64,000 bases of DNA from assembly GCA_018970145.1 (NCBI GenBank), contig JAGWWY010000003.1, forward strand, positions 62,001-126,000. Reading direction: 5' to 3'. Shown here piece by piece: positions 1 through 64,000 of the stretch. The notes below the pieces were generated by a model, which searched no databases, was not told where the DNA came from, and saw only the letters and a program-made list of their open reading frames with translations. The position numbers and the translations under genes are program-made. Numbering within the stretch: position 1 is the stretch's first letter; the number at the start of each line of letters is the position of its first letter. This DNA comes from Gammaproteobacteria bacterium (GTDB lineage Bacteria; Pseudomonadota; Gammaproteobacteria; Steroidobacterales; Steroidobacteraceae).

Positions 1-1391
1 CCCTGCCGCCGCTGTTGCAACTGTCGACGGTACCCGCGATACGCGTCTTGCGTCGCGATATCACACCGCCCAAGCCCGCGGTCTGGCTGGCTTTTGGTCC
101 GGCGATCGCGGCAGTCGTAGTTTTGATCTATTGGGTCGTGCGTGACTGGGTGTTCTTCTTCGGATTCGTGATTGGGTTGACCGTGTTCACAGCCGTACTC
201 GCGCTCGCCGGTTGGCTGTTGGTCAACGTGGCTGGTAGCTTGCGTGGTGCCGTGGGTGTGTCATGGCGCTACGGCATCGCCAATCTGGGCCGCCGCCGCG
301 CCGAGAGCATCGTGCAGATCGTGGCCTTTGGACTTGGCATCATGGTCTTGTTGGTGTTGGCTGTGGTCCGCAATGATCTGTTGACCGATTGGCGTCGCAG
401 TTTGCCGGCGGATCTGCCGAACTTTTTCTTTATCAACATTCCGCCGACCGAACGCGAGGATTTCTTTGCCTTCCTCAAGCAGCGCGGCGCGGCAACGTCA
501 CGTGAACTGCCCATGATCCGAGCTCGCCTGACCGAGCTCAACGGCAAGCCGGTTGAGACCATCGAGTTCGTCGATCCGCGCGGCGAAGGTTACGCCCGTC
601 GCGACCAGAACATCACTTGGCAAGCGGCCCTAGGTGACGACAATCAGGTCGTGGCCGGTCGCTGGTGGAGCGAGGCTGATCACGGCCGTGCGCTGGTGTC
701 GATATCGGACGAATATCAACAGGGCCTCGGGCTCTCCATCGGTGATCGTATGACCTTCGACATCGCTGGCGAGGTGATCGAGGCGGAGGTGGCGAGCGTT
801 CGCAAGATCAAATGGGATAGTTTCCAGCCAAATTTCTTTGTGGTGTTTCCGCCGGGACTGCTCGATGAACTCGCAGGAACATGGATGACGAGCGCGTATT
901 TCAAGCCTGGCGACGGCCGTGTCATTTCAGAACTCGTACGCCGGTTCCCAAGCGTATCGGTTTTCGATCTCGACGATCTGCTCGAGCAGGTGCGTGGTGT
1001 CATCGAAAAAGCTGTGCTCGCGGTGCAGAGCGTGTTTCTGTTCACGTTGTTTGCAGGGCTCACGGTGTTGTTGGCCGCCGTACAGGCAACGCGCGACGAA
1101 CGTCGCTACGAAAGCGCAATGCTGCGAACGCTAGGGGCCAGTCGCAGCGTCGTGCTGCGTGGTTTGTTAGCCGAATTTTCCGCATTAGGCTTGCTCGCGG
1201 GATTGCTGGCGTCGACGGGCGCTTCCATCGCAGGCTTTTTCTTAGCGAAGCAGGTATTACAAGTGCCCTATGAATTCAGCCCTGAAGTTTGGCTGGTCGG
1301 CACCCTAGGCGGCGCAGGCCTCGTGGCTGTCGCCGGCTGGCTCGCGACGCGAAGCGTATTGCGTCAGCCGCCAGCCACTTCTTTACGATAG
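1..1391 (+). CDS. FtsX/YbbP-like ABC transporter permease, 5' end outside window
   Basis: This is the C-terminal half or more of a large integral-membrane permease. The frame is open from the first bases of the window, so the true start lies upstream; an in-window TTG at 15 is not believable as the start. The visible part has two membrane segments at about residues 30-75, a soluble periplasmic-type stretch, and then the usual FtsX C-terminal block of three helices. The first of those helices is followed by the ATRDERRYESAMLRTLGAS stretch seen in MacB/FtsX/YbbP permeases. Such proteins pair with a YbbA/LolD-type ATPase, which would be expected just upstream. The substrate is unknown; export of lipoproteins or hydrophobic compounds is only a family-level guess. 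It converges on the aldo/keto reductase gene with 7 bp between stops. Confidence 0.85.
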   Translation, partial: LPPLLQLSTVPAIRVLRRDITPPKPAVWLAFGPAIAAVVVLIYWVVRDWVFFFGFVIGLTVFTAVLALAGWLLVNVAGSLRGAVGVSWRYGIANLGRRRAESIVQIVAFGLGIMVLLVLAVVRNDLLTDWRRSLPADLPNFFFINIPPTEREDFFAFLKQRGAATSRELPMIRARLTELNGKPVETIEFVDPRGEGYARRDQNITWQAALGDDNQVVAGRWWSEADHGRALVSISDEYQQGLGLSIGDRMTFDIAGEVIEAEVASVRKIKWDSFQPNFFVVFPPGLLDELAGTWMTSAYFKPGDGRVISELVRRFPSVSVFDLDDLLEQVRGVIEKAVLAVQSVFLFTLFAGLTVLLAAVQATRDERRYESAMLRTLGASRSVVLRGLLAEFSALGLLAGLLASTGASIAGFFLAKQVLQVPYEFSPEVWLVGTLGGAGLVAVAGWLATRSVLRQPPATSLR

Positions 1392-1398
1392 TCGGGCG

Positions 1399-2424
1399 TT
1401 ATCGCTCGATCATGTTCAGGGCGCGTTCGGTGTAGCGAGGGCCTGCTGCCGTACCGAGTGCATCCAGCTCCGCGAGTTCGGCAGCAGACAGAGTGAGCAT
1501 CGTGGCACCGACATTATCGTCGAGATAGGCCCGTCGCTTCGTTCCCGGAATGGGCACGACGTCGTTTCCCTTGGCGAGTAGCCATGCCAAGGCGATCTTC
1601 GCTGTAGATGTGCCGCGCACCGCGGCCATCTGATTCACGGCGGCGAGCAAGCGCAAGTTGCGCTGGTAGTTCTCACCCTGCAAGCGAGGGTCGTGTTTGC
1701 GATAGTCCGAATCGGGCAGGGTCGTGGGGTCGGGCAAGGTACCGCCGAGAAAGCCACGCCCCAGGGGGCTATACGGCACGAGGCCGATACCAAGTTCGCG
1801 GCAAGTTGCGACGATGCTCGCTGCGCCATCCGCACCTGGTTCTTCGAGATTCCGCTCCCACAGCGACCATTCACTCTGCACGGCACTGATTGGATGCACC
1901 GCATGCGCACGCCGAATCGTATCGGCGCTCATCTCCGACAAACCGAGGTAGCGAACCTGACCGGCTTTGACCTGCTCGGCCATCACGCCGACGGTTTCTT
2001 CGATCGGCACGTTGCGATCGCGACGGTGCTGATACCAAAGGTCGATATGGTCGGTTCCGAGTCGTTGCAGGCAGCCCTCCAGCGCGCGTCGTACGTTGGT
2101 CGCGCTGCCATCGACACCGGCCATTTTTCCGTCTGGCGTGAGCGCAAAGCCGAACTTGGTCGCGATTACGACTTCACGGCGTCGTGGGCCGAGTGCGCGG
2201 GCGAGCAGTTCTTCGTTGACATAGGGGCCGTAGACTTCGGCGGTGTCAAAGAAATCGATGCCGAGGTCGAGTGCGCGATGAATCGTGGCGATGCCTTCGA
2301 CTTCATCCGGTGCGCCATACATCAAGGGCATGCCAGCGACGCCCGACATGCCCATGGTGCCAAGCCCGAGGGCGGAGACCGATAGACCTTGTGTACCGAG
2401 CGCGCGCTTTTGCATGAGACTCAA
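1399..2424 (-). CDS. Aldo/keto reductase
   Basis: A 341-residue soluble NADPH-dependent oxidoreductase of the aldo/keto reductase superfamily (YajO/Tas-like TIM barrel). The catalytic tetrad is visible: Asp60 and Tyr65 in FFDTAEVYG, Lys90 in VVIATKFGF, and His133 in DLWYQHRRD. The C-terminal [14 protein letters not shown] segment is the usual cofactor phosphate loop. The start codon overlaps the stop of the DUF1993 gene by 4 bp (ATGA), so the two are probably translationally coupled, and it is the last gene of a three-gene operon with DUF1838 upstream. The substrate cannot be read from sequence. Confidence 0.93.
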
Positions 2425-2927
2425 ACTCCGCCGAGGAAGTCTTGTTTGCCGAGTGCGACCCCCGCTTGTCGAAGCAGGGCGTAGGTCGTCGTCATATGGA
2501 AGTAGAAGTTGGGCAGTACCCAGCGTTGGATGAACGGCAAACCGTCCATTTCGAGTGTACGCGTGCGCAGTGGCGCCACGATGTGGCGTGTCTCGGCGCC
2601 TTCAAGTTGCGCGGGCGTGATGCTTTGCAGCCAGGTCACGGTGGCGCGGACGCGAGCCTGTAGCTCGGCGAGCGTTTTTTCCTCATCCGGCATTTTCGGT
2701 GGCTCGACGCCCGCGAGGCGCGCAACGCTGTTCTTGGCGAAGTCGCTGGTCAACTGCACTTGGCGACGCAGGGCGAACATGTCGGGCGTGAGCCGCCAAG
2801 CTTCCAGCACGCCCTCGTCGAGCTTGCGCTCGGCGGCGTGGTCGGCTGCCTTACCCAAAATCTTCTCGAGGTTTTCGAGCATCGGCACGAAGGCTGCGAC
2901 GGTCATCGAATGAACGCTTAACGACAT
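2421..2927 (-). CDS. DUF1993 family protein
   Basis: A 168-residue soluble protein matching the DUF1993 pattern: an N-terminal [24 protein letters not shown] helix (positions about 4-28) and a C-terminal [20 protein letters not shown] segment near 138-157. The fold is expected to be a DinB-like four-helix bundle, the type that often binds metal through histidines, but no function is established. A strong GGAGG lies 8 nt before the ATG. It sits between DUF1838 (2-nt gap) and the aldo/keto reductase (4-bp overlap), so the three proteins are probably made together. Confidence 0.88.
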
Positions 2928-2929
2928 GA

Positions 2930-3898
2930 TTAGTGTCCTCCGGAGGTCTTGTCGGTTTTACCAGCTTTACCGCGATGTTCGTCGATCCAACGCTTGGTCA
3001 CGGTCCATGTGGTCTCATTCGGGCGCAGGTCGCCGAGGGGCGGTGGCGAAAGATACTCGGGATATCGAGTTTCGAGCACGTTCAAGAGCTTCGGCGAAAT
3101 CTGGCTGCGATCGAAGGTCGAGAACCCGGTGGCGTTGAAGATCATGACTCCGGGACGATCGCGCATCTTCATCCATGGGAGCCAACCTGAGATTCGCTGC
3201 CAAGAGATCTTGGATTCGGATATCCGGATCTTGCGGGCATCAAGGAAGTCGGCTGCCTTGTAGTACGTGTTGAAGATTTCCATCGCGTGGTAAGTCCCGC
3301 CGACGTATTCCTGATAGCCGCCCGCCAGCGGATTTTCATAAAAGAGCGGCACCTCACGCGAGGCGACCAGCGTGTCGCCGTAGTGCCGTAGGGTGACCTC
3401 CAACGGCTCGCCATTGGCCATCTTTTCGAAGGTGGGTTGGCGCATGTTCACCGGGTCGTTGGCCGCGTGGATCACCTGCACGGTCTCGCCGGTCCACGGG
3501 TTCTTCCACGTGTCGATGATCTCGCCCGTGGTCGGATCGAGATAGACCATGATCTCGCGCGAGATGCTTCGGTAGCCCGCGCCGCGCACGGGGTCGGCAT
3601 GGCGTTCGCACTGGCGGGTGTTGATACCGATGACTGCGAATAACGGGCGATCTTTCTCGCCGGGCGCTCGGCTGTAGAGATAACCCTCCCACATGCCGTA
3701 GCGCGTGACCCCGGACTCGGTCGTCCCACAGGTGAGTTTCGCGCTCCATTGCAGCGCTTCGCTACCCTTGCGGATCGCGGGTGCCGAGAGGAAATCATCG
3801 GCTGCCGAGGCGGTCGGCATGGCGATGAGCAGGACACTGGCGAGCGCCGCCAGTCGCAGTCTTTGGCGGCTCGCCTGAGCTCGAATCCAGCACGTCAT
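2930..3898 (-). CDS. DUF1838 family secreted protein
   Basis: A 322-residue protein with a clear cleavable signal peptide (basic N-terminus, hydrophobic core at about 17-29, likely cleavage after ASA at residue 32). The mature part resembles DUF1838 proteins, which occur in environmental proteobacteria and have no defined activity. Visible landmarks are SWQRISGWLPWMKM and a preceding stretch that describes a phenylacetate/steroid-like binding fold only by analogy. First gene of an operon with DUF1993 and the aldo/keto reductase; start preceded by GGGAGAAG. It is divergent from a LysR regulator 84 bp away, which suggests that regulator controls it. Confidence 0.8.
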   Translation of the reverse strand: MTCWIRAQASRQRLRLAALASVLLIAMPTASAADDFLSAPAIRKGSEALQWSAKLTCGTTESGVTRYGMWEGYLYSRAPGEKDRPLFAVIGINTRQCERHADPVRGAGYRSISREIMVYLDPTTGEIIDTWKNPWTGETVQVIHAANDPVNMRQPTFEKMANGEPLEVTLRHYGDTLVASREVPLFYENPLAGGYQEYVGGTYHAMEIFNTYYKAADFLDARKIRISESKISWQRISGWLPWMKMRDRPGVMIFNATGFSTFDRSQISPKLLNVLETRYPEYLSPPPLGDLRPNETTWTVTKRWIDEHRGKAGKTDKTSGGH

Positions 3899-3941
3899 TT
3901 TTACTTCTCCCGTGTTCTACGATTTCTATTTTGATTCTGAT

Positions 3942-3959
3942 TTGCAACAATAAGCGCAA
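3942..3959. promoter_or_regulatory. Candidate LysR-type operator between divergent genes
   Basis: Inside the 84-bp gap between the DUF1838 gene and the LysR gene there is an inverted repeat TTGC-N10-GCAA. LysR-type proteins classically bind T-N11-A sites with short inverted arms in such divergent gaps. The arms are only 4 bp, so this is suggestive and not decisive. Confidence 0.35.
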
Positions 3960-3982
3960 CAAACGCCGCCAGAGTATCGCCC

Positions 3983-4921
3983 ATGTCTCAAATATGGTCT
4001 CCCGCTCATATGGCTACCTTCGCGAAGGTTGTCGATCTGAACGGATTCTCCGCCGCCGCCCGGGCGTTCAAAGTACCCAAAGCCGCCGTCAGTCGGGCTG
4101 TGGCCGAGCTCGAGCGTGAGCTCGGTCTCAAGTTGCTGACCCGCACCACGCGCCGGCTCGCCCTCACCCCGGCTGGGGAGCAACTGCTTCCCGCCTGTCG
4201 CGCCATTCTGGAGGCGGCCGAGCGTGTTCGCCAACAGTCTGCAAGCCTGACCGTGCAGCGGCAGGGACCGCTGCGGGTGTTGGCCGACACGACGTATGGC
4301 CGGGTGCTTCTGGCTCCCTTGGTGCCGAGATTCTTGGAGCGCTTTCCGCAGATCCCGCTCGAGGTGGATTTGGGCGAAGTCGGCGATACCCCGACGGCCG
4401 GCTCCGACGTGGCGGACTACGACGTCGTCATTCGCGCTGGGGGCGTCGCGACCGACCCGGTCGCAGAGGATGCGCCCGTCTCGCGAGTGCTCGGTGCACC
4501 GCCTGCGATCCTGTGTGCGACTCCCGCCTATCTGCAGCGGGTCGGCGTCCCGGTGGCACCGGAGGAGCTCGACCGACACGAGTTGCTGACACCCGATTCG
4601 ACCCACGGGCCGCTGTTCGTGATTCGCCTCACCCACAGAAATCGGCGCGCCGAAATCACTGTGCGTCCGAAACTGGCGGTCAACGATCCTGCCTTGTTGC
4701 ATGCTTCCGTGGCAGCGGGTCTCGGGATCGGGGTGTTGCCGGAGTTCCTGTGTCGGCAGGGGCTCGCTACCCAAAAGCTCAAACGCGTATTGCCCGAGTG
4801 GGTGCTGCCCGAGCAGGCGCCGTTGTGTGCAATCTACCCCGGCAGACTCGCCGAGGACGAGCGCGTGAAATCGTTGGTCGAGTTCCTTGCGGCCAACATC
4901 GTTCCAGCTTTGGCAGGTTAG
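3983..4921 (+). CDS. LysR family transcriptional regulator
   Basis: A 312-residue LysR-type regulator. Residues about 8-67 form the winged helix-turn-helix (FSAAARAFKVPKAAVSRAVA is the recognition region), and residues about 93-300 form the periplasmic-binding-protein-like effector domain starting GPLRVLADTTYGRVLLAPLV. The pattern is that of the large CrgA/YhjC-like subgroup. It is transcribed away from DUF1838-DUF1993-aldo/keto reductase, the arrangement in which LysR proteins usually regulate the divergent operon and themselves. The downstream acyl-CoA dehydrogenase starts 43 bp later in the same direction. The inducer is unknown. Confidence 0.92.
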   Translation: MSQIWSPAHMATFAKVVDLNGFSAAARAFKVPKAAVSRAVAELERELGLKLLTRTTRRLALTPAGEQLLPACRAILEAAERVRQQSASLTVQRQGPLRVLADTTYGRVLLAPLVPRFLERFPQIPLEVDLGEVGDTPTAGSDVADYDVVIRAGGVATDPVAEDAPVSRVLGAPPAILCATPAYLQRVGVPVAPEELDRHELLTPDSTHGPLFVIRLTHRNRRAEITVRPKLAVNDPALLHASVAAGLGIGVLPEFLCRQGLATQKLKRVLPEWVLPEQAPLCAIYPGRLAEDERVKSLVEFLAANIVPALAG

Positions 4922-4964
4922 AATGAGTTCAATTTCTGCCGTCGCTAGCTAGAAGGATCGCTCG

Positions 4965-6764
4965 ATGTATCGTGCACCACTGAAGGACCTGCGTTTCAAC
5001 ATGCATGAGTTGATCGGTGAATCGGCCCTGCAGGCTTGTCCTGCCTATGCCGAATTTTCACTTGATCTCGCCGATGCAGTCCTCGAGGAAGCCGGCAAAT
5101 TCGCCGAAACCGTGCTCGATCCGCTCTATAAATCGGGCGACCGTGAGGGTGCCCGTTGGACGCCGGACGGCGTGATCGGAGCGCCGGGTTTCAAAGCGGC
5201 TTACCAGCAGTTCGTCGATGGTGGCTGGGCGAGTTTGCGCGCTTCGCCCGAACACGGTGGCCAGGGTGTTCCGTACGTGATCGGCACGGCAGTCGAGGAG
5301 CTTTGGGCGGCGTCTAATCTGTCGTTCAAGCTGTGCCCCATGTTGACCCAGGGCGCTGTTGAGGCCATCGAACAATTCGGTACAGACCAACAAAAGCATC
5401 TGTATCTCATCAAGATGGTGAGCGGTGAATGGACCGGTACGATGAACCTCACCGAGCCGCAAGCCGGTTCGGACCTCGCGGCGATCCGAACCCGCGCTCA
5501 ACCGGAGGGCGACCACTACCGCCTCTTTGGTCAAAAGATTTTTATCACTTACGGTGACCATGACTTCACGCCCAATACGATCCATCTCGTGTTGGCTCGT
5601 ATCGACGGCGCACCGGCGGGCGTCAAGGGCATTTCGATGTTCATCGTGCCCAAGGTGCTGGTGAATGCCGACGGGTCACTCGGCGCGCGCAACGACGTAC
5701 AGAGCATTTCGATCGAACACAAACTCGGCATCCATGCGAGCCCGACCTGCGTGATGGCCTATGGTCAGGCGCAAGGCGCGATCGGTTATCTCGTCGGTGA
5801 GGCCAATCGTGGTCTCGAATACATGTTCGTGATGATGAACGCCGCGCGTTTGTCTGTGGGTCTCGAGGGCTATGCTGTTGCGGATCGCGCCTACCAGCAG
5901 GCAGCAGACTGGGCACGCTCGCGTGTGCAGGGCAAGCCGCCGGTACCCGGCGTCAACGGGCCCGCGCCGATCATCCATCACCCCGATGTGAAGCGCCTGT
6001 TGCTGACGATGAAATCGCAGATCGAGGCATTACGCGCTGTAGCGCTGTACGCGTCATTTCAGCTCGATCTCGGTTCACGTCATCCCGATGCCGCCACCAA
6101 GGCTGCTGCACAGGCGCGTGGCGATTTGCTGATTCCGGTCGTGAAGGCTTGTAGCACTGAAGCGGGTATCGAACTCGCTTCGATTGGCGTACAGGTGCAC
6201 GGGGGTATGGGCTTCGTCGAAGAAACGGGTGCAGCGCAGCCCTATCGTGATGTGCGTATCACCACCATTTACGAGGGTACGACGGCGATTCAGTCGAACG
6301 ACTTCGTCGGTCGTAAACTCGCGCGTGATCGCGGCGTCGCCATGATTTCTTTGATAACGGACATGCGTAGCGAGCTTGCGGCGATCGTGCCGACAGGCGC
6401 TGCCGACGTCGCGGCGGCCGTGACCGAAAGCAAAATGGCGACCCTCGAAGCCGTCGATGCTTTGGAAGCTGCAGTCAGTTCCGTACTCGCGGGGTATGCG
6501 CAGGGACCCGAGCGGGCACTGGCTGTATCGGTACCCGCATTGCGTCTTGCGGGTTACGTCATCGGTGGCTGGTTGTTGACCAAGTCTGCTGCGATTGCGG
6601 CTCGCAAGCTCGGCGAATCGGGTGCCGACGTCGATTTTCTGCGCGGCAAATTGGCTTCAGCGCGTTTTTATGCCGGGCATGTTTTGCCGCAAGCGTATGC
6701 TCTTGCGCGCGTGGTCAGCGCGGGTGCCGCCAGTGTGCTCGAGGCGGACGCAGCGGTCGTTTGA
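4965..6764 (+). CDS. Acyl-CoA dehydrogenase (DmdC/AcdA-like, with C-terminal extension)
   Basis: A 599-residue FAD flavoenzyme that would introduce the alpha-beta double bond into an acyl-CoA. The start MYRAPLKDLRFNMHEL is typical of the roughly 600-residue subgroup that includes 3-methylmercaptopropionyl-CoA dehydrogenase. TMNLTEPQAGSDLAAI (about 156-171) is the FAD/substrate motif, and the catalytic glutamate is in ITTIYEGTTAIQSNDF (about 434-449). A further C-terminal helical domain fills about residues 470-590. AAGGAT lies upstream of the ATG. It follows the LysR gene but may have its own promoter; the chain length preference cannot be determined. Its stop is 2 bp from the Dabb gene stop (convergent). 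Confidence 0.92.
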   Translation: MYRAPLKDLRFNMHELIGESALQACPAYAEFSLDLADAVLEEAGKFAETVLDPLYKSGDREGARWTPDGVIGAPGFKAAYQQFVDGGWASLRASPEHGGQGVPYVIGTAVEELWAASNLSFKLCPMLTQGAVEAIEQFGTDQQKHLYLIKMVSGEWTGTMNLTEPQAGSDLAAIRTRAQPEGDHYRLFGQKIFITYGDHDFTPNTIHLVLARIDGAPAGVKGISMFIVPKVLVNADGSLGARNDVQSISIEHKLGIHASPTCVMAYGQAQGAIGYLVGEANRGLEYMFVMMNAARLSVGLEGYAVADRAYQQAADWARSRVQGKPPVPGVNGPAPIIHHPDVKRLLLTMKSQIEALRAVALYASFQLDLGSRHPDAATKAAAQARGDLLIPVVKACSTEAGIELASIGVQVHGGMGFVEETGAAQPYRDVRITTIYEGTTAIQSNDFVGRKLARDRGVAMISLITDMRSELAAIVPTGAADVAAAVTESKMATLEAVDALEAAVSSVLAGYAQGPERALAVSVPALRLAGYVIGGWLLTKSAAIAARKLGESGADVDFLRGKLASARFYAGHVLPQAYALARVVSAGAASVLEADAAVV

Positions 6765-6766
6765 CG

Positions 6767-7060
6767 TCAGACCTCGTAGTCGACTGAACGACGCTCCGTC
6801 GTGAGCGCCTTCACTTTCGGTACGACGGCTTGATGCAGCGGATGTGCCTGGTAAGTTTTGAGCGCCTCGAGATCGGTGAGCTCACTATAGAGGACCACAT
6901 CGGCGGCGTTGGTGTCGGTCACCACGTTCACGCCCACTTCGATATGCACCAGACCCGGGATCTGGCCTCTGAGTCCTTCCAGTAATTCTTTGATTTGGGC
7001 GGCACTGGCGGCTTTGTCGTTATTTTCGTCGAGTCGCCAGGCGACGATATGCTTGATCAT
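6767..7060 (-). CDS. Dabb family (stress-responsive A/B barrel) protein
   Basis: A 97-residue ferredoxin-like dimeric alpha-beta barrel protein. MIKHIVAWRL at the N-terminus and YSELTDLEALKTYQAHPLH are the hallmarks of the Dabb family. The ATG at 7060 was chosen over an upstream TTG because the conserved strand begins there and because it gives a 4-bp ATGA overlap with the photolyase stop. Dabb proteins range from stress-induced proteins of unknown function to small-molecule cyclases; position as third gene after oxyR and phrB favours a stress role, which is inference. Confidence 0.88.
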   Translation of the reverse strand: MIKHIVAWRLDENNDKAASAAQIKELLEGLRGQIPGLVHIEVGVNVVTDTNAADVVLYSELTDLEALKTYQAHPLHQAVVPKVKALTTERRSVDYEV

Positions 7061-8397
7061 GCCGATTCCCTCAAGGTTTGCCATGCGGCGATGGCTGCGG
7101 CGCGGGATGTTTTCAAATCGACGATGGGAACGACAGGGTAGTTCTTGTCGCCTCCGATCCAGCGCTGGATGTATTCACTCTTCGGATCAAACTTCTCGGC
7201 CTGACTTTCCGGATTGAATACTCGGAAGTAGGGTGCCGCGTCAGCACCGCAGCCCGCGGCCCACTGCCAGCCGAGCGTGTTGCTTGCCAAATCCGCATCG
7301 ACCAAGGTGTCCCAAAACCAGCGCGCGCCTTCGAGCCAGTGCAGCCGCAGGTTTTTCACCAAAAATGAGGCAACGACCATGCGTACCCGGTTGTGCATCC
7401 AGCCGGTGTGCCAAAGTTCGCGCATGCCGGCATCGACGAGTGGCACGCCGGTACGACCATGTTGCCAAGCATGCAACTGCTCGACGTCGTCGCGCCACGG
7501 GAATCTTTGGTATTCGAGTCGCAGCGGTTCGTTGGTCGTACGCGGAAAATGGTAGAGCAGGTGGTGCGCAAACTCGCGCCAACCGATCTCTGCCATGAAT
7601 TGGCTACCGCGCCACTTGGCTGCTGTATGCCAGATCTGTCTTGGCGAAATTTCGCCGAAATGCAGATGCGGTGATAGTCGTGAGGTACCCGATTGCGCCG
7701 GTAGATTGCGGGTTTCGCCGTAGTTCGCAACGCTCGTGTCGAGAAAGCGTTCGAGATGCTGCAAGGCACCACGCTCACCGGGCTGCCACGCGGCCTGCAT
7801 GCCACCGTACCAGTGGATCTTGGGTAGAAGCTTCAACGCGTCGAGAGGCGTACTCGCCGGCCATGCGGGTGGCGCCGGCAGCCGAGCAGGCGTTGCAAAG
7901 GGTTTGGGCAACTCGAGCGTAGCCGACACCTTGCGCCAATACGGCGTGAAAACCTGAAACGGCTTTCCTGAATTATTTTGGATGTCCCAAGGTTCCACCA
8001 ACAAAGCGGCATTGAAGCTGCGCGCTTCGATGCCGACATCTCGCAAGCGCTGCTTGATGAGCTGATCACGTGCGATGATCCGCGGCTCATAACGACGGCT
8101 CCAGTAGACTGCCGTCGCGCCGGTTTCTTCGATCAATTGATTCAGTTCAGCGGCACTATCTTGGGTGCGGCGGATGATGAGTCGCGATCCCTTGTCGATC
8201 AGCGCTTGCTCAAGCGAGCTCAGGGATTGATGCAACCACCAGCGTGTCGCCGCGCCTGGCGCCCATTCGCCCTCTTCCTCCGGGCACCAGAGGAACACGG
8301 GAATGATCGGCACGTGCTTGTCGACGGCCGCGGTCAATGCGGCATGGTCGGCCAGCCGTAAGTCCTGACGAAACCAAACGAGGGCCGGTGCGGTCAT
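7057..8397 (-). CDS. phrB: Deoxyribodipyrimidine photolyase
   Basis: A 446-residue class I CPD photolyase, which uses blue light to split pyrimidine dimers. Residues 1-130 are the Rossmann-like antenna-binding domain (ALVWFRQDLRLADHAAL). The FAD-binding helical domain shows GTSRLSPHLHFG (237-248), WHTGWMHNRVRM (329-340) and ASNTLGWQWAAG (371-382), and the surrounding tryptophans needed for electron transfer are present. Length is close to the E. coli enzyme (472). A cryptochrome is less likely because no C-terminal extension is present. It overlaps oxyR upstream and the Dabb gene downstream by 4 bp each, an operon that ties photorepair to peroxide sensing. Confidence 0.95.
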   Translation of the reverse strand: MTAPALVWFRQDLRLADHAALTAAVDKHVPIIPVFLWCPEEEGEWAPGAATRWWLHQSLSSLEQALIDKGSRLIIRRTQDSAAELNQLIEETGATAVYWSRRYEPRIIARDQLIKQRLRDVGIEARSFNAALLVEPWDIQNNSGKPFQVFTPYWRKVSATLELPKPFATPARLPAPPAWPASTPLDALKLLPKIHWYGGMQAAWQPGERGALQHLERFLDTSVANYGETRNLPAQSGTSRLSPHLHFGEISPRQIWHTAAKWRGSQFMAEIGWREFAHHLLYHFPRTTNEPLRLEYQRFPWRDDVEQLHAWQHGRTGVPLVDAGMRELWHTGWMHNRVRMVVASFLVKNLRLHWLEGARWFWDTLVDADLASNTLGWQWAAGCGADAAPYFRVFNPESQAEKFDPKSEYIQRWIGGDKNYPVVPIVDLKTSRAAAIAAWQTLRESA

Positions 8398-9290
8398 GCG
8401 AGTTGCTCCGCGATCACATCCGACACCATTCGGATGGCGGCCTGGCGAGCACTGCTCTTACGCCAAATTGCGCCGATGCGCCGCGAGGGTTGAGGTTTTA
8501 CAAAAGGTCGCAAGACGAGCCCACGGGGCGCGGCGTGACTACCTCGCGTGGCGAGCTCTGGCAGCAAGGTCACCCCGGCACCTGCTGCCACCATTTGCCG
8601 CAAGGTTTCGATGCTGGTGGCGCGAAAGTCCTGCTTCTCTTCGGCATCGATTCGATTGCAGACATCGAGCGCTTGATCGCGCAGGCAATGCCCGTCCTCG
8701 AGCAACAGCAACGTGACGCCGGCGAGATCCTCGACACGGATCTGTTTGCGGTCGGCGAGTGGATGGTTCGAGGGAGCGGCAACGATGAAGGGCTCGTCGT
8801 AGAGCGACCTTGTTGCAAGCCCGTCGATCTCGATCGGCAGCGCGAGGATGCCAAGGTCGAGCTCGCCCGCGCGCAGCTTCTCGAGCATGGGAGCCGTTTG
8901 ATATTCGTAGAGCATCAAGTCGAGTCGCGGGAGTGCCTTGCGCAGTTTGGGCACTACGATCGGCAGTAAGTAAGGACCTATGGTCGGCAAGAACGCGACC
9001 CGTAATTGCCCCGCCAGCGGATCTCTGTGGGTACGGGCGATGTCGACCACTTCGTCGCTCGCTTCGATGATGCGTCGCGCCCGCGCGACGATCTCGATGC
9101 CGGCGGGCGTCAGCAGAGCACCTTTCGGTTGGCGCTCGATCAGCGGCACGCCAAGATAATTCTCGAGTTTTTTCAATTGTGCGGAGAGTGTCGGTTGGCT
9201 GACGAAGCAGCGATTGGCGGCTTTGCCGAAGTGCCCGGTATCCGCCACGGCGACGAGGTAACGCAGATCTTTGAGTTTGATGTCAGCCAT
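8394..9290 (-). CDS. oxyR: Hydrogen peroxide-sensing regulator OxyR
   Basis: A 298-residue LysR-family protein matching OxyR. The redox pair is intact: Cys202 and Cys211 in HCLRDQALDVC, equivalent to Cys199 and Cys208 of E. coli OxyR, followed by FRATSIETLRQMVAAGAGVTLLP. The helix-turn-helix occupies about residues 18-38. The ATG at 9290 (MADIKLKDLRYL) is chosen because OxyR proteins start here; a longer frame upstream has no family similarity. It heads the oxyR-phrB-Dabb operon with 4-bp overlaps, so it probably autoregulates photolyase synthesis along with itself. No catalase or peroxidase gene is adjacent. Confidence 0.95.
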   Translation of the reverse strand: MADIKLKDLRYLVAVADTGHFGKAANRCFVSQPTLSAQLKKLENYLGVPLIERQPKGALLTPAGIEIVARARRIIEASDEVVDIARTHRDPLAGQLRVAFLPTIGPYLLPIVVPKLRKALPRLDLMLYEYQTAPMLEKLRAGELDLGILALPIEIDGLATRSLYDEPFIVAAPSNHPLADRKQIRVEDLAGVTLLLLEDGHCLRDQALDVCNRIDAEEKQDFRATSIETLRQMVAAGAGVTLLPELATRGSHAAPRGLVLRPFVKPQPSRRIGAIWRKSSARQAAIRMVSDVIAEQLA

Positions 9291-9318
9291 CCTGGCAGTC
9301 CATCCGAGCGATTTACGG

Positions 9319-9346
9319 CATCTATCGAAATCATCACATCTATCGA
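9319..9346. repeat. Direct repeat upstream of oxyR, possible autoregulatory site
   Basis: CATCTATCGA occurs twice, 18 bp apart (9319-9328 and 9337-9346), 29-56 bp before the oxyR start codon. Read on the oxyR strand each copy contains GATAG, the core of the OxyR half site ATAGntnnnanCTAT, but the spacing does not match the classic four-element site. Treat as a candidate. Confidence 0.4.
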
Positions 9347-9400
9347 CTGGTCTGTCGAGGGCATCGCTACCAAACTTCTCCACACCGGATTGCGGCGCCG

Positions 9401-9436
9401 GATTTCGACGCCCGATTTCGACGCCCGATTTCGACG
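9401..9436. repeat. 13-bp tandem repeat in the oxyR/YciI gap
   Basis: GATTTCGACGCCC is repeated twice perfectly (9401-9413, 9414-9426) and followed by a 10-bp partial copy (9427-9436). It lies in the 215-bp non-coding gap between the divergent oxyR and YciI genes, about 70-105 bp upstream of the latter. Apart from this and the direct repeat nearer oxyR, nothing else is recognisable in the gap. Confidence 0.8.
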
Positions 9437-9505
9437 GTTGATGAAGACTGGCGGGCTGCTATCCTGAACGAATCCCCCCGCCCGGTACGTCAGGAGTGAC
9501 CCACC

Positions 9506-9829
9506 ATGTCTTCGGCTTACGAAAAATCCGCCTATGTCGTGCTCTGTCGCGACGGGGTCACGGGCGCCACTGTGCGCGCAGCACAGACTGCGCCACACAT
9601 GGCTTACATCGAGAGCGTCATGGACGAGCTCAACGTGGCAGGTCCTTTGTACGACGAGAGTCGCGAACAGCCAATCGGTAGTCTGTATTGCCTGCAGACC
9701 CGCAGCTTGATGCGCGCCAAAGAAATCATCGAGAACGATCCCTACTTTCTGCATGGTGCATTTGAATCGGTCGAGTATTTTCCGCATCTACCGGCAGCCG
9801 GGCGGTATATCGGCGGCAAGATATGGTGA
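9506..9829 (+). CDS. YciI-like family protein
   Basis: A 107-residue small ferredoxin-like alpha-beta barrel protein of the YciI-related superfamily. The conserved histidine is in APHMAYIESVMD (about residues 31-42), and the FLHGAFESVEYFPH segment near 83-96 is the usual YciI-type C-terminal strand. The family includes a dechlorinase-like enzyme but most members have no known reaction. AGGAGT precedes the ATG at good spacing. Its last 7 bp overlap the start of the ATP-grasp gene, so it is probably the first gene of the Anbu cluster operon and not merely a neighbour. Confidence 0.85.
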   Translation: MSSAYEKSAYVVLCRDGVTGATVRAAQTAPHMAYIESVMDELNVAGPLYDESREQPIGSLYCLQTRSLMRAKEIIENDPYFLHGAFESVEYFPHLPAAGRYIGGKIW

Positions 9830-11250
9830 AGGAGGCGATTTTCGACGAGATGCACACCGCGGCCGGCGACGTACGAGCCCATTACCAAGCTTACGCCGAG
9901 TGGCTCGTGGAGACGCCCCCTGAGAGCATCGTCGAGAAGCGCAATGAAGCCGATACCTTGTTCCGCCGCGCGGGCATCACGTTCGCCGTCTACGGCGATG
10001 AAACCGGCACGGAACGATTGATCCCTTTCGACATCGTGCCGCGGATCATTCCGTCACCCGAGTGGGAGCTGTTGCAGCAGGGTTTGCGACAGCGCGTCAC
10101 GGCGCTCAACGCGTTCCTGCACGACGTGTATCACGATCAGGAGATTCTGCGCGCAGCGCGCATCCCCGCCGAGCAGGTACTTTGCAACGTGCAATACCGA
10201 CCTGAGATGCAAGGCATCGATTTGCCCATGGACGTGTATGCACATATCGCCGGTATCGATCTCGTGCGCGCAGGCCAGGGCGAGTATTACGTCCTCGAGG
10301 ACAATTTGCGTGTCCCGTCGGGTGTGTCGTACATGCTCGAAGATCGTAAAGCGATGATGCGATTATTTCCCGAGCTGTTCGCACGCTACTCGGTGTCGCC
10401 GGTCGAGCACTATCCCGATTTGTTACTCGAAACCCTGCGTAGCGTGGCGCCATCTGGCGTGCGTGATCCGGTGGTGGTGCTGCTGACACCGGGCGCCCAC
10501 AACAGTGCCTACTTCGAGCATGCATTTCTCGCGCAGCAGATGGGTATCGAGCTCGTCGAAGGGCAGGATTTATTCGTCGACGACGAGATCGTCTACATGC
10601 GTACGACTCAAGGTCCGCGCCGTGTCGATATCATTTATCGGCGCGTGGACGATGATTTTCTGGATCCGCTCGCCTTTCGTCCTGATTCCATGCTCGGCGT
10701 ACCCGGCTTGCTCACGGCGTATCGCGCCGGCCGTGTCGTCATTTCCAATGCGATCGGCACGGGGATCGCCGATGATAAATCGACCTATCCTTATGTACCG
10801 GAGATGGTTCGCTTCTATCTTGGCGAAGAGCCGATCCTGCAAAACGTGCCGACTTGGATTCTGCGTCGCGAAGAGGATCTCGAGCACGTGCTCGCCAATC
10901 TGTCGGATCTCGTCGTCAAAGAGGTGCACGGCGCGGGGGGCTACGGCATGTTGATCGGACCTTTGGCAACACAGGCAGAGATCGAAGCGTTTCGTTTGCG
11001 CATCCTCGCCGATCCCGCCCGCTACATCGCACAGCCCACGCTGGCGTTATCCGCCTGTCCCACCTTCGTCGAAGCGGGCTTGGCGCCCCGTCACGTCGAT
11101 CTGCGTCCCTTCGTGCTCTCTGGGCGCGATGTGACGATGGTTCCGGGCGGATTGACGCGGGTCGCGCTGCGCGAAGGGTCGCTGGTCGTAAACTCGTCGC
11201 AGGGGGGTGGCACCAAAGATACGTGGGTGCTCGAGCGCGCATTATGCTGA
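9823..11250 (+). CDS. Circularly permuted type 2 ATP-grasp protein
   Basis: A 475-residue member of the circularly permuted ATP-grasp family (formerly DUF404/DUF407). It is expected to be an ATP-dependent carboxylate-amine ligase. Landmarks are [19 protein letters not shown] (about 157-175), the [15 protein letters not shown] glycine-rich nucleotide loop (about 366-380), and a C-terminal [13 protein letters not shown]. Families of this type are encoded with an alpha-E protein, a transglutaminase and the Anbu peptidase, all of which follow here; a role in making and removing a peptide tag or small peptide has been proposed for such clusters. Its final codons overlap the alpha-E gene start by 7 bp. 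Confidence 0.93.
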
Positions 11251-12194
11251 GCCGCACAGCAGATCATTTGTATTGGATGGCGAGATACACCGAGCGAGCC
11301 GAAAATCTTGCGCGTATGTTGGATGTGAATTGCCGCATGACGCTGCTGCGCCAAGAGGAAGACATCACTCGCAAGCGATGGGCTTCAACGCTCGCGACAG
11401 TCGGTCAGATCGATGCCTATCTCGCTGCTCGTGACACCATCACCCAAGATGCCGCCATTGAATGGATTACGTTCGAGCACGCCAACCCAGGCAGCATCGA
11501 ACGTTGTCTCGATCGGGCGCGGGAAAATGCGCACGCCGTTCGCGGCACGCTGACCTCCGAGACCTGGGAAACGCTGAACGCGACGTGGCTTGAGCTGAAG
11601 CGCCACAAGCGCGTTGCGGTTCGTAGACAAAATACCGGTGATTTTTTCGAATGGGTCAAGTTCAGATCGCACCTGGCGCGAGGTGTCATCCAAGGTACGA
11701 TGTTGCATGACGAGGCACTCGAGTTCACCTTGCTCGGCACTTATCTCGAGCGTGCGGACAACACGGCGCGCATCCTCGACGCCCGTTTTGAACTCCTGAT
11801 GCCCGATGCGGCCGCGCCCGATGCCGCAGTCGACTATTACGAGTGGAGCGCCTTGTTGCGATCCGTATCGGCATTCGAGGTCTACCGAAAAGTGTATCGC
11901 GATCTCATTACACCGCGACGGGTCGCCGAGCTTTTGATCTTTCACGAGGCCATGCCGCGCTCTTTACGGCATTGCACACATCGCGTTCACCAGACGCTGG
12001 TAAGAGTCGCCAATGCGCGATCAGGCGAAACCACGCGCCGTTCCGGCGAGATCCAGGCGGCTCTGCAATATGGGCGTATCGACGAAGTGCTGGATGTTGG
12101 TGTTCGCGGATACCTTGCCAGCTTCTTGTCTCGAACCAGCGATCTTGGCGCACGCATCGCTCACGACTTTCTTCTGTCCGAGGCTACGGTCTGA
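11244..12194 (+). CDS. Alpha-E domain protein (DUF403)
   Basis: A 316-residue mostly helical protein of the alpha-E family. The diagnostic N-terminus [20 protein letters not shown] and the later FTLLGTYLERADNTARILD (about 167-185) are both present. The ATG at 11244 is chosen because the family motif starts there and because it overlaps the ATP-grasp stop by 7 bp. The biochemical role is undefined; genome context always ties it to circularly permuted ATP-grasp proteins, sometimes as one fused chain, so it is likely a partner or second half of the ligase. Confidence 0.92.
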   Translation: MLSRTADHLYWMARYTERAENLARMLDVNCRMTLLRQEEDITRKRWASTLATVGQIDAYLAARDTITQDAAIEWITFEHANPGSIERCLDRARENAHAVRGTLTSETWETLNATWLELKRHKRVAVRRQNTGDFFEWVKFRSHLARGVIQGTMLHDEALEFTLLGTYLERADNTARILDARFELLMPDAAAPDAAVDYYEWSALLRSVSAFEVYRKVYRDLITPRRVAELLIFHEAMPRSLRHCTHRVHQTLVRVANARSGETTRRSGEIQAALQYGRIDEVLDVGVRGYLASFLSRTSDLGARIAHDFLLSEATV

Positions 12195-12195
12195 G

Positions 12196-13053
12196 ATGTT
12201 GCTGCATATCGAACACGAAACGATCTATCGTTACGATCGGCCCGTCAACCACAGCGTTCAGAGTCTGCGGTTAACGCCACGCACCGAGGCCGGCCAACGA
12301 GTATTGAACTGGCAGCTGCAAACACCTGGACAGAAATCCGAGCAAGTCGATGCGCACGGCAATGTGATGCACTTGCTCACGATCGACGAGCCGCATGTCG
12401 AGATTCGAATCCATGTCAACGGAACCGTCGAAACGGAGTCGGTCGCTGATGCAACTCCCTCGAACCGAGGTCGTTTGTCGCCGTTGGTGTATCTGCCGGA
12501 AACGACATTGACGCGGGCCGATGACGCGCTGCGGTCTTTCGCGCAGTGCTTTGGGAAGCATCCGCTCGAACGAGACGAGGTATTGGCTCTGGCTGAGACG
12601 ATTCGTGAGCACGTTGAATACGTGCCCGGCTCGACTGACGTATCGGACTCCGCAGCCGGTGTTTTCGCATTACGTCGTGGTGTTTGCCAGGATCACGCGC
12701 ACATCATGCTCGCTTGCTGCCGTAACCTCGGTGTGCCAGCGCGATATGTGAGTGGCTATCTGTTGACCGAGCGCGACGATCACATCGCAAGTCATGCTTG
12801 GGTCGACGTATGGTTGAACGAGTCGCAACGCTGGTTCGCCGTCGACGTCACGAACGGTGTCCCGGGCGGTTCTCATCATTGTCGCCTCGCTGTCGGGCGC
12901 GATTATCTCGACGCTTGTCCCGTGCGAGGCGTCCGTCGTGGTGGTGGCGCGGAAACCATGGCGGCCACGGTCGCGGTATCGTCCGATGAGGTACCGCGCC
13001 GTAGCGCTGCGCCGCGACCACGTTTGCTGCAACAACGACAGGCCCAGCAGTAA
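12196..13053 (+). CDS. Transglutaminase-like cysteine peptidase, Anbu cluster
   Basis: A 285-residue bacterial transglutaminase-like protein. The N-terminal beta domain begins MLLHIEHETIYRYDRPV, and the Cys-His-Asp triad is read as Cys in RRGVCQDHAHIML, His in IASHAWVDVW and Asp in FAVDVTNG. The ATG at 12196 directly follows the alpha-E stop (1-nt gap). Relatives in these clusters are thought to act as peptidases or amidases, not cross-linkers, and could trim or remove the product of the ATP-grasp ligase. That pairing is inference from conserved context. Confidence 0.93.
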   Translation: MLLHIEHETIYRYDRPVNHSVQSLRLTPRTEAGQRVLNWQLQTPGQKSEQVDAHGNVMHLLTIDEPHVEIRIHVNGTVETESVADATPSNRGRLSPLVYLPETTLTRADDALRSFAQCFGKHPLERDEVLALAETIREHVEYVPGSTDVSDSAAGVFALRRGVCQDHAHIMLACCRNLGVPARYVSGYLLTERDDHIASHAWVDVWLNESQRWFAVDVTNGVPGGSHHCRLAVGRDYLDACPVRGVRRGGGAETMAATVAVSSDEVPRRSAAPRPRLLQQRQAQQ

Positions 13054-13069
13054 CACAGTAGAATCAGTC

Positions 13070-13795
13070 ATGACTTATTGCGTCGCCACGCTACTCGATA
13101 CCGGCCTCGTCTTTCTTTCGGACTCGCGCACCAACGCCGGTGTTGATCACGTCAACACTTTTCGTAAGATGCACGCGTTCGAGCGTTCGGGCGATCGCGT
13201 ACTCGTTTTGATGACCTCCGGCAACCTTGCTGTCTCGCAAGCGGTCGTGCACGAATTGCACGAGTGTATTGCCCAAGCGAACGCTCGCAGTCTCTTCAGT
13301 GTCAAAAGCGCGTTCGAGGCAGCGGCGTTGGTTGGTGAGACCTTGCGCGCCGTACATCATCGTGATGCCGCCTCGTTGAAGGAACACGGTATTGACTTCA
13401 ATGCGGCCTTCATACTCGGTGGTCAGATTCGAGGCGAAGCACCGAGACTGTTTCATGTCTACGCCGCCGGCAACTTCATCGAAGCGACCGAAGACACGCC
13501 GTATTTCCAGATCGGTGAGTCGAAGTACGGCAAGCCGATCCTCGACCGAGTTATCACGCGGTCTTCGAGCATCGCCGAGGCCACCAAGTGTGCGTTGATC
13601 TCGATGGACTCGACGATCCGTTCCAATTTGTCTGTCGGGCTGCCGCTTGATCTGATCTGCGTGCGCCGCGATGCCCTGAAAGTTCAGCTACACCGCAGCA
13701 TCACGGCCGAGGACGAATACTTCCGCATGATCCGCTCTGGCTGGGGCGATAGTTTGCGACACGCCTTCCACACCCTGCCCAATCCGACTTTCTGA
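13070..13795 (+). CDS. Anbu, proteasome-related peptidase (bacterial proteasome homologue)
   Basis: A 241-residue N-terminal-nucleophile hydrolase of the Anbu (ancestral beta subunit) family related to HslV and proteasome beta subunits. It starts MTYCVATLLDTGLVFLSDSRTNAGV; removal of Met would expose Thr as nucleophile, and the SDSRTNAG and LMTSGNLA motifs are typical. The start at 13070 is 16 bp after the transglutaminase stop and is the family start. Anbu proteins assemble into open ring or helical particles and their substrates are unknown. It ends the five-gene cluster and converges on the RND pump gene. Confidence 0.94.
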   Translation: MTYCVATLLDTGLVFLSDSRTNAGVDHVNTFRKMHAFERSGDRVLVLMTSGNLAVSQAVVHELHECIAQANARSLFSVKSAFEAAALVGETLRAVHHRDAASLKEHGIDFNAAFILGGQIRGEAPRLFHVYAAGNFIEATEDTPYFQIGESKYGKPILDRVITRSSSIAEATKCALISMDSTIRSNLSVGLPLDLICVRRDALKVQLHRSITAEDEYFRMIRSGWGDSLRHAFHTLPNPTF

Positions 13796-13825
13796 AGTGA
13801 GTGCGCCGCGCCTGGCTGATCGTGC

Positions 13826-16800
13826 TTAGAGTTTCGCGGCACGTTCCTCGGTGGTGGCACCGAGTAGACGATCAACCAGACGAGTCGTGTGATCACTCGG
13901 TTTGGTGCGCTTGGCAACGAGCGAATAAACAGCCGGTACCACGAAGAGCGTCAAGAAGACCGAGACAATCGTTCCATAGAACACGACAATGCCGATCGGC
14001 AGTCGCTGCTCTGCACCTGCACCCGTTGCCAACAGAAAAGGGATAGCACCAAAAGCCGTGCACAAGCTCGTCATCAAGACGGGCCGCAAGCGTGTTACCG
14101 AAGCCTCGATGATCGCTTCGTGGAATTCTTTGCCGCGATCGCGTAATTGGTTGGCAAATTCGACAATTAGCACGCCGTTTTTAGCGGCAATGCCGATCAA
14201 CATCACAACAGCGATCTGACTGAAGATATTGATGCTCATGCCGTGAACTTTCAGCCCGAACACGGCACCGAGCATGGCGAGCGGAACGGTGACCATGATG
14301 ATCGCCGGGTGTACAAAGCTCTCGAACTGGGCGGCGAGCACCAAGAATACGATCACCACTGCGAATAACAGCGTGATCCACAGTTGGCCGCCGCTGCGAA
14401 CGTAGTCGGCAGATTCACCGTCCCACATCAAAGTGGCGCCCGCGGGCAGTTCTTTGCGCACGGTTTCCTCAAACCACTCGACAGCCTCGCCCATCGTGTA
14501 CTCCTCAGCGAGATCCGCACGAATCTCGACGGCACGCAGACGATTGAATCGGCTAAGTTCGGTGGCACTTGCTGTCTCGGTCAATCGGACGATACTCGAT
14601 AACGGCACGAGTTCGCCGGTGCGATCGGAGCGAACCTGCAGATTCGTGAGATCTGTCGTCGTGGCGCGCTCATCGGGGCGGCCCTGCAGCACGACGTTAT
14701 ATTCGCGACCCCGATCGATAAAAGTCGTCACGATGCGTGAACCAAGCATCGTTTCGAGCGTGCGTCCGACCGTTTGCAGCGAGACACCGAGATCCGCCGC
14801 ACGATCGCGATCAATGGCTACTTTGATCTGTGGTTTGCGGGGGCGGTAGTTGCTCTCGACACCCGTAAGCCCCGGATTTTTCTCGGCGAGAGCGACGAGT
14901 TGATCCGACCATTTGGCAAGACTCTCGTAGTCCGGCCCACCGATCACGGCTTGTACAGGTGAGCCGAAACCACCTCGCAGCGCACCCGGCAGGATGGCGG
15001 TCGCGCGCACGCCGGCCAGACTCGCGAGCTCCTTGCGTAATGCGCCCGCGATGTCTTGCGCAGAGCGTTCGCGCTCGTTCCAGGGTTTGAGCACCATGAT
15101 GACTCGCGCGGTTGTCACTTCACCGCCGCCGCCCCAACCACCTGGTACACGCAGCGAAACGCGTTGGATATCGCCGAACTGCATTTGTTGGTTGACGATC
15201 GTTTCCAGCTTGCGACCGTATTCAGCGGTGTATTCGAAACTTGAGCCCTCGGGTGCCTGCAATGTGATGAAGATACGCCCGACATCGGCACTCGGTGCGA
15301 ACTCCTCGGGAATCGCGCGGAACGTCAGCAACCCGAGCAGACTCAAGCCCAGCACGGAACTGACGATCAACAGCGGGCGACGGTTGAGTTGTCGCAGGCG
15401 CCGCTCGTAAATGTCAGCGAGTTTTTTGAAGAAACGTTCGACGGCTTTTGCGAATCGGCCGTGCTTCATGTCGCGCTCGGGCGGAAGACGCGATGCGAGC
15501 ATGGGCGTGAGGGTCAAAGCCACGAGCGCGGAGAACAAGACCGCAGCGGCAAGCGTGAGACCGAATTCGCGGAACAAGCGGCCGACGTCACCCGGCAGGA
15601 ACGAGATCGGCACGAACACGGCAACCAGGGTGAGCGTAGTCGCGATCACCGCGAAACCGATTTCGCGGCTGCCGCGGATTGCAGCCACCATCTGCGGTTC
15701 GTCGAGCTCTGCGCGGCGATGGATGTTCTCCAGCACGACGATGGAGTCGTCGACGACGAGACCGATGGCAAGCACGATACCGAGCAGGGTCAGCACGTTA
15801 ATGGAGTAGTCGAGCGCGTAAACCGCCATGAAACCGGCGATGACGGACACGGGGATGGTCACGGCCGGGATGATGGTCGTACGCAGTGTGCCGAGGAAGC
15901 CGTAAATCACGATCAGCACCGACACGAATGCGAAGATCACGGCGATCAAGACTTCGCGCAACGCCGCTTCGATCGCGACACCGTTATCCACGTTGACGAC
16001 GATCGCGGCCCCTTCGGGCAGGTCCGCTTGGATGCGATCGACCTCAGCGCGCACGCCTTGCACGAGTTCGAGCACATTGGCCTTCGACTGCGCCTCGATG
16101 CCGATGCCGACACCGGCACGACCGTTGGTGCGGAACAGGGAACGATCGTTCTCGGCCTCGAGACGGACTTGGGCGACCTCGCCGAGACGGACCAGATGAC
16201 CTTCAGGGCCTTTGCCGATCACGAGATTACGGAAATCATTTTCGTCGTCGAGCCCGACCTCGGTGCGCAGCGAGAATTCGCGCTGGATCGATTCGATACG
16301 ACCTGCAGGCAATTCGATATTCTCGCGGCGTAGTGCCGATTCGATGTCGCTGACGGTGAGCGAGCGAGCGGCGAGCGACTGTCGATCGATCCAGACGCGC
16401 ATCGCTGCCCGGCGCGCGCCACTGAGCGAGGCACGCGCGACACCCGGCACTGTGGATAAACGATCCACGATGTATCGCTCGGCATAATCGGTGACCTCGA
16501 GCTCAGTCATGTTCTCCGAGTTGAAACTTAGGAACATGACCGCCTCGGCGGTCGAATCCGACTTGGCGATCTGCGGCGGATCTGCCTCTGGCGGAAGTTG
16601 TTGCAGAACGCGCGAAATACGGTCGCGGATATCGTTGGCCGCTGCGTCGATGTCGCGCTCGACGTCGAATTCGATACGGATACTCGAGCGCTCGTCACGA
16701 CTATCCGACTCGATCTTCAGGACGCCTTCGATGCCCGCGATACGATCCTCGATTACCTGGGTGATCTTGTTCTCGACCACGTTGGCTGACGCGCCGCGAT

Positions 16801-16951
16801 AAGTCGTCTCGATCGAGACAACCGGGCGATTGATGTCGGGATACTCACGCAACGGCAATCGGTCGAGCGCGACGAGTCCGAAGATAACGAGTAGCGCACT
16901 CAACACCGTCGCAAAAACGGGACGACGAACGCAAAACTCCGAGATATTCAT
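13826..16951 (-). CDS. RND efflux transporter, inner-membrane permease (HAE1 type)
   Basis: A 1041-residue proton-driven RND permease with the canonical start [22 protein letters not shown], 12 membrane segments in two halves and two large periplasmic loops. The proton-relay aspartates appear in [15 protein letters not shown] (about 397-411), and the second half has [15 protein letters not shown]. The length matches MexB/AcrB-type multidrug pumps. The start overlaps the stop of the adaptor gene by 4 bp. No outer-membrane TolC-like gene is in the operon, so a TolC encoded elsewhere is presumably used. Substrate specificity is not deducible. Confidence 0.95.
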
Positions 16952-18021
16952 GAGCGCGCCGTTGCCGCCACGCGAGCGCCGTCGCGGATACGCTGCATCC
17001 CCTCGACGATGAGCGTTTCGTTACCGGCGAGTCCACTCGTGACGGCGACGCTACCCGGTTCACGACCGCCGATGCTCACCTCACGGCGTTTCGCTTCGCC
17101 GTCTTCGACCACGAAGACGTAGGTGCGACCTTGTTCCGGTACCAAAGCTTCTTCCGGGATCATCAAGGTCGGTTTCTCGGTGCCGCGTACGCGTACCTTC
17201 ATGAAAAGCCCAGGTTTGATATCGCCGTCGGAGTTCGGCAGCTCGGCGCGCACCGTGACCGACCGAGTCACCGGATCGATACGCGAGTCGATCGCGCTGA
17301 TCTTGCCGGTGAACACACGCTCGCCCAACCCTTCAGCCACGGCTTCGACGGTGAGTCCCGGCTGGAGATCGTTGAGATAGGTCTGCGATACCGAGAACTC
17401 GAGCTTGATGACCGAGGTGTCATCCAGCGTGGTGATGACGCTACCTGGGTTGACGAGACCACCCGGCGAAACGCGACGAAAGCCCGTGCGGCCGTCGAAC
17501 GGCGCACGGATCACCGTGTCGGCTAGTCGCGCCCTCGCTGCGCTCGCACGCGCCTCGTCTGTTTTGACGGCCGTTTCGAGTTGATCGAGCTGTGCTTTGG
17601 ACAGCGCCTGTGTCACCGACAGATCACGACCGCGATTGAATTGGTTGCGGCTTTCGATCAAGTTGGCTTCGGCCTCGGCGAGTGCGGCTGCCGTTTGAGC
17701 GCGGTCGAATTCCACGAGCACGGCACCGGTTGCAACACGCTGGCCCTCGGTGAAGCGAATGGCCGTGATCGTATTGGTCGATTTTGAGGTGACCTCGACA
17801 GATTCTTTGGCGAGCGCCGTGCCGACGGCCTCGATCACGACGCCGAAGGGACGTGTCTCCATCTTACCGGTGACGACAGCGGGCGGCGCCCCGCCCGGAC
17901 TACCTGGACCACCGAAGCTGCCACCCGGTCGTGCGCCGCCAGGGGCAGGAGACTCGGCGCACGCAGTCAGCGCGAGAGTGACGGCGAGCAAAGTCAGTCG
18001 GAACCGGGTTACGGTGGGCAT
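16948..18021 (-). CDS. RND efflux periplasmic adaptor (membrane fusion protein)
   Basis: A 357-residue HlyD-type adaptor with a lipoprotein signal (hydrophobic run then LTAC, so the Cys about 20 residues in is the likely acylation site). The order is lipoyl half-motif, an alpha-helical hairpin rich in Ala/Glu near 95-150, the second lipoyl half (RAPFDGRTGFRRVSPGGLV), then a beta barrel. A TTG 21 bp upstream could add seven residues; the ATG at 18021 is preferred. The operon order adaptor-permease is the usual one. It has 122 bp upstream to the next gene, enough for its promoter, in which I see no clear operator. Confidence 0.93.
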   Translation of the reverse strand: MPTVTRFRLTLLAVTLALTACAESPAPGGARPGGSFGGPGSPGGAPPAVVTGKMETRPFGVVIEAVGTALAKESVEVTSKSTNTITAIRFTEGQRVATGAVLVEFDRAQTAAALAEAEANLIESRNQFNRGRDLSVTQALSKAQLDQLETAVKTDEARASAARARLADTVIRAPFDGRTGFRRVSPGGLVNPGSVITTLDDTSVIKLEFSVSQTYLNDLQPGLTVEAVAEGLGERVFTGKISAIDSRIDPVTRSVTVRAELPNSDGDIKPGLFMKVRVRGTEKPTLMIPEEALVPEQGRTYVFVVEDGEAKRREVSIGGREPGSVAVTSGLAGNETLIVEGMQRIRDGARVAATARS

Positions 18022-18143
18022 GATGAGAGGCCTGCTGATCAAAGAATACCCGGCGAGTCGGGGGGCGGATTTTAGCCTATTCCCGACGCTCAGCGAGACG
18101 GTAACTCCCGTGAGGACGTATTACCGACACCGATTCGTCATGA

Positions 18144-19100
18144 TCAGATCACCCGACCGCGTCGACCGCCGCGGCGCCAATCGAGAATATTAGCGGCGAT
18201 TTCATCGAGGCAGCGCTGCCTAGCCTCACGCGCGGCCCAAGCCGTGTGGGGTGTCACGATGAGATTACGCAGATCCTTGGCGAACAGCGGACTCCCGGAC
18301 ACGGGCGGTTCTGCCGGGAGCACGTCGATAGCGGCGCCGCCAAGGCGGCCAGCACGCAGTGCTGCCGCGAGCGCCTCGAGATCGACGAGCGCGCCACGGG
18401 CCGTATTGATGAGGATCGCATCGCGCTTCATGAGCGAGAGACGTCGGGTGTCGAGCAGATGGCGGGTTTGTTCGGTCAAGGGGCAGTGCAGCGAGACGAC
18501 ATCCGCCTGTCGGAGCATCTCATCAAGATCGACTCGCCCGGCTTGCGCCGTCTCACCGGGACGATTGGCGATCAGCACTTTCATGCCGAGCGCATTTTGA
18601 CAGGCATTGGCAAACGCTTGACCGAGCACGCCGTGACCTACGATGCCGAGTGTCAACCCGTGCAGCTCTCGAATCGGATGGGACAGTAGCGTGAAATGCT
18701 GACTGCGAGACCATGTGCCATCAACCGCCATTTGCGAATATTCGCGCAAGCGATGTGTGAGCATCAGCAGCGTACCGAGCGCATGCTGCACGACCGACAC
18801 GGTGCAATAGTCACGGATATTACACACGGCGATATCTCGCTCAGCGGCGGCGACGAGATCGATATTGTTCGTACCAGTCGCCGAAAGAGCGATTAGTCGC
18901 AATTTCGGAGATGCCGCGATCACTTCGGAGGTGATCTTGAGTTTGTTGAGTAACACAATCTCGCAGTCCCGTATGGCATCAACGACGTCCGGTTGCGGTG
19001 TGTTGGGCAGTAATCGCAGACCCGGCGCACTGGCTTGCAACGTAGTCGGATCGAGATCACCGTCGTCGACGGTCGAGTAATCTAAGAAAACGGCCGACAT
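18144..19100 (-). CDS. D-2-hydroxyacid dehydrogenase (glycerate dehydrogenase-like)
   Basis: A 318-residue NAD-dependent oxidoreductase of the D-isomer-specific 2-hydroxyacid dehydrogenase family. The nucleotide-binding motif is GIVGHGVLGQAFANA (about 153-167). The catalytic residues are Arg in NTARGALVD, Glu in VLPAEPP and His in TPHTAWA. The pattern is closest to hydroxypyruvate/glycerate dehydrogenases. It is the last gene of a leftward operon with MaoC and a nitrilase-like gene (gaps 13 and 3 bp), which implies use in a degradation pathway and not serine metabolism; that is inference. Confidence 0.9.
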   Translation of the reverse strand: MSAVFLDYSTVDDGDLDPTTLQASAPGLRLLPNTPQPDVVDAIRDCEIVLLNKLKITSEVIAASPKLRLIALSATGTNNIDLVAAAERDIAVCNIRDYCTVSVVQHALGTLLMLTHRLREYSQMAVDGTWSRSQHFTLLSHPIRELHGLTLGIVGHGVLGQAFANACQNALGMKVLIANRPGETAQAGRVDLDEMLRQADVVSLHCPLTEQTRHLLDTRRLSLMKRDAILINTARGALVDLEALAAALRAGRLGGAAIDVLPAEPPVSGSPLFAKDLRNLIVTPHTAWAAREARQRCLDEIAANILDWRRGGRRGRVI

Positions 19101-19113
19101 ACTCGGAGCGCCT

Positions 19114-19596
19114 TCAGAAGAAGAGCCGCATCACGGTCTCGGCGATGCATGCGGGTTTGGTCTCACCTTCGATCTCGACTTGGTATTGCTCGGTGATTTG
19201 CAATACCGCTGCTGCCACCGGCTCGACGGCTACCAGTGTGAAGCGACCTCGGATGCGCGAGTCGACGCGAACGGCGTTCGGGAATCGTAATTTATTGAGG
19301 CCGTAGTTGATCACGCTGTGCACACCAGGCGCATAGGGCTTGCTCTCATCCACGAGTCCGCGCAACGGTACCAGCAGAGACAGGGTGAGGTAGCCGTGCG
19401 CGATCGCTTTGCCGTATGGAGATTCTTTGGCGGCACGTTCGGCGTCAGTGTGTATCCATTGATGATCGTCCGTCGCCTTGGCGAACTGGTTGATGCGATC
19501 TTGGGTGATCAGCATCCAGTCGCTGACATGGATTTCCTGACCTACCTTGGTTTGCAAATCGGCGAGAGCCGCGCTGATGGCCGTGTTATCCGACAT
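19114..19596 (-). CDS. MaoC-family hot-dog hydratase
   Basis: A 160-residue protein of the MaoC/(R)-specific enoyl-CoA hydratase family. The hydratase-2 signature is seen in FAKATDDHQWIHTDAERA (about 38-55) with the catalytic Asp/His pair, followed by GKAIAHGYLTLSLLVPL (about 63-79). It would add water to a trans-2-enoyl-CoA, giving a (R)-3-hydroxyacyl-CoA. It lies between the nitrilase-like and dehydrogenase genes with very short gaps, so all three are probably co-transcribed. Confidence 0.9.
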   Translation of the reverse strand: MSDNTAISAALADLQTKVGQEIHVSDWMLITQDRINQFAKATDDHQWIHTDAERAAKESPYGKAIAHGYLTLSLLVPLRGLVDESKPYAPGVHSVINYGLNKLRFPNAVRVDSRIRGRFTLVAVEPVAAAVLQITEQYQVEIEGETKPACIAETVMRLFF

Positions 19597-19599
19597 CGC

Positions 19600-20799
19600 T
19601 TAGCTGCCCGACTTCATCGACATGCGCTTGCGCACGAGTTCGCCAGCCTCTTGGTAAGTCGCTGGCAGCTTGTCCATGAAGGCATTCGGTTGGAACGTGG
19701 GCTGATACTGCTGGAATACCGGCAGCATCAGCGCCATCGGCAGTTCTTGCACACGTCGGGTCTTGCGAAAATCCGCGATCGGGATTCGTGCAGTGATGAT
19801 GTCTTCGTGGTGATTGTCTGTTTTGGCGAGCACCGTCCCGCGCGGATCGACGATAACGGTTCCCTCGTCACGAGTCCCGGACGATTCCGGAAAGCCGATA
19901 TTGTTGGGCGAGACCGCATTACCCACTCCAACGGTGTACAGACGATTCGCGCGAGCCGTCGCGATCGCCGATTCGGCGTTGCTGCCACCCGTCACGGACA
20001 ACACCAGAATCTCGGCGCCTTTCAAACCTAAACAGGTATAGAGCATCGGTTCTGCGCCGACAGCGGTGATGGCGATGTTACCGATATCGGTGCGCGCAAC
20101 CGGAAGCACGGCATCCCAGCCATACATGTCGACATATCGATCGAGCACGTCATAGACAGTGGTGCCGATCAATGCACCATCACCGAACAGCCCTAAGATG
20201 TTGCGCGCTTTCCATTGCTTGCTGACGATCTTCCCATCCGGGCCCACCAATACCGACATGTTGATCACATGATCCGGCCAGTCTTTTTCTTTGGCGTAAC
20301 AGCCGAAAGAGATGTAACAGCCGTAACGCTTTGCGCGCTCACCGATGGCTTCAGACTCAGGTCCTGGCAGCTCGTAGGCGATCTGGTTGAGTTCCTTGCG
20401 AGTCCATGGCTGGAATCCCTGGATGGGGAACTCGTGCATGCAGATGAGATCGACTTTGGATCCCCAACGGCGTTCGCCGTTCCATTCTTCGGGGGAGTTC
20501 TGGGCAAGATCGATCAGACGCAACACACGCTGAAGGTTGCGTAAGTTGGTGGCGGTTTTATCGCGCAGATCGACGGAATAAAGTTGCGATTGAATGGCGG
20601 CGACGTTGATGAAGTCCTGCTTGAGCGTTAGCTTTTCGTAGGAGCCACCCTGTGCGACCGCGATCGATCGGGCGCCCGCTCCGCTCGCGGCGGGTGCGCC
20701 GGGGCTAGTCGCGGTAGCCGTCGCCGCTGCGACGCTGGCGGCTGCGACTCCGGTGAGCAGGGCGCGCCGGTCGATGTTGGAGGAGGTTTTTTTGCGCAT
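19600..20799 (-). CDS. Nitrilase-fold protein with Tat-like signal and substituted catalytic Cys
   Basis: A 399-residue member of the carbon-nitrogen hydrolase superfamily. The N-terminus MRKKTSSNIDRRALLTGVAAAS has a twin-arginine and a hydrophobic core, so export through Tat is likely. Glu123 (MHEFPIQGF) and Lys197 (QWKARN) of the Glu-Lys-Cys triad are in place, but the position that should be the nucleophilic Cys is Thr245 (NIAITAVGAEP), confirmed by reading the ACC codon at 20067-20065. The nearest Cys is 11 residues later (Cys256). It could be a non-catalytic binding protein or use another nucleophile. It is the first gene of the operon with MaoC and the hydroxyacid dehydrogenase, divergent from a TonB receptor. 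The ATG at 20799 is preferred over one eight codons upstream since the Tat motif begins there. Confidence 0.85.
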   Translation of the reverse strand: MRKKTSSNIDRRALLTGVAAASVAAATATATSPGAPAASGAGARSIAVAQGGSYEKLTLKQDFINVAAIQSQLYSVDLRDKTATNLRNLQRVLRLIDLAQNSPEEWNGERRWGSKVDLICMHEFPIQGFQPWTRKELNQIAYELPGPESEAIGERAKRYGCYISFGCYAKEKDWPDHVINMSVLVGPDGKIVSKQWKARNILGLFGDGALIGTTVYDVLDRYVDMYGWDAVLPVARTDIGNIAITAVGAEPMLYTCLGLKGAEILVLSVTGGSNAESAIATARANRLYTVGVGNAVSPNNIGFPESSGTRDEGTVIVDPRGTVLAKTDNHHEDIITARIPIADFRKTRRVQELPMALMLPVFQQYQPTFQPNAFMDKLPATYQEAGELVRKRMSMKSGS

Positions 20800-20951
20800 G
20801 GCTTGAATATCCTCGGGCGCCAAAACGACCGCTGGTTGGTCGATTAAGGGCTCTTAATTGAGAATTAGTCTTATTTAACAGGGCCTTGGAGCGTATATCC
20901 GTGTTCCAATCAGCGCCCCCGGTTGGACGGCGGTGTCAGGGACGGGGCAAC

Positions 20952-20968
20952 GTTTCGCACAGCGAAAC
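20952..20968. promoter_or_regulatory. Inverted repeat in TonB-receptor upstream region
   Basis: GTTTCGC-ACA-GCGAAAC: 7-bp perfect arms with a 3-nt spacer, 38-55 bp before the receptor start. It could be an operator or, in RNA, a hairpin in the 5' leader. The rest of the 207-bp divergent gap is AT-richer at 20855-20880, where promoters for both directions probably lie, without a convincing consensus. Confidence 0.5.
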
Positions 20969-21006
20969 CTAAAACACAAGTGCATGGATGTTGAGGGAGC
21001 TAAATC

Positions 21007-23523
21007 ATGAAACAAACACGTTCACCCCGCGGTCTTGTCGCGGCTCCGATGGTCGCCCTGCTCGCTGTTGCTGCGGGTGCGCCGGTCCTCGCACAGCAAA
21101 CGGCTGCTGCGGAGGCTGACGTTGCGGTTCTTGAGGAAATCGTGGTCACGGCTCGCAAAACCAGCGAGCAGCTCCTCGACGTTCCGCTTGCGATCACGGC
21201 CTTTACCGCCGAGTCGATCCAGGCACGCGGCATCGCCAACCTCGATGATGTTGCCGCCTTCACGCCGGGTCTGACCTTCTCGAACGTGCTCGGTGAGTTC
21301 CTACCGGCGCCGGTGATTCGCGGCGTCGCACCGATCGACATTTTCGGTGAGCTGAACACGGCGATTTTCCTCGATGGTGTTTATGTCGCAGGGCGCGAAG
21401 GCATCAACTTCAACCAGCTCGACCTCGAGCGCATCGAGGTAGTCAAAGGCCCGCAGGCGGCGCTGTACGGGCGCAACGCGTTCAGCGGCGCCATTAACTA
21501 CGTGACGGCGCGTCCAAGTAACAAAGCCTCTGGCAAGGCGACCGTCACGGTTGGCAACGATGGCAAGCGTCTCGCAGCGCTGACCGTGAGTGGACCGTTG
21601 ACCGCAGCCGGTCTCTCCGGGCGATTGTCGGTGACGCAGGATGAGTGGGATGGTTCTTACGAGAACCAGTACCGCGGCAGCGCCCGTCGCGAGGACATTG
21701 GCGGCTATCGTTACCGCACGCTCAACGGTTCTTTGACCTGGGCAGCGAGCGATACCTTCGAGGCTCAACTCGGGCTTTATATCTCCGACGATCGTATCGC
21801 CTCCGCGGCTGCCAACTCCGTGGCCGCCAATTGCGAGGATCGTCGTGTGCGCGACCTCAACTTGGGGGTCGCTGCGCCACGGTCGAGTCGCTTGCTGAAC
21901 TACTGCGGCGAGCTACCTTCGGTGGATCAGGATTCGTTACAGGTCGAGAGTGGTGCGACCGGTGAAAAGCGCCATGTTTCGCGAGGTAACCTCAAGTTGC
22001 ACTGGGATCTGGACGGTGGCGCTACGCTCGATGCGATCTCGGGTTACTCGCGTGTCACCCAGGGTTACGTCGTCGACGGCAACCGAAGTTCGTCTTTGCC
22101 GCTCATCTATACGTACCAGCCGACACCGACACGGACCATCCCAGGACTTGGCCTTGTCACGGGCCCCACCAAACAGTTCAGCACCGGACTGCTGCAGCTC
22201 GGTGGCGGCGTCGAGGTTCAAGAGGTGAGTCAGGAGATTCGCTACGCCAGCGACCGAGAGGCCGCACTACGTTATACGGTGGGAGCGTACTACTACGATC
22301 GCGAGTCAACCGAGGGCGTACAGGGCGTCGTCGCCACGGCCGCATTGCCTGCCGACTTCTATTCTTTCTGCCTCGCCTGCACGGCGCTGGGCCCGACGAC
22401 GGTACGCGATTTCGCAGCCGGCGCCGGCAACGCGGCATTCCTGCCGTATTTCACCGACCCGCGTGGGGGCGGTCGTGGTGATGATGTGTTTTTCGAGAAT
22501 GCGGACGCACCCGCCGTGTTCGCGGCAATCGAGTATGACTTCACCGACAAGTTCACGGGGTCAGTCGATGCGCGTTACACCGAGGAGAATCGTTCGTTCA
22601 AGGATATTCGCACCAACGCTCAGGGCGACGAGACCTGGGAGTTGCTGAGTTGGCGCGGTACCTTGCGATTCAAGCCGGTCGACAACGTCACCACCTATCT
22701 CGCGGTTGCCCACTCGGAGAAATCCGGCGATTTCGATCCGACCACGGTGCGTCTGCTGAGTGCGCCAACAGTGGATGTGACGCTGCCCGGTGCTTTTGAC
22801 GCCGAAACTCTGATGAGTTACGAGTTCGGCGTGAAGTCCGAATACTTTGATCGTCGTCTCGGTATCGAACTCGATATCTATCATCTCGAGTGGTCGGATA
22901 TCGTCATTCCGCAAGTAGTCTCGAATATCGGCGGTCAGGATATCGTCACGCCGACCGGCATCAACGTGAATGCGGGTGACGCGTCGATCGACGGCTTGGA
23001 GTTCTCGGTGGTTGCCCGTCCGCTTCGCGGGCTCGATCTGAACCTCGGTGTCTCCTATGCGGATCCGAAGTACGACAAGGCGCGGGTCGACAGTTTTATC
23101 GATTTTCCGACCTATGCGCCGACTGGCGACATTTCTGGCAATCAAATCCTGCGCACGTCGAAGGTACAAGCGAGCGCGGGTTTTCAGTTCTCGCAAGCGG
23201 TCACAGCTGATCGTGACTGGTTTTTCAGAGCCGATCTCGCGCACCGTGGCAAGCAGTTTGCTGATGCGTCAAACCAAACGATCGTCCCGAGTGCCACTTC
23301 GGTCAATGCCAGCATGGGTCTGCGTGCTGATACTTGGTCGCTCGAATTGTGGGGACGTAATTTGACGGGTGAGGATGCCCCGACGGGCGCCTTCCGCGAC
23401 GTTTTCTTCAGCAACACCCTGCCAAACGGAACGATTTCGGGCGGCACGTTCTTTCCGTTTCGTTACACCGTGTCGCACCCGCGCTTGACGACCTGGGGTT
23501 TGACGATGCGATACACCTTCTAA
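21007..23523 (+). CDS. TonB-dependent receptor
   Basis: An 838-residue outer-membrane receptor. A signal peptide covers residues 1-29 or so (APVLA then QQ). Soon after comes a TonB-box-like stretch EEIVVTARKTSEQLLDVP, the plug domain to about 170 (PAPVIRGV, GINFNQLDLERIEVVKGPQ), and a 22-strand barrel ending in the expected aromatic residue (LTMRYTF). GGGAG precedes the ATG by 8 nt. The type is the large TonB receptor family common in oligotrophic gamma- and alphaproteobacteria, which is not restricted to iron. Divergent transcription from the hydroxyacid dehydrogenase/MaoC/nitrilase-like operon suggests uptake of the compound those enzymes process; this is inference. Confidence 0.94.
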   Translation: MKQTRSPRGLVAAPMVALLAVAAGAPVLAQQTAAAEADVAVLEEIVVTARKTSEQLLDVPLAITAFTAESIQARGIANLDDVAAFTPGLTFSNVLGEFLPAPVIRGVAPIDIFGELNTAIFLDGVYVAGREGINFNQLDLERIEVVKGPQAALYGRNAFSGAINYVTARPSNKASGKATVTVGNDGKRLAALTVSGPLTAAGLSGRLSVTQDEWDGSYENQYRGSARREDIGGYRYRTLNGSLTWAASDTFEAQLGLYISDDRIASAAANSVAANCEDRRVRDLNLGVAAPRSSRLLNYCGELPSVDQDSLQVESGATGEKRHVSRGNLKLHWDLDGGATLDAISGYSRVTQGYVVDGNRSSSLPLIYTYQPTPTRTIPGLGLVTGPTKQFSTGLLQLGGGVEVQEVSQEIRYASDREAALRYTVGAYYYDRESTEGVQGVVATAALPADFYSFCLACTALGPTTVRDFAAGAGNAAFLPYFTDPRGGGRGDDVFFENADAPAVFAAIEYDFTDKFTGSVDARYTEENRSFKDIRTNAQGDETWELLSWRGTLRFKPVDNVTTYLAVAHSEKSGDFDPTTVRLLSAPTVDVTLPGAFDAETLMSYEFGVKSEYFDRRLGIELDIYHLEWSDIVIPQVVSNIGGQDIVTPTGINVNAGDASIDGLEFSVVARPLRGLDLNLGVSYADPKYDKARVDSFIDFPTYAPTGDISGNQILRTSKVQASAGFQFSQAVTADRDWFFRADLAHRGKQFADASNQTIVPSATSVNASMGLRADTWSLELWGRNLTGEDAPTGAFRDVFFSNTLPNGTISGGTFFPFRYTVSHPRLTTWGLTMRYTF

Positions 23524-23530
23524 GCAGGAT

Positions 23531-23701
23531 ATGCTCCTCGTCATGCACGAGGATGTCTCTGCAGTGGTCTCTCAAGCGATTCCGCCACGGCCGGTGCCGT
23601 GGCGGAAACGTGTTTTCTGGTTGCTGATTTTGCGCATCGCCCGTTACCGCGCGCTTCGTGATTGGGTCTCAAGGCGCTGGTTGCGTCAGGGGTGTCAATG
23701 A
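23531..23701 (+). CDS. Possible small basic protein overlapping the DMT gene start
   Basis: A 56-residue open frame that begins 8 bp after the receptor stop and whose TGA overlaps the ATG of the following DMT gene by 4 bp, the junction style used throughout this window. The predicted product is rich in Arg and Trp in its second half (PVPWRKRVFWLLILRIARYR). I do not recognise it. Against it, the ATG is too close to the only AGGA, and the frame contains the strong hairpin listed separately. Either the hairpin is a terminator and the frame is chance, or the hairpin sits inside a real small gene. Confidence 0.3.
   Translation: MLLVMHEDVSAVVSQAIPPRPVPWRKRVFWLLILRIARYRALRDWVSRRWLRQGCQ
23580..23607 (+). 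terminator. Strong hairpin after the TonB receptor gene, probable terminator
   Basis: TTCCGCCACGG and CCGTGGCGGAA form an 11-bp perfect stem with a 6-nt loop, followed a few bases later by a short T run (TGTTTTC). It lies 57 bp after the receptor stop. A weaker 7-bp stem with 5-nt loop precedes it at 23535-23553. The T tract is short, so termination efficiency is uncertain. Confidence 0.55.
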
Positions 23702-24138
23702 AAACCGTTTCCATGGTTCTCGCTCTGATGGTGGGTGCAGGACTCGTTGTGCAGGTCGCTTTCAACATGGCGGTCAGTCGAGCCCTCGGTAGCGCGCCAC
23801 TCGCCGCCCTCGGCAACTTCCTCGTAGGCACCCTCTTGCTTGTCTTGTTGCTGACGGCTTTTCGCGTCGATTGGCCGTCACGCGAGCAGTTCTCCGCTGT
23901 GCCCTGGTGGGCATGGCTCGGCGGGACGCTCGGTGCCGCGTATGTGGCAACAGCTACCTTCACGGGGCCGCGACTCGGTGCGTTGTTGCTGCTGGCCTTG
24001 ACGGTGGGCGGTCAGATGATCGCCTCGATCATCGTCGATCACTACGGACTGCTTGGTTTCGCGCGCGAACCTGTCGATACCACGCGGCTGGTCGGCGTGG
24101 TGTTGCTGCTTGGCGGCATCTTTTTGATCGCCCGCTAG
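23698..24138 (+). CDS. DMT-superfamily membrane protein (YdcZ/DUF606 type)
   Basis: A 146-residue protein with five predicted hydrophobic segments, matching the short DUF606/YdcZ branch of the drug/metabolite transporter superfamily. WWAWLGGTLGAAYVATATF (about 70-88) and the C-terminal GVVLLLGGIFLIAR are typical. The ATG at 23698 is chosen as it begins the first helix (MKTVSMVLALMVGAG). Such proteins act as dimers or as half-size pairs; no second copy is nearby. Substrate unknown. It converges on zur with a 10-bp gap. Confidence 0.85.
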   Translation: MKTVSMVLALMVGAGLVVQVAFNMAVSRALGSAPLAALGNFLVGTLLLVLLLTAFRVDWPSREQFSAVPWWAWLGGTLGAAYVATATFTGPRLGALLLLALTVGGQMIASIIVDHYGLLGFAREPVDTTRLVGVVLLLGGIFLIAR

Positions 24139-24148
24139 GGCTGTTCCG

Positions 24149-24637
24149 TTACGACCCCGCAGCCTCGCAATCGCTACATAGCCCTTTGAGTTCGAGCGAG
24201 CTCGGCTCGATGCGAAAACCGATTTCCCGGGAGCGCTCGGTCAGCAGGGCGTTGATCGTTGGATCGTCGATCTCGGCGACCCGATGGCAGCGACGACACA
24301 CGATGAACTGGGCGATATGCGGCTGGCTGGGTTCGCCACAGCCCACAAAAGCATTGAGCGAATCGATACGGTGCACGAGACCGGCTTCGATCAAAAAGTC
24401 GAGCGCGCGGTAGACGGTCGGCGGAGCCGCTTTGTCTCGCTCTTTGGCGAGTTCCGCCAAGATCTGGTAGGCACCAATCGGTTCATGTGATCGCCACACG
24501 ATCTCGAGCACCCGCCGGCGGATCGGAGTCAGGTTGAGTCCGCGTTTCACACAGAGGTTGGCGGCGGTGTCGAGAGCGTGCTGGATGCAGCTCTGGTGAT
24601 CGTGAGGAGCGACGTGCGACTCGCCGGTTTTGGTCAT
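24149..24637 (-). CDS. zur: Fur-family zinc uptake regulator Zur
   Basis: A 162-residue Fur-family repressor most like Zur. The winged helix covers about residues 15-90 (LTPIRRRVLEIVWRSHEPIGAYQIL, PPTVYRALDFLIEAGLVHRI). The structural zinc site is provided by two CxxC pairs (FIVCRRCHRV and LCSDC). Zur and not Fur is preferred because it is head-to-head with a COG0523 metallochaperone gene. It would shut off zinc acquisition genes when zinc is plentiful. An ATG 15 bp upstream (24652) is also possible; see the regulatory entry. Confidence 0.9.
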   Translation of the reverse strand: MTKTGESHVAPHDHQSCIQHALDTAANLCVKRGLNLTPIRRRVLEIVWRSHEPIGAYQILAELAKERDKAAPPTVYRALDFLIEAGLVHRIDSLNAFVGCGEPSQPHIAQFIVCRRCHRVAEIDDPTINALLTERSREIGFRIEPSSLELKGLCSDCEAAGS

Positions 24638-24662
24638 GCCGTACGTTATCATGCGTCACTAT
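24638..24662. promoter_or_regulatory. Minimal divergent promoter gap between zur and the COG0523 gene
   Basis: Only 25 bp separate the two chosen start codons, and neither has a Shine-Dalgarno sequence. If the next in-frame ATGs are used (24652 on the minus strand, 24651 on the plus strand) the two starts share the palindrome CATG. A -10-like TATAGT for zur lies at 24663-24658 on the minus strand and would give a transcript starting near 24651, that is, a leaderless mRNA. A weak GTTAT/ATAAC-type Zur half site (GTTATC at 24645-24650) is present. Suggestive only. Confidence 0.4.
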
Positions 24663-26081
24663 ATGGCTACCACGGATCGGGTGCCCGTCACCGTCTTGAC
24701 GGGATTTCTGGGGTCTGGAAAGACCACGTTGCTCAATCGTATTCTCTCCGAGAATCATGGCAAGCGGATCGCGGTCATCGAAAACGAATTCGGTGAGGTC
24801 GGCATCGATCATCAGCTCGTCATCGGTGCTGAAGAAGAAATCTTCGAAACCAACAACGGGTGCATCTGCTGTACCGTCCGCGGTGACCTGCTGCGCATAC
24901 TGGGACAGCTGCTCAAGCGTCGCGACAAGTTCGACTACATCATCGTCGAGACGACGGGTATGGCGGATCCAGGCCCCGTTGCACAAACTTTTTTTCTGGA
25001 CGACGAGTTCAAGCAGCAGTTTCTGCTTGACGCCATCGTCACTGTCATTGATGCCCATCACATCGAGAAGCATCTCGATGAGATGAAAGAGCCCGGCGAG
25101 CAAGTCGCTTTCGCGGATGTGATTCTGCTCAACAAGGTCGATCTCGTGAGTGAGGCAGAACTCGAGCGCGTCGAGCGCCGTATCCGCGCGATCAATGGGA
25201 CCGCGAAAATTTTCCGGACTCGCAACGCCGATGTGCCAATCGAGCGCGTGCTCGATGTCGGAGCGTTCGACCTCGATCGGGCGTTGGCGGTGGATACAGC
25301 ATTCTTGGAGCCGCAATATCCGTTCGAGTGGGCTGGGCTCTACGATTTGGCGGCCGGGCGCCATGAGCTGCGAACGGGCGGTGACACGCACGAGCATCAT
25401 GGCCACCACGAACATCATGGCCACCACGAACATCACAGCCACCACGAACATCATGGCCACGAGCATACACACGAGGGCGGTTTGGCCGTCGCCTTGTTGA
25501 ACGCTGGGACGGGGGAGCCTGCCACCTCACTCGCGGACTGCATCGAGCCGGCCGTGCGTGCGTTCGCCGAAGATGGGCAACAGATCGCGTGCGGCAGCAC
25601 TTTACAGCCAGGCAACACGACTTATCGCATCGACATGGGGCATGACGGCAGTCACTTCCACCTCGAGATTGCGAGCGCCGGTCGATACGCTCTGGTCGTC
25701 GAGCATGTACCGATCGAGTTCGGCCTGCACATCGAGGGCGCGAAACCGATCGCCGAGAGACGCTTTGCTTCGCATCATCACGACGAGGAGATCTCGTCTG
25801 TTGGTTTGACCGATCCGCGCGCGGTCGATCCTCGCAAGCTCAATGATTGGCTCTCTTATCTGCTCAAAAGTCGCGGTGCCGATATCTTTCGAATGAAGGG
25901 AGTTGTATCCATCGAAGGTGAGCCGCGTCGATATGTGTTCCACGGAGTGCATATGATGTTCGACGGCCAGCTGGAGCGCCCGTGGCCTGCGGGAGTCGAT
26001 CGCGTGAACACGCTGGTTTTCATCGGTCGCAAGTTGGATCGTCAGGAGCTGGAGGCAGGCTTTCATTCCTGCTTCGCGTGA
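24663..26081 (+). CDS. COG0523 family GTPase metallochaperone (ZigA/YciC/CobW-like)
   Basis: A 472-residue G3E GTPase. Walker A is GFLGSGKT (14-21), the metal-binding CxCC motif is GCICC (66-70), the guanine motif is LNKVD, and a CobW C-terminal domain follows at about 375-470. Residues 243-271 are a histidine-rich linker encoded by tandem repeats, which would store or sense Zn. COG0523 proteins next to zur are thought to deliver zinc to key enzymes under starvation. The gene is 4 bp ahead of a WD40 gene, the usual partner. The start at 24663 (MATTDRVPV) is the family start; longer alternatives exist. Confidence 0.94.
   Translation: MATTDRVPVTVLTGFLGSGKTTLLNRILSENHGKRIAVIENEFGEVGIDHQLVIGAEEEIFETNNGCICCTVRGDLLRILGQLLKRRDKFDYIIVETTGMADPGPVAQTFFLDDEFKQQFLLDAIVTVIDAHHIEKHLDEMKEPGEQVAFADVILLNKVDLVSEAELERVERRIRAINGTAKIFRTRNADVPIERVLDVGAFDLDRALAVDTAFLEPQYPFEWAGLYDLAAGRHELRTGGDTHEHHGHHEHHGHHEHHSHHEHHGHEHTHEGGLAVALLNAGTGEPATSLADCIEPAVRAFAEDGQQIACGSTLQPGNTTYRIDMGHDGSHFHLEIASAGRYALVVEHVPIEFGLHIEGAKPIAERRFASHHHDEEISSVGLTDPRAVDPRKLNDWLSYLLKSRGADIFRMKGVVSIEGEPRRYVFHGVHMMFDGQLERPWPAGVDRVNTLVFIGRKLDRQELEAGFHSCFA
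25389..25460 (+). repeat. 18-bp tandem repeat encoding HEHHGH units
   Basis: Four consecutive 18-bp units (CACGARCATCATGGCCAC with few changes; the third has CACAGC) in frame within the COG0523 gene, giving a repeating His-Glu-His-His-Gly/Ser-His peptide of about 24 residues plus a partial unit to 25475. Such an array is prone to copy-number change by slippage. Confidence 0.95.
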
Positions 26082-26085
26082 TGCC

Positions 26086-27117
26086 GTGAAATCACCACCG
26101 GCATTGCTCGAGCTCCGCGGCAAAGTGGATGTCGACGATTACATCATCGACATCGCATGGTCGATCGACGGCCGTCGTCTTGCCGTGGCGGGCGGTGAGG
26201 GCAAGGTGTGCAGCATCGAGAACGGCACAGACGGGCTCGTCGTCCGAGAGGTCGGCAGCCACGGTCTTGGCGCACTGGCCGTTGCGTGGCATCCCACGCA
26301 AGGATTGTTCGTCAGTAGCGGGCAGGACGGTGAGATCCGGCTCTACGACGCCGACTCCGGAACAGTGCGGGCGCGACAGAAACCATCGAAGGCGTGGACG
26401 ACTCAAGTGATGTTCTCGCCGGATGGATCGCAGCTTGCGAGCGCAGCGGGCAAGCAGATTTCACTTTGGAACGAGCGCTTGGAGTTACAGCAAGAGCTAT
26501 CGCCTCTTGAAGGGACAATCGCGGCGCTTTCATTCGACAAGAGCGGACGAGACCTCGCCGCAGCGATCAACGGCGGCATCGCGGTGCATCGACTCGAGCC
26601 ACCGCGTTATCCGGTCCGGTACTACCGTTGGGCCGCACCCTGCATCACGGCGACTTTCAGCGGCAACGGCAAGTTTCTCGCTGCCGGAACACAAGACGGT
26701 TCCGTGCACTTTTGGTATCTGGCCACCGGTCGTGATTCGCAAATGCGCGGCTATCCCGGTAAGGTCGATCAACTCGGCTGGAGTGGTGATTCACGTTATC
26801 TCGCCACCGCTGCAGCCGATCGTGTGGTCGTGTGGGACTTCGGCGGAAAAGGTCCCGAGGGCTCATCGCCATTGCAATTATCCGGTCATACCGATCGAAT
26901 CGAATGCCTCGCCTATCAGCCGCGCGGTAATTTTTTGGCAACGGCCGGGCTCGATTGGCGGTTATCGCTGTGGTTACCGGGCAAGTTTCCTGCGGCGATC
27001 GATGCCCATCTGAGCGACTCTGAACCCTCGTGCCTGCGCTGGTCCCCGGATGGGCGCTTTCTGGCGCTAGGCGAGAGAAAAGGTAAGCTGTCGATCTTCG
27101 AACTCGTCCGAATCTGA
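26086..27117 (+). CDS. WD40-repeat protein, zinc-locus associated
   Basis: A 343-residue protein with about seven WD40 blades; repeated units include DDYIIDIAWSIDGRRLAVAG, LAVAWHPTQGLFVSSGQDGEIRLYD, QVMFSPDGSQLASAAG and IECLAYQPRGNFLATAGLDWRLSLW. No signal peptide, so it is a cytoplasmic beta-propeller scaffold. It starts with GTG 4 bp after the COG0523 stop and is probably co-regulated by Zur. WD40 proteins recur beside COG0523 genes and may be partner or client proteins; the biochemical role is unknown. Confidence 0.9.
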   Translation: MKSPPALLELRGKVDVDDYIIDIAWSIDGRRLAVAGGEGKVCSIENGTDGLVVREVGSHGLGALAVAWHPTQGLFVSSGQDGEIRLYDADSGTVRARQKPSKAWTTQVMFSPDGSQLASAAGKQISLWNERLELQQELSPLEGTIAALSFDKSGRDLAAAINGGIAVHRLEPPRYPVRYYRWAAPCITATFSGNGKFLAAGTQDGSVHFWYLATGRDSQMRGYPGKVDQLGWSGDSRYLATAAADRVVVWDFGGKGPEGSSPLQLSGHTDRIECLAYQPRGNFLATAGLDWRLSLWLPGKFPAAIDAHLSDSEPSCLRWSPDGRFLALGERKGKLSIFELVRI

Positions 27118-27138
27118 GCGCTCGGGAGGCGCCCTGCC

Positions 27139-28464
27139 ATGAAGCACCTCGCAACTCGTTCGCTCCAGGCGCTGGGTTTTGTCGTCGCGTCGTTACTGCC
27201 GATCTCGACACTCGCTGCGGCAGAGTCGATCAATGCCAAGGTCGATGCGTCACTGCAGAGCTTGCAGCCAAAGATCATCGAGTGGCGCCGCGATCTGCAT
27301 CAAAACCCCGAACTGTCGAATCGCGAGGTCCGTACATCAAAAATCGTCGCTGAGCATTTGCGCTCGCTCGGCCTCCAGGTTGAAACGGGTGTTGCGATCA
27401 CAGGCGTCGTTGCCGTACTCGAAGGTGGCAAGCCGGGTCCTGTCATCGCCTTGCGAGCCGACATGGATGCGTTACCCGTCATGGAGCAGAACGCGCTGTC
27501 GTTTCGATCCAAAGTCACGACGACGTATCGGAACGAGACCGTCGGTGTGATGCATGCCTGTGGTCATGATGTGCATACGTCCGTTCTGATGGGCGTTGCG
27601 CAGGCACTGGCATCCGTCAAGGAAGATCTGCCGGGCAAAATCGTCTTTCTTTTTCAGCCCGCAGAAGAGGGCGCGCCGGTGGGCGAGGAAGGCGGTGCGA
27701 GTCTCATGGTCAAAGAAGGCGTGCTGGAGCGTTACAAGCCGGAGGCCGTGTTTGGTTTGCATGTCTTCGCCAACATGCGCACTGGCATGATCGGTTATCG
27801 CGGTGGTCCCTTGATGGCGGCGTCTGATTCGTATCGTATCGTCGTCAAGGGTCGCCAAACTCATGGCGCAAGACCGTGGGGCGGTGTCGACCCGATCGTC
27901 GTGTCATCGCAGCTGGTCGGTGCGCTGCAGACCATCGTCTCGCGACAAACCGACATCACGGCGAACCCCGCTATCGTCACGGTCGGTGCCATCAAAGGCG
28001 GCATCCGCCACAACATCATTCCCGACGAGGTCGAGATGATCGGCACGATTCGCACCTTCGATGCATTGCAACGCGCCGACATCCTAAAGAGCATGCAGCG
28101 TATGGTCGAGAACATCGCCGAAGCCAGCGGTACGACAGCAACGCTCGAGATCAACCCCGGCAGTAACCCGGTGGTGAACAACGACCCGGACTTGACTCGC
28201 AAAGTCGTACCGACCTTGCAGCGCATCGCAGGCGAGACGAACGTTCGTACCGTACCGTTAGTGACAGGCGCTGAAGATTTCGCTTTTTTTGCGCAGAAAG
28301 TGCCGAGTTTCTTTTTCTTTGTCGGTGTGACGCCGGCAGACAAAGTGCTGACAGCCGCTTCTAACCATTCACCACTTTTCCTCGTGGATGAGTCGGCTAT
28401 ACCGCTAGCCGCTCGCGCCATTGCGAACGTCGCTGTCGATTATCTGGCCGCCGGAGCGCCTTAA
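27139..28464 (+). CDS. Secreted M20-family amidohydrolase
   Basis: A 441-residue zinc-dependent amidohydrolase related to hippurate hydrolases and IAA-amino acid hydrolases. A signal peptide (about 1-28, ending LAAAES) indicates periplasmic location. Metal-binding motifs are MHACGHDVHTSVLMG (about 138-152), FQPAEEG, and a final H in AASNHSPLFL. The dimerisation domain is at about 215-330. GGGAGG lies before the ATG. Located after the WD40 gene by 21 bp and perhaps in the same zinc-responsive transcript, which would be sensible for a zinc enzyme; this is inference. It converges with the iorB-type gene, with stops overlapping. Confidence 0.9.
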   Translation: MKHLATRSLQALGFVVASLLPISTLAAAESINAKVDASLQSLQPKIIEWRRDLHQNPELSNREVRTSKIVAEHLRSLGLQVETGVAITGVVAVLEGGKPGPVIALRADMDALPVMEQNALSFRSKVTTTYRNETVGVMHACGHDVHTSVLMGVAQALASVKEDLPGKIVFLFQPAEEGAPVGEEGGASLMVKEGVLERYKPEAVFGLHVFANMRTGMIGYRGGPLMAASDSYRIVVKGRQTHGARPWGGVDPIVVSSQLVGALQTIVSRQTDITANPAIVTVGAIKGGIRHNIIPDEVEMIGTIRTFDALQRADILKSMQRMVENIAEASGTTATLEINPGSNPVVNNDPDLTRKVVPTLQRIAGETNVRTVPLVTGAEDFAFFAQKVPSFFFFVGVTPADKVLTAASNHSPLFLVDESAIPLAARAIANVAVDYLAAGAP

Positions 28465-30638
28465 GCGCTGAGCGATTTGCTGATCGGTAGACGACGAATT
28501 CTTTGGCCAGTGGCAGCAAAGATCGCGTTGCAGACAGCCGGTGCGATCGGTGGTGTTCCGGGCTCACCGATGCCGCCGATAGGTCCGCCGCTCGTCACGA
28601 TGTGCACATCAATCGCCGGCGAGTCGACCAGACGCAGCACCCGATAACCATCGAAGTTGCCCTCGACGACGCGGCCATCCTCGATATTGATCTCACCGTC
28701 AAGTGCCGCAGATAGCCCGTAGAGAATGCCGCTCTCCATTTGAGCGACGACTTGGCTCGGACTGACTGCAAGCCCACAGTCGACCGCGCAAGTGACGCGA
28801 TGTACTCGCGCCTTGCCGTTGAAAACAGACACCTCTGCTACTTGAGCGACAATGCTTCCGAAGCTCTCTTGCAGCGCGATACCGTGAAAGTGTCCCGCCG
28901 AGAGCGTCATGCCCCAGTTTGCTGCGCTTGCGGCGCGCTCCAGCACTGCCAAATGACGCGGCTTTTCTTTGAGTAGCTCGCGTCGGTACTCGTAAGGATC
29001 CCGGCCTGCAAGCGTCGCGAGCTCGTCGACCACACTGTTGGTCACGAAACCCGTGATGGAATGTCCTACGGATCGCCACCAGAGAATCGGGACGGCTTCG
29101 CGCGTGTTGTGCACCTCAACGCGCAGATTCGGGATCGCATAGGGCATGTCAGCGGACCCTTCGATGGTCGAAGGATCAAGACCCTCTTTGGTGACGGCCA
29201 TCTTGCCCATAGCCGTGTTGGCGAGCACCGGTTTGCTGACAGTGACATGATGAATGGCGACGGGCATGCCGTCGGCCCCGACGGCTGCCTTGACGCGGTT
29301 GAAGCTCAAAGGTCGGTAGTAGCCACCACGCATATCGTCTTCACGGGTCCACATCACCTTGACCGGTTTGCCAACGCCTTGTGCCACGAGGGCTGCGTCG
29401 ACAGCAAAGTCCGACACGGCACTTGCCCGACGACCGAAACCACCACCCAAGAACAGGGTGTTGATACGCACCTCTGAAAGCGCTATCCCCAAGGCTTCCG
29501 CCACGAAACGCGCATCTTGTGATTGCGACTGCGTGCCTAACCAAAGCTCACAGCCCTCGGCGGTGACTTCGGCCACGGCGTTCAAGGGCTCCATGCAGGC
29601 ATGCGCGAGGTAGGGCAATTCGTATTCAACCTCGATCGAGCGTGTCGCCGAGCGGAAGGCCGTCGCGACATCGCCGACATTCTTGCCGACCAATCCCGGG
29701 CGTTTGGCGAGCGCTCGCCACTCCTGACGGAGTCCTTCGCTTGAGAGTTGTTTACTGCCGCTCGTATCCCAGTCGATCACGAGTGCATCGCGGCCACGTA
29801 GTGCTGCGTAAGTGTGTTGGGCGATGACGGCGACGCCACTCGGTACGGCCTTAACCTCGACGACACCGACGACGGCCTTGGCCGCCGTCGCGTCGAATCC
29901 GCGCAAGCGGGCGCCGAACGCTGGCGGTCTGGCGATGACCGCGGTCAGCATACCGGGTCGCATGACGTCGATGCCAAAGGTGGCGCTGCCGGTGACCTTG
30001 ATCGGGCTGTCGAGTCGGCGCTGCGGCTGACCGATATATTTGAAGGTCGAGGGATCTTTGAGCGTGATAGCGGTCGGGTCGGGCAGCGATAGCCGATTGG
30101 CAGCATCGACCAGCGCGCCATAACGTAGGCTACGACCACGCGAATCTCGAACGACGCCGTTGTCGGTCGTCAGTGTGATGAGCTCGGCATTCCATTGATC
30201 TGCTGCTGCGGCGAGTAGGGCGGCGCGTGCCTGAGCGCCAACCCGCCGCAGCGCGTCGTAGGTTGTCATCACGCTCATGCTGCCGCCGGTAAATTGTGCG
30301 GGCAGGAACGGATGATTGAAGGCTGGGTCTACACCCGCGATCTCGACCTGCACTTTTGTTGGATCCACATCGAGTTCTTCGGCGAGGATCATCGGCAGAC
30401 TACCGTAGACGCCTTGTCCCATTTCGCTCTTGCCGATGATGACCGTCACCGTGTCATCCGAGCGAATTCGAACAAAGGCATGGGGTTGAAAGTCGGCGGG
30501 TGGTCGGCCGACATCGGCAGCGCCGACCAACCACGGGCGCAGAGCCAAACCAGCGGCCGTACCGCCGGCAACGACGCCGATGCCGATCAAAAACTGGCGT
30601 CGCCCGTTGTCGGTTGTGCCGTTACCCGCTTCGCTCAT
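28461..30638 (-). CDS. Molybdopterin-containing hydroxylase large subunit (IorB-like)
   Basis: A 725-residue xanthine oxidase-family molybdenum subunit resembling isoquinoline 1-oxidoreductase beta subunit. A Tat-type motif ([14 protein letters not shown], about 15-28) precedes the mature protein, so it is exported or membrane-anchored with its partner. GGGFGRR (near 435) and [12 protein letters not shown] near the C-terminus are cofactor contacts. The ATG at 30638 is chosen because it overlaps the small-subunit stop by 4 bp. Such enzymes hydroxylate N-heterocycles or oxidise aldehydes using water as oxygen source, passing electrons to the small FeS subunit and then usually to a cytochrome c, which is not encoded here. 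Confidence 0.9.
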
Positions 30639-31108
30639 GCCGATTTGCCGCCTCGCTTGATTTCCGCGGCGCGCTTGATGGCCGCGCGAATGCGCGGGTA
30701 GGTACCGCAACGGCAGATGTTGCCGTTCATGGCCATATCGATATCGGCGTCGTTCGGATTCGTGTTCTTCTCCAGCAGCGCGACTGCCGACATGATTTGG
30801 CCCGACTGGCAGTAACCGCATTGAACGACGTCGAGTTCGATCCAGGCCTGCTGGACCGGATGCAGCTCATCACCGTTGGCGACACCTTCGATGGTGGTGA
30901 TGCGACCGCCGACGGCAGCCGACAGCGGAATCGAGCAGGAACGGATGGGCTGCCCATCGAGATGTACGGTGCAGGCGCCACATTGTGCGATGCCGCAGCC
31001 ATACTTCGTCCCGGTGAGTTGCAGGATGTCGCGCAGTGCCCACAACAGGGGCATGTCCGCGTCAGCTTCGACTTCGCGTTGGACACCGTTGATGTTCAGA
31101 CTAATCAC
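30635..31108 (-). CDS. Molybdo-hydroxylase 2Fe-2S subunit (IorA-like)
   Basis: A 157-residue protein with two [2Fe-2S] clusters. The plant-type cluster is in [14 protein letters not shown] (near 36-49) with a later single Cys, and the second cluster in [12 protein letters not shown] with NICRCGTYP (near 133-141). It is the electron-transfer partner of the large subunit. GTG at 31108 is preferred over GTG at 31126 because GGAGAG lies 5 nt upstream. No FAD subunit (as in three-subunit xanthine dehydrogenases) is present, matching the two-subunit isoquinoline oxidoreductase type. Confidence 0.92.
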
Positions 31109-31209
31109 GAGTGCTCTCCGGTTCACATCTGCTCAAGCAGAACCACCACAATATACCCAAACACGTCGCTGATCGGGTGTCGGCACGCAGAGTTCAGGAG
31201 AGCTTGGCC

Positions 31210-32622
31210 ATGGAAATCGAGTTTTACGGTGCGGCCGGTGAGGTGACCGGCTCCTGTCACGTGCTGCGGCATGGCGGGCGGAGCGTTCTCATCGACTGCG
31301 GTATGGTCCAAGGCGGCCGCGCAACGGCAAACCGCAATCGTGAGGATTTCCCATTCAACCCTCGGTCGTTGGCGGCGGTTTTCCTCACTCACGCGCATAT
31401 TGATCACAGCGGGCGCTTGCCGTTGCTCGTGCAGCGCGGCTACCGAGGGCCGATCTACACCACGGCAGCCTGTCGAGACCTGCTGCCGGTCCTCCTAGAG
31501 GACAGCGCCGACTTGGCGTTACGGGAGGTCGAGCGCATCAATCGGCACCGTGAGCCGGGTGAGCCTGAGGCGACGCCGCTCTTTGATCTCGATGATGTTG
31601 AAGAATGTCTGAAGTTGGTACGCGTTGTGCGTTACGACACGGAATACGCTCCGTTTCCCGGCATGACGGTACGCTTGCGCGAAGCGGGCCACATACTCGG
31701 ATCAGCGAGTCTCGAGTTCGAGTTGCGTGAACTCGATACGGTCAGGCGCATCGTCTTCAGTGGCGATCTTGGCCAATTCGACTCACCGATTTTGCGTGAT
31801 CCGCACCCCTTCAAGTCGGCTGATCTCGTCGTGATGGAGAGCACTTACGGCGATCGTGACCACCGCGATCGCTCCGCTACTCTGGCGGAACTCGGTGAAA
31901 TCATTGATCGTGCCAATCACGATCGTGGCAATATCGTTATCCCAGCCTTCGCTGTAGGCAGGAGCCAGGAACTGCTCTACTTGCTTGGTCAACAGGCCAA
32001 GCAGTGGAATTTGCAGCGCTGGCAGATTTATCTCGATAGCCCCATGGCAATCAAGGCGAGCGAGATTTATTGGCGGCATCCTGAGCGCTACGATGAGGAC
32101 GCCACTCGCTTGCGAGACAGTTTCGGCGCGATGCCGAATTTGTCCAACCTGCAACTGACTCGAACGGCAACCGAGTCCCGACTCATCAACTCACGACGCT
32201 CGCACGCGTTGATCATCGCCGGCAGCGGCATGTGTAACGGCGGGCGCGTGCTGCACCACTTGACGCACAACTTACCCCGCGCCGAATGCCACGTCATTTT
32301 CACAGGGTATCAGGCGCCCGGAACGCTCGGGCGAACCCTGGTGGACCACGCTCCCCGGGTCAGCATCCACGGTGTTTCTATTCCGGTACAGGCAACGATT
32401 CATACCGTTGGTGGTTTGTCGGCGCACGGCGGGCAACACGACCTGTTGCGTTGGTATGACAGTTTCGAGGGTCATCCCCCAGTTTGTCTCGTGCACGGCG
32501 AACCGGAGCCCGCAAGGCTGTTGCAAACGGCTCTGCAGCAACGCGGCGCGCATATCTCCATCCCCCGGCGAGGGGATATCATCAACTTGGTCTCGATGCG
32601 ATTGGGGAGAGTCGATCGATGA
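31210..32622 (+). CDS. MBL-fold beta-CASP RNase-like protein (YsH1/CPSF type)
   Basis: A 470-residue metallo-beta-lactamase/beta-CASP protein of the RNA-specificity type. Zinc motifs are THAHIDHSG (about 59-67), REAGHILGSA and the SGDLG segment; beta-CASP motif A is in VMESTYGDRDH, motif B in VGGLSAHGG and motif C in LVHGEPE. It would be an endo/exo-ribonuclease or exonuclease acting on RNA in the cytoplasm. The ATG at 31210 is chosen as AGGAGA lies upstream and the fold begins there. It leads a run of four genes with overlapping junctions: NAD(P)-binding protein, transporter, permease. Confidence 0.92.
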   Translation: MEIEFYGAAGEVTGSCHVLRHGGRSVLIDCGMVQGGRATANRNREDFPFNPRSLAAVFLTHAHIDHSGRLPLLVQRGYRGPIYTTAACRDLLPVLLEDSADLALREVERINRHREPGEPEATPLFDLDDVEECLKLVRVVRYDTEYAPFPGMTVRLREAGHILGSASLEFELRELDTVRRIVFSGDLGQFDSPILRDPHPFKSADLVVMESTYGDRDHRDRSATLAELGEIIDRANHDRGNIVIPAFAVGRSQELLYLLGQQAKQWNLQRWQIYLDSPMAIKASEIYWRHPERYDEDATRLRDSFGAMPNLSNLQLTRTATESRLINSRRSHALIIAGSGMCNGGRVLHHLTHNLPRAECHVIFTGYQAPGTLGRTLVDHAPRVSIHGVSIPVQATIHTVGGLSAHGGQHDLLRWYDSFEGHPPVCLVHGEPEPARLLQTALQQRGAHISIPRRGDIINLVSMRLGRVDR

Positions 32623-33407
32623 AATTCGGCTTGCAAGGGCGCGTGCTTGCTTTGGCAATTTTGTTTTGCGCGTGGTTTGCCTCTACCGTCGTCGTTGCGG
32701 CGGAGCCGAGCGGCGCTCAGGCGCGAACGGTACTTGTCATCGGCGCGACCGGAAGAACCGGGCGTGAAGTGGTCGTGAAATCTCTGGAGGCGGGTTACCA
32801 AGTTCGAGCACTCGTACGCGACGAGCCGCGTGCTCGCGCCTCACTCGGCAGCGAAGTGACCCTCATCGTTGGCGATGTGCGTACCGGTGAGAGAATTTCG
32901 GAAGCGGTCGAGGGCGCCGATTTCATCATCTCGGCCTTGGGCTCGAACGTGCGTGCCGATCCATCCAACACGCCCGAGCTCGTCGATTTCGGCGGTATTC
33001 AGCGTTTAGCGAAACACGCCGTCGAATCGAAGATTCGGCACTTCATACTCGTATCCTCGATGGGCGCGACTCATCGAGACCACCCCCTCAATCGGATGTA
33101 CTCCAATATTCTGATCTGGAAGCTCAAGGGTGAAGACGCCCTGCGAACTTCCGGGGTTCCCTACACGATCATACGACCAGGCGGCCTGACCGAAGCGCGT
33201 GGGGGAGAGTTCTTGCCGACTATGATGCAGGGTGACGATTTATCACGACAGGGCCGCATTGCACGGGCGGATGTTGCTGCCATCGCCGTCGCGGCGCTCG
33301 ATCGCCCCGAGGCGATGAAAAAAACCTTTGAAGTCATCGCGAGCAACACGCCAGGCGAGCCGGATTGGGCGACTCTTTTCGGGAGTTTGAACGTCGATGC
33401 AAAATGA
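32619..33407 (+). CDS. NAD(P)-binding SDR-like protein with signal peptide
   Basis: A 262-residue atypical short-chain dehydrogenase/NmrA-like protein. A hydrophobic N-terminal segment (about 9-27, VVVAAEPS) looks like a signal peptide and is followed by the nucleotide-binding motif VIGATGRTGREVV (40-52), later PYTIIRPGGLTEARGG. NAD(P)-binding proteins outside the cytoplasm are unusual, so the hydrophobic segment may instead be a membrane anchor. It overlaps the RNase-like stop by 4 bp, and the next gene by 11 bp. Function unknown. Confidence 0.85.
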   Translation: MKFGLQGRVLALAILFCAWFASTVVVAAEPSGAQARTVLVIGATGRTGREVVVKSLEAGYQVRALVRDEPRARASLGSEVTLIVGDVRTGERISEAVEGADFIISALGSNVRADPSNTPELVDFGGIQRLAKHAVESKIRHFILVSSMGATHRDHPLNRMYSNILIWKLKGEDALRTSGVPYTIIRPGGLTEARGGEFLPTMMQGDDLSRQGRIARADVAAIAVAALDRPEAMKKTFEVIASNTPGEPDWATLFGSLNVDAK

Positions 33408-34710
33408 AACAGCGCTGCAGCGCCGATTATTGCGCCTTGCGAAGGTTGAGCCCCGCGAAACAGCGGCTGTGGTCGCCGCGTTCTGTCTCTTTTTCTTCGT
33501 ACTGGGCAGCTATTTCGCCGTTCGTCCTGTTCGCGAGACCGTCGCGACTCTGCTTGGTCGTGATCGCGTCGCGGATCTGTGGCTTTACACAGCGCTGTTC
33601 GCGATTCTGATCGTGCCGGTATACGGCTGGCTGATCGCGCGCTTTCGTCGCAGCACTTTGCTTCCGTGGGTCTACGGAACGGTCGCCGTCATTCTTGGGA
33701 TCATTGGTTTCAACATCCAGATGGATGAATCCAACCTCCGAGTCGGCACCTTCTTTTATGTCTGGATCAGTGTGCTCAACTTGATGCTGGTCTCGGTTTT
33801 CTGGAGTTTTCTGCTCGAGATGTTCTCGGCCGAGCAGACCAAGCGACTGTTCGGATTCATTGCTGCCGGTGGAACGTTCGGTGCATTGGTCGGCCCCTTG
33901 ATCGCACGTCTGTCGGTCGAGTCGATCGGAAACTCGGGCGTTCTCTATATAGGTTCGGTCGGATTTTTAGGCGCCATCATCTGTCAGCGCATCTTGATCG
34001 GTATCTGGAACCGAGAGCGCAGTGAGCGTACTGCCGGAACACCCGATGGATCCGTTGTCGCTTCCGATACAGGGCTAGGTGGAAACCCGCTCGCCGGTAT
34101 CTTCATCGTGCTCCGCTCTCCCTACTTGCTGGGTATCGCCTCTTTCGTCGTGTTGTTGTCGGCGGTCAATACATTTCTTTATTTTGAGCAATTGCGCATT
34201 GTCACAGAGACCTTCGAGGATACGACTCGTCGAACCGAAGTGTTCGCCACCATCGACTTTGTCGTGCAGTCACTGACGATTTTTTCGCAATTGTTTCTCA
34301 CGGGACGCATCGCATCGAGGCTCGGCGTTGGAACCTTGCTCACCTTCGTGCCGGTGTTGATGGTGGTCGGGTTCCTATTGCTCTCAATGTTCAACGTCTT
34401 CGGAATGATCGCAGCGTTGCTGGTGCTGCGACGCTGGGGTGAGTACGCTTTCATTCGGCCGGGCCGTGAAATGCTTTGGGGTTCTCTCGATACCGAGTCC
34501 AAATATAAGGCCAAGAGTTTTATCGATGTACCCGTGTACCGCGCTGCTGATTATGTGGGCGCCCAAGCCAAGACGGCGCTGGATGCGGTGGGCACCTCAC
34601 CGAGTGGTGCCGCTTTGATTGGAGCCGTCTTGGGCGTGCTGTGGGTCGCGAACGGTTGGCTACTCGGCCGTAAACACGATGAGTCATCAGAGGAGAAAAA
34701 CAAAATATGA
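33397..34710 (+). CDS. Nucleotide-translocase-like (NTT/MFS) membrane protein
   Basis: A 437-residue polytopic protein with about 12 membrane segments and an N-terminal LAKVEPRETAAVVAAFCLFFFVLGSYF that matches the family of bacterial proteins related to ATP/ADP translocases (COG3202). True NTTs of plastids and Rickettsia exchange nucleotides across membranes; free-living members have no proven substrate. Position next to an RNase-like gene and a nucleobase permease suggests handling of nucleotide-type compounds, as inference. C-terminus ends in charged DESSEEKNK. Confidence 0.82.
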   Translation: MQNETALQRRLLRLAKVEPRETAAVVAAFCLFFFVLGSYFAVRPVRETVATLLGRDRVADLWLYTALFAILIVPVYGWLIARFRRSTLLPWVYGTVAVILGIIGFNIQMDESNLRVGTFFYVWISVLNLMLVSVFWSFLLEMFSAEQTKRLFGFIAAGGTFGALVGPLIARLSVESIGNSGVLYIGSVGFLGAIICQRILIGIWNRERSERTAGTPDGSVVASDTGLGGNPLAGIFIVLRSPYLLGIASFVVLLSAVNTFLYFEQLRIVTETFEDTTRRTEVFATIDFVVQSLTIFSQLFLTGRIASRLGVGTLLTFVPVLMVVGFLLLSMFNVFGMIAALLVLRRWGEYAFIRPGREMLWGSLDTESKYKAKSFIDVPVYRAADYVGAQAKTALDAVGTSPSGAALIGAVLGVLWVANGWLLGRKHDESSEEKNKI

Positions 34711-36050
34711 GCCGCTGGTCAGAATGGTTCCGACTCGACGAACGGGAAGAGGCCGCAAGCGCCGATAGTCCGCACGCCCCTTTGAGCAACGAGCAGCGAC
34801 GCGATGCCTTGCCATTGCTGACGCTGGCTTTTGGTTGGGGATTTTTGGTCACCGGATTGTTGGTTGGTAGCTCGCTTGGCGCAGGGCTGTATTTTCCCGA
34901 TTTGATTCGCAACGCCTTGTGGGGCAACACGATCAATTTCATCGTGGGCGCCTTGGTCGGCTACATGGGCTACAAGACAGCCTGTAACAGCGGCCTGCTG
35001 TATCGGCTCACTTACGGTAACGTAGGCGCTTATCTGCCGGTTTTATTCTTGGCAGCACTGACGATCGGCTGGCAGGGCATCGTGGTCGGTGCGATGGGTT
35101 TGACTTGGGCAGGCAGTTTCGACAGCCCGCTCTTTTACCCGATCGCGATCTTTGCCGGACTGCTTTATACGGCGACAACCTATCTCGGCGTTAAAGGACT
35201 CGAGCGTGTCGCGGTGCCTTCGACGGTGGTGTTGGCATTGGTTGGATTGTACGCCGGCTGGTTCAATGTCGATCGCGCTGGCGGTTGGGAGGCATTCCTT
35301 GCCTTGTCTGCGAGCGCCTCGGCAGCGACTCCGTTGACCGACAATCAGGCGATCAATCTCGTGATCGGCTCGTGGATCGTCGGTGGCGTCGTGATGGCCG
35401 AATACACGCGTTTCGCACGCAAGGCGTGGGTCGCGATCGCCATCCCGTTCATCGTCTTGATCGTGACGCAGATATTTCTGCAAGTCATCGGTGCGATGGG
35501 CGGTATCGTGTCGGGTAGTTTTGATTTCAGCGCTTACCTCAAAACAGCAGGACCCATCATTGCATTCGTCGGTTTGATCGCCATGAGTTTGGCGTTGTGG
35601 ACCACCGGTGACACGAATCTTTATCTACCTTCTATCCAGACGGCGAGCGTCTTCAAAGTACCAAAGCGCGTGACGATCGTCGTGTGTGGCTTGATCGGCA
35701 CCATCTTGGGCTTGGGCATCTATCAACACTTCATGGACTGGATCAACCAAATTGCCAATCTCGTGCCGCCACTCATCGGGCCCGTCATCGTCGACTACTA
35801 CCTCTTCCAACGCGGGCACTACGACACGACACGCTTACCAGACTTGCCGAGCTGGAACCCTCCCGCTGTCGCGGCTTTTGCAGCAGGTGTCATCGCTGCA
35901 CAAGCGTTTACTCCGCCGTGGATCGCCTCGGGTCTCTGGGGTTTGCTCGTTTCGATGCTCGCTTACGCCGTGATTTACGGAGCGACCCGCATGCTCGGCT
36001 GGAAGTTAGGTTATGCAGCCGTGTCGTCACGAGAGCGCAACGAGGGTTGA
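34707..36050 (+). CDS. NCS1 nucleobase permease (CodB-like)
   Basis: A 447-residue integral-membrane permease of the nucleobase:cation symporter-1 family with 12 hydrophobic segments. LTLAFGWGFLVTGLLVG (about 32-48) is the first helix, with a short charged N-terminal region. The sequence is most like cytosine permease CodB. It would bring cytosine, uracil, purines or allantoin into the cell by sodium or proton symport. Start overlaps the transporter gene by 4 bp. No cytosine deaminase is adjacent, so substrate identity is open. Confidence 0.9.
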   Translation: MSRWSEWFRLDEREEAASADSPHAPLSNEQRRDALPLLTLAFGWGFLVTGLLVGSSLGAGLYFPDLIRNALWGNTINFIVGALVGYMGYKTACNSGLLYRLTYGNVGAYLPVLFLAALTIGWQGIVVGAMGLTWAGSFDSPLFYPIAIFAGLLYTATTYLGVKGLERVAVPSTVVLALVGLYAGWFNVDRAGGWEAFLALSASASAATPLTDNQAINLVIGSWIVGGVVMAEYTRFARKAWVAIAIPFIVLIVTQIFLQVIGAMGGIVSGSFDFSAYLKTAGPIIAFVGLIAMSLALWTTGDTNLYLPSIQTASVFKVPKRVTIVVCGLIGTILGLGIYQHFMDWINQIANLVPPLIGPVIVDYYLFQRGHYDTTRLPDLPSWNPPAVAAFAAGVIAAQAFTPPWIASGLWGLLVSMLAYAVIYGATRMLGWKLGYAAVSSRERNEG

Positions 36051-36055
36051 TTAGT

Positions 36056-37009
36056 ATGCGAAGCCGCCTCGGCCTTCGACTATGCGTTGTCGTGTTGTTT
36101 GCCGCTCTCGGCCTACAGGCTCGTGCCGAGTCGGTCACAGGTGCGCAGCGACAGGCTGCTAGCGATTACCTCTTGGCCGTATCGAGCACCGATCTACAAG
36201 CGGTCGCTTATGCCATTCATCCAGCCGAGCTCGATCGTTTGCGTTTTGGCGTTCTGCAGAAATTACGAGAAGAGTCGGCTCGCGGTGGTAATGCGATCCG
36301 AGAGCGCTTGTTCGGGAGCGCGATGCCACTATCGGATGTCGAGCGACTGACCAGCGCAAATCTCTTTCGTGCGGTCGCCCGCCGTTGGTCGCCCCATGTG
36401 CGTACCCACGACAGCCTCGAGGGTTTGAGCGCAACCCGAGAAGGCGAGCGCGTACACGTGCTGGTCAAGCAGCGCCCCTCCAAAGAGGGTGGGCGTATCG
36501 AAACGCTCGAAGTGGTGACGCTGCTGGCTTACGGGCGAGAGTGGCGCGCCGCATTGCCACCGGAGTTTGAAGCGCTCGTGGATGACTTGGTGAGTGGGCG
36601 TCAGTCGCGCGCGGTCGTCGCGCAAACCCCATCGACGATCGATACGCCGCTGGTTTTGCGCAGCTCGACTCAAGCGTTGGAGCGCAATCCGCCGGAGATC
36701 GTCTCGATGCTCGAGGCAGCGGAGAAGGTGTTGGTCGATGGGCGATGTGACCGATATTACAAAGAATTCCTGACGCCGGAACTTCAGCGGGGTCTCGCTG
36801 GTCGTACGATGGATTCCTTGATCAGCAGTTGCCGGCGTAGCATGGCGAGTCGTGAGTTGTTGATCGCGGCATTGCGGATCGTCAAACGTACGTCCGCAAC
36901 CATCGACAACGGCGGCAATCGGGCGGTGTACGATGTCACGGGTCAGGGTTTGCCTTTCGACCGGTATGTGCTGGAGCGGGTCGAAGGGCGCTGGTACGTC
37001 GCCGAGTAA
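36056..37009 (+). CDS. Secreted protein of unknown function
   Basis: A 317-residue protein with a clear signal peptide (cleavage after ARA near residue 24). I do not recognise a domain. Two regions are visible: residues 25-190 (LLAVSSTDLQAVAYAIHPAEL; later GGRIETLEVVTLLAYGREWRAALPPEF, a strand-rich stretch like NTF2/SnoaL-type folds) and residues about 215-317 with a helical part (CDRYYKEFLTPELQRGL) and a final strand-rich tail LERVEGRWYVAE. The tail resembles the C-terminal strand of NTF2-like domains, so two such domains in tandem are possible; this is a guess. It starts 5 bp after the permease stop. Confidence 0.75.
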   Translation: MRSRLGLRLCVVVLFAALGLQARAESVTGAQRQAASDYLLAVSSTDLQAVAYAIHPAELDRLRFGVLQKLREESARGGNAIRERLFGSAMPLSDVERLTSANLFRAVARRWSPHVRTHDSLEGLSATREGERVHVLVKQRPSKEGGRIETLEVVTLLAYGREWRAALPPEFEALVDDLVSGRQSRAVVAQTPSTIDTPLVLRSSTQALERNPPEIVSMLEAAEKVLVDGRCDRYYKEFLTPELQRGLAGRTMDSLISSCRRSMASRELLIAALRIVKRTSATIDNGGNRAVYDVTGQGLPFDRYVLERVEGRWYVAE

Positions 37010-37039
37010 CCTCAGTGCATTTCCTTGGAGCAGTCAGTC

Positions 37040-37606
37040 ATGCGTAACGCCTCAGGAACTTGGTCTCGTCAGACGGGGTGGTGGGTCTTGGCCGTCGCCG
37101 TGTTGCTTAGTGGCTGCGGCGTGAACCCGCAGAAAGTGACCGTGCCGGTGGTACCGGCGGTCGACCTCCAGCGCTTCATGGGTCCCTGGTATGTGATCGC
37201 GGTTATTCCGACCTTCATCGAGAAAGACATCTACAACGCGGTCGAGTCCTATGAACTTGCATCGGATGGCACGATCCTCACGACCTTCACCTTCAACAAG
37301 GGCGCGCTCGATGGACCGGCCAAGGAGATGAATCCGAAGGGTTTCGTCATTCCGGGCACCAATAACGCCATCTGGGGCATGCAGTTCATCTGGCCAGTCA
37401 AGGCGGAGTACGTCATTTCCCACGTGGATGCGAACTACACCGAGACGATCATAGCCCGCAGCGCCCGCGACTACGTCTGGGTCATGGCTCGCACCCCGTC
37501 CATCGATGAGGCTCGATATCGCGAGCTGGTCGGCAAGGTGGGTGCCATGGGTTACGACATCAACAAACTCGTCCGCATCAGCCACCGCTCCGCGGCTAGC
37601 CGATGA
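37040..37606 (+). CDS. Lipocalin family outer-membrane lipoprotein (Blc-like)
   Basis: A 188-residue bacterial lipocalin. The lipobox is LLSGC (Cys26 or thereabouts), so the mature protein is lipid-anchored. The lipocalin fold begins VDLQRFMGPWYVIAVIPTF (about 42-60), where GPWYVIA is the diagnostic GxW motif, and VWVMARTPSID and the C-terminal VRISH are as in Blc. Such proteins bind lipids or hydrophobic ligands at the inner face of the outer membrane. Start ATG 37040 has GGAG 9 nt upstream. Same direction as the preceding unknown protein, 30 bp apart. Confidence 0.92.
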   Translation: MRNASGTWSRQTGWWVLAVAVLLSGCGVNPQKVTVPVVPAVDLQRFMGPWYVIAVIPTFIEKDIYNAVESYELASDGTILTTFTFNKGALDGPAKEMNPKGFVIPGTNNAIWGMQFIWPVKAEYVISHVDANYTETIIARSARDYVWVMARTPSIDEARYRELVGKVGAMGYDINKLVRISHRSAASR

Positions 37607-37740
37607 CGACCTAAATCGTTGATTTAAAACACGAAAATTTCCGATATCCTGTCCTGCGGGCGCAATGGTCGTCGCCAACTCGCCGCTGATCGCCCCCCTT
37701 GCTAGACTGCCGAGGTTTTTCGCCCGGTTGCAGGGATGTC

Positions 37741-39900
37741 ATGAGCAAGGACGATATTCTGAACTCCGAGTCCATCGGGGTCTGGACCAAGGCGGCTGCC
37801 AAATCCGCGCCGGGGGGTAACCCGGAAGCGCTGGTTTGGGCCACCCCCGAGGGTCTTTCGGTCAAGCCGCTGTATACGGCGGCCGATGTTGTGGGGCTAC
37901 CCTACACCGATACCCTGCCCGGTTTTGCGCCCTTCATCCGCGGCCCACAGGCCACGATGTATGCGGTGCGTCCCTGGACCATTCGCCAGTACGCCGGCTT
38001 CTCCACCGCAGAAGCCTCCAACGCGTTCTATCGCAAGGCACTGGCTGCCGGTGGGCAGGGTGTTTCCGTTGCGTTCGACCTTGCGACCCATCGTGGTTAC
38101 GACAGCGACCATCCGCGTGTGACGGGTGATGTGGGCAAGGCGGGTGTCGCCATCGATTCCGTCGAGGACATGAAGATCCTCTTCGACGGTATTCCACTCG
38201 ATCGCGTGTCGGTCTCTATGACCATGAACGGAGCGGTGCTGCCAGTGCTCGCCGCCTATGTCGTAGCCGCCGAAGAGCAGGGTGTCGCCCAGGACCAGCT
38301 CTCGGGCACGATCCAGAACGACATCCTCAAAGAATTCATGGTGCGCAACACCTATATCTATCCACCGGAACCCTCGATGCGTGTCGTCGGCGACATCATC
38401 GAATACACCGCACGGCGGATGCCGAAGTTCAACTCCATTTCGATTTCCGGCTATCACATGCAGGAAGCGGGTGCCAATCAGGCGCTGGAATTGGCTTTCA
38501 CGCTCGCCGATGGCAAGGAATACGTCAAAACCGCTATCGCCAAGGGCCTCGATGTGGACGAGTTCGCTGGACGTCTCAGCTTCTTCTGGGGCATCGGCAT
38601 GAACTTCTATCTCGAGATCGCCAAGATGCGCGCAGCGCGCTTGCTCTGGTGGAAGATCATGTCGGGCTTCGCTGCCAAGAACCCGAAGAGCCTGATGCTG
38701 CGGACGCACTGCCAGACCTCGGGTTGGAGCCTCACGGAACAGGACCCGTACAACAACATCGTTCGCACCACCATCGAAGCGATGGCAGCTGTTTTTGGCG
38801 GTACGCAAAGCTTGCATACCAACTCTTTCGACGAGGCCATCGCACTACCGACGGAGTTCAGTGCGCGTATCGCTCGAAACACACAGCTCATCCTGCAAGA
38901 GGAGTCGCAGATCACCAAGGTGGTCGATCCGTGGGCTGGCAGTTACATGATGGAGCGGCTGACGCAGGAGATGGCGGACAAGGCTTGGGCCATCATCGAG
39001 GAAGTCGATGCGATGGGTGGTATGACGCGCGCCGTCGAGAGCGGCTGGGCGAAGTTGCGTATCGAGGCCAGCGCTGCCGAGAAGCAGGCGAGGATTGACT
39101 CAGGTCGCGATGTCATCGTCGGCGTCAATAAATTCAAGCTCGATAAGGAAGACCCCGTCGAGATCCTCGAGATCGATAACGTTGCGGTGCGCGAAAATCA
39201 GCTTGCACGGCTCAAGTCGGTTCGCGCCAGTCGTGACGAGGTCCGGGTGCGGCAGACTCTCGAAGCGTTGACGAACGCGGCGCGGCAGCGTGAAGGCAAT
39301 CTGCTTGAGCTCAGTATCGACGCGATGCGCGAGCGCGCGACGGTGGGTGAAGTCAGTGACGCTCTTGAGCAAGTCTGGGGCCGTCATCGTGCCAACTCCC
39401 AGGAGGTCAGTGGCGTGTACGCAGGAGCTTACGAAAGCGCAGACGCTTGGAACGCATTGAAGACCGAGATCGATGATTTCGCCGCCGCCGCCGGCCGCCG
39501 GCCGCGCGTGATGATCGCGAAGCTCGGTCAGGACGGGCACGATCGAGGTGCAAAAGTCGTTGCCAGCGCCTTCGCCGACCTCGGTTTCGACGTCGATGTG
39601 GGTCCGTTGTTCCAAACGCCGGAGGAATGTGCCCGTCAGGCCATTGAGAATGACGTTCATGCGGTGGGCGTCAGCACCCTCGCTGCTGGTCACAAGACGT
39701 TGGTCCCCGAGATCGTCCGTGCGTTGCGCGCTCAGGGTGCCAACGACATCATCGTTTTCGTCGGTGGTGTCGTGCCGCAGCAGGATTACGAGTTTTTGTA
39801 CGGCACTGGCGTGAAGGGAATCTATGGTCCGGGTACGCCGATTCCCGAAAGTGCCCGTGACGTGTTGAAACACATCAAGGATGCCTGTGCCATCGGTTGA
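37741..39900 (+). CDS. Methylmalonyl-CoA mutase (fused large subunit)
   Basis: A 719-residue adenosylcobalamin-dependent enzyme that isomerises methylmalonyl-CoA to succinyl-CoA. The N-terminal TIM barrel has [18 protein letters not shown] (about 78-95) and [19 protein letters not shown] near 310-330. The C-terminal cobalamin domain has DGHDRGAKV near 599-607, with the ligand His, so it is the single-chain form like the E. coli Sbm/ScpA. First gene of the propionyl-CoA operon; its end overlaps the MeaB-like gene by 20 bp. The 134-bp gap before it is AT-rich at 37615-37640 and probably carries the operon promoter. Confidence 0.95.
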
Positions 39901-40909
39901 AACGGGTGATGCTGCCTTGATCGCTGCCGTACGTGCTGGCGATCGGCGGGCACTGGCGAAAACGATCACGTTGCTCGAGTCGACGCTGCCGGAACATCGG
40001 CTTCGCGCGGATGCCGTGCTCGGTGCGCTGCTACCCGCAAGCGGGCGTGCACTGCGCTTGGGTATTTCGGGCGTGCCCGGTGTCGGCAAGTCGACCTTCA
40101 TTGAATCTTTGGGTATGTATCTCATCGAGCGCGGGCATCAGGTGGCTGTGCTTGCAGTCGACCCGTCTTCGGGTCTGTCCGGCGGGTCCATCCTCGGCGA
40201 CAAAACCCGCATGGAGCGGCTGTCGGTACATGAGCGTGCGTATATCCGACCGAGTCCGTCTTCCGGAAACTTGGGCGGCGTCGCCGAGAAAACTCGTGAA
40301 GCGCTGCTCGTGTGTGAGGCAGCAGGTTACGACGTCGTGATCGTTGAAACCGTCGGTGTGGGCCAATCCGAGACGACCGTGGCGGGAATGACCGACATGT
40401 TCGTGCTCTTACAGTTGCCGAATGCGGGTGATGATCTGCAAGCGATGAAGAAAGGCATCATGGAAATGGCCGATCTCATCGTCATCAATAAGGCCGATCT
40501 CGATCCGGACGCCGCCACTCGCGCCGAGGCACAGATCACGAGCGCGTTGCGCGTGCTGCGCTTTACAGGGGCTCCCGGCACGACCGGCGAGCATCGGTGG
40601 CAGACACGCGTCATGCAGGGTAGTGCGCTGCGCGCCGAGGGATTGGATCAGCTCTGGGCTGCGGTGCAGGAGTTCAAGCGTCTGCGTGATCTGTCCGGCG
40701 AGTTTGCCGACAAGCGTCGTCAGCAGGCTTTGACTTGGATGTGGGACCAAGTCCACGCCCGACTGGCAGCCGATTTTCGTGATTGCGCGGCCGTCAGAGC
40801 AGCGCTGCCTGCCGTGCTTGCCGATGTCTCGGAGTCGCGTATCGCGCCGTCGTCGGCTGCGCGGAAGTTGCTAGACCTATTCGAAAAAAGGGAATCCACT
40901 CATGCATGA
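39881..40909 (+). CDS. meaB: Methylmalonyl-CoA mutase-associated GTPase MeaB (ArgK-like)
   Basis: A 342-residue G3E GTPase. The Walker A P-loop is [10 protein letters not shown] (near residues 65-74), Walker [15 protein letters not shown] near 150-163, and the guanine motif INKAD. It loads and protects the cobalamin cofactor of methylmalonyl-CoA mutase. Overlap with the mutase gene by 20 bp and with the carboxylase beta gene by 8 bp shows they belong to one operon. Confidence 0.95.
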
Positions 40910-42434
40910 CATCATTCAACAGCTCGAGAGCAAACGGGCCCAAGCCCGCGAGGGTGGCGGGCTCAAGCGTATCGAAGCACAGCACGCCAAGGGAAAACTG
41001 AGCGCGCGCGAACGCGTGGAGTTGCTGCTGGACGAGGGCAGTTTCGAAGAATGGGACATGTTCGTCGAGCATCGCTGCAGCGACTTCGGCATGCAGGACC
41101 AAAAAATCCCGGGCGACGGTGTCGTCACCGGTTGCGGATTCATTAATGGGCGACTGGTATTCGTATTCAGCCAAGACTTCACGGTGTTTGGCGGATCGCT
41201 CAGCGAAGCCCATGCGCAGAAGATCTGCAAGGTCATGGATACGGCGATGAAGGTCGGTGCACCGGTCATCGGTATCAACGACTCAGGCGGTGCGCGTATC
41301 CAGGAAGGTGTCGCTTCACTCGGTGGTTATGCCGAAGTGTTTCAACGTAATGTGACTGCGTCGGGAGTCGTGCCTCAGATCAGTTTGATCATGGGCCCGA
41401 GCGCCGGTGGTGCCGTCTACAGTCCCGCGCTTACCGACTTCATCTTCATGGTCAAGGACAGTTCATACATGTTCGTGACCGGTCCCGAGGTCGTTAAAAC
41501 CGTGACTCATGAGGAGGTTACCGCCGAGGATCTTGGTGGTGCGATCACCCACACCACCCGTAGTGGTGTTGCCGATCTCGCCTTCGATAATGATGTCGAT
41601 GCGATTTTGATGGTCAGGCGATTCTTCAACTACCTGCCGTCGAATAATCGCGAAAAAGCCCCGATGCGGGAGGCAGGAGATCCACCTGACCGCGACGATT
41701 TCTCGCTCGATACGCTGATTCCCGATAATCCGAACAAGCCGTACGACATGAAGGAGCTTGTCAGCAAAGTCGTTGACGACGGCGAGTTCTTCGAGCTGCA
41801 AGCAGATTATGCGAAGAACATCCTGATTGGCTTCGCGCGGATGGACGGACAGGTTGTCGGCATCGTTGCCAACCAACCGCTGGTATTGGCTGGTTGTCTC
41901 GACATCAAGAGCAGTATCAAGGCAGCACGTTTCGTGCGTTTCTGTGATGCCTTCAGTATCCCGGTGGTGACTTTCGTTGACGTACCGGGCTTCATGCCGG
42001 GTACGGCACAGGAGTACGGAGGCATCATCAAACACGGCGCAAAGTTACTCTACGCCTATGCCGAGTGCACCGTACCGAAAATCACCGTCATCACGCGCAA
42101 GGCTTACGGCGGTGCCTACGACGTCATGGCTTCGAAGCATTTGCGTGGCGATATGAACTTCGCTTGGCCGAACGCGGAGATCGCAGTGATGGGCGCGAAG
42201 GGCGCCGTCGAAATCATCTTCCGCAACGAAAAAAGCGATCCTCAAAAGCTGGCAGCGCGCGAAGCGGAGTATCGCGAAAAGTTTGCCAATCCATTTGTAG
42301 CTGGCGCTCGCGGCTACATCGACGACGTCATCATGCCGCACGGAACACGTCGCCGCGTTTGTCGTGCGTTAACGGTGTTACGCGACAAAAAGATCGAAGA
42401 GCCGTGGCGTAAGCACGGCAACATTCCTCTGTGA
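40902..42434 (+). CDS. pccB: Propionyl-CoA carboxylase beta subunit
   Basis: A 510-residue carboxyltransferase subunit of a biotin-dependent acyl-CoA carboxylase. The acyl-CoA-binding half ([17 protein letters not shown], about 128-144) and the carboxybiotin-binding half ([21 protein letters not shown]) are both present. It catalyses carboxylation of propionyl-CoA to methylmalonyl-CoA together with the alpha subunit encoded next. The specificity for propionyl-CoA over other acyl-CoAs rests on the neighbouring mutase and MeaB genes. Confidence 0.94.
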
Positions 42435-42458
42435 TGGCGTGAAGGAGCAAGACCAACC

Positions 42459-44489
42459 ATGTTCAAAAAAATCCTGATCGCCAATCGTGGTGAAATTGCT
42501 TGTCGTGTCATCAAGACCGCCCGACGTATGGGTATCCAGACAGTTGCGGTGTATTCGGAGGCCGACCGTGATGCCCGTCACGTCGAACTGGCCGACGAGG
42601 CGATATTGTTGGGGCCTGCGCCATCGCGTGAGTCATATCTGGTTGCTGACAAGATCATTGCTGCTTGCAAACAGACCGGCGCCGAGGCAGTACATCCAGG
42701 TTATGGGTTCCTGTCGGAAAATGCGGAGTTTGCTCGGCGTGTCGAAGAAGAGGGCATCATTTTCATCGGCCCGAAGACCGCGTCGATCGCAGCCATGGGC
42801 GACAAGATCGCGTCCAAGGAATTGGCGGCAAAAGCCAAGGTAAACACCATTCCGGGCTACAACAGCCCAATCGAATCAGCTGAGAAAGCGGTCGAGATCG
42901 CCAAAGGAATTGGGTACCCCGTAATGATCAAGGCCAGCGCCGGTGGCGGTGGCAAAGGCTTGCGTGTCGCGTGGAATGACAAAGATGCGTTCGAGGGCTT
43001 CACTTCGTGCCGTAATGAAGCGCGGAACAGTTTCGGTGACGACCGAGTCTTCATCGAAAAATTTGTCGAAGAGCCACGCCATATTGAGATCCAAGTACTA
43101 GGTGATCGTCACGGTAATTGCGTCTACCTATGGGAGCGCGAGTGCTCGATCCAGCGACGACACCAAAAAGTGATCGAAGAAGCGCCGAGCCCCTTCGTCG
43201 ACGATGCGACTCGCAAAGCCATGGGCGAGCAGGCTGTCGCCTTGGCGAAGGCGGTGAACTACCAGAGCGCCGGTACGGTCGAGTTCGTGGTTGGCAGGGA
43301 CAAAAGTTTTTACTTTCTCGAGATGAACACGCGACTACAGGTGGAGCATCCGGTCACCGAATGCATCACGGGTCTCGATCTTGTCGAGCAGATGATTCGA
43401 GTGGCGGCAGGCGAAAAGTTGGCTTTCAAGCAAAGCGAAATCGCACGCAATGGGTGGGCGATCGAGTGCCGCATCAATGCCGAGGATCCGTATCGAAATT
43501 TTCTCCCGTCAACCGGACGACTTGTCAAATATCGACCGCCCGAGCAAAACATGGAGGCGTCGCAACCTGTCCCGCAGGGTGGTGGGGTGCGCGTCGATAC
43601 GGGCGTCTACGAGGGTGGCGAAATTCCGATGTTCTACGATTCGATGATTGCCAAGTTGATTACGCACGGGCGTGATCGTAACGAGGCGATTGCTCGGATG
43701 CGTGATGCCTTGAATGGTTTCGTCATTCGAGGCATCTCCAGTAACATCCCCTTTCAAGCAGCGTTGCTCGCGCACTCGAAATTCACTTCCGGCGACTTCA
43801 ATACGGGCTTCATCGCCGAGCATTATCCGAAGGGATTTTCGACTGGCAGTGTGGCGCATGAGCAGGCCGGATTCCTCTTGGCACTGGCAGCAGTGTCGCA
43901 TCGGCGTTCGCGTGAACGCGCGGCAACGCTGACGGGTCAGCGCCGTCACCGCGAAGTTCGGATTCGTGAGGATTTCGTCATCGTCTTGACCGACGAGTCG
44001 GGTCGGCGCGATCAAATTCCGGTGACTGTGCGGCCAGTCGGGCCGGGCTTCCATGTCACGATAGCAGGGCAAACACACGAGATTTCGTTCGAAGACAATC
44101 TGCGTGACATCGCCGTGCATGGCAGTTTCGATGGGCGCACCTTCTGCGCTCAAATCGAACGAGCGGGTCTCGGTTATCGGATCTCCCACAACGGCGCATC
44201 GCTGTTTGCTCGGGTCTTCTCACCTCGGCAGGCTGAACTCGAGGCGTTGATGCCGTTCAAGGCACCGCCTGATTTGTCCAAGGTGTTGCTCTCACCGATG
44301 CCTGGCCTACTCGTGGATGTCGCGGTACAAGCTGGACAGACGGTCCGCGCGGGCGAGAAGTTGGCAGCAATCGAGGCGATGAAGATGGAGAACATTCTCT
44401 TCGCTGCACAGGACTGCGTTGTGACCGAAGTGGTCGCCAAGAAAGGCGAGAGCCTCGCGGTCGATCAAGTCATCATGCGGTTCGAGTGA
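42459..44489 (+). CDS. pccA: Propionyl-CoA carboxylase alpha subunit (biotin carboxylase/BCCP)
   Basis: A 676-residue biotin-dependent carboxylase alpha subunit. The N-terminal biotin carboxylase has [20 protein letters not shown] (about 6-25), the ATP-grasp GGGGKGLRV (near 164-172), and [19 protein letters not shown] short BT linker domain follows, and the C-terminal biotinyl domain carries Lys in EAMKMENI (near 641-648). Length is in the normal range (about 660-680). AGGAG upstream. Encoded 24 bp after pccB and before the VOC gene. Confidence 0.95.
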
Positions 44490-44500
44490 GGCCACTGATC

Positions 44501-44974
44501 ATGTCGAGCACAGCCAATCGACCCTTTCGAGTTCTTGGCATCCAACAAGTCGCAATCGGTGGGTCGGATAAACAGCGGCTCAAAACACTCTGGGTCGATC
44601 TATTGGGTCTCGATGTGGTGGGCAATTTCGTCAGTGAGCGTGAAAACGTAGACGAAGATATTTGTGCAATGGGGCGTGGCGTTCATACAGTCGAGGTTGA
44701 TCTGATGCAACCGCTGGACCCCGACAAAAAACCGGCAGTACATCAGACACCGCTCAACCATATTGGGCTCTGGATCGACGATCTGCCCAAGGCGGTCGAG
44801 TGGCTTACCGACAGAGGGGTGCGTTTTGCACCGGGCGGTATCCGCAAGGGTGCTGCTGGTCACGACATTTGTTTTCTGCATCCGAAGTCGAACGAGGAGT
44901 TCCCGATCGCCGGTGAGGGCGTGTTGATCGAACTTGTTCAGGCGCCGCCCGAGGTCGTCGCTGGCCTGCGTTGA
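44501..44974 (+). CDS. VOC family protein, methylmalonyl-CoA epimerase-like by context
   Basis: A 157-residue vicinal oxygen chelate protein. By position after pccA it should be the methylmalonyl-CoA epimerase needed between the carboxylase and mutase. The metal-ligand pattern is unusual: the usual N-terminal His is Gln16 (GIQQVAIG), the usual Glu/Gln of the second site is Asp in VDLMQPL, while His in NHIGLWI and Glu in VLIELVQ are kept. So epimerase activity is not certain and a glyoxalase-like role is possible. ATG 44501 is chosen over a GTG at 44486 that would overlap the pccA stop. Its last 37 bp overlap the DegV-fusion gene on the other strand. Confidence 0.8.
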
Positions 44975-46797
44975 ACCGCGACGATCAGCGTGCCCGGCCC
45001 ACCGTGCACGCCAACGGCAGGACTCATGTCAGTGACTTCAATCCACTCGATGTGGATCGGATCAAAGAGTCGTATCAAGTCTGCTTTCAGCAGTTGCGCT
45101 TCGCTTGGTTGATCGCCGTGACCGACGAGAAGTCGCAGCTTCTCGCCTGCCCCGACTGCGCCCACTTGTGCGGCGACATGTCTGGCGAAGCGCTGACGTA
45201 AAGTCAGCTTGCCGATGAGTCCGCTACCTGCTGCGATGCGCCCATCCGGATGGGTGTGCAGGATGACGTTGAGACGCAGCCATTTGGCAAGGGTACCGAC
45301 GATGGCTGGAATGCGACCGCCACGAACGGCAAACTTGATATCTTTGAGTAGCGCAAAGGTCCGTGTGCGCTCGAGTGCATCGCGAGCCGCTGTTGCGACA
45401 GCTTCGAGGTCGCCTCCCGCTTCTGCCGTTTCCGCCGCGGCGATGGTGATGAGTCCTTGCCCAACGGAGGCATTGCGACTGTCGATCGCTCGAATCGGCT
45501 TGCCCTGTGGTGATACGCGATCGGCGGCTTTGGTTGCGGCATCCCAAGTCCCGCTATGGCGTGCTGTCAGGTTCACCGACACAACACCCTCGTAGTGTGA
45601 AGCGAGAAATTCGAACATACGGCGAAAATCGCCAGGTGGCGGCTGCGACGTCTTCGGATGTGCCGGATTCACCGCTAGTTCTCGATAGAACTCACTCGGC
45701 GTCATGCTGACTTTATCGAGGTATGAGCGAGCGCCGAACTGAATGCGTACCGGTACCATCATGATGCCGAGTCGATCGACGAACGAATCGGGTATGTCGG
45801 CCCCCGAATCAGTCACGATGGCGATCCTCTGCGTTTGCCTGTGATGTGCAGCCGTTTGCTGCAGCTGCATATCGTCGGCTTTCTGAGCTGACACGACACC
45901 GTACGTTGCCGCGAGACGAAACACCTCATCGGGCGTGTTGGTGTGAATGTGGATCCGCGCTTTTTGCTTGTTCCCACTAATGACGAGGCTCGCGCCCCTT
46001 TCGGTGAACTGTTCTCGCAGTTGACGCAGATCAAGCGGGCTCAGCTCGCTCGTCGTGATCAGACACTCGGTGCAATACCGAAAATGCTGATCGCTCGGCA
46101 CACTGCCGGAATCGGCCATCGCCTCGTCGCCGACGTGCAGAGGTGCGACTACTGGTCCTATCTCACCCGTTTCGAGGAATCGGCGCATACCTTCGAGCAC
46201 TTCGACGAAGCCGAGTGCGCCCGCGTCAACGACGTTGGCGATGCGCAGCTCATCCAATTGAGATCGGGTGGCTTCCAGAGTTGTGCGAACACGAACCAAT
46301 GCTTCTGAAAATAGTTCGCCAAAATTTCGTGATCGACTGAGAGTCGCCTCGGACGCTTGGGCAAATTCGCTCAGTACCGTCAGGATCGTGCCCTCGCGTG
46401 GCTGACTAAGCGCATCACGCGCATAAATCGATCCTTTGGTGACGGCAACAACAAACTCGCGACGACCCAGTCGCGCGAGATGGCCCGCGCCGTCACCCAG
46501 ACCCAACAAAAATTGCGCGAGGATGGCACCCGAGTTGCCGCGGGCACCATCGAGTGCAGCATCGGCAGCCCGCACGAGCAGCGTTCCCGCATGGGGCTCG
46601 GGTGCGCGATCAATCGCTGCCAGTACGGCGCTCAAGGTCATCGACATGTTCGTGCCTGTATCGCCATCCGGCACGGGAAAGACGTTGATTTTGTTGATAT
46701 GGTCGGTGCATTCGAACAGGCGATAAATTCCGGCACGCAGCGCGTTCGCTAGTTGCAGCCCGTCGAGTTCGTCGATCGCGATCGTTTGAGTCATCAT
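44938..46797 (-). CDS. DhaL (DAK2)-DegV fusion, fatty-acid-kinase-like
   Basis: A 619-residue single chain joining domains that Gram-positives encode separately as FakA and FakB. Residues about 10-200 are a DhaL/DAK2 domain ([30 protein letters not shown]), residues about 240-310 resemble the middle domain of FakA ([12 protein letters not shown] then KARIHIHTN), and residues about 335-610 are a DegV domain ([37 protein letters not shown]). It may bind a fatty acid and phosphorylate it with ATP. The start overlaps the gspB stop by 4 bp. It converges with the VOC gene. Confidence 0.9.
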
Positions 46798-47402
46798 CGA
46801 CCCTCGATCGAGACGGCGAATGAGGCGTCACCGAAGGACAGCACGACTCCTTCGGGCGTGATGGATACGACGGTGAGCCCGTCACGGCTCGTGTCACCTT
46901 CACGCAGACGTTCGCCATTCAGTAGTACGAAGCGCTTGGTCCGATCGGCGTCGAAGACATGCAAATTCAGCGTCGCGGGTGGCAGGTTTGCGCCCGCGGC
47001 GATTCGTTGATCACGAGTCGGTACGGGCGCCGGCAATTGGACCGGTGTCGTCGCAGGCGCACTTTGTCTTGCGATATCGACTCCCTGCGAATTAGGCGCT
47101 GCTTTCTCGTCTGCCCCGGTGAACTTTAGCGCTGAGGGGGCGGCGCTCGCGATCGTTTCGGTCGGCGCGGCGACTGCGGCGACGACCACGGGACGCGCTG
47201 CGATTTTGGTTACGTCTGCCCGAGGTTTCAGCAAGAGGACGGCTAGAACCACGAGATTGACGACCAACAGGCCGAGTAGCGCCCAGACCCACGCCGGAGT
47301 TCCACCGCTCGAGCGCGGCAAAGCCGTTGGCAGCGTCGACGGATTTTGTTGACGGAGCCGTTCTTCTTCGGATTTTTTTAGCGCATCAAGAATGAAAGAC
47401 AT
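46794..47402 (-). CDS. gspB: General secretion pathway protein GspB
   Basis: A 202-residue inner-membrane protein with the GspB start MSFILDALKKSEEERLRQQ, one membrane segment (about 36-58), a Pro/Ala-rich periplasmic linker and a C-terminal PDZ-like/GspC-like region LNGERLREGDTSRDGLTVVSIT. In Vibrio and Aeromonas GspB (ExeB) works with GspA to place the type II secretin in the outer membrane. No gspA or other gsp gene is nearby, so it is an orphan here. It is upstream of and coupled to the DhaL-DegV gene, and divergent from the phosphopantetheinyl transferase gene (41-bp gap). Confidence 0.88.
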   Translation of the reverse strand: MSFILDALKKSEEERLRQQNPSTLPTALPRSSGGTPAWVWALLGLLVVNLVVLAVLLLKPRADVTKIAARPVVVAAVAAPTETIASAAPSALKFTGADEKAAPNSQGVDIARQSAPATTPVQLPAPVPTRDQRIAAGANLPPATLNLHVFDADRTKRFVLLNGERLREGDTSRDGLTVVSITPEGVVLSFGDASFAVSIEGR

Positions 47403-47443
47403 GCGTACATGGCCGCGGCAACCCGCGGTGTCCCCCTTTCCAG

Positions 47444-48238
47444 ATGCGAGTATTGCATGGTCCGAGGCTGCGCGGCATAGTCGCGCCCATCGTGCCTACC
47501 GACGACTCATCCTGGTTCGCGGTCTCTCCCGGCTCCCTGCAGTCTGTTTTAACAACTCTCCCGACCGAGAGCTGTAGTGTGTGGTTGGCCGACCTGGATG
47601 AATGGGCAGAGTCCGATCCAGATCAGCATGAGTGTCTCGACCGATTCGATCGGGAGCGGGCCATGCGCAAGCCGGAGGGACGGGTTCGGCACCGTTTCAT
47701 CAGTTCTCGCGTCGCATTACGACGCATACTCGGCGCACTACTTTGCGTACAACCGGCGAGCCTGCGCTTCGCGATCGATGAACATGGCAAGCCGACTCTG
47801 ACGACTCCTCACCAGCACTGTCACTTCAATTTGAGTCACAGCGGCAGCGCCTTGCTCGTGGCCACGAGTCTGAGCGCGCGTATCGGTGTGGATATCGAAG
47901 TTCCGCGATCGGTACCTCGGGCTCTGCAATTATCGAAACGCGTTTTCACGGCAGACGAGCAGTCACTGCTGATTCGTGCTAACGAGATATCCGAGGCAGC
48001 TCGCGATGAGATGTTCTTGCAGATATGGACGCGCAAGGAGGCTTACTTGAAGTGCCGCGGCGTCGGATTCACCACGCCGGCACGCGATCATGCAGTTGGG
48101 CTCGACAGCTTGGTGCGCTTGGATGGCTTCGAGATCCGAAGTCTGGACTTGCCTGCTTCGGGCTATGCCGCGCTCGCAAGTGCTGCGCCGGTCAATCACA
48201 TTCGGCGTTATCGATTGTGTCGCGTCGATACCATCTGA
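47444..48238 (+). CDS. 4'-phosphopantetheinyl transferase (Sfp type)
   Basis: A 264-residue enzyme that transfers phosphopantetheine from CoA to a carrier-protein Ser. The motifs are FNLSHSG (128-134), the magnesium-binding GVDIE (148-152) and WTRKEAYLK (195-203). The Sfp size class (pseudo-dimer, about 220-260 residues) is typical of enzymes that activate polyketide, peptide or siderophore carrier proteins as well as fatty acid ACP. No carrier protein gene is in the window. The start is uncertain; later in-frame codons exist before the first conserved stretch near residue 45. It overlaps the rhombosortase by 22 bp. Confidence 0.9.
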   Translation: MRVLHGPRLRGIVAPIVPTDDSSWFAVSPGSLQSVLTTLPTESCSVWLADLDEWAESDPDQHECLDRFDRERAMRKPEGRVRHRFISSRVALRRILGALLCVQPASLRFAIDEHGKPTLTTPHQHCHFNLSHSGSALLVATSLSARIGVDIEVPRSVPRALQLSKRVFTADEQSLLIRANEISEAARDEMFLQIWTRKEAYLKCRGVGFTTPARDHAVGLDSLVRLDGFEIRSLDLPASGYAALASAAPVNHIRRYRLCRVDTI

Positions 48239-48798
48239 CCACGGCGGGCTTGATCTCTCTCGTCTTTCTCGCGGGCGGTCTGTTATCTGAGTCGACCCGG
48301 CAGATGTTGCGCTGGTCCCGAGAGGTGCCGGCCATCGAGTGGCTCTGGCGGAGTTGGTGTGCGCACTGGGTACATCTCGATCTGAACCATTCCTTGCTGA
48401 ACGTAGCTGGCTTTCTATTGGTCACTGCCTGGCTGTCGACCGCTATCACCTTGAGTGGTTGGGCTGTCGTTGTCGTCGTCGCGATTGCAGCGATCGATTT
48501 CGGCTTATGGTGGCTGACCCGCTTCGAATGGTATGTCGGCGCTTCGGCACTGATTCATGCTTTAGCCGCGGCCGGCATCACCGTGAAAGTATTCGACGGC
48601 GAGCGTTTCTCACGTTGGGTCGCTCTGCTTGGTTTGCTGAAGTTGGCATCCGAGCAATTCGTTTTTCCCGTTACCTTGGTCGGCGGCGCGATCGCAGCAG
48701 TAGACGCACATTTGTTTGGTGCCGTCGCAGGTGTACTTTGCGGCTCAGTCTTCGCGGCGACGGGATGGTGTCGAGCGCGCTCTGCCACCTTGTCTTAG
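48217..48798 (+). CDS. rrtA: Rhombosortase (rhomboid-type GlyGly-CTERM peptidase)
   Basis: A 193-residue small rhomboid-family intramembrane serine protease. Six hydrophobic segments are visible. The His and Asn of HWVHLDLNHSLLN (His58 and Asn62) and the catalytic Ser110/His114 dyad in WYVGASALIHA match rhombosortases, which cut C-terminal GlyGly-CTERM tags of secreted proteins. GTG at 48217 is chosen because the first helix starts right after; no ATG gives this frame cleanly. It overlaps the transferase gene by 22 bp and the dinB gene (opposite strand) by 54 bp. Rhomboid of another type is the only alternative. Confidence 0.82.
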   Translation: MSRRYHLTTAGLISLVFLAGGLLSESTRQMLRWSREVPAIEWLWRSWCAHWVHLDLNHSLLNVAGFLLVTAWLSTAITLSGWAVVVVVAIAAIDFGLWWLTRFEWYVGASALIHALAAAGITVKVFDGERFSRWVALLGLLKLASEQFVFPVTLVGGAIAAVDAHLFGAVAGVLCGSVFAATGWCRARSATLS

Positions 48799-49947
48799 GA
48801 GGCCGCTTGCACGAGAGACTGCGGTGCCGCCGAACCTTTGTCGGATGGCGTCGACCGCACTATCGATCGCTGTGGTCGTTACGCTCGCTGGTGAAAACAG
48901 GTCTGGTTGATCGTTGCTGTCGAATTCCGACGTTGCGACTCCCAGCAGTCGCACCCTCGTCCGCGGTTTCTCGCGCAAGAAGGCGCGTAACAGTTCCTCG
49001 CTTGTTCTCAGGATCAGGCGGGTCTCGTCGGTCGCCGTGGCCAAAGTCTTCTGGCGACTGAAAGTGACGAAGTCCGCTCGCCGAACTTTGATGCCGACGC
49101 AGCGGGCGCGAAGTCCCTTGCGGCGCAGTCTGCTACTCACCTTATCGCTCAGTGTGCTGATCTCGGCCAACATCTGTCGTTCGTCGGTCAGATCAGTGGC
49201 GTAGGTCTGTTCATTGCTCACGGACTTCTCGTCGTGATCCGGTTCAACCGCGCGATCATCGATTCCGCAAGCACGTGCTCGCCAATGAAGCGCATGCCGC
49301 CCGAACCATCGGTCCATTTGGCCATCCGATGCGCTTTGTAAATCACCGATCGTCTTGACCCCGACAGCGAGCAGCTCGTCACCTTTCTTGCGACCGAGTC
49401 CTGGCAGCCGTTTGATAGAGAGTGGCATGAGCGTTGCGACAATCCGATCTGGCGTAACGACGGTGAGTCCATCAGGTTTGTCGAGATCCGATGCGATTTT
49501 TGCCACCAGTTTATTGGGTGCGACACCGACCGACGCGTTGAGCCCGGTCCGCTCGCGTATCGATTGTTTGATCTCTCGGGCGATCGATATCGCATCGCCC
49601 TTCAAAGCAAGGCTCGCCGTCACATCCAAAAACGCCTCATCAAGCGACAAGCCTTCAACCAAGGGTGTGAACTCGTGGAAAATCTCGAATATTTGCGCCG
49701 AAATTTCTGCATATCTTCCCATGCGTGGTTGCACGCAAACGGCATGCGGGCAGAGTTGTAGAGCGCGGCTCACCGGCATGGCAGAGCGGACGCCGTATGC
49801 CCGAACCTCGTAACTGGCAGCGGCGACCACGCCCCTGCCGCTCGTACCGCCGACGATCAAGGGCTTGCCGCGCAGCTCCGGATGATCCTGCTGCTCGACC
49901 GATGCATAGAACGCATCCATGTCGACATGCAGGATGGACCGCTTCAC
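48745..49947 (-). CDS. dinB: DNA polymerase IV (DinB family)
   Basis: A 400-residue Y-family translesion polymerase. Catalytic acidic residues are in HVDMDAFYASVEQ (7-19) and GLSLDEAFLD (near 98-107). Helix-hairpin-helix motif LPGLGRKKGDELLAVG follows near 180-195, then the little-finger domain and near residue 347 QPDLF, a likely beta-clamp-binding motif. A 50-residue tail follows it. It starts 4 bp inside the end of fadE, so the two are translationally coupled. No LexA box is visible immediately upstream since the upstream sequence is fadE coding. Confidence 0.94.
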   Translation of the reverse strand: MKRSILHVDMDAFYASVEQQDHPELRGKPLIVGGTSGRGVVAAASYEVRAYGVRSAMPVSRALQLCPHAVCVQPRMGRYAEISAQIFEIFHEFTPLVEGLSLDEAFLDVTASLALKGDAISIAREIKQSIRERTGLNASVGVAPNKLVAKIASDLDKPDGLTVVTPDRIVATLMPLSIKRLPGLGRKKGDELLAVGVKTIGDLQSASDGQMDRWFGRHALHWRARACGIDDRAVEPDHDEKSVSNEQTYATDLTDERQMLAEISTLSDKVSSRLRRKGLRARCVGIKVRRADFVTFSRQKTLATATDETRLILRTSEELLRAFLREKPRTRVRLLGVATSEFDSNDQPDLFSPASVTTTAIDSAVDAIRQRFGGTAVSRASGLLRQGGRARSTPSRRRED

Positions 49948-52490
49948 GAAGTAGAGGCGGCCGGCTCGGGGATGGTCACGTGTACGTGCAGAGCAGCGCC
50001 CGATCGAGTGCCGAGCTCATCCGGAGCGAAATCATCGACATGGATCAGATCCATGACTTTGCGATCGTAGGCCCGCAGCCATGTCGATTCATCGGCATTG
50101 AGGATGCCGATCGCCTGTGCTTCGGCAATTTGTCCGGGTAAGTCTAAGGCGTGGATACGACCCGTCTTCACACCCTCGACGCGAATTCGTTTCTCGAGCC
50201 CCTCGGCTCGCTCCGCCATCTCGAGAACCTCTTGCAGCAAGCCGAGAGCGTTGCCTTGTTCAATGCGTCGGTAAACCGGGTAGCAGAGGCGATCCCGAGT
50301 TTCGGTTGGTGAAGTGACAAGCGCAGCGAGTTTGCGGCCGAGTCGATCATCGGGAGCCGAATACTGCAAGCCGCGCGGGAAAATCAGAAAGCGCATGGCA
50401 GCAGCCAGAAACCGATTAGGGAAGTTTCGAAGGAATCCGTGCAGTTGCTCCTGGGCCTGATACAGCAAGTGACGGCACGCCCACTCGACGATGGGCAGGT
50501 CTTCTTGGCGACGACCTTGGTTCTCGTAATGCTTCAGCACCATCGAGGCGAGATACATGTATGACAGTACATCGCCAAGCCTCGCCGACAGATTTTCTTT
50601 CTTTTTCAGATATCCGCCTAGCGACAGCATTGCGACATCGACCGCGAAGGCGAAGCTCGCCGAGAAACGCACGATGTGTTGGTAGTAGCGTGTCGCCGGG
50701 CCGACCTCAGGCGCTGCGGTAAACCGCGCGTTGGTCAGCGCCATAACGAAAGATCTCACCGCGTTGCTCAAGGTAAAGCCTATGTGACCGAACAGTGCGG
50801 CGTCGAAGTCGTCAACTCCGCGTTTACGATCCGGATTACGAGCGGCTTCCATTTCCCTCAGTACGAACGGATGACAGCGAATCGCGCCTTGCCCAAAAAT
50901 GATCAAACTACGAGTAAGAATGTTTGCTCCCTCGACGGTGATCGCGACTGGCACCACTTGATAGCCGCGACCGAGATAATTCTTTGGACCGAGACAGATA
51001 CCCTTGCCACCATGCACATCCATGGCATCGTTCGCGACTATGCGACTCATCTCGGTCACGTGGTACTTCAACATGGCCGAGGGTACGGAGGGCTTTTCGC
51101 CACCGTCGATGGCGCCTGCCGTGACGGATCGCGCGGCATCCATGGTGTACGTCAGTCCTACCATTCGGGCGATGACACTTTCGATGCCCTCGAATTGACC
51201 GACCGGCATATTGAATTGCCGACGGATTCGCGAGTAGGCACCGGTAGCGAAGACGGCTGCTTTACCCCCACCCGTTCCGCTCGACGGCAAAGAAATACAC
51301 CGCCCTACCGATAACTGCTCAACCAGCATGCGCCAGCCTTGGCCGACCATTTTCGGCCCACCTATGATGCACTCGAGCGGAACGAAAACATTGTCGCCTT
51401 GGATGGGGCCGTTTTGGAACGGTACGTTGAGCGGGAAGTGCCGTCGTCCGATCGAGACGCCTGTCGTGTTGCGCGGAATGAGTGCGCAGGTGATACCGAT
51501 ATCTTCCCGATCACCGAGCAATTTTTCCGGGTCGAACAATCTGAAGGCGAGACCGATGACGGTCGCCACCGGCGCAAGCGTGATGTAGCGCTTGGAGAAG
51601 TTCAGGCGGATTCCAACGATCTCCTGTCCCTGCCACTGCCCACGACAAATGACACCCGTGTCGGGCAAAGAGGCCGCATCCGAACCAGCGCGTGGACCGG
51701 TAAGCGCGAAGCAGGGTATGTCCTCGCCACTGGCGAGACGCGGGAGATAATGATTTTTTTGTTCTTCGGTTCCGTAATGCTGCAGCAGCTCGCCGGGGCC
51801 GAGCGAGTTGGGGACTGCGACCGTCGAGGAGACGACGGCGCTACGACTCGACAGTTTGGCGAGTACACACGAGTGTGCATAGGCCGAGAACTCCAGCCCG
51901 CCATATTTCTTCTGGATGATCATCGCGAAGAAGCCTTGGCGTTTCAGAAATGCCCAGATTTCCGGCGGCATGTCGCCACGACGGTGCGTGATGTCGAAGT
52001 CGTCGACCATGCGGCATAGTTCTTCGCACGGACCATCCAGAAAGGCCTGTTCTTCGGCAGTCAGTCTCGGCGTCTTGGCGCCGAGCAACTTCGACCAGTC
52101 CGGGTTGCCGGTGAACAGCTCGCCGTCCCACCAAACAGTACCGGCCTCGAGTGCCTCGCGTTCGGTGGATGACATCGACGGCAGCATGCGTCGATAGATC
52201 TTCATGAACGGCCGCGTGATTACCTTCTTTCGCAGCGGATGAATGTTGAACGCCACCAACACGAAGAACAGAAGCCAAAGAATGCCTTTCCATACGCCCG
52301 CCGGGTCGCCGGCAACACTGTAGGCAGTCAACAACACGAAGAAGGTTGCGGTGAACGTCAGTAGGCTGAGGCGCTTGTAGGCGAGATACAGTATTGCCGC
52401 CAAGAACAGCAAAGCGATGATGCCGCCGGTCGCCGTCAGCGCCCAAGCAGCGAGGAGGGCCAGAGTGATGGAGATGATCGCGTTGGTCAT
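49944..52490 (-). CDS. fadE: Acyl-CoA dehydrogenase FadE
   Basis: An 848-residue FadE-type acyl-CoA dehydrogenase (E. coli FadE is 814). Two or three N-terminal membrane segments (about 4-65) are followed by MKIYRRMLPSMSSTEREALEAGT, the FAD/acyl-CoA dehydrogenase core (SGEDIPCFALTGPRAGSDAA) and a long C-terminal domain. It carries out the first step of fatty acid beta-oxidation for medium and long chains at the inner membrane. The start is only 24 bp from the mdh terminator, so its promoter must overlap that region. Weak ribosome site. Coupled to dinB. Confidence 0.95.
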   Translation of the reverse strand: MTNAIISITLALLAAWALTATGGIIALLFLAAILYLAYKRLSLLTFTATFFVLLTAYSVAGDPAGVWKGILWLLFFVLVAFNIHPLRKKVITRPFMKIYRRMLPSMSSTEREALEAGTVWWDGELFTGNPDWSKLLGAKTPRLTAEEQAFLDGPCEELCRMVDDFDITHRRGDMPPEIWAFLKRQGFFAMIIQKKYGGLEFSAYAHSCVLAKLSSRSAVVSSTVAVPNSLGPGELLQHYGTEEQKNHYLPRLASGEDIPCFALTGPRAGSDAASLPDTGVICRGQWQGQEIVGIRLNFSKRYITLAPVATVIGLAFRLFDPEKLLGDREDIGITCALIPRNTTGVSIGRRHFPLNVPFQNGPIQGDNVFVPLECIIGGPKMVGQGWRMLVEQLSVGRCISLPSSGTGGGKAAVFATGAYSRIRRQFNMPVGQFEGIESVIARMVGLTYTMDAARSVTAGAIDGGEKPSVPSAMLKYHVTEMSRIVANDAMDVHGGKGICLGPKNYLGRGYQVVPVAITVEGANILTRSLIIFGQGAIRCHPFVLREMEAARNPDRKRGVDDFDAALFGHIGFTLSNAVRSFVMALTNARFTAAPEVGPATRYYQHIVRFSASFAFAVDVAMLSLGGYLKKKENLSARLGDVLSYMYLASMVLKHYENQGRRQEDLPIVEWACRHLLYQAQEQLHGFLRNFPNRFLAAAMRFLIFPRGLQYSAPDDRLGRKLAALVTSPTETRDRLCYPVYRRIEQGNALGLLQEVLEMAERAEGLEKRIRVEGVKTGRIHALDLPGQIAEAQAIGILNADESTWLRAYDRKVMDLIHVDDFAPDELGTRSGAALHVHVTIPEPAASTS

Positions 52491-52513
52491 GGATATAGCC
52501 TACAAGAGGTCGG

Positions 52514-52545
52514 ACAAAATAAAGAGGGGCCGATGCGGCCCCTCT
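52514..52545 (-). terminator. Intrinsic terminator of mdh
   Basis: On the minus strand, a 10-bp perfect stem (GAGGGGCCG with CGGCCCCTC, plus one flanking A-T pair) with loop CAT is followed by TTTATTTTG. Arms are at 52523-52532 and 52536-52545 on the plus strand. It is 50 bp after the mdh stop and 24 bp before the fadE start. Confidence 0.9.
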
Positions 52546-52595
52546 CAGCGGAGCCGCCTGGCTCCGGCATGGCTCGGCGGCCGGGCCGCGAGGCG

Positions 52596-53576
52596 TCAGC
52601 CGAGCAGGTCCTTCACACCGTCGCGCTCTTCCAGCAATTCCTGGTGTGTTGCATCCAGGCGCTGACGGCTGAATTCGTCGATCGCGAGTCCCTGCACGAT
52701 CTCGTACTGACCATTGCGGCAGACCACCGGGTAGGAGTAGATCACGCCCTCGGGGATGCCATAGCTGCCATCGGACGGGATGCCCATCGAAACCCAATCG
52801 CCGGCGGCAGAGCCGCGGAACCAGTCACGGATATGGTCGATGGCGGCCGAACCCGCAGAGGCCGCCGAAGAGGCGCCGCGCGCCTTGATGATGGCCGCCC
52901 CACGCTGTTGCACGGTGGGGATGAAATTCGTCTCGATCCAGTTGGCATCAACCAGCGAACGCGCCGGCTGGCCTTTCACGAGACTGTGGTTGATATCCGG
53001 GTACTGAGTCGCCGAGTGATTACCCCAGATGATCATTTTCTGGATGTCATTGACGTGACAACCCGTTTTCTCGGCGAGTTGCGATAGAGCGCGATTGTGA
53101 TCGAGACGCGTCATTGCGGTGAACGACTGTGGCTTGAGGGACGGCGCATTCTTCATGGCGATCAATGCATTCGTGTTGGCCGGATTTCCGACTACGAGCA
53201 CGCGTATGTCGCGAGCCGCCACATCGTTCAGGGCCTTGCCTTGCGCCGAGAAAATTTGAGCGTTGGCGAGCAACAGATCTTTGCGCTCCATGCCGGGGCC
53301 ACGGGGGCGGGCGCCGACCAGCAGGGCAGCGTGACAATCCTTGAAAGCGACCCGCGCATCATCGGTTGCGACGACCTTGTTCAGTGTCGGAAAAGCGCAG
53401 TCGTTGAGTTCCATGACGACACCCTGCAGCGTCGGCAACGCGGGCGTGATCTCCAGCAAGTGCAGGTTGACGGGCTGATCAGGCCCGAGCATGGCGCCCG
53501 AGGCGACACGAAAAGCGAGGGCATAACCAATCTGACCAGCTGCGCCGGTGATGGCGACGTTCAAGGGCTGCTTCAT
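52596..53576 (-). CDS. mdh: Malate dehydrogenase
   Basis: A 326-residue NAD-dependent malate dehydrogenase of the roughly 328-residue type found in Xanthomonas and Burkholderia. Nucleotide motif [14 protein letters not shown] (9-22), substrate arginines in [36 protein letters not shown], and the catalytic His in [11 protein letters not shown] near 188. It interconverts malate and oxaloacetate in the TCA cycle, the pathway that would receive succinyl-CoA from the propionyl-CoA operon. A single-gene unit with its own terminator. Its 128-bp upstream gap is shared with the GntR operon. Confidence 0.96.
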
Positions 53577-53641
53577 CCAAAAATCTCCACGTTGATAGGC
53601 CAGTAAATTTTACGTGATCGACAGCGCGGCGCCGTGTCTAG

Positions 53642-53675
53642 TTGACAGCGTATTGGTGTTGTAGTTATATATAAC
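53642..53675 (+). promoter_or_regulatory. Promoter and palindromic operator of the GntR/ABC operon
   Basis: A perfect -35 box TTGACA (53642-53647) is followed, with 18 bp spacing, by the -10-like TATATA (53666-53671). A 12-bp perfect palindrome GTTATATATAAC (53664-53675) covers the -10. A repressor bound there would block transcription, and the GntR regulator made from this operon is the obvious candidate. Confidence 0.75.
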
Positions 53676-53704
53676 ACTAGATTGTTTTAGTCAGAGGTAT
53701 TAAC

Positions 53705-53860
53705 GTGCAGACATGGACCTATTCGAAACCGCTGGCGACCGTCTCCGTGGTCGCTCTGGTCGCCACGTTACTAACGAGCGCGTTGCTCTGGGGGCTCGCC
53801 CTGTCTGCCGACAGACCGAGCGCGCCTCGCTTCGCTGTTTCGGTCTTGGCGATCGGTTGA
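53705..53860 (+). CDS. Small single-span membrane protein
   Basis: A 51-residue product starting with GTG, which has AGAGG 7 nt upstream. Residues about 10-36 form one hydrophobic membrane segment (ATVSVVALVATLLTSALLWG), with a short basic N-terminus and a polar tail containing SADRPSAPRF. It sits 30 bp downstream of the palindromic promoter and 13 bp before the GntR gene, in line with it. I do not recognise a family; it is probably a small partner of the regulator or ABC transporter encoded downstream. Codon usage and upstream signals support it as real. Confidence 0.65.
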   Translation: MQTWTYSKPLATVSVVALVATLLTSALLWGLALSADRPSAPRFAVSVLAIG

Positions 53861-53873
53861 GGGCGGTCAGGCG

Positions 53874-54236
53874 ATGAGCGACCGCCAATGGAATGACGAC
53901 GTGCCGATCTACCGCCAGCTGCGGGATCGGGTCGTCGCCATGATTCTCGACGGTGCATTGAAGGAGGGCGACCCACTGCCTTCGGTTCGCAACGTCGCGG
54001 CGGAGTTTCGCATCAATCCCCTGACTGTCCTTAAGGCTTATCAAGAGTTGGTCGACGAGCAATTGGTCGAGAAACGACGCGGTCGCGGAATGTACGTCAA
54101 CGCGGGAGCCAGAACAGCGCTGCTCAAAGACGAGCGGCAGCGATTTCTGGCTGACGAGTGGCCTCGTACTCGCGCCAAGATCGAACGTCTCGGGCTGGTT
54201 GTCGACGAACTGCTCGCCACCAAAGAACACCAGTGA
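53874..54236 (+). CDS. GntR-family regulator, YtrA subfamily
   Basis: A 120-residue short GntR-type repressor. The winged helix is at about residues 10-75 (YRQLRDRVVAMILDGALKEG, LPSVRNVAAEFRINPLTVLKAY), with a short C-terminal dimerisation tail and no effector domain, as in YtrA. Such regulators are usually encoded with and repress ABC transporter genes, exactly the situation here (ATPase 10 bp downstream). The operator is likely the palindrome at 53664-53675. Confidence 0.92.
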   Translation: MSDRQWNDDVPIYRQLRDRVVAMILDGALKEGDPLPSVRNVAAEFRINPLTVLKAYQELVDEQLVEKRRGRGMYVNAGARTALLKDERQRFLADEWPRTRAKIERLGLVVDELLATKEHQ

Positions 54237-54246
54237 GGACTCTCGT

Positions 54247-55164
54247 ATGGGAGCAGTGATACACGCGCGCGATGTTCGCAAGCGCTACGGTCGGTCAACT
54301 TTGGCACTCGACGGACTTGATTTCGACGTCGCCGCCGGACGTATCGTTGGCTTGATGGGGCCGAACGGCGCAGGCAAAACAACGGCACTGAAGGCCATTC
54401 TCGGTTTGACGCCGTTCGAGGGCGAGTTGCGCGTGCTTGGTCGCGATCCGCGTACCGAACGAGATGCGTTGATGAGAGATGTTTGCTTCATCGCCGATGT
54501 CGCGGTGCTGCCGAAATGGTTGCGCGTCGATCATGCGCTCGACTACGTCGCCGGGGTGCACCCCAAATTTGATCGCCAGCGCGCGGATGAAGTTTTGGCG
54601 CGTACCGACATCAAGCGAAAGAGCAAGGTGGGTCAGTTGTCCAAAGGCATGATCACCCAACTGCATTTGGCGCTGATCATGGCGATCGATGCCAAATTGC
54701 TAGTCTTGGACGAGCCGACGCTCGGTCTCGACCTGTTGTATCGACGAGGCTTCTACGAAGCCTTGCTCAACGACTATTTCGATCATGAGCGAACCATCCT
54801 CGTCACGACACACCAAGTTGAAGAGATCGAGAATCTGCTGACCGATGTGCTTTTCATAAGCCACGGCAAGATCGTGCTCGATTCAACGGTCGATGCTCTG
54901 CCAAGCCGCTTTGCGCAGCTTGTCACCACGTCCGAGCACGTCGCGGCTGCACGAGCGCTGCGACCTGTCTACGAGCGTGAAGTGTTCGGTCGATACGCGT
55001 TGGTATTCGAGATCGGCAAGGGGGGCGCTCCCACGGTGGATGAGTTGGCTGCATGGGGTGACGTTCGAACGCCCTCCATCGCCGATCTCTTCGTGTCGTT
55101 GATGAATGGTGGTCACTCGAGCAGTACGACCGCGAGCCGCGTCAAAGCAGAGGTGGCAGCGTGA
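54247..55164 (+). CDS. ABC transporter ATP-binding protein
   Basis: A 305-residue ABC ATPase. Walker A is GPNGAGKTT (near 40-48), the Walker B region is LLVLDEPTLGLDL, and the signature motif is degenerate (GQLSKGMITQLHLALIM, so LSKGM in place of LSGGQ). It has the C-terminal region typical of YtrB/CcmA-like exporter ATPases. AGGA lies before the ATG. It forms the energising subunit for the permease downstream (GTGA overlap). Substrate unknown; the YtrA-type regulator suggests envelope stress or antibiotic response. Confidence 0.92.
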   Translation: MGAVIHARDVRKRYGRSTLALDGLDFDVAAGRIVGLMGPNGAGKTTALKAILGLTPFEGELRVLGRDPRTERDALMRDVCFIADVAVLPKWLRVDHALDYVAGVHPKFDRQRADEVLARTDIKRKSKVGQLSKGMITQLHLALIMAIDAKLLVLDEPTLGLDLLYRRGFYEALLNDYFDHERTILVTTHQVEEIENLLTDVLFISHGKIVLDSTVDALPSRFAQLVTTSEHVAAARALRPVYEREVFGRYALVFEIGKGGAPTVDELAAWGDVRTPSIADLFVSLMNGGHSSSTTASRVKAEVAA

Positions 55165-56084
55165 ATATCAAAGTCATGAAAACCCTGCTCTGGCGCGAAA
55201 CTTGGGAGCATCGCGGACTCGTCTGGGCTCCGCTGATCACCGCTGCTGTCATCGTGCTCACGGCGTTGCTGAGCACAAGCTTCACCGGTAGCGTCCGGCT
55301 TGATCTCGATGGCAAGGAGCAGCAGCTGTTTGCCGCTCTGGCGACAGACTTTTCACATCAAAGACAAATGTTTGCCGTGTGGCTTGGAGCGCTGGTCGTT
55401 CCGCAGCTCTTCGTTGCCATGATCGTCGTGGTGTTCTACACGCTCGATAGCCTCTATATCGAGCGTCGGGATCGTAGCATCCTGTTTTGGAAGTCGATGC
55501 CGGTTTCTGACGCGGAAACGGTTGGCTCTAAACTTGCCACGGCACTCTTGTTAGTGCCGCTCTGGGCTTGGCTAGTCTCGATGCTCGCGAGCCTGGTCGT
55601 GTTCGCTATCGTCAGTGTGAAGCTCAGCGGGACACCGCTTGCCCCGTTGGCAACCTTCCATCTCGGCGCATGGCTCGGCTTGCAACTGACGATGCTGCAA
55701 AACGTATTAGTCGCTGCGCTGTGGTACGCGCCGGTCGCCGTTTATCTGCTGCTGATATCAGTCTCCGCGAAGCGCAGCCCATTTCTTTGGGCCATCTTGC
55801 CCCCCGTGCTGCTGGTGATTTTCGAAGACGTGACTTTCAACACAAACATGATCGCCGGGTTCATCGTGAATCGCTTGATTGGGTTCTTTCGTGAACTCGA
55901 CCTGCACATTTCCGCGCGGGATGGCGATACGTCCGCCTCCGTGATCCAGGAGATTGCGCGCAGCTACGAGCAACTGGGTACGCTCGATATGCTAGCGAAG
56001 TTCGATCTCTGGCTAGGGGTGGCACTCGCTGTGATCGGTTTCTTCGTCGTCGTGCGGCTGCGTCGGTGGCGGGACGACGCCTGA
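55161..56084 (+). CDS. ABC transporter permease (ABC-2-like)
   Basis: A 307-residue membrane protein with six or so hydrophobic segments. RETWEHRGLVWAPLITAAVIV near the N-terminus is the first helix, followed by a soluble periplasmic segment with DGKEQQLFAALATDF, then helices beginning IERRDRSILFWKSMPVSD. This matches the permease partner in YtrA-regulated ABC operons. GTG start overlaps the ATPase stop by 4 bp. It converges on purT with a 19-bp gap. Confidence 0.87.
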   Translation: MNIKVMKTLLWRETWEHRGLVWAPLITAAVIVLTALLSTSFTGSVRLDLDGKEQQLFAALATDFSHQRQMFAVWLGALVVPQLFVAMIVVVFYTLDSLYIERRDRSILFWKSMPVSDAETVGSKLATALLLVPLWAWLVSMLASLVVFAIVSVKLSGTPLAPLATFHLGAWLGLQLTMLQNVLVAALWYAPVAVYLLLISVSAKRSPFLWAILPPVLLVIFEDVTFNTNMIAGFIVNRLIGFFRELDLHISARDGDTSASVIQEIARSYEQLGTLDMLAKFDLWLGVALAVIGFFVVVRLRRWRDDA

Positions 56085-56103
56085 ACTCGTCTCGCAGCTC
56101 GTC

Positions 56104-57300
56104 TCAGTCGGCGATCTGAGCGCCTGCAGTGACCATGGTTGCGACGTTTCGGCTACGTTGACGGGCCACTTCGATACTATCGCCGCGCGCCAACGCAACT
56201 CCCATGCGTCGTTGACCGCGCACTTCGGGCTTCCCGAAGAGTCGCAGTGTCGTGTCTGGCTCGACGAGTGCCGAATGTAGGTTCGTAAACTGCAACTCGG
56301 TCGTATCGCCCTCAATCAGGATGGCCGCGGACGCCGACGGTCCGCACGTGCGGATCTGCGGAATCGGTAAGCCGAGGATCGCTCGCAAATGTAGGGCGAA
56401 CTCCGACAGATCCTGCGAAATCAGGGTCACGAGGCCGGTATCGTGAGGCCGCGGTGAGACTTCACTGAACCATACCGTATCTGCCTTCACGAACAGTTCG
56501 ACACCGAATAGTCCTCGACCGCCCAATGCGCTGGTGATCTGCAGGGCAATGTCGCGACTGCGAGCGAGTGCAGTTGCGCTCATCGGGTGTGGTTGCCACG
56601 ATTCACGATAGTCGCCGCTGACTTGCAGATGACCGATCGGATCACAGTAAGACGTTCCGCCGGTATGCCTGACGGTCAACAGGGTGATCTCGTAGTCGAA
56701 CTCGATCAGTCCCTCGACGATGACGCGGCCAGCACCCGCGCGGCCGCCCTCTTGCGCATAGCGCCAGGCCGTGTCTACGCCGATTTTATCTTTGACGATG
56801 CTTTGACCTTTGCCAGAGCTCGACATGACGGGTTTGACTACGCAGGGCAGTCCAATTTCGTCGATGGCAGCGAGATATTCATCGAGGGTGGAGGCAAAGC
56901 GATAGCGTGAGGTCGGCAAACCGAGTTGCTCGGCGGCAAGACGCCGGATCCCTTCCCGATCCATGGTGAGTTTGGCGGCCATCGCCGTCGGAACTACATG
57001 AAAGCCTTCGGCCTCGAGACGCAGCAATTCCTCGGTCGCAATCGCTTCTATCTCAGGCACGATGAAATGCGGTCGTTCGCGCAGCACGATTTCGCGTAAG
57101 GCTGCGGCATCGAGCATACGAACGACATGGGAGCGGTGCGCGACCTGCATTGCAGGCGCGCCAGCATATCGATCGACGGCAATGACCTCGATCCCCAGTC
57201 GCTGAGCTTCGATCGCCACCTCTTTGCCGAGCTCGCCCGAGCCGAGCAACATCAGACGTGTTGCGCCGCGCGAACCGGGGGTGCCGATGGTGGTAGACAT
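56104..57300 (-). CDS. purT: Formate-dependent phosphoribosylglycinamide formyltransferase
   Basis: A 398-residue ATP-grasp enzyme that uses formate and ATP to formylate GAR in purine synthesis (E. coli PurT is 392). [20 protein letters not shown] is the N-terminal motif, with the ATP-binding [13 protein letters not shown] and [17 protein letters not shown] and the C-terminal [17 protein letters not shown]. Two adjacent ATGs exist; the second (57300) is preferred by its spacing from AGGA. Only one gene, divergent from the CDGSH gene by 55 bp. Confidence 0.95.
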
Positions 57301-57355
57301 CATATTCCTCGCGTTACACTCGGGCACGAGTTTAACCTTGTGAGGCAGGTCTGCC

Positions 57356-57598
57356 ATGTCCGATCCCGTTGTTGCAAGCCGCACGCCCATGGCGGTCGAT
57401 GTCGAAGCGGGCAAGACTTACTGGTGGTGCAGTTGTGGCAAGTCGGCCAAACAGCCTTTCTGTGACGGATCCCACAAGGGCACGGATTTCACTCCCGTGA
57501 AATACGAGGCCGCGGCTGCTGCCCAGGTTTGGTTCTGCGGTTGCAAGCAGACTGCAAAAGCGCCGCTATGCGACGGGGCTCACAAGAAGCTGCCCTGA
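57356..57598 (+). CDS. CDGSH iron-sulfur domain protein, tandem motif
   Basis: An 80-residue protein with two CDGSH-type motifs: [20 protein letters not shown] and [20 protein letters not shown]. Each provides three Cys and one His for a [2Fe-2S] cluster. The second has Ala instead of Ser, which is common. Soluble, probably cytoplasmic. Its TGA overlaps the ATG of the Mla-type permease gene by 1 base, so it is the first gene of that operon. Such proteins are redox or iron-handling; a role with lipid transport is not established. Confidence 0.92.
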
Positions 57599-58707
57599 TG
57601 CCGTTTCGAACCGAGCGTCATCAAGAGACGCTTCGGTTGTCGCTGTTTGGCGACTGGACGATCCAACACGTCGGTGACATCGAGCGCTCGCTGGAGAGCC
57701 TCGCGCTCGATCATATCCGCCGCCTGCAACTTGATCTCTCGGGTATCTCGTCGCTCGATTTATCCGGTGCTTGGCTGATACACGATCTACAAGTTCGAAT
57801 CGCTGCGAATCGTTCGGTCGAGCTTGCCTCGCCTGAACCGCCTATGCTGCGGCTCGTCGCGCAAACCCTCGCCGAAGACGAATCGACGGGCAGTCGTGCG
57901 CAACGCCCCCGGCGTTCGGCTATCGAGCACCTAGGTCGCCACGCCTTGGAGCGACTCACCGGTTGGGCCGAAGGCTTGGCTTTCCTCGGGGTCACGGTGA
58001 TCCGATTTATGGCGGCATTGAAAGACCCTCGGGTTTGGCGCCCAATCTCCATCGCAAGACACGTTTACGACACCGGATTGACCGCCATACCGATCGTCGC
58101 GCTAATCGCTTTTTTGATCGCTGTCATCATCGCTTATATGGGGGCCGAACAGTTGCAGCGGTTCGGTGCCGATATCTTCGTGGTCGATCTAGTCACGGTT
58201 GGTGTGCTGCGCGAACTCGGCGTGTTGCTGACCGCCATCATCGTGGCCGGACGATCGGGCAGTGCCTTTGCTGCAGAAATTGGCGCTATGAAGCTCAACC
58301 AGGAGATCGATGCACTCAAAGCGACCGGAGTCGAGCCTGTCGAGGTGCTGGTGCTACCGCGATGGATCGGTCTGGTCATCGCACTGCCTCTTTTGACGGT
58401 GATTGCTGATGCGGTCGGTGTCGTCGGCGGCGCATTACTCTGTCATCTGCTGCTCGAGATGCCGTTTGTGCAATATTTTCAACGTGTCGACGAGTCGATC
58501 GCAGCCTGGACGTTTTGGGTGGGTGTCATCAAAGCGCCGGTTTTTGCGGTGCTGATCGCTGCGGCCGGCACGTATCGGGGAATGCAAGTCCGTGGCTCGT
58601 CTCGTGAACTCGGGCGCTTGACCACGGTTGCTGTCGTGCAGGCCATTTTCATGGTGATTTTGGCCGATGCCTTGTTTGCCGTTCTTTTCATGGAGATCGG
58701 TATATGA
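57598..58707 (+). CDS. MlaE-family ABC permease with N-terminal STAS-like domain
   Basis: A 369-residue permease. Residues 1-100 form a STAS-like domain (RLQLDLSGISSLDLSGAWLI), and residues about 130-369 are the MlaE core with GVLRELGVLLTAIIVAGRSG and MKLNQEIDALKATGVEPVEVL. The ATG 57598 overlaps the previous stop by 1 base. It belongs to a lipid ABC transporter of the MlaE/Ttg2 family, acting in the inner membrane in movement of phospholipids or hydrocarbons. This STAS-MlaE arrangement is one of the common types. Confidence 0.93.
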   Translation: MPFRTERHQETLRLSLFGDWTIQHVGDIERSLESLALDHIRRLQLDLSGISSLDLSGAWLIHDLQVRIAANRSVELASPEPPMLRLVAQTLAEDESTGSRAQRPRRSAIEHLGRHALERLTGWAEGLAFLGVTVIRFMAALKDPRVWRPISIARHVYDTGLTAIPIVALIAFLIAVIIAYMGAEQLQRFGADIFVVDLVTVGVLRELGVLLTAIIVAGRSGSAFAAEIGAMKLNQEIDALKATGVEPVEVLVLPRWIGLVIALPLLTVIADAVGVVGGALLCHLLLEMPFVQYFQRVDESIAAWTFWVGVIKAPVFAVLIAAAGTYRGMQVRGSSRELGRLTTVAVVQAIFMVILADALFAVLFMEIGI

Positions 58708-59474
58708 GTGCGAATCCGGCGATCATCGTCAGCGATATCGTCAATCGCTTCGGTGCGCAAACCGTGCACGATGGTCTTGATATGCAGGTCGAGCGTGGCG
58801 AGATTTTCGGAATCGTCGGCGGCTCCGGTTCGGGCAAGAGTGTGCTGCTCAACACCATACTTGGGCTAAGACGGCCGCAGAGAGGCCGAGTCGAGCTCTC
58901 GGGGGTAGATGTCACGACTTTGTCAGACGCCGAGCTGCGTAACCTAAAAATGACTTACGGCGTCACGTTCCAGGCGGGCGCGCTCTTCAGCTCCCTGACG
59001 GTCTTACAGAACGTGCAACTACCTATGTTGGAGCATCTCGATATCAGCGCGCGCGCCCTCGAGGAGTTGGCCTTACTGAAAGTGCGGCTGGTTGGATTAC
59101 CGACTGAAGCGGCGTCCAAATATCCGTCGCAGTTGTCCGGTGGCATGATCAAACGTGCCGCACTGGCGAGAGCACTTGCACTCGATCCCCAATTGCTGTT
59201 TTTGGATGAGCCTACCTCGGGTTTGGATCCCATCAGTGCAGCGGCGTTCGATGAATTATTGGTCGGCTTGCAGCAGGAGCTCGGCTTGACGGTAGTCATG
59301 ATTACTCATGATCTGGACACGATATTCCGAACCTGTAATCGTGTCGGGGTCATCGTCGATCGAAAAATGATCTCGGGCAGCCTCGAGCAAATCACCGATA
59401 ATCCGCATCCTTGGATTCGAGAATACTTTCACGGCGCCAGAGCCAGTCGTTTCGGAGTGTCGCGTGGAGCGTGA
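58704..59474 (+). CDS. MlaF-family ABC ATPase
   Basis: A 256-residue ATPase with Walker A GGSGSGKSVLLNTILG (near 39-54), a signature-like QLSGGMIKRAALARAL, Walker B LLFLDEPTSGLDP, and the Mla-type C-terminus NPHPWIREYFHG. It pairs with the MlaE-type permease (4-bp overlap) and the MlaD-type substrate-binding protein (11-bp overlap). Confidence 0.95.
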   Translation: MSANPAIIVSDIVNRFGAQTVHDGLDMQVERGEIFGIVGGSGSGKSVLLNTILGLRRPQRGRVELSGVDVTTLSDAELRNLKMTYGVTFQAGALFSSLTVLQNVQLPMLEHLDISARALEELALLKVRLVGLPTEAASKYPSQLSGGMIKRAALARALALDPQLLFLDEPTSGLDPISAAAFDELLVGLQQELGLTVVMITHDLDTIFRTCNRVGVIVDRKMISGSLEQITDNPHPWIREYFHGARASRFGVSRGA

Positions 59475-60399
59475 AGCCAATTACACCGCGGTTGGAGCGT
59501 TCGTTCTGCTGGCGATCGGGATGGCGATCGCTTTCGTCTATTGGTATTCCGATGGTCGTAATGCGCGATCCTACGAACGTTACGAAGTTTATTTTGAAGG
59601 CTCCGTCAGCGGGCTCAACGTCGGTAGCACGGTTCGCTACCTTGGCGTCGATATCGGGCGTGTGATCGCCTTGAATATCGACCGACGTTCCGCAGCCAGG
59701 GTCCAGGTTATCGTCGACATCGATTCGGCGACGCCGATTTCCGACAAGACGGTCGCCGAGTTGTCGCTGCTGGGCGTGACGGGTCTGCTCTACATCGACC
59801 TGCTCGGGAACGCCGGAACCAAAAAGCTGGCGCCGCTGGTGGCGAGCGAGTCCTATCCGGTGATTCGTTCAGTTCGCTCCGGCTTCGACGTGTTCCTCTC
59901 GGGTGTGCCCGAGGTCATGGGTCGCGCCTCGGAGGTGGCACAACGAGCGAGTCGCTTGCTGTCCGACGATAATCTCGACGCTTTGTCGAGCACGATCGTG
60001 AACCTGGAGCGCGCGAGTCGTTTGCTGCCAGATACGGTGAGTGAAGCGCAATCTCTGGCGCGCGAACTTCGGGTGCTATCACGCGATCTGGCTGCAGTAG
60101 CGATCGCGTTTCGGCGCACGACGGAGCAAAACGCACCGTTGGTGTCGCAGAGCATCAGCCGACTCTCGCAGACGTCCGAGAATCTGCTCTCCGCCAGTGC
60201 CAGAGTGGATAGTTTGCTGGCAGAGAGTTCGGGCGGCATCACTCAGTTCGCGCAACAGGGACTCCCCGAGTTCGAGAGCCTGCTACGCGAGACACGTGCG
60301 ACAGCCGAAGAGGTCAGGGAACTCACGCGCGAGTTGCGTGACGAGCCATCGAGTCTGCTTTACGAGAAGAAGCCCCGCGGCATCGAGGTGCCACGATGA
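59464..60399 (+). CDS. MlaD-family (MCE) lipid-binding protein
   Basis: A 311-residue inner-membrane-anchored protein with one N-terminal helix (YTAVGAFVLLAIGMAIAFVY, 7-26), an MCE domain (about 40-130, VYFEGSVSGLNVGSTVRYLG) and a long alpha-helical C-terminus rich in Arg/Ser/Glu (to residue 300). GTG start at 59464 overlaps the ATPase end. It would carry lipid between the transporter and outer-membrane components. No MlaC/MlaB gene is present here. Confidence 0.93.
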   Translation: MEREANYTAVGAFVLLAIGMAIAFVYWYSDGRNARSYERYEVYFEGSVSGLNVGSTVRYLGVDIGRVIALNIDRRSAARVQVIVDIDSATPISDKTVAELSLLGVTGLLYIDLLGNAGTKKLAPLVASESYPVIRSVRSGFDVFLSGVPEVMGRASEVAQRASRLLSDDNLDALSSTIVNLERASRLLPDTVSEAQSLARELRVLSRDLAAVAIAFRRTTEQNAPLVSQSISRLSQTSENLLSASARVDSLLAESSGGITQFAQQGLPEFESLLRETRATAEEVRELTRELRDEPSSLLYEKKPRGIEVPR

Positions 60400-61016
60400 G
60401 ATTGGCGATCATTTCATTGAGCTTGTTGCTTGCCGGCTGCGCATCGACGTTCGATAGCGAGTCGCCTGTAGCCGACGAGTACGCTCTCAAGACGAGCGAC
60501 GGTGAGGTATCGGTGTCGACCGTACCCATCAGCCTGCCCATCCAGCTCACACGCATCGAAACGGCGCCCGGCTATGACACGCGGCGAATGTTGGTGACAC
60601 GTCCAGACGGACGTCTGGATGTTCTGGCCGATGCGCGTTGGGTCGGTTCGATCCCGAGCCTGCTCGAGGTCGCCGTGATCGATCAGTTGCGTGCGGCTGG
60701 TTTCGACGTCCACCCCAATTCGGCAGCACTGGCAACGCCCTACGCCCTGCGGGTGACAGTCCGGCGTTTCGATGTGGAGTACGCGAACAGCGGGGACTCT
60801 GAACCAGCGGAAACACCGACCGCCCGGGTCGTTTTAGACGTGACTTTGGTTCGGCGTCGAGATCGACTCCCGATCGCGACCTGGGCTATTTCCGGAGCGG
60901 CGGCGGCAACGGAAAATCGACGCGCGCCGCTGGTTTCCGCCTTGGGTGCAGCGACCCATCTCGCCCTCAAGGGGCTCACGACCGAGCTGGCAGCGGTCAC
61001 CGAGCTGAAACAATAA
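60396..61016 (+). CDS. ABC-type transport auxiliary lipoprotein (LptE/PqiC-like)
   Basis: A 206-residue lipoprotein with lipobox LLAGC (Cys about 15). The mature region looks like ABC transport auxiliary components (PqiC/MlaA-linked type): VSTVPISLPIQLTRIETAPGYDTRRM and DARWVGSIPSLLEVAVIDQLRA. It probably links the MCE protein to the outer membrane. Overlaps the MlaD-type gene by 4 bp and ends the five-gene operon. Confidence 0.87.
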   Translation: MRLAIISLSLLLAGCASTFDSESPVADEYALKTSDGEVSVSTVPISLPIQLTRIETAPGYDTRRMLVTRPDGRLDVLADARWVGSIPSLLEVAVIDQLRAAGFDVHPNSAALATPYALRVTVRRFDVEYANSGDSEPAETPTARVVLDVTLVRRRDRLPIATWAISGAAAATENRRAPLVSALGAATHLALKGLTTELAAVTELKQ

Positions 61017-61105
61017 GCCCCTAATATCACTCACGTTTTCGGCGTTGTCCTGTCCCTTCCCCGAGGCCTGTCTAGTCCTGTCCAGTATTTGTACCGGACA
61101 AATGC

Positions 61106-61133
61106 TTGACATGCCTCGAGGCGCCGCTAAACT
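61106..61133 (+). promoter_or_regulatory. Consensus-like promoter downstream of the Mla operon
   Basis: A perfect -35 TTGACA (61106-61111) and a -10-like TAAACT (61128-61133) with 16 bp between, facing no protein gene. An imperfect inverted repeat TTTGT-N5-ACAAA lies just upstream at 61089-61103. The transcript would begin near 61140. Confidence 0.5.
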
Positions 61134-61137
61134 GTCG

Positions 61138-61206
61138 CTCGTCAACCGTCCCTTCTGACGAGTGACCCCCGTTTGGGCGGATCGCAAGATCCGCCCTTTT
61201 CTTTTT
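61138..61206 (+). ncRNA. Candidate small RNA with 5' hairpin and intrinsic terminator
   Basis: Downstream of the promoter come a stem CTCGTCA/TGACGAG with 11-nt loop (61138-61144 with 61156-61162), a short unpaired CCCCCG stretch, and then a terminator hairpin and T tract, in about 70 nt without a reading frame. It lies in the 212-bp gap between the Mla lipoprotein gene and the convergent ABC-F gene. Alternatively the promoter is chance and the hairpin only ends the Mla operon transcript. Confidence 0.4.
61175..61206 (+). terminator. Intrinsic terminator, plus strand
   Basis: A 9-bp perfect stem GGGCGGATC / GATCCGCCC with a GCAA tetraloop (61175-61196) is followed by TTTTCTTTTT. The tract is one-sided, so it stops plus-strand transcripts: the Mla operon and/or the candidate small RNA. 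Confidence 0.93.
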
Positions 61207-61228
61207 CCGAACTCTGTTTCGAGCGTCT

Positions 61229-63142
61229 TTATCGCGAGGGCTCCCGTGCGGCTGCCGATTCGAGTTGGCCGCCGATCTCGAGCCAACGCTCCTCCAGAGC
61301 CTCCAGTTGTTTAACCACTGCGCCTAGTCGTTGTGGTACGCCCCGAACCGCGGCATCGCCGGTGCTGGACGAGGCCGAATCCAGCATCTCTTGCTCCAGT
61401 TCTCGTCGCTGCGTCGCGAGGCGCTCTAGATCCCTCTCGATATTTTTGAACTCGGTTCGTAACGCGGAAAGTTGTTGCCGTACTGCAGCATCTCGTCGTC
61501 GTTGTTCGCGACGGTCAATCCCGTCTTCGTTACGACGACTCGAGTTTGACGGACCCGAGCGCGCATCGCGAGCCAAGGATTGCGCGTAGTCTTGCAGATC
61601 TCCATCGAAGCGGGTCGCGGCTCCATCGCGAACCAACCAGAATTCGTCGCAAACGCTGCCGAGTAGGCCTCTATCGTGCGATACGAGAATAACAGCCCCC
61701 GAAAACTCTTGTAGCGCGAGCAACAAGGAGTCACGCATTTCCAGATCGAGGTGGTTAGTCGGTTCGTCTAGCAGCAAGAGGTTGGGTCGCCGCGCGACGA
61801 GAATCGCGAGTGACAGCCGGGCGCGTTCGCCACCCGAAAAGTGTTTGACGGACTCAAAGACTCGATCGCCTTTGAATCCGAACGAACCCAGATGATCGCG
61901 TTTCTGCTGCTCGGGCCATTGAGCAACGACTGTACCACCGCGACGTGTGAGCTCGAGAATGGCGGTGCTGGATGCATCGAGTTGGTCAACCTCCAACTGT
62001 GCGAAAAAGCCCACTTCGATGTCCGGTGCAGTCGTGACCGTTCCCCCAAGTGGCGGGAGTTGTCCGGCGATGCTTTTGATAAGCGTGGATTTACCGGCAC
62101 CGTTTCGTCCAAGAATGCCGATACGCGCACCGGGTGGGATCGAGAGCGAAAAGTCCTCGATGATCAGCTGATCGCCGTATCCGGCAGAGATCCGATCGAG
62201 TGAGACGAGTGGCACCGGAAGTTTGCGCGGTTCGAGAAATTGCCAGTCAAAGGTGTGTTCGACCCGCTGTGTGACCAGCGTCGGCAATCGTTCCAGCCAC
62301 TTCAGCCGGCTTTGCGCTTGTCTAGCTTTGCTAGCCTTGGCGCGGAATCGCTCCACGAAGCTACGAACATGATCGGCTTCACGACGAATTTTTTCGTTCT
62401 GCGCTTGCTGCTGAGCGAGTCTTGCTGCACGTTGTGTCTCGAAATCGGAGAAGTTACCGCTGTATGCGGCGAGTGTTCCAAGGCTGACATGTAGGACACG
62501 ATTGATGACGGCATCGAGGAAGTCTCGATCGTGCGATACCAACAATAGCGTGCCTGGATAACTTTGTAGCCAACGCTCAAGCCATAGCACGGCATCGAGA
62601 TCCAGATGGTTCGTCGGTTCGTCGAGCAGCAATACGTCGGAGGGACACATCAACGCCTTGGCGAGATTAGCTCGCATGCGCAACCCACCGGAGAACTCTT
62701 TGATGGGTTGATCGATACGTTGGCTGTCGAAACCGAGTCCATCAAGTAGAGCGGCCGCTCGACTGCGCGCCGTATAGCCGCCGAGTTGATCGAAATCGGC
62801 CAATGCTTGGGCGTGTTGGATACCATCTTCGCGACGTTCCGCTTCGGCGAGAGCGTACTCGCAGCGACGCAAAGTGACGTCGCCATCGATGACGTGCTCG
62901 ATAACGGGACGATCAGAGTCGGGAAGCTCCTGAGTCACGGCAGCGAAGGTCAGGCCGCCCGGTATTTCGAGGGTGCCTTGATCCGGCGTCAGTTCGCCCT
63001 TGATGAGTGCGAGTAACGACGATTTGCCACTACCGTTACGGCCGACGATGCCGACCTTCTCGCCTCGCAGAATGCTGGCGGTGGCGGAATCGAGTAGGGG
63101 CTCAGGACCACGCCGAAGCCGAACATGACGCAAGTGAATCAC
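61229..63142 (-). CDS. ABC-F family ATPase, YheS-like
   Basis: A 637-residue protein with two ATP-binding cassettes and no membrane domain, the length of E. coli YheS. Walker A motifs are GRNGSGKSSLLALI (near 34-47) and GRNGAGKSTLIKSI, with Walker B regions DVLLLDEPTNHLDL and LLLLDEPTNHLDLE. A linker region and a coiled-coil C-terminus (about 545-635) are as in ABC-F translation factors that act on the ribosome. The start is GTG 63142, where the family begins; no good Shine-Dalgarno sequence precedes it. Divergent from the M15 peptidase. Confidence 0.93.
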   Translation of the reverse strand: MIHLRHVRLRRGPEPLLDSATASILRGEKVGIVGRNGSGKSSLLALIKGELTPDQGTLEIPGGLTFAAVTQELPDSDRPVIEHVIDGDVTLRRCEYALAEAERREDGIQHAQALADFDQLGGYTARSRAAALLDGLGFDSQRIDQPIKEFSGGLRMRANLAKALMCPSDVLLLDEPTNHLDLDAVLWLERWLQSYPGTLLLVSHDRDFLDAVINRVLHVSLGTLAAYSGNFSDFETQRAARLAQQQAQNEKIRREADHVRSFVERFRAKASKARQAQSRLKWLERLPTLVTQRVEHTFDWQFLEPRKLPVPLVSLDRISAGYGDQLIIEDFSLSIPPGARIGILGRNGAGKSTLIKSIAGQLPPLGGTVTTAPDIEVGFFAQLEVDQLDASSTAILELTRRGGTVVAQWPEQQKRDHLGSFGFKGDRVFESVKHFSGGERARLSLAILVARRPNLLLLDEPTNHLDLEMRDSLLLALQEFSGAVILVSHDRGLLGSVCDEFWLVRDGAATRFDGDLQDYAQSLARDARSGPSNSSRRNEDGIDRREQRRRDAAVRQQLSALRTEFKNIERDLERLATQRRELEQEMLDSASSSTGDAAVRGVPQRLGAVVKQLEALEERWLEIGGQLESAAAREPSR

Positions 63143-63259
63143 GGTCGCGATTCTACGCGACTGCTTGTGTATGCTCGTCACAGTGAGCATCGAAATTTTC
63201 CGCGACGCCATCTGCCCAGGGTGCCTCTTTGGGCAGCGACGCCATTGGTGACCGCTGTC

Positions 63260-63937
63260 GTGACTGCGGATGAGTTGACCGGGCGAACTCGCTCGCACGT
63301 CATCGACCTGCCTGCCGTAGGCTGCGTCTTGCATCGCGACGCCGTGCAGCCTTTTCTCGATCTGCGCGAGGCTGCCAGGGCAGCCGGTCACGACTTGGTC
63401 GCGGTTTCGTCTTTTCGCGATTTCGACCGGCAGCGTTTGATATGGAACGGTAAATTTCGCGGTGAACGAGCTGTACTCGATCGGCGAGGACAATTACTCG
63501 ATTTACGCGATCGATCGGTGGCGGATCGAATCAACGCCATCCTGTGCTGGTCGGCGATGCCCGGTGCCAGCCGTCATCACTGGGGCAGCGATGTCGATGT
63601 GATTGATCGCAACGCCGTGGCGTCTAGTACGGCTGTCGAACTCATACCGGAGGCCTATTCGGGTGACGGGCCTCACGCCGCCCTGAGTGCGTGGCTATCG
63701 GAGAACATGGACAGCTTCGGTTTCTTCCGACCGTATGTCAGCGAGCGCGCCGGTGTGAGTCCTGAGCCTTGGCACTTGAGTTATGCGCCGATCTCGGTGC
63801 CGGCTCTGCAACAGATGACGCCCGTAGTGCTGCTTGAGGCTTGGCGAGGAAGTGAGATCGACGGTGTCGAGTGGCTGATCGACAACGTCGACCTATTGCA
63901 CGCGCGCTACGTGAAAGACATCGATCTCAGAGTATGA
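63260..63937 (+). CDS. M15-family D-Ala-D-Ala carboxypeptidase-like peptidase
   Basis: A roughly 225-residue zinc peptidase of the VanY/DacB type. AVSSFRDFDRQ, the zinc ligands His and Asp in SRHHWGSDVDV, and the Glu/His pair in EPWHLSY are present. It would trim peptidoglycan peptides. The start is uncertain: GTG 63260 (before TADELTGRTRSH) is preferred because relatives begin with such an LTGR motif; GTG 63248 or an ATG at 63125, which would overlap the ABC-F start, are alternatives. No signal peptide is visible, so a cytoplasmic form or an unusual export is implied. Its last bases overlap the exonuclease gene. Confidence 0.82.
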   Translation: MTADELTGRTRSHVIDLPAVGCVLHRDAVQPFLDLREAARAAGHDLVAVSSFRDFDRQRLIWNGKFRGERAVLDRRGQLLDLRDRSVADRINAILCWSAMPGASRHHWGSDVDVIDRNAVASSTAVELIPEAYSGDGPHAALSAWLSENMDSFGFFRPYVSERAGVSPEPWHLSYAPISVPALQQMTPVVLLEAWRGSEIDGVEWLIDNVDLLHARYVKDIDLRV

Positions 63938-64000
63938 AATCCGCCAGCACCGGTGTGTGATCAGAGGGTCTCTCAGCGCGACGTGGTTCTTTGTCGATGC
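63927..64000 (-). CDS. Exodeoxyribonuclease III, C-terminal fragment
   Basis: At the right edge, the minus strand encodes a C-terminus ending RAERPSDHTPVLADFIL and a TGA stop. SDHTPV is the conserved C-terminal active-site segment of exonuclease III/AP endonuclease (Xth family). Only 24 codons are in the window, so it is a partial gene whose start lies beyond 64000. It overlaps the M15 peptidase stop by 11 bp, convergently. Confidence 0.75.
   Translation of the reverse strand, partial: IDKEPRRAERPSDHTPVLADFIL

Follow-up and report, generated by a model that had tools for sequence, protein, structure and literature searches.

A complete four-gene Anbu cluster, a yciI gene that is very probably only its neighbour, and a glutamine-rich tail on the transglutaminase-like protein

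Within the window, a stretch of 64,000 nucleotides, the four genes of an ordinary Anbu cluster are all present and in the order known from publications, and the yciI gene that overlaps the first of them is very probably an independent neighbour of the cluster. The five open reading frames, all real genes rather than chance ORFs, follow one another on the + strand:

9506-9829, + strand: yciI, 107 aa (PF03795 (YCII), 2.5e-9, 37.9 bits, cut-off 24)
9823-11250, + strand: circularly permuted ATP-grasp protein, 475 aa (Pfam CP_ATPgrasp_2, 5e-166; 3n6x, E 2.8e-225)
11244-12194, + strand: Alpha-E protein, 316 aa (Pfam Alpha-E, 3.5e-90)
12196-13053, + strand: transglutaminase-like protein, 285 aa (Pfam Bact_transglu_N, 1e-24; Transglut_core, 1.5e-22)
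13070-13795, + strand: Anbu, 241 aa (phmmer matches in the PDB; Thr1, Asp17 and Lys32)

The ORF, Pfam and phmmer evidence bears out the preliminary description, which had placed the ATP-grasp, Alpha-E, transglutaminase-like and Anbu genes in order with overlaps or tiny gaps: the ATP-grasp and Alpha-E genes overlap by 7 bases, and gaps of 1 base and 16 bases precede the transglutaminase-like and Anbu genes, respectively. The 7-base overlap that it reported between YciI and ATP-grasp likewise stands (ORFs 9506-9829 and 9823-11250). Cys164, His200 and Asp217 of the transglutaminase-like protein lie in what we take to be their motif contexts. The Anbu gene scores 20 bits with the Pfam Proteasome profile, under the cut-off of 22.4, and matches five distinct PDB sequences by phmmer (E 1e-94 to 3e-72); three carry the name Anbu and two the name Peptidase. 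Thr1, Asp17 and Lys32, the candidate catalytic residues of Yersinia Anbu according to passages of PMC6376114, are present in the window protein, as in 10 of 10 genus Anbu sequences printed. A search of viral_contigs, sensitive to close relatives only, returned no virus-borne close relatives of the window Anbu.

Parts of PMC6376114 and PMC5666114 describe the Anbu operon of Yersinia bercovieri, among others, with the same gene order and the same three residues; what differs here is the yciI gene ahead of the cluster, found in one genus. The pFER4 cluster of Paracoccus ferrooxidans (L297) is annotated with these four genes in this order and has no YciI by profile; its nearest annotated upstream gene encodes a hypothetical protein.

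The yciI product belongs to PF03795 by a Pfam score over the cut-off and by its His/Asp pair, His31 and Asp78, which is invariant in the 13 sequences aligned and lines up with the corresponding residues of TftG (4lbh) and HI0828 (1mwq) in a profile alignment. PF03795 is common to all three, although the window protein is only distantly similar to the other two (profile E ~1e-10). TftG is a dehydrochlorinase that needs its His-Asp dyad, in a family that is little characterised (PMC7641849, in part). dN/dS of YciI is 0.03-0.24 in 12 of 13 pairs and 0.48 for the remaining one (G017-G011). As a member of the TftG/HI0828 family, the product would be an independent small enzyme, expressed from a promoter of its own, that the cluster does not need.

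It had been proposed that YciI is a coupled fifth member, processing a small molecule for the pathway. The 7-base overlap, the conserved His/Asp pair and the adjacency of yciI to ATP-grasp in 13 of the 14 genus relatives carrying both (stumps counted) speak for such a role, but the distribution of the two makes it very improbable. The genus survey comprised 24 genomes, many of them fragmented metagenome assemblies, so that distant pairs of YciI and cluster could be hidden by contig ends. YciI was found in 18 of the 24 and tends to co-occur with the cluster, but the shared presence and absence expected of a fifth member was not what we saw, since all four combinations occur: both together, either one alone, and neither. 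Thus YciI is present with no ATP-grasp found (G003, G005), with an ATP-grasp stump of 90-95 aa (G002, G017), with Anbu alone (G011), or with the cluster located elsewhere in the genome (G019); conversely, in G020 the cluster occupies the same site directly after ahpD without yciI, and G013 (ahpCD only) and G007 have neither between oxyR and the RND gene. On the species tree the losses fall on separate branches. The G017 stump, as the sequence stands, runs in frame into the last Anbu codons.

YciI and a cluster of the genus type are adjacent in 12 of 13 genomes having both, window included, and with a threshold of 500 bases the YciI-ATP-grasp pair (13/14, stumps counted) is comparable with photolyase-oxyR (16/17) and w3983-w4965 (11/11), but better kept than some other pairs (w4965-Dabb 6/10, w16948-w18144 9/12, OxyR-YciI 11/17, Anbu-RND 10/12), a point in favour of coupling. 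The pairing is about as well kept as that of some unrelated neighbours. Adjacency beyond the genus, as would be expected of a fifth member, was not observed: PF03795 was found within 20 kb of Anbu or ATP-grasp in 0 of 68 other Anbu-bearing genomes of the class (coordinates read by eye), and none of 24 YciI genes from the order outside the genus lies within ~1.5 kb of ATP-grasp, Alpha-E, transglutaminase-like, Anbu, ahpC or oxyR genes. The survey for YciI beside ATP-grasp that the preliminary description had suggested thus finds the adjacency in this genus only. A literature search, with Iyer et al. 2009 outside its reach, returned no work pairing YciI with Anbu, and the word YciI is absent from the Anbu papers PMC6376114 and PMC5666114.

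Upstream of yciI, which in several relatives follows ahpC-ahpD and is divergent from oxyR, three further features lie in the window:

8394..9293, - strand: oxyR-like LysR regulator gene, divergent from yciI (LysR Pfam domains; NCBIfam PRK11151 (OxyR))
9311..9347, no strand assigned: conserved block of 37 bases, similar to a tandem OxyR site (consensus score and conservation)
9438..9465, + strand: promoter-like element of yciI, TTGATG, 16 nt and an extended -10 TGC-TATCCT (conservation upstream of yciI)

The start of the oxyR-like gene was chosen by us within a longer ORF, and its best NCBIfam match, PRK11151 (OxyR), reaches 299 bits, under the cut-off of 329. The promoter-like element does not figure in the list from the consensus scan, but 15 of 17 related genomes have TGNTATNNT within the 90 nt that precede yciI, compared to a mean of 0.08 and a maximum of 2 in shuffles. 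Thus yciI appears to have a conserved promoter-like element of its own, which, like the OxyR-like block, is a resemblance at the level of sequence. A TATNAT element also precedes ATP-grasp in five of the nine genus copies printed, including the relocated copy of G019 (by eye).

Taken with the limitation of the pairing to the genus, the promoter-like element of yciI largely bears out the circumstances under which, according to the preliminary description, the coupling would have no meaning, namely adjacency in close relatives only and transcription of yciI from its own unit. What stands of the coupling is the overlap, which leaves co-transcription plausible in the window's clade; it occurs only in the window genome and in G004, G006 and G023, so that co-transcription there would be recent. 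In the genus, the four-gene cluster would sit downstream of an unrelated yciI in an oxyR/ahpCD locus, and in the window's closest clade the spacer appears to have shrunk to an overlap, so that yciI and the cluster probably now share a transcript; such coupling would be recent and probably accidental. YciI accordingly comes off the list of candidate Anbu-pathway enzymes, as losses of the cluster with YciI retained, and the reverse, occur within one genus.

It could also be imagined that the cluster, lying behind an OxyR-facing unit (oxyR, ahpC-ahpD, yciI), has come to serve the peroxide response, in which case Anbu would act on oxidised proteins in the genus. In G001 and, across contig ends, also in G012, oxyR and the run ahpC-ahpD-yciI-cluster diverge, an AhpC-like gene lies ~0.9 kb after Alpha-E outside the genus (G262, L255), and passages of PMC5666114 implicate uncapped 20S proteasomes in degrading oxidised proteins. 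All 19 of the genus genomes examined have the OxyR-like block, and its score is 15/20 and 16/20 in the outgroups G025 and G037. However, in the window it matches 12 of 20 consensus positions, a score that 51 of 1000 shuffles reach, so that it is not significant alone and must be argued from conservation; we thus rejected a strong OxyR site at yciI. Moreover, the block lies ~110 bases from the yciI -10 element, several relatives have the TATNAT element ahead of ATP-grasp, oxyR stays while the cluster is repeatedly lost, and no oxyR or ahpC match was found up to 6.5 kb upstream of Anbu at 72 loci of the class, some of them truncated at contig ends. A role in the peroxide response therefore appears improbable. 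Literature searches on Anbu with OxyR, and on YciI with OxyR, each returned a match on another matter, judging by title and the start of the abstract.

Passages of PMC5491218 describe a related locus in Burkholderia cenocepacia, I35_5080-5083, with DUF404/407, DUF403 and two transglutaminase-like proteins, as NtrC- and sigma-54-dependent, and those on the locus do not mention Anbu. In contrast, neither the window nor nine of ten relatives (two of the nine with short stretches) have a sigma-54 site with at most two mismatches upstream of yciI or of the cluster, and we rejected sigma-54 control of the cluster in the genus. G001 has one two-mismatch match there; the pattern is weak, as 36 matches with at most two mismatches occur across the whole window.

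The transglutaminase-like protein has a further feature that may bear on the function of the cluster:

13024..13050, + strand: glutamine-rich C-terminal tail LLQQRQAQQ (sequence comparison; CAA and CAG codons mixed)

The window protein ends in QQ, and glutamine is the last residue in 38 of 52 transglutaminase-like proteins from ATP-grasp/Alpha-E operons versus 0 of 18 paralogues from operons without Alpha-E, and is among the last five residues in 47/52 versus 1/18 (Fisher 2e-8 and 5e-11, relatedness ignored). The comparison was grouped by set and by presence of Alpha-E; the first set has 30 loci, 13 from one family label (f175), the second and third (20 each) were hand-picked among the matches listed, and the control paralogues are more distant from the window protein than the cluster proteins are. 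The cluster group includes L314, L316 and L317, though Alpha-E was not detected in their short stretch; without them the counts are 35/49 and 44/49. Given the mixed codons, we rejected a DNA repeat as the origin of the window tail. We likewise rejected the idea that the tail results from the Anbu start that follows it. Of 16 cases whose fetched stretch has no Anbu, 14 have the tail (in G786 and G770 Anbu lies just past the stretch), as do 10 of 11 genomes where no Anbu was found. A model of the structure of this protein (mean pLDDT 37.6, five close sequences) was too poor for use.

It is possible that the tail is a disordered, compositionally drifting C-terminus without function, and we regard this tentatively. 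The body of the tail is variable, five of the 52 cluster proteins lack glutamine in the last five residues, and a terminal glutamine is found in only two, the closest (L175, L209), of seven distinct short transglutaminase-like proteins that are complete and encoded near such genes in the class and order. The distant ones (L149, L222, L258, L261, L284) have no terminal glutamine and at most two glutamines in the last eight residues, even L258, which lies ~0.4 kb after Alpha-E, and thus count against the tail as a general mark. However, drift does not readily explain why glutamine persists across 46 distinct last-eight strings and, by eye, across 22 of the 24 family labels among the matches listed, why it is tenfold enriched in the last six residues relative to the protein body, or why no paralogue among the 18 ends in it.

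Reportedly, Iyer et al. 2009 proposed a tagging role for such clusters. In a tentative working model, built on gene content, order, presence/absence and conservation, the ATP-grasp protein would make an amide or peptide linkage, with the glutamyl group supplied or transferred by the transglutaminase-like protein, and Anbu would trim or remove the product. Perhaps the transglutaminase-like protein carries its own substrate, its glutamine-rich tail being where the cluster enzymes build or attach a glutamyl or peptide product and Anbu, where present, a supplementary component to cleave or recycle it, although we hold this only as a speculative scenario. According to passages of PMC6376114, the Yersinia ATP-grasp protein released phosphate from ATP, and Yersinia Anbu had no peptidase activity on the substrates tried. 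The glutamine and transglutaminase passages of PMC6376114 and PMC5666114 do not mention the tail, and a literature search, with Iyer et al. 2009 outside its reach, found no report of it by title or abstract start. PMC12096838 was set aside as a source for the role of such clusters, the part available concerning another, membrane-bound protein.

If true, a built-in substrate would give the Anbu pathway a defined target, by a logic that recalls Pup and its C-terminal glutamine, and the tail is a concrete handle on the cluster, being a short, mutable peptide whose modification is readable by mass spectrometry. The likeness to Pup/PafA/Dop, as portrayed in parts of PMC7947786, is one of analogy only: a C-terminal glutamine occurs beside an amide-forming ligase, often with a proteasome relative near. 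Pup is a small protein in its own right, and the fold of PafA/Dop is that of glutamine synthetase, whereas here the ligase is an ATP-grasp protein and, in place of a small free modifier, the tail is part of the 285 aa transglutaminase-like protein; such tails also occur where no Anbu was found.

The Anbu cluster in the window is real and of a known kind. The five genes of the preliminary description were borne out in position and strand by the open reading frames: on the forward strand, yciI (9506-9829) is followed by genes for a circularly permuted ATP-grasp protein, an Alpha-E protein, a transglutaminase-like (TGase) protein and Anbu (13070-13795), the last four being termed the cluster here. 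The ATP-grasp gene overlaps yciI and the Alpha-E gene by 7 bases each, a 1-base gap precedes the TGase gene and 16 bases separate the latter from the Anbu gene. All five family assignments are clear: in phmmer searches the Anbu gene matches five distinct PDB sequences, three of them named Anbu, the ATP-grasp protein matches 3n6x, and the YciI profile aligns with TftG (4lbh) and HI0828 (1mwq). The window genome measures 2.43 Mb.

The best lead for follow-up is a glutamine tail on the TGase-like protein. In nine TGases of the genus read to the stop codon, a Gln-rich tail follows a variable linker, ending in the window as LLQQRQAQQ (13024-13050). The tail recurs in two further genomes (G294 and G037) and in all six plasmid-collection loci carrying the gene (Caballeronia, Aeromonas, Paracoccus, Methylobacterium, Shinella and Sinorhizobium). 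A search of the phylum gave TGase-like matches in 193 of 398 genomes, from which 70 proteins were examined (30 loci returned, 20 further rows and 20 low-scoring rows) and grouped by operon: 52 come from ATP-grasp/Alpha-E operons, including loci L314, L316 and L317 despite no Alpha-E being detected there, and 18 are paralogues from ATP-grasp/TGase operons without Alpha-E. The last residue is Gln in 38 of the 52 versus none of the 18, Gln lies among the last five residues in 47 versus one, and the mean Gln count in the last ten is 3.2 versus 0.2. Over the last six TGase residues Gln is ten times as frequent as in the protein body, and in 22 of 24 families (labels read by eye) one or more members carry it within the last five. 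Among the other cluster proteins, a terminal Gln occurs in 0/52 (ATP-grasp), 5/49 (Alpha-E) and 2/36 (Anbu) cases, and Gln falls within the last five residues of 4/52, 15/49 and 6/36, respectively. Where a genome encodes both kinds of TGase, the tail is confined to the Alpha-E-linked protein in four of five cases (G740, G937, G928 and G830, not G815). L329, L331, L337, L344 and L366 are exceptions, lacking Gln among the last five residues; moreover, five short, distant TGases encoded close to genes of this kind in the class and order (L149, L222, L258, L261 and L284) do not end in Gln, L258 lying soon after Alpha-E. Since 14 of 16 cases with no Anbu in the fetched stretch have the tail, as do 10 of 11 genomes where Anbu was not found, this feature does not depend on Anbu.

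A TGase-like protein with its own glutamine tail, encoded beside an amide-forming enzyme, suggests from sequence a built-in substrate. A Yersinia pull-down is reported to have used a TGase FLAG-tagged at its C-terminus (PMC6376114), so that the natural end would be masked. The accessible portions of two Anbu papers (PMC6376114, PMC5666114) contain no mention of the tail that we could find, nor does any title or opening of an abstract among the papers listed for it; it may have been noticed earlier.

YciI had been proposed as a fifth cluster member, and a survey of genomes for YciI adjoining ATP-grasp had been advised; run for this class, the survey gave a negative answer. Anbu occurs in 69 of 274 class genomes, the window genome among them. 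In the remaining 68, PF03795 matches occur in 63 and ATP-grasp matches in 65, but no PF03795 match comes within 20 kb of either Anbu or ATP-grasp (coordinates by eye; contig breaks may hide some), the nearest YciI-family match lying about 20.1 kb away, in G051. A YciI profile built from the genus found no match in 72 class stretches that extend at most 6.5 kb ahead of Anbu, nor in seven plasmid-collection loci. A YciI match occurs in 154 of the 296 genomes of the order; when 24 of the YciI genes outside the genus were inspected with about 1.5 kb of flanking sequence, none had ATP-grasp, Alpha-E, TGase, Anbu, ahpC or oxyR as a neighbour. YciI is most likely a neighbour of the cluster rather than a member. 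Within fetched stretches of up to 6.5 kb, ATP-grasp lies upstream on the Anbu strand in only 8 of the 72 class loci; Anbu often has no ATP-grasp upstream or is divergent from ATP-grasp/Alpha-E (L139, L295 and other class and plasmid loci).

Forty relatives were searched, 24 of which, counting the window genome (G000), form the genus. Of these, 18 have YciI and 14 a full-length ATP-grasp of the genus type, with stumps of 90-95 amino acids in two others; the ATP-grasp proteins of G011 are distant ones only. The conserved neighbourhood reads photolyase, oxyR, ahpC-ahpD, yciI, Anbu cluster and RND efflux genes, ahpC-ahpD and the cluster being variable.

YciI and the Anbu cluster in genomes (G) of the genus, with loci (L)
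YciI with adjoining cluster: G000, G001, G004 (so counted although its contig stops inside the TGase gene), G006, G008, G009, G010, G012, G014, G015, G021, G023
YciI, ATP-grasp match absent from the whole genome: G003, G005
YciI with ATP-grasp stump, decayed cluster: G002 (L053 8790-9110), G017 (L064 10353-10655)
YciI, cluster elsewhere in the genome: G019, behind a quinone oxidoreductase-like gene (by eye)
YciI with Anbu alone next door: G011 (L060 8466-10089)
Cluster without YciI: G020, ATP-grasp gene directly after ahpD
Neither: G013 (ahpCD only), G007 (oxyR adjoins RND)
Neither, site unreadable: G016, G018, G022 (genomes 81-83% complete; oxyR match absent in two, G018 at a contig end)

The N-terminal ATP-grasp stumps are remains of the cluster, and that of G017 continues in frame, as the sequence stands, into the last Anbu codons. 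In G020 the contig break falls inside ahpD, with both sides overlapping, and YciI was not found anywhere in that genome. In G011 the Anbu gene adjoining YciI is full-length, and ATP-grasp, Alpha-E and TGase were not detected between the two. Placed on a tree built from nine flanking proteins, the losses map to different branches (G017; G002 beside G001; G003 beside G020; G013 beside G012/G001/G002; G005/G019), so the cluster probably disappeared several times, with YciI usually retained. YciI is under purifying selection with or without the cluster, dN/dS being 0.03-0.24 in 12 of 13 pairs and 0.48 in G017-G011.

Adjacency, set at 500 bases with stumps counted, was scored in the 19 relatives of the genus for which stretches were available. 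Of the 14 that hold both YciI and ATP-grasp, 13 have them adjacent, a proportion that lies inside the range spanned by local synteny and does not by itself indicate a functional link: among neighbour genes of the window locus, photolyase-oxyR reaches 16/17, w3983-w4965 11/11, Dabb-photolyase 12/12 and RND-w16948 (likely a functional pair) 12/12, while Anbu-RND (10/12), w16948-w18144 (9/12), oxyR-YciI (11/17) and w4965-Dabb (6/10) are lower. The 7-base YciI/ATP-grasp overlap is limited to G000, G004, G006 and G023. A conserved extended -10-like element, TGNTATNNT, belongs to yciI in 15 of 17 genomes, with or without preceding ahpCD, and a TATNAT element (read by eye) lies ahead of ATP-grasp in G008, G014, G021, G020 and the relocated copy of G019, five of the nine genus copies inspected.

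All 19 genus genomes examined keep a 37-base block adjoining oxyR. It is most OxyR-site-like in outgroups (15 and 16 of 20 consensus positions), whereas the window block alone is not significant (12/20, equalled by 51 of 1000 shuffles), so that peroxide control of the cluster is possible on these sequence likenesses. The Burkholderia cenocepacia DUF404/407-DUF403-TGase cluster is reported to be under NtrC and sigma-54 (PMC5491218); our scan of the window found no sigma-54/NtrC-type site upstream of yciI or of the cluster.

By AhpC-TSA and AhpD family matches, ahpC and ahpD lie between oxyR and yciI in G001, G002, G003, G005 and G019, and at a contig end in G012. Because G025 and G037, of other families, share the oxyR/ahpC/ahpD arrangement, it appears to predate the YciI association. 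The oxyR-linked ahpC of relatives has no close copy in the window genome, which carries a different AhpC elsewhere (L223 5337-5945; 322 bits against the NCBIfam AhpC equivalog), with an AhpF reductase-like gene (by eye) behind it; among the rows listed, no genus genome has both AhpC types. Outside the genus, one AhpC-like gene was noted close to ATP-grasp/Alpha-E, in G262 (L255 3486-4064), about 0.9 kb downstream of Alpha-E. The window photolyase (7057-8397) has a shorter C-terminal region than those of G005 and outgroup G025, its length varying among the genus members compared.
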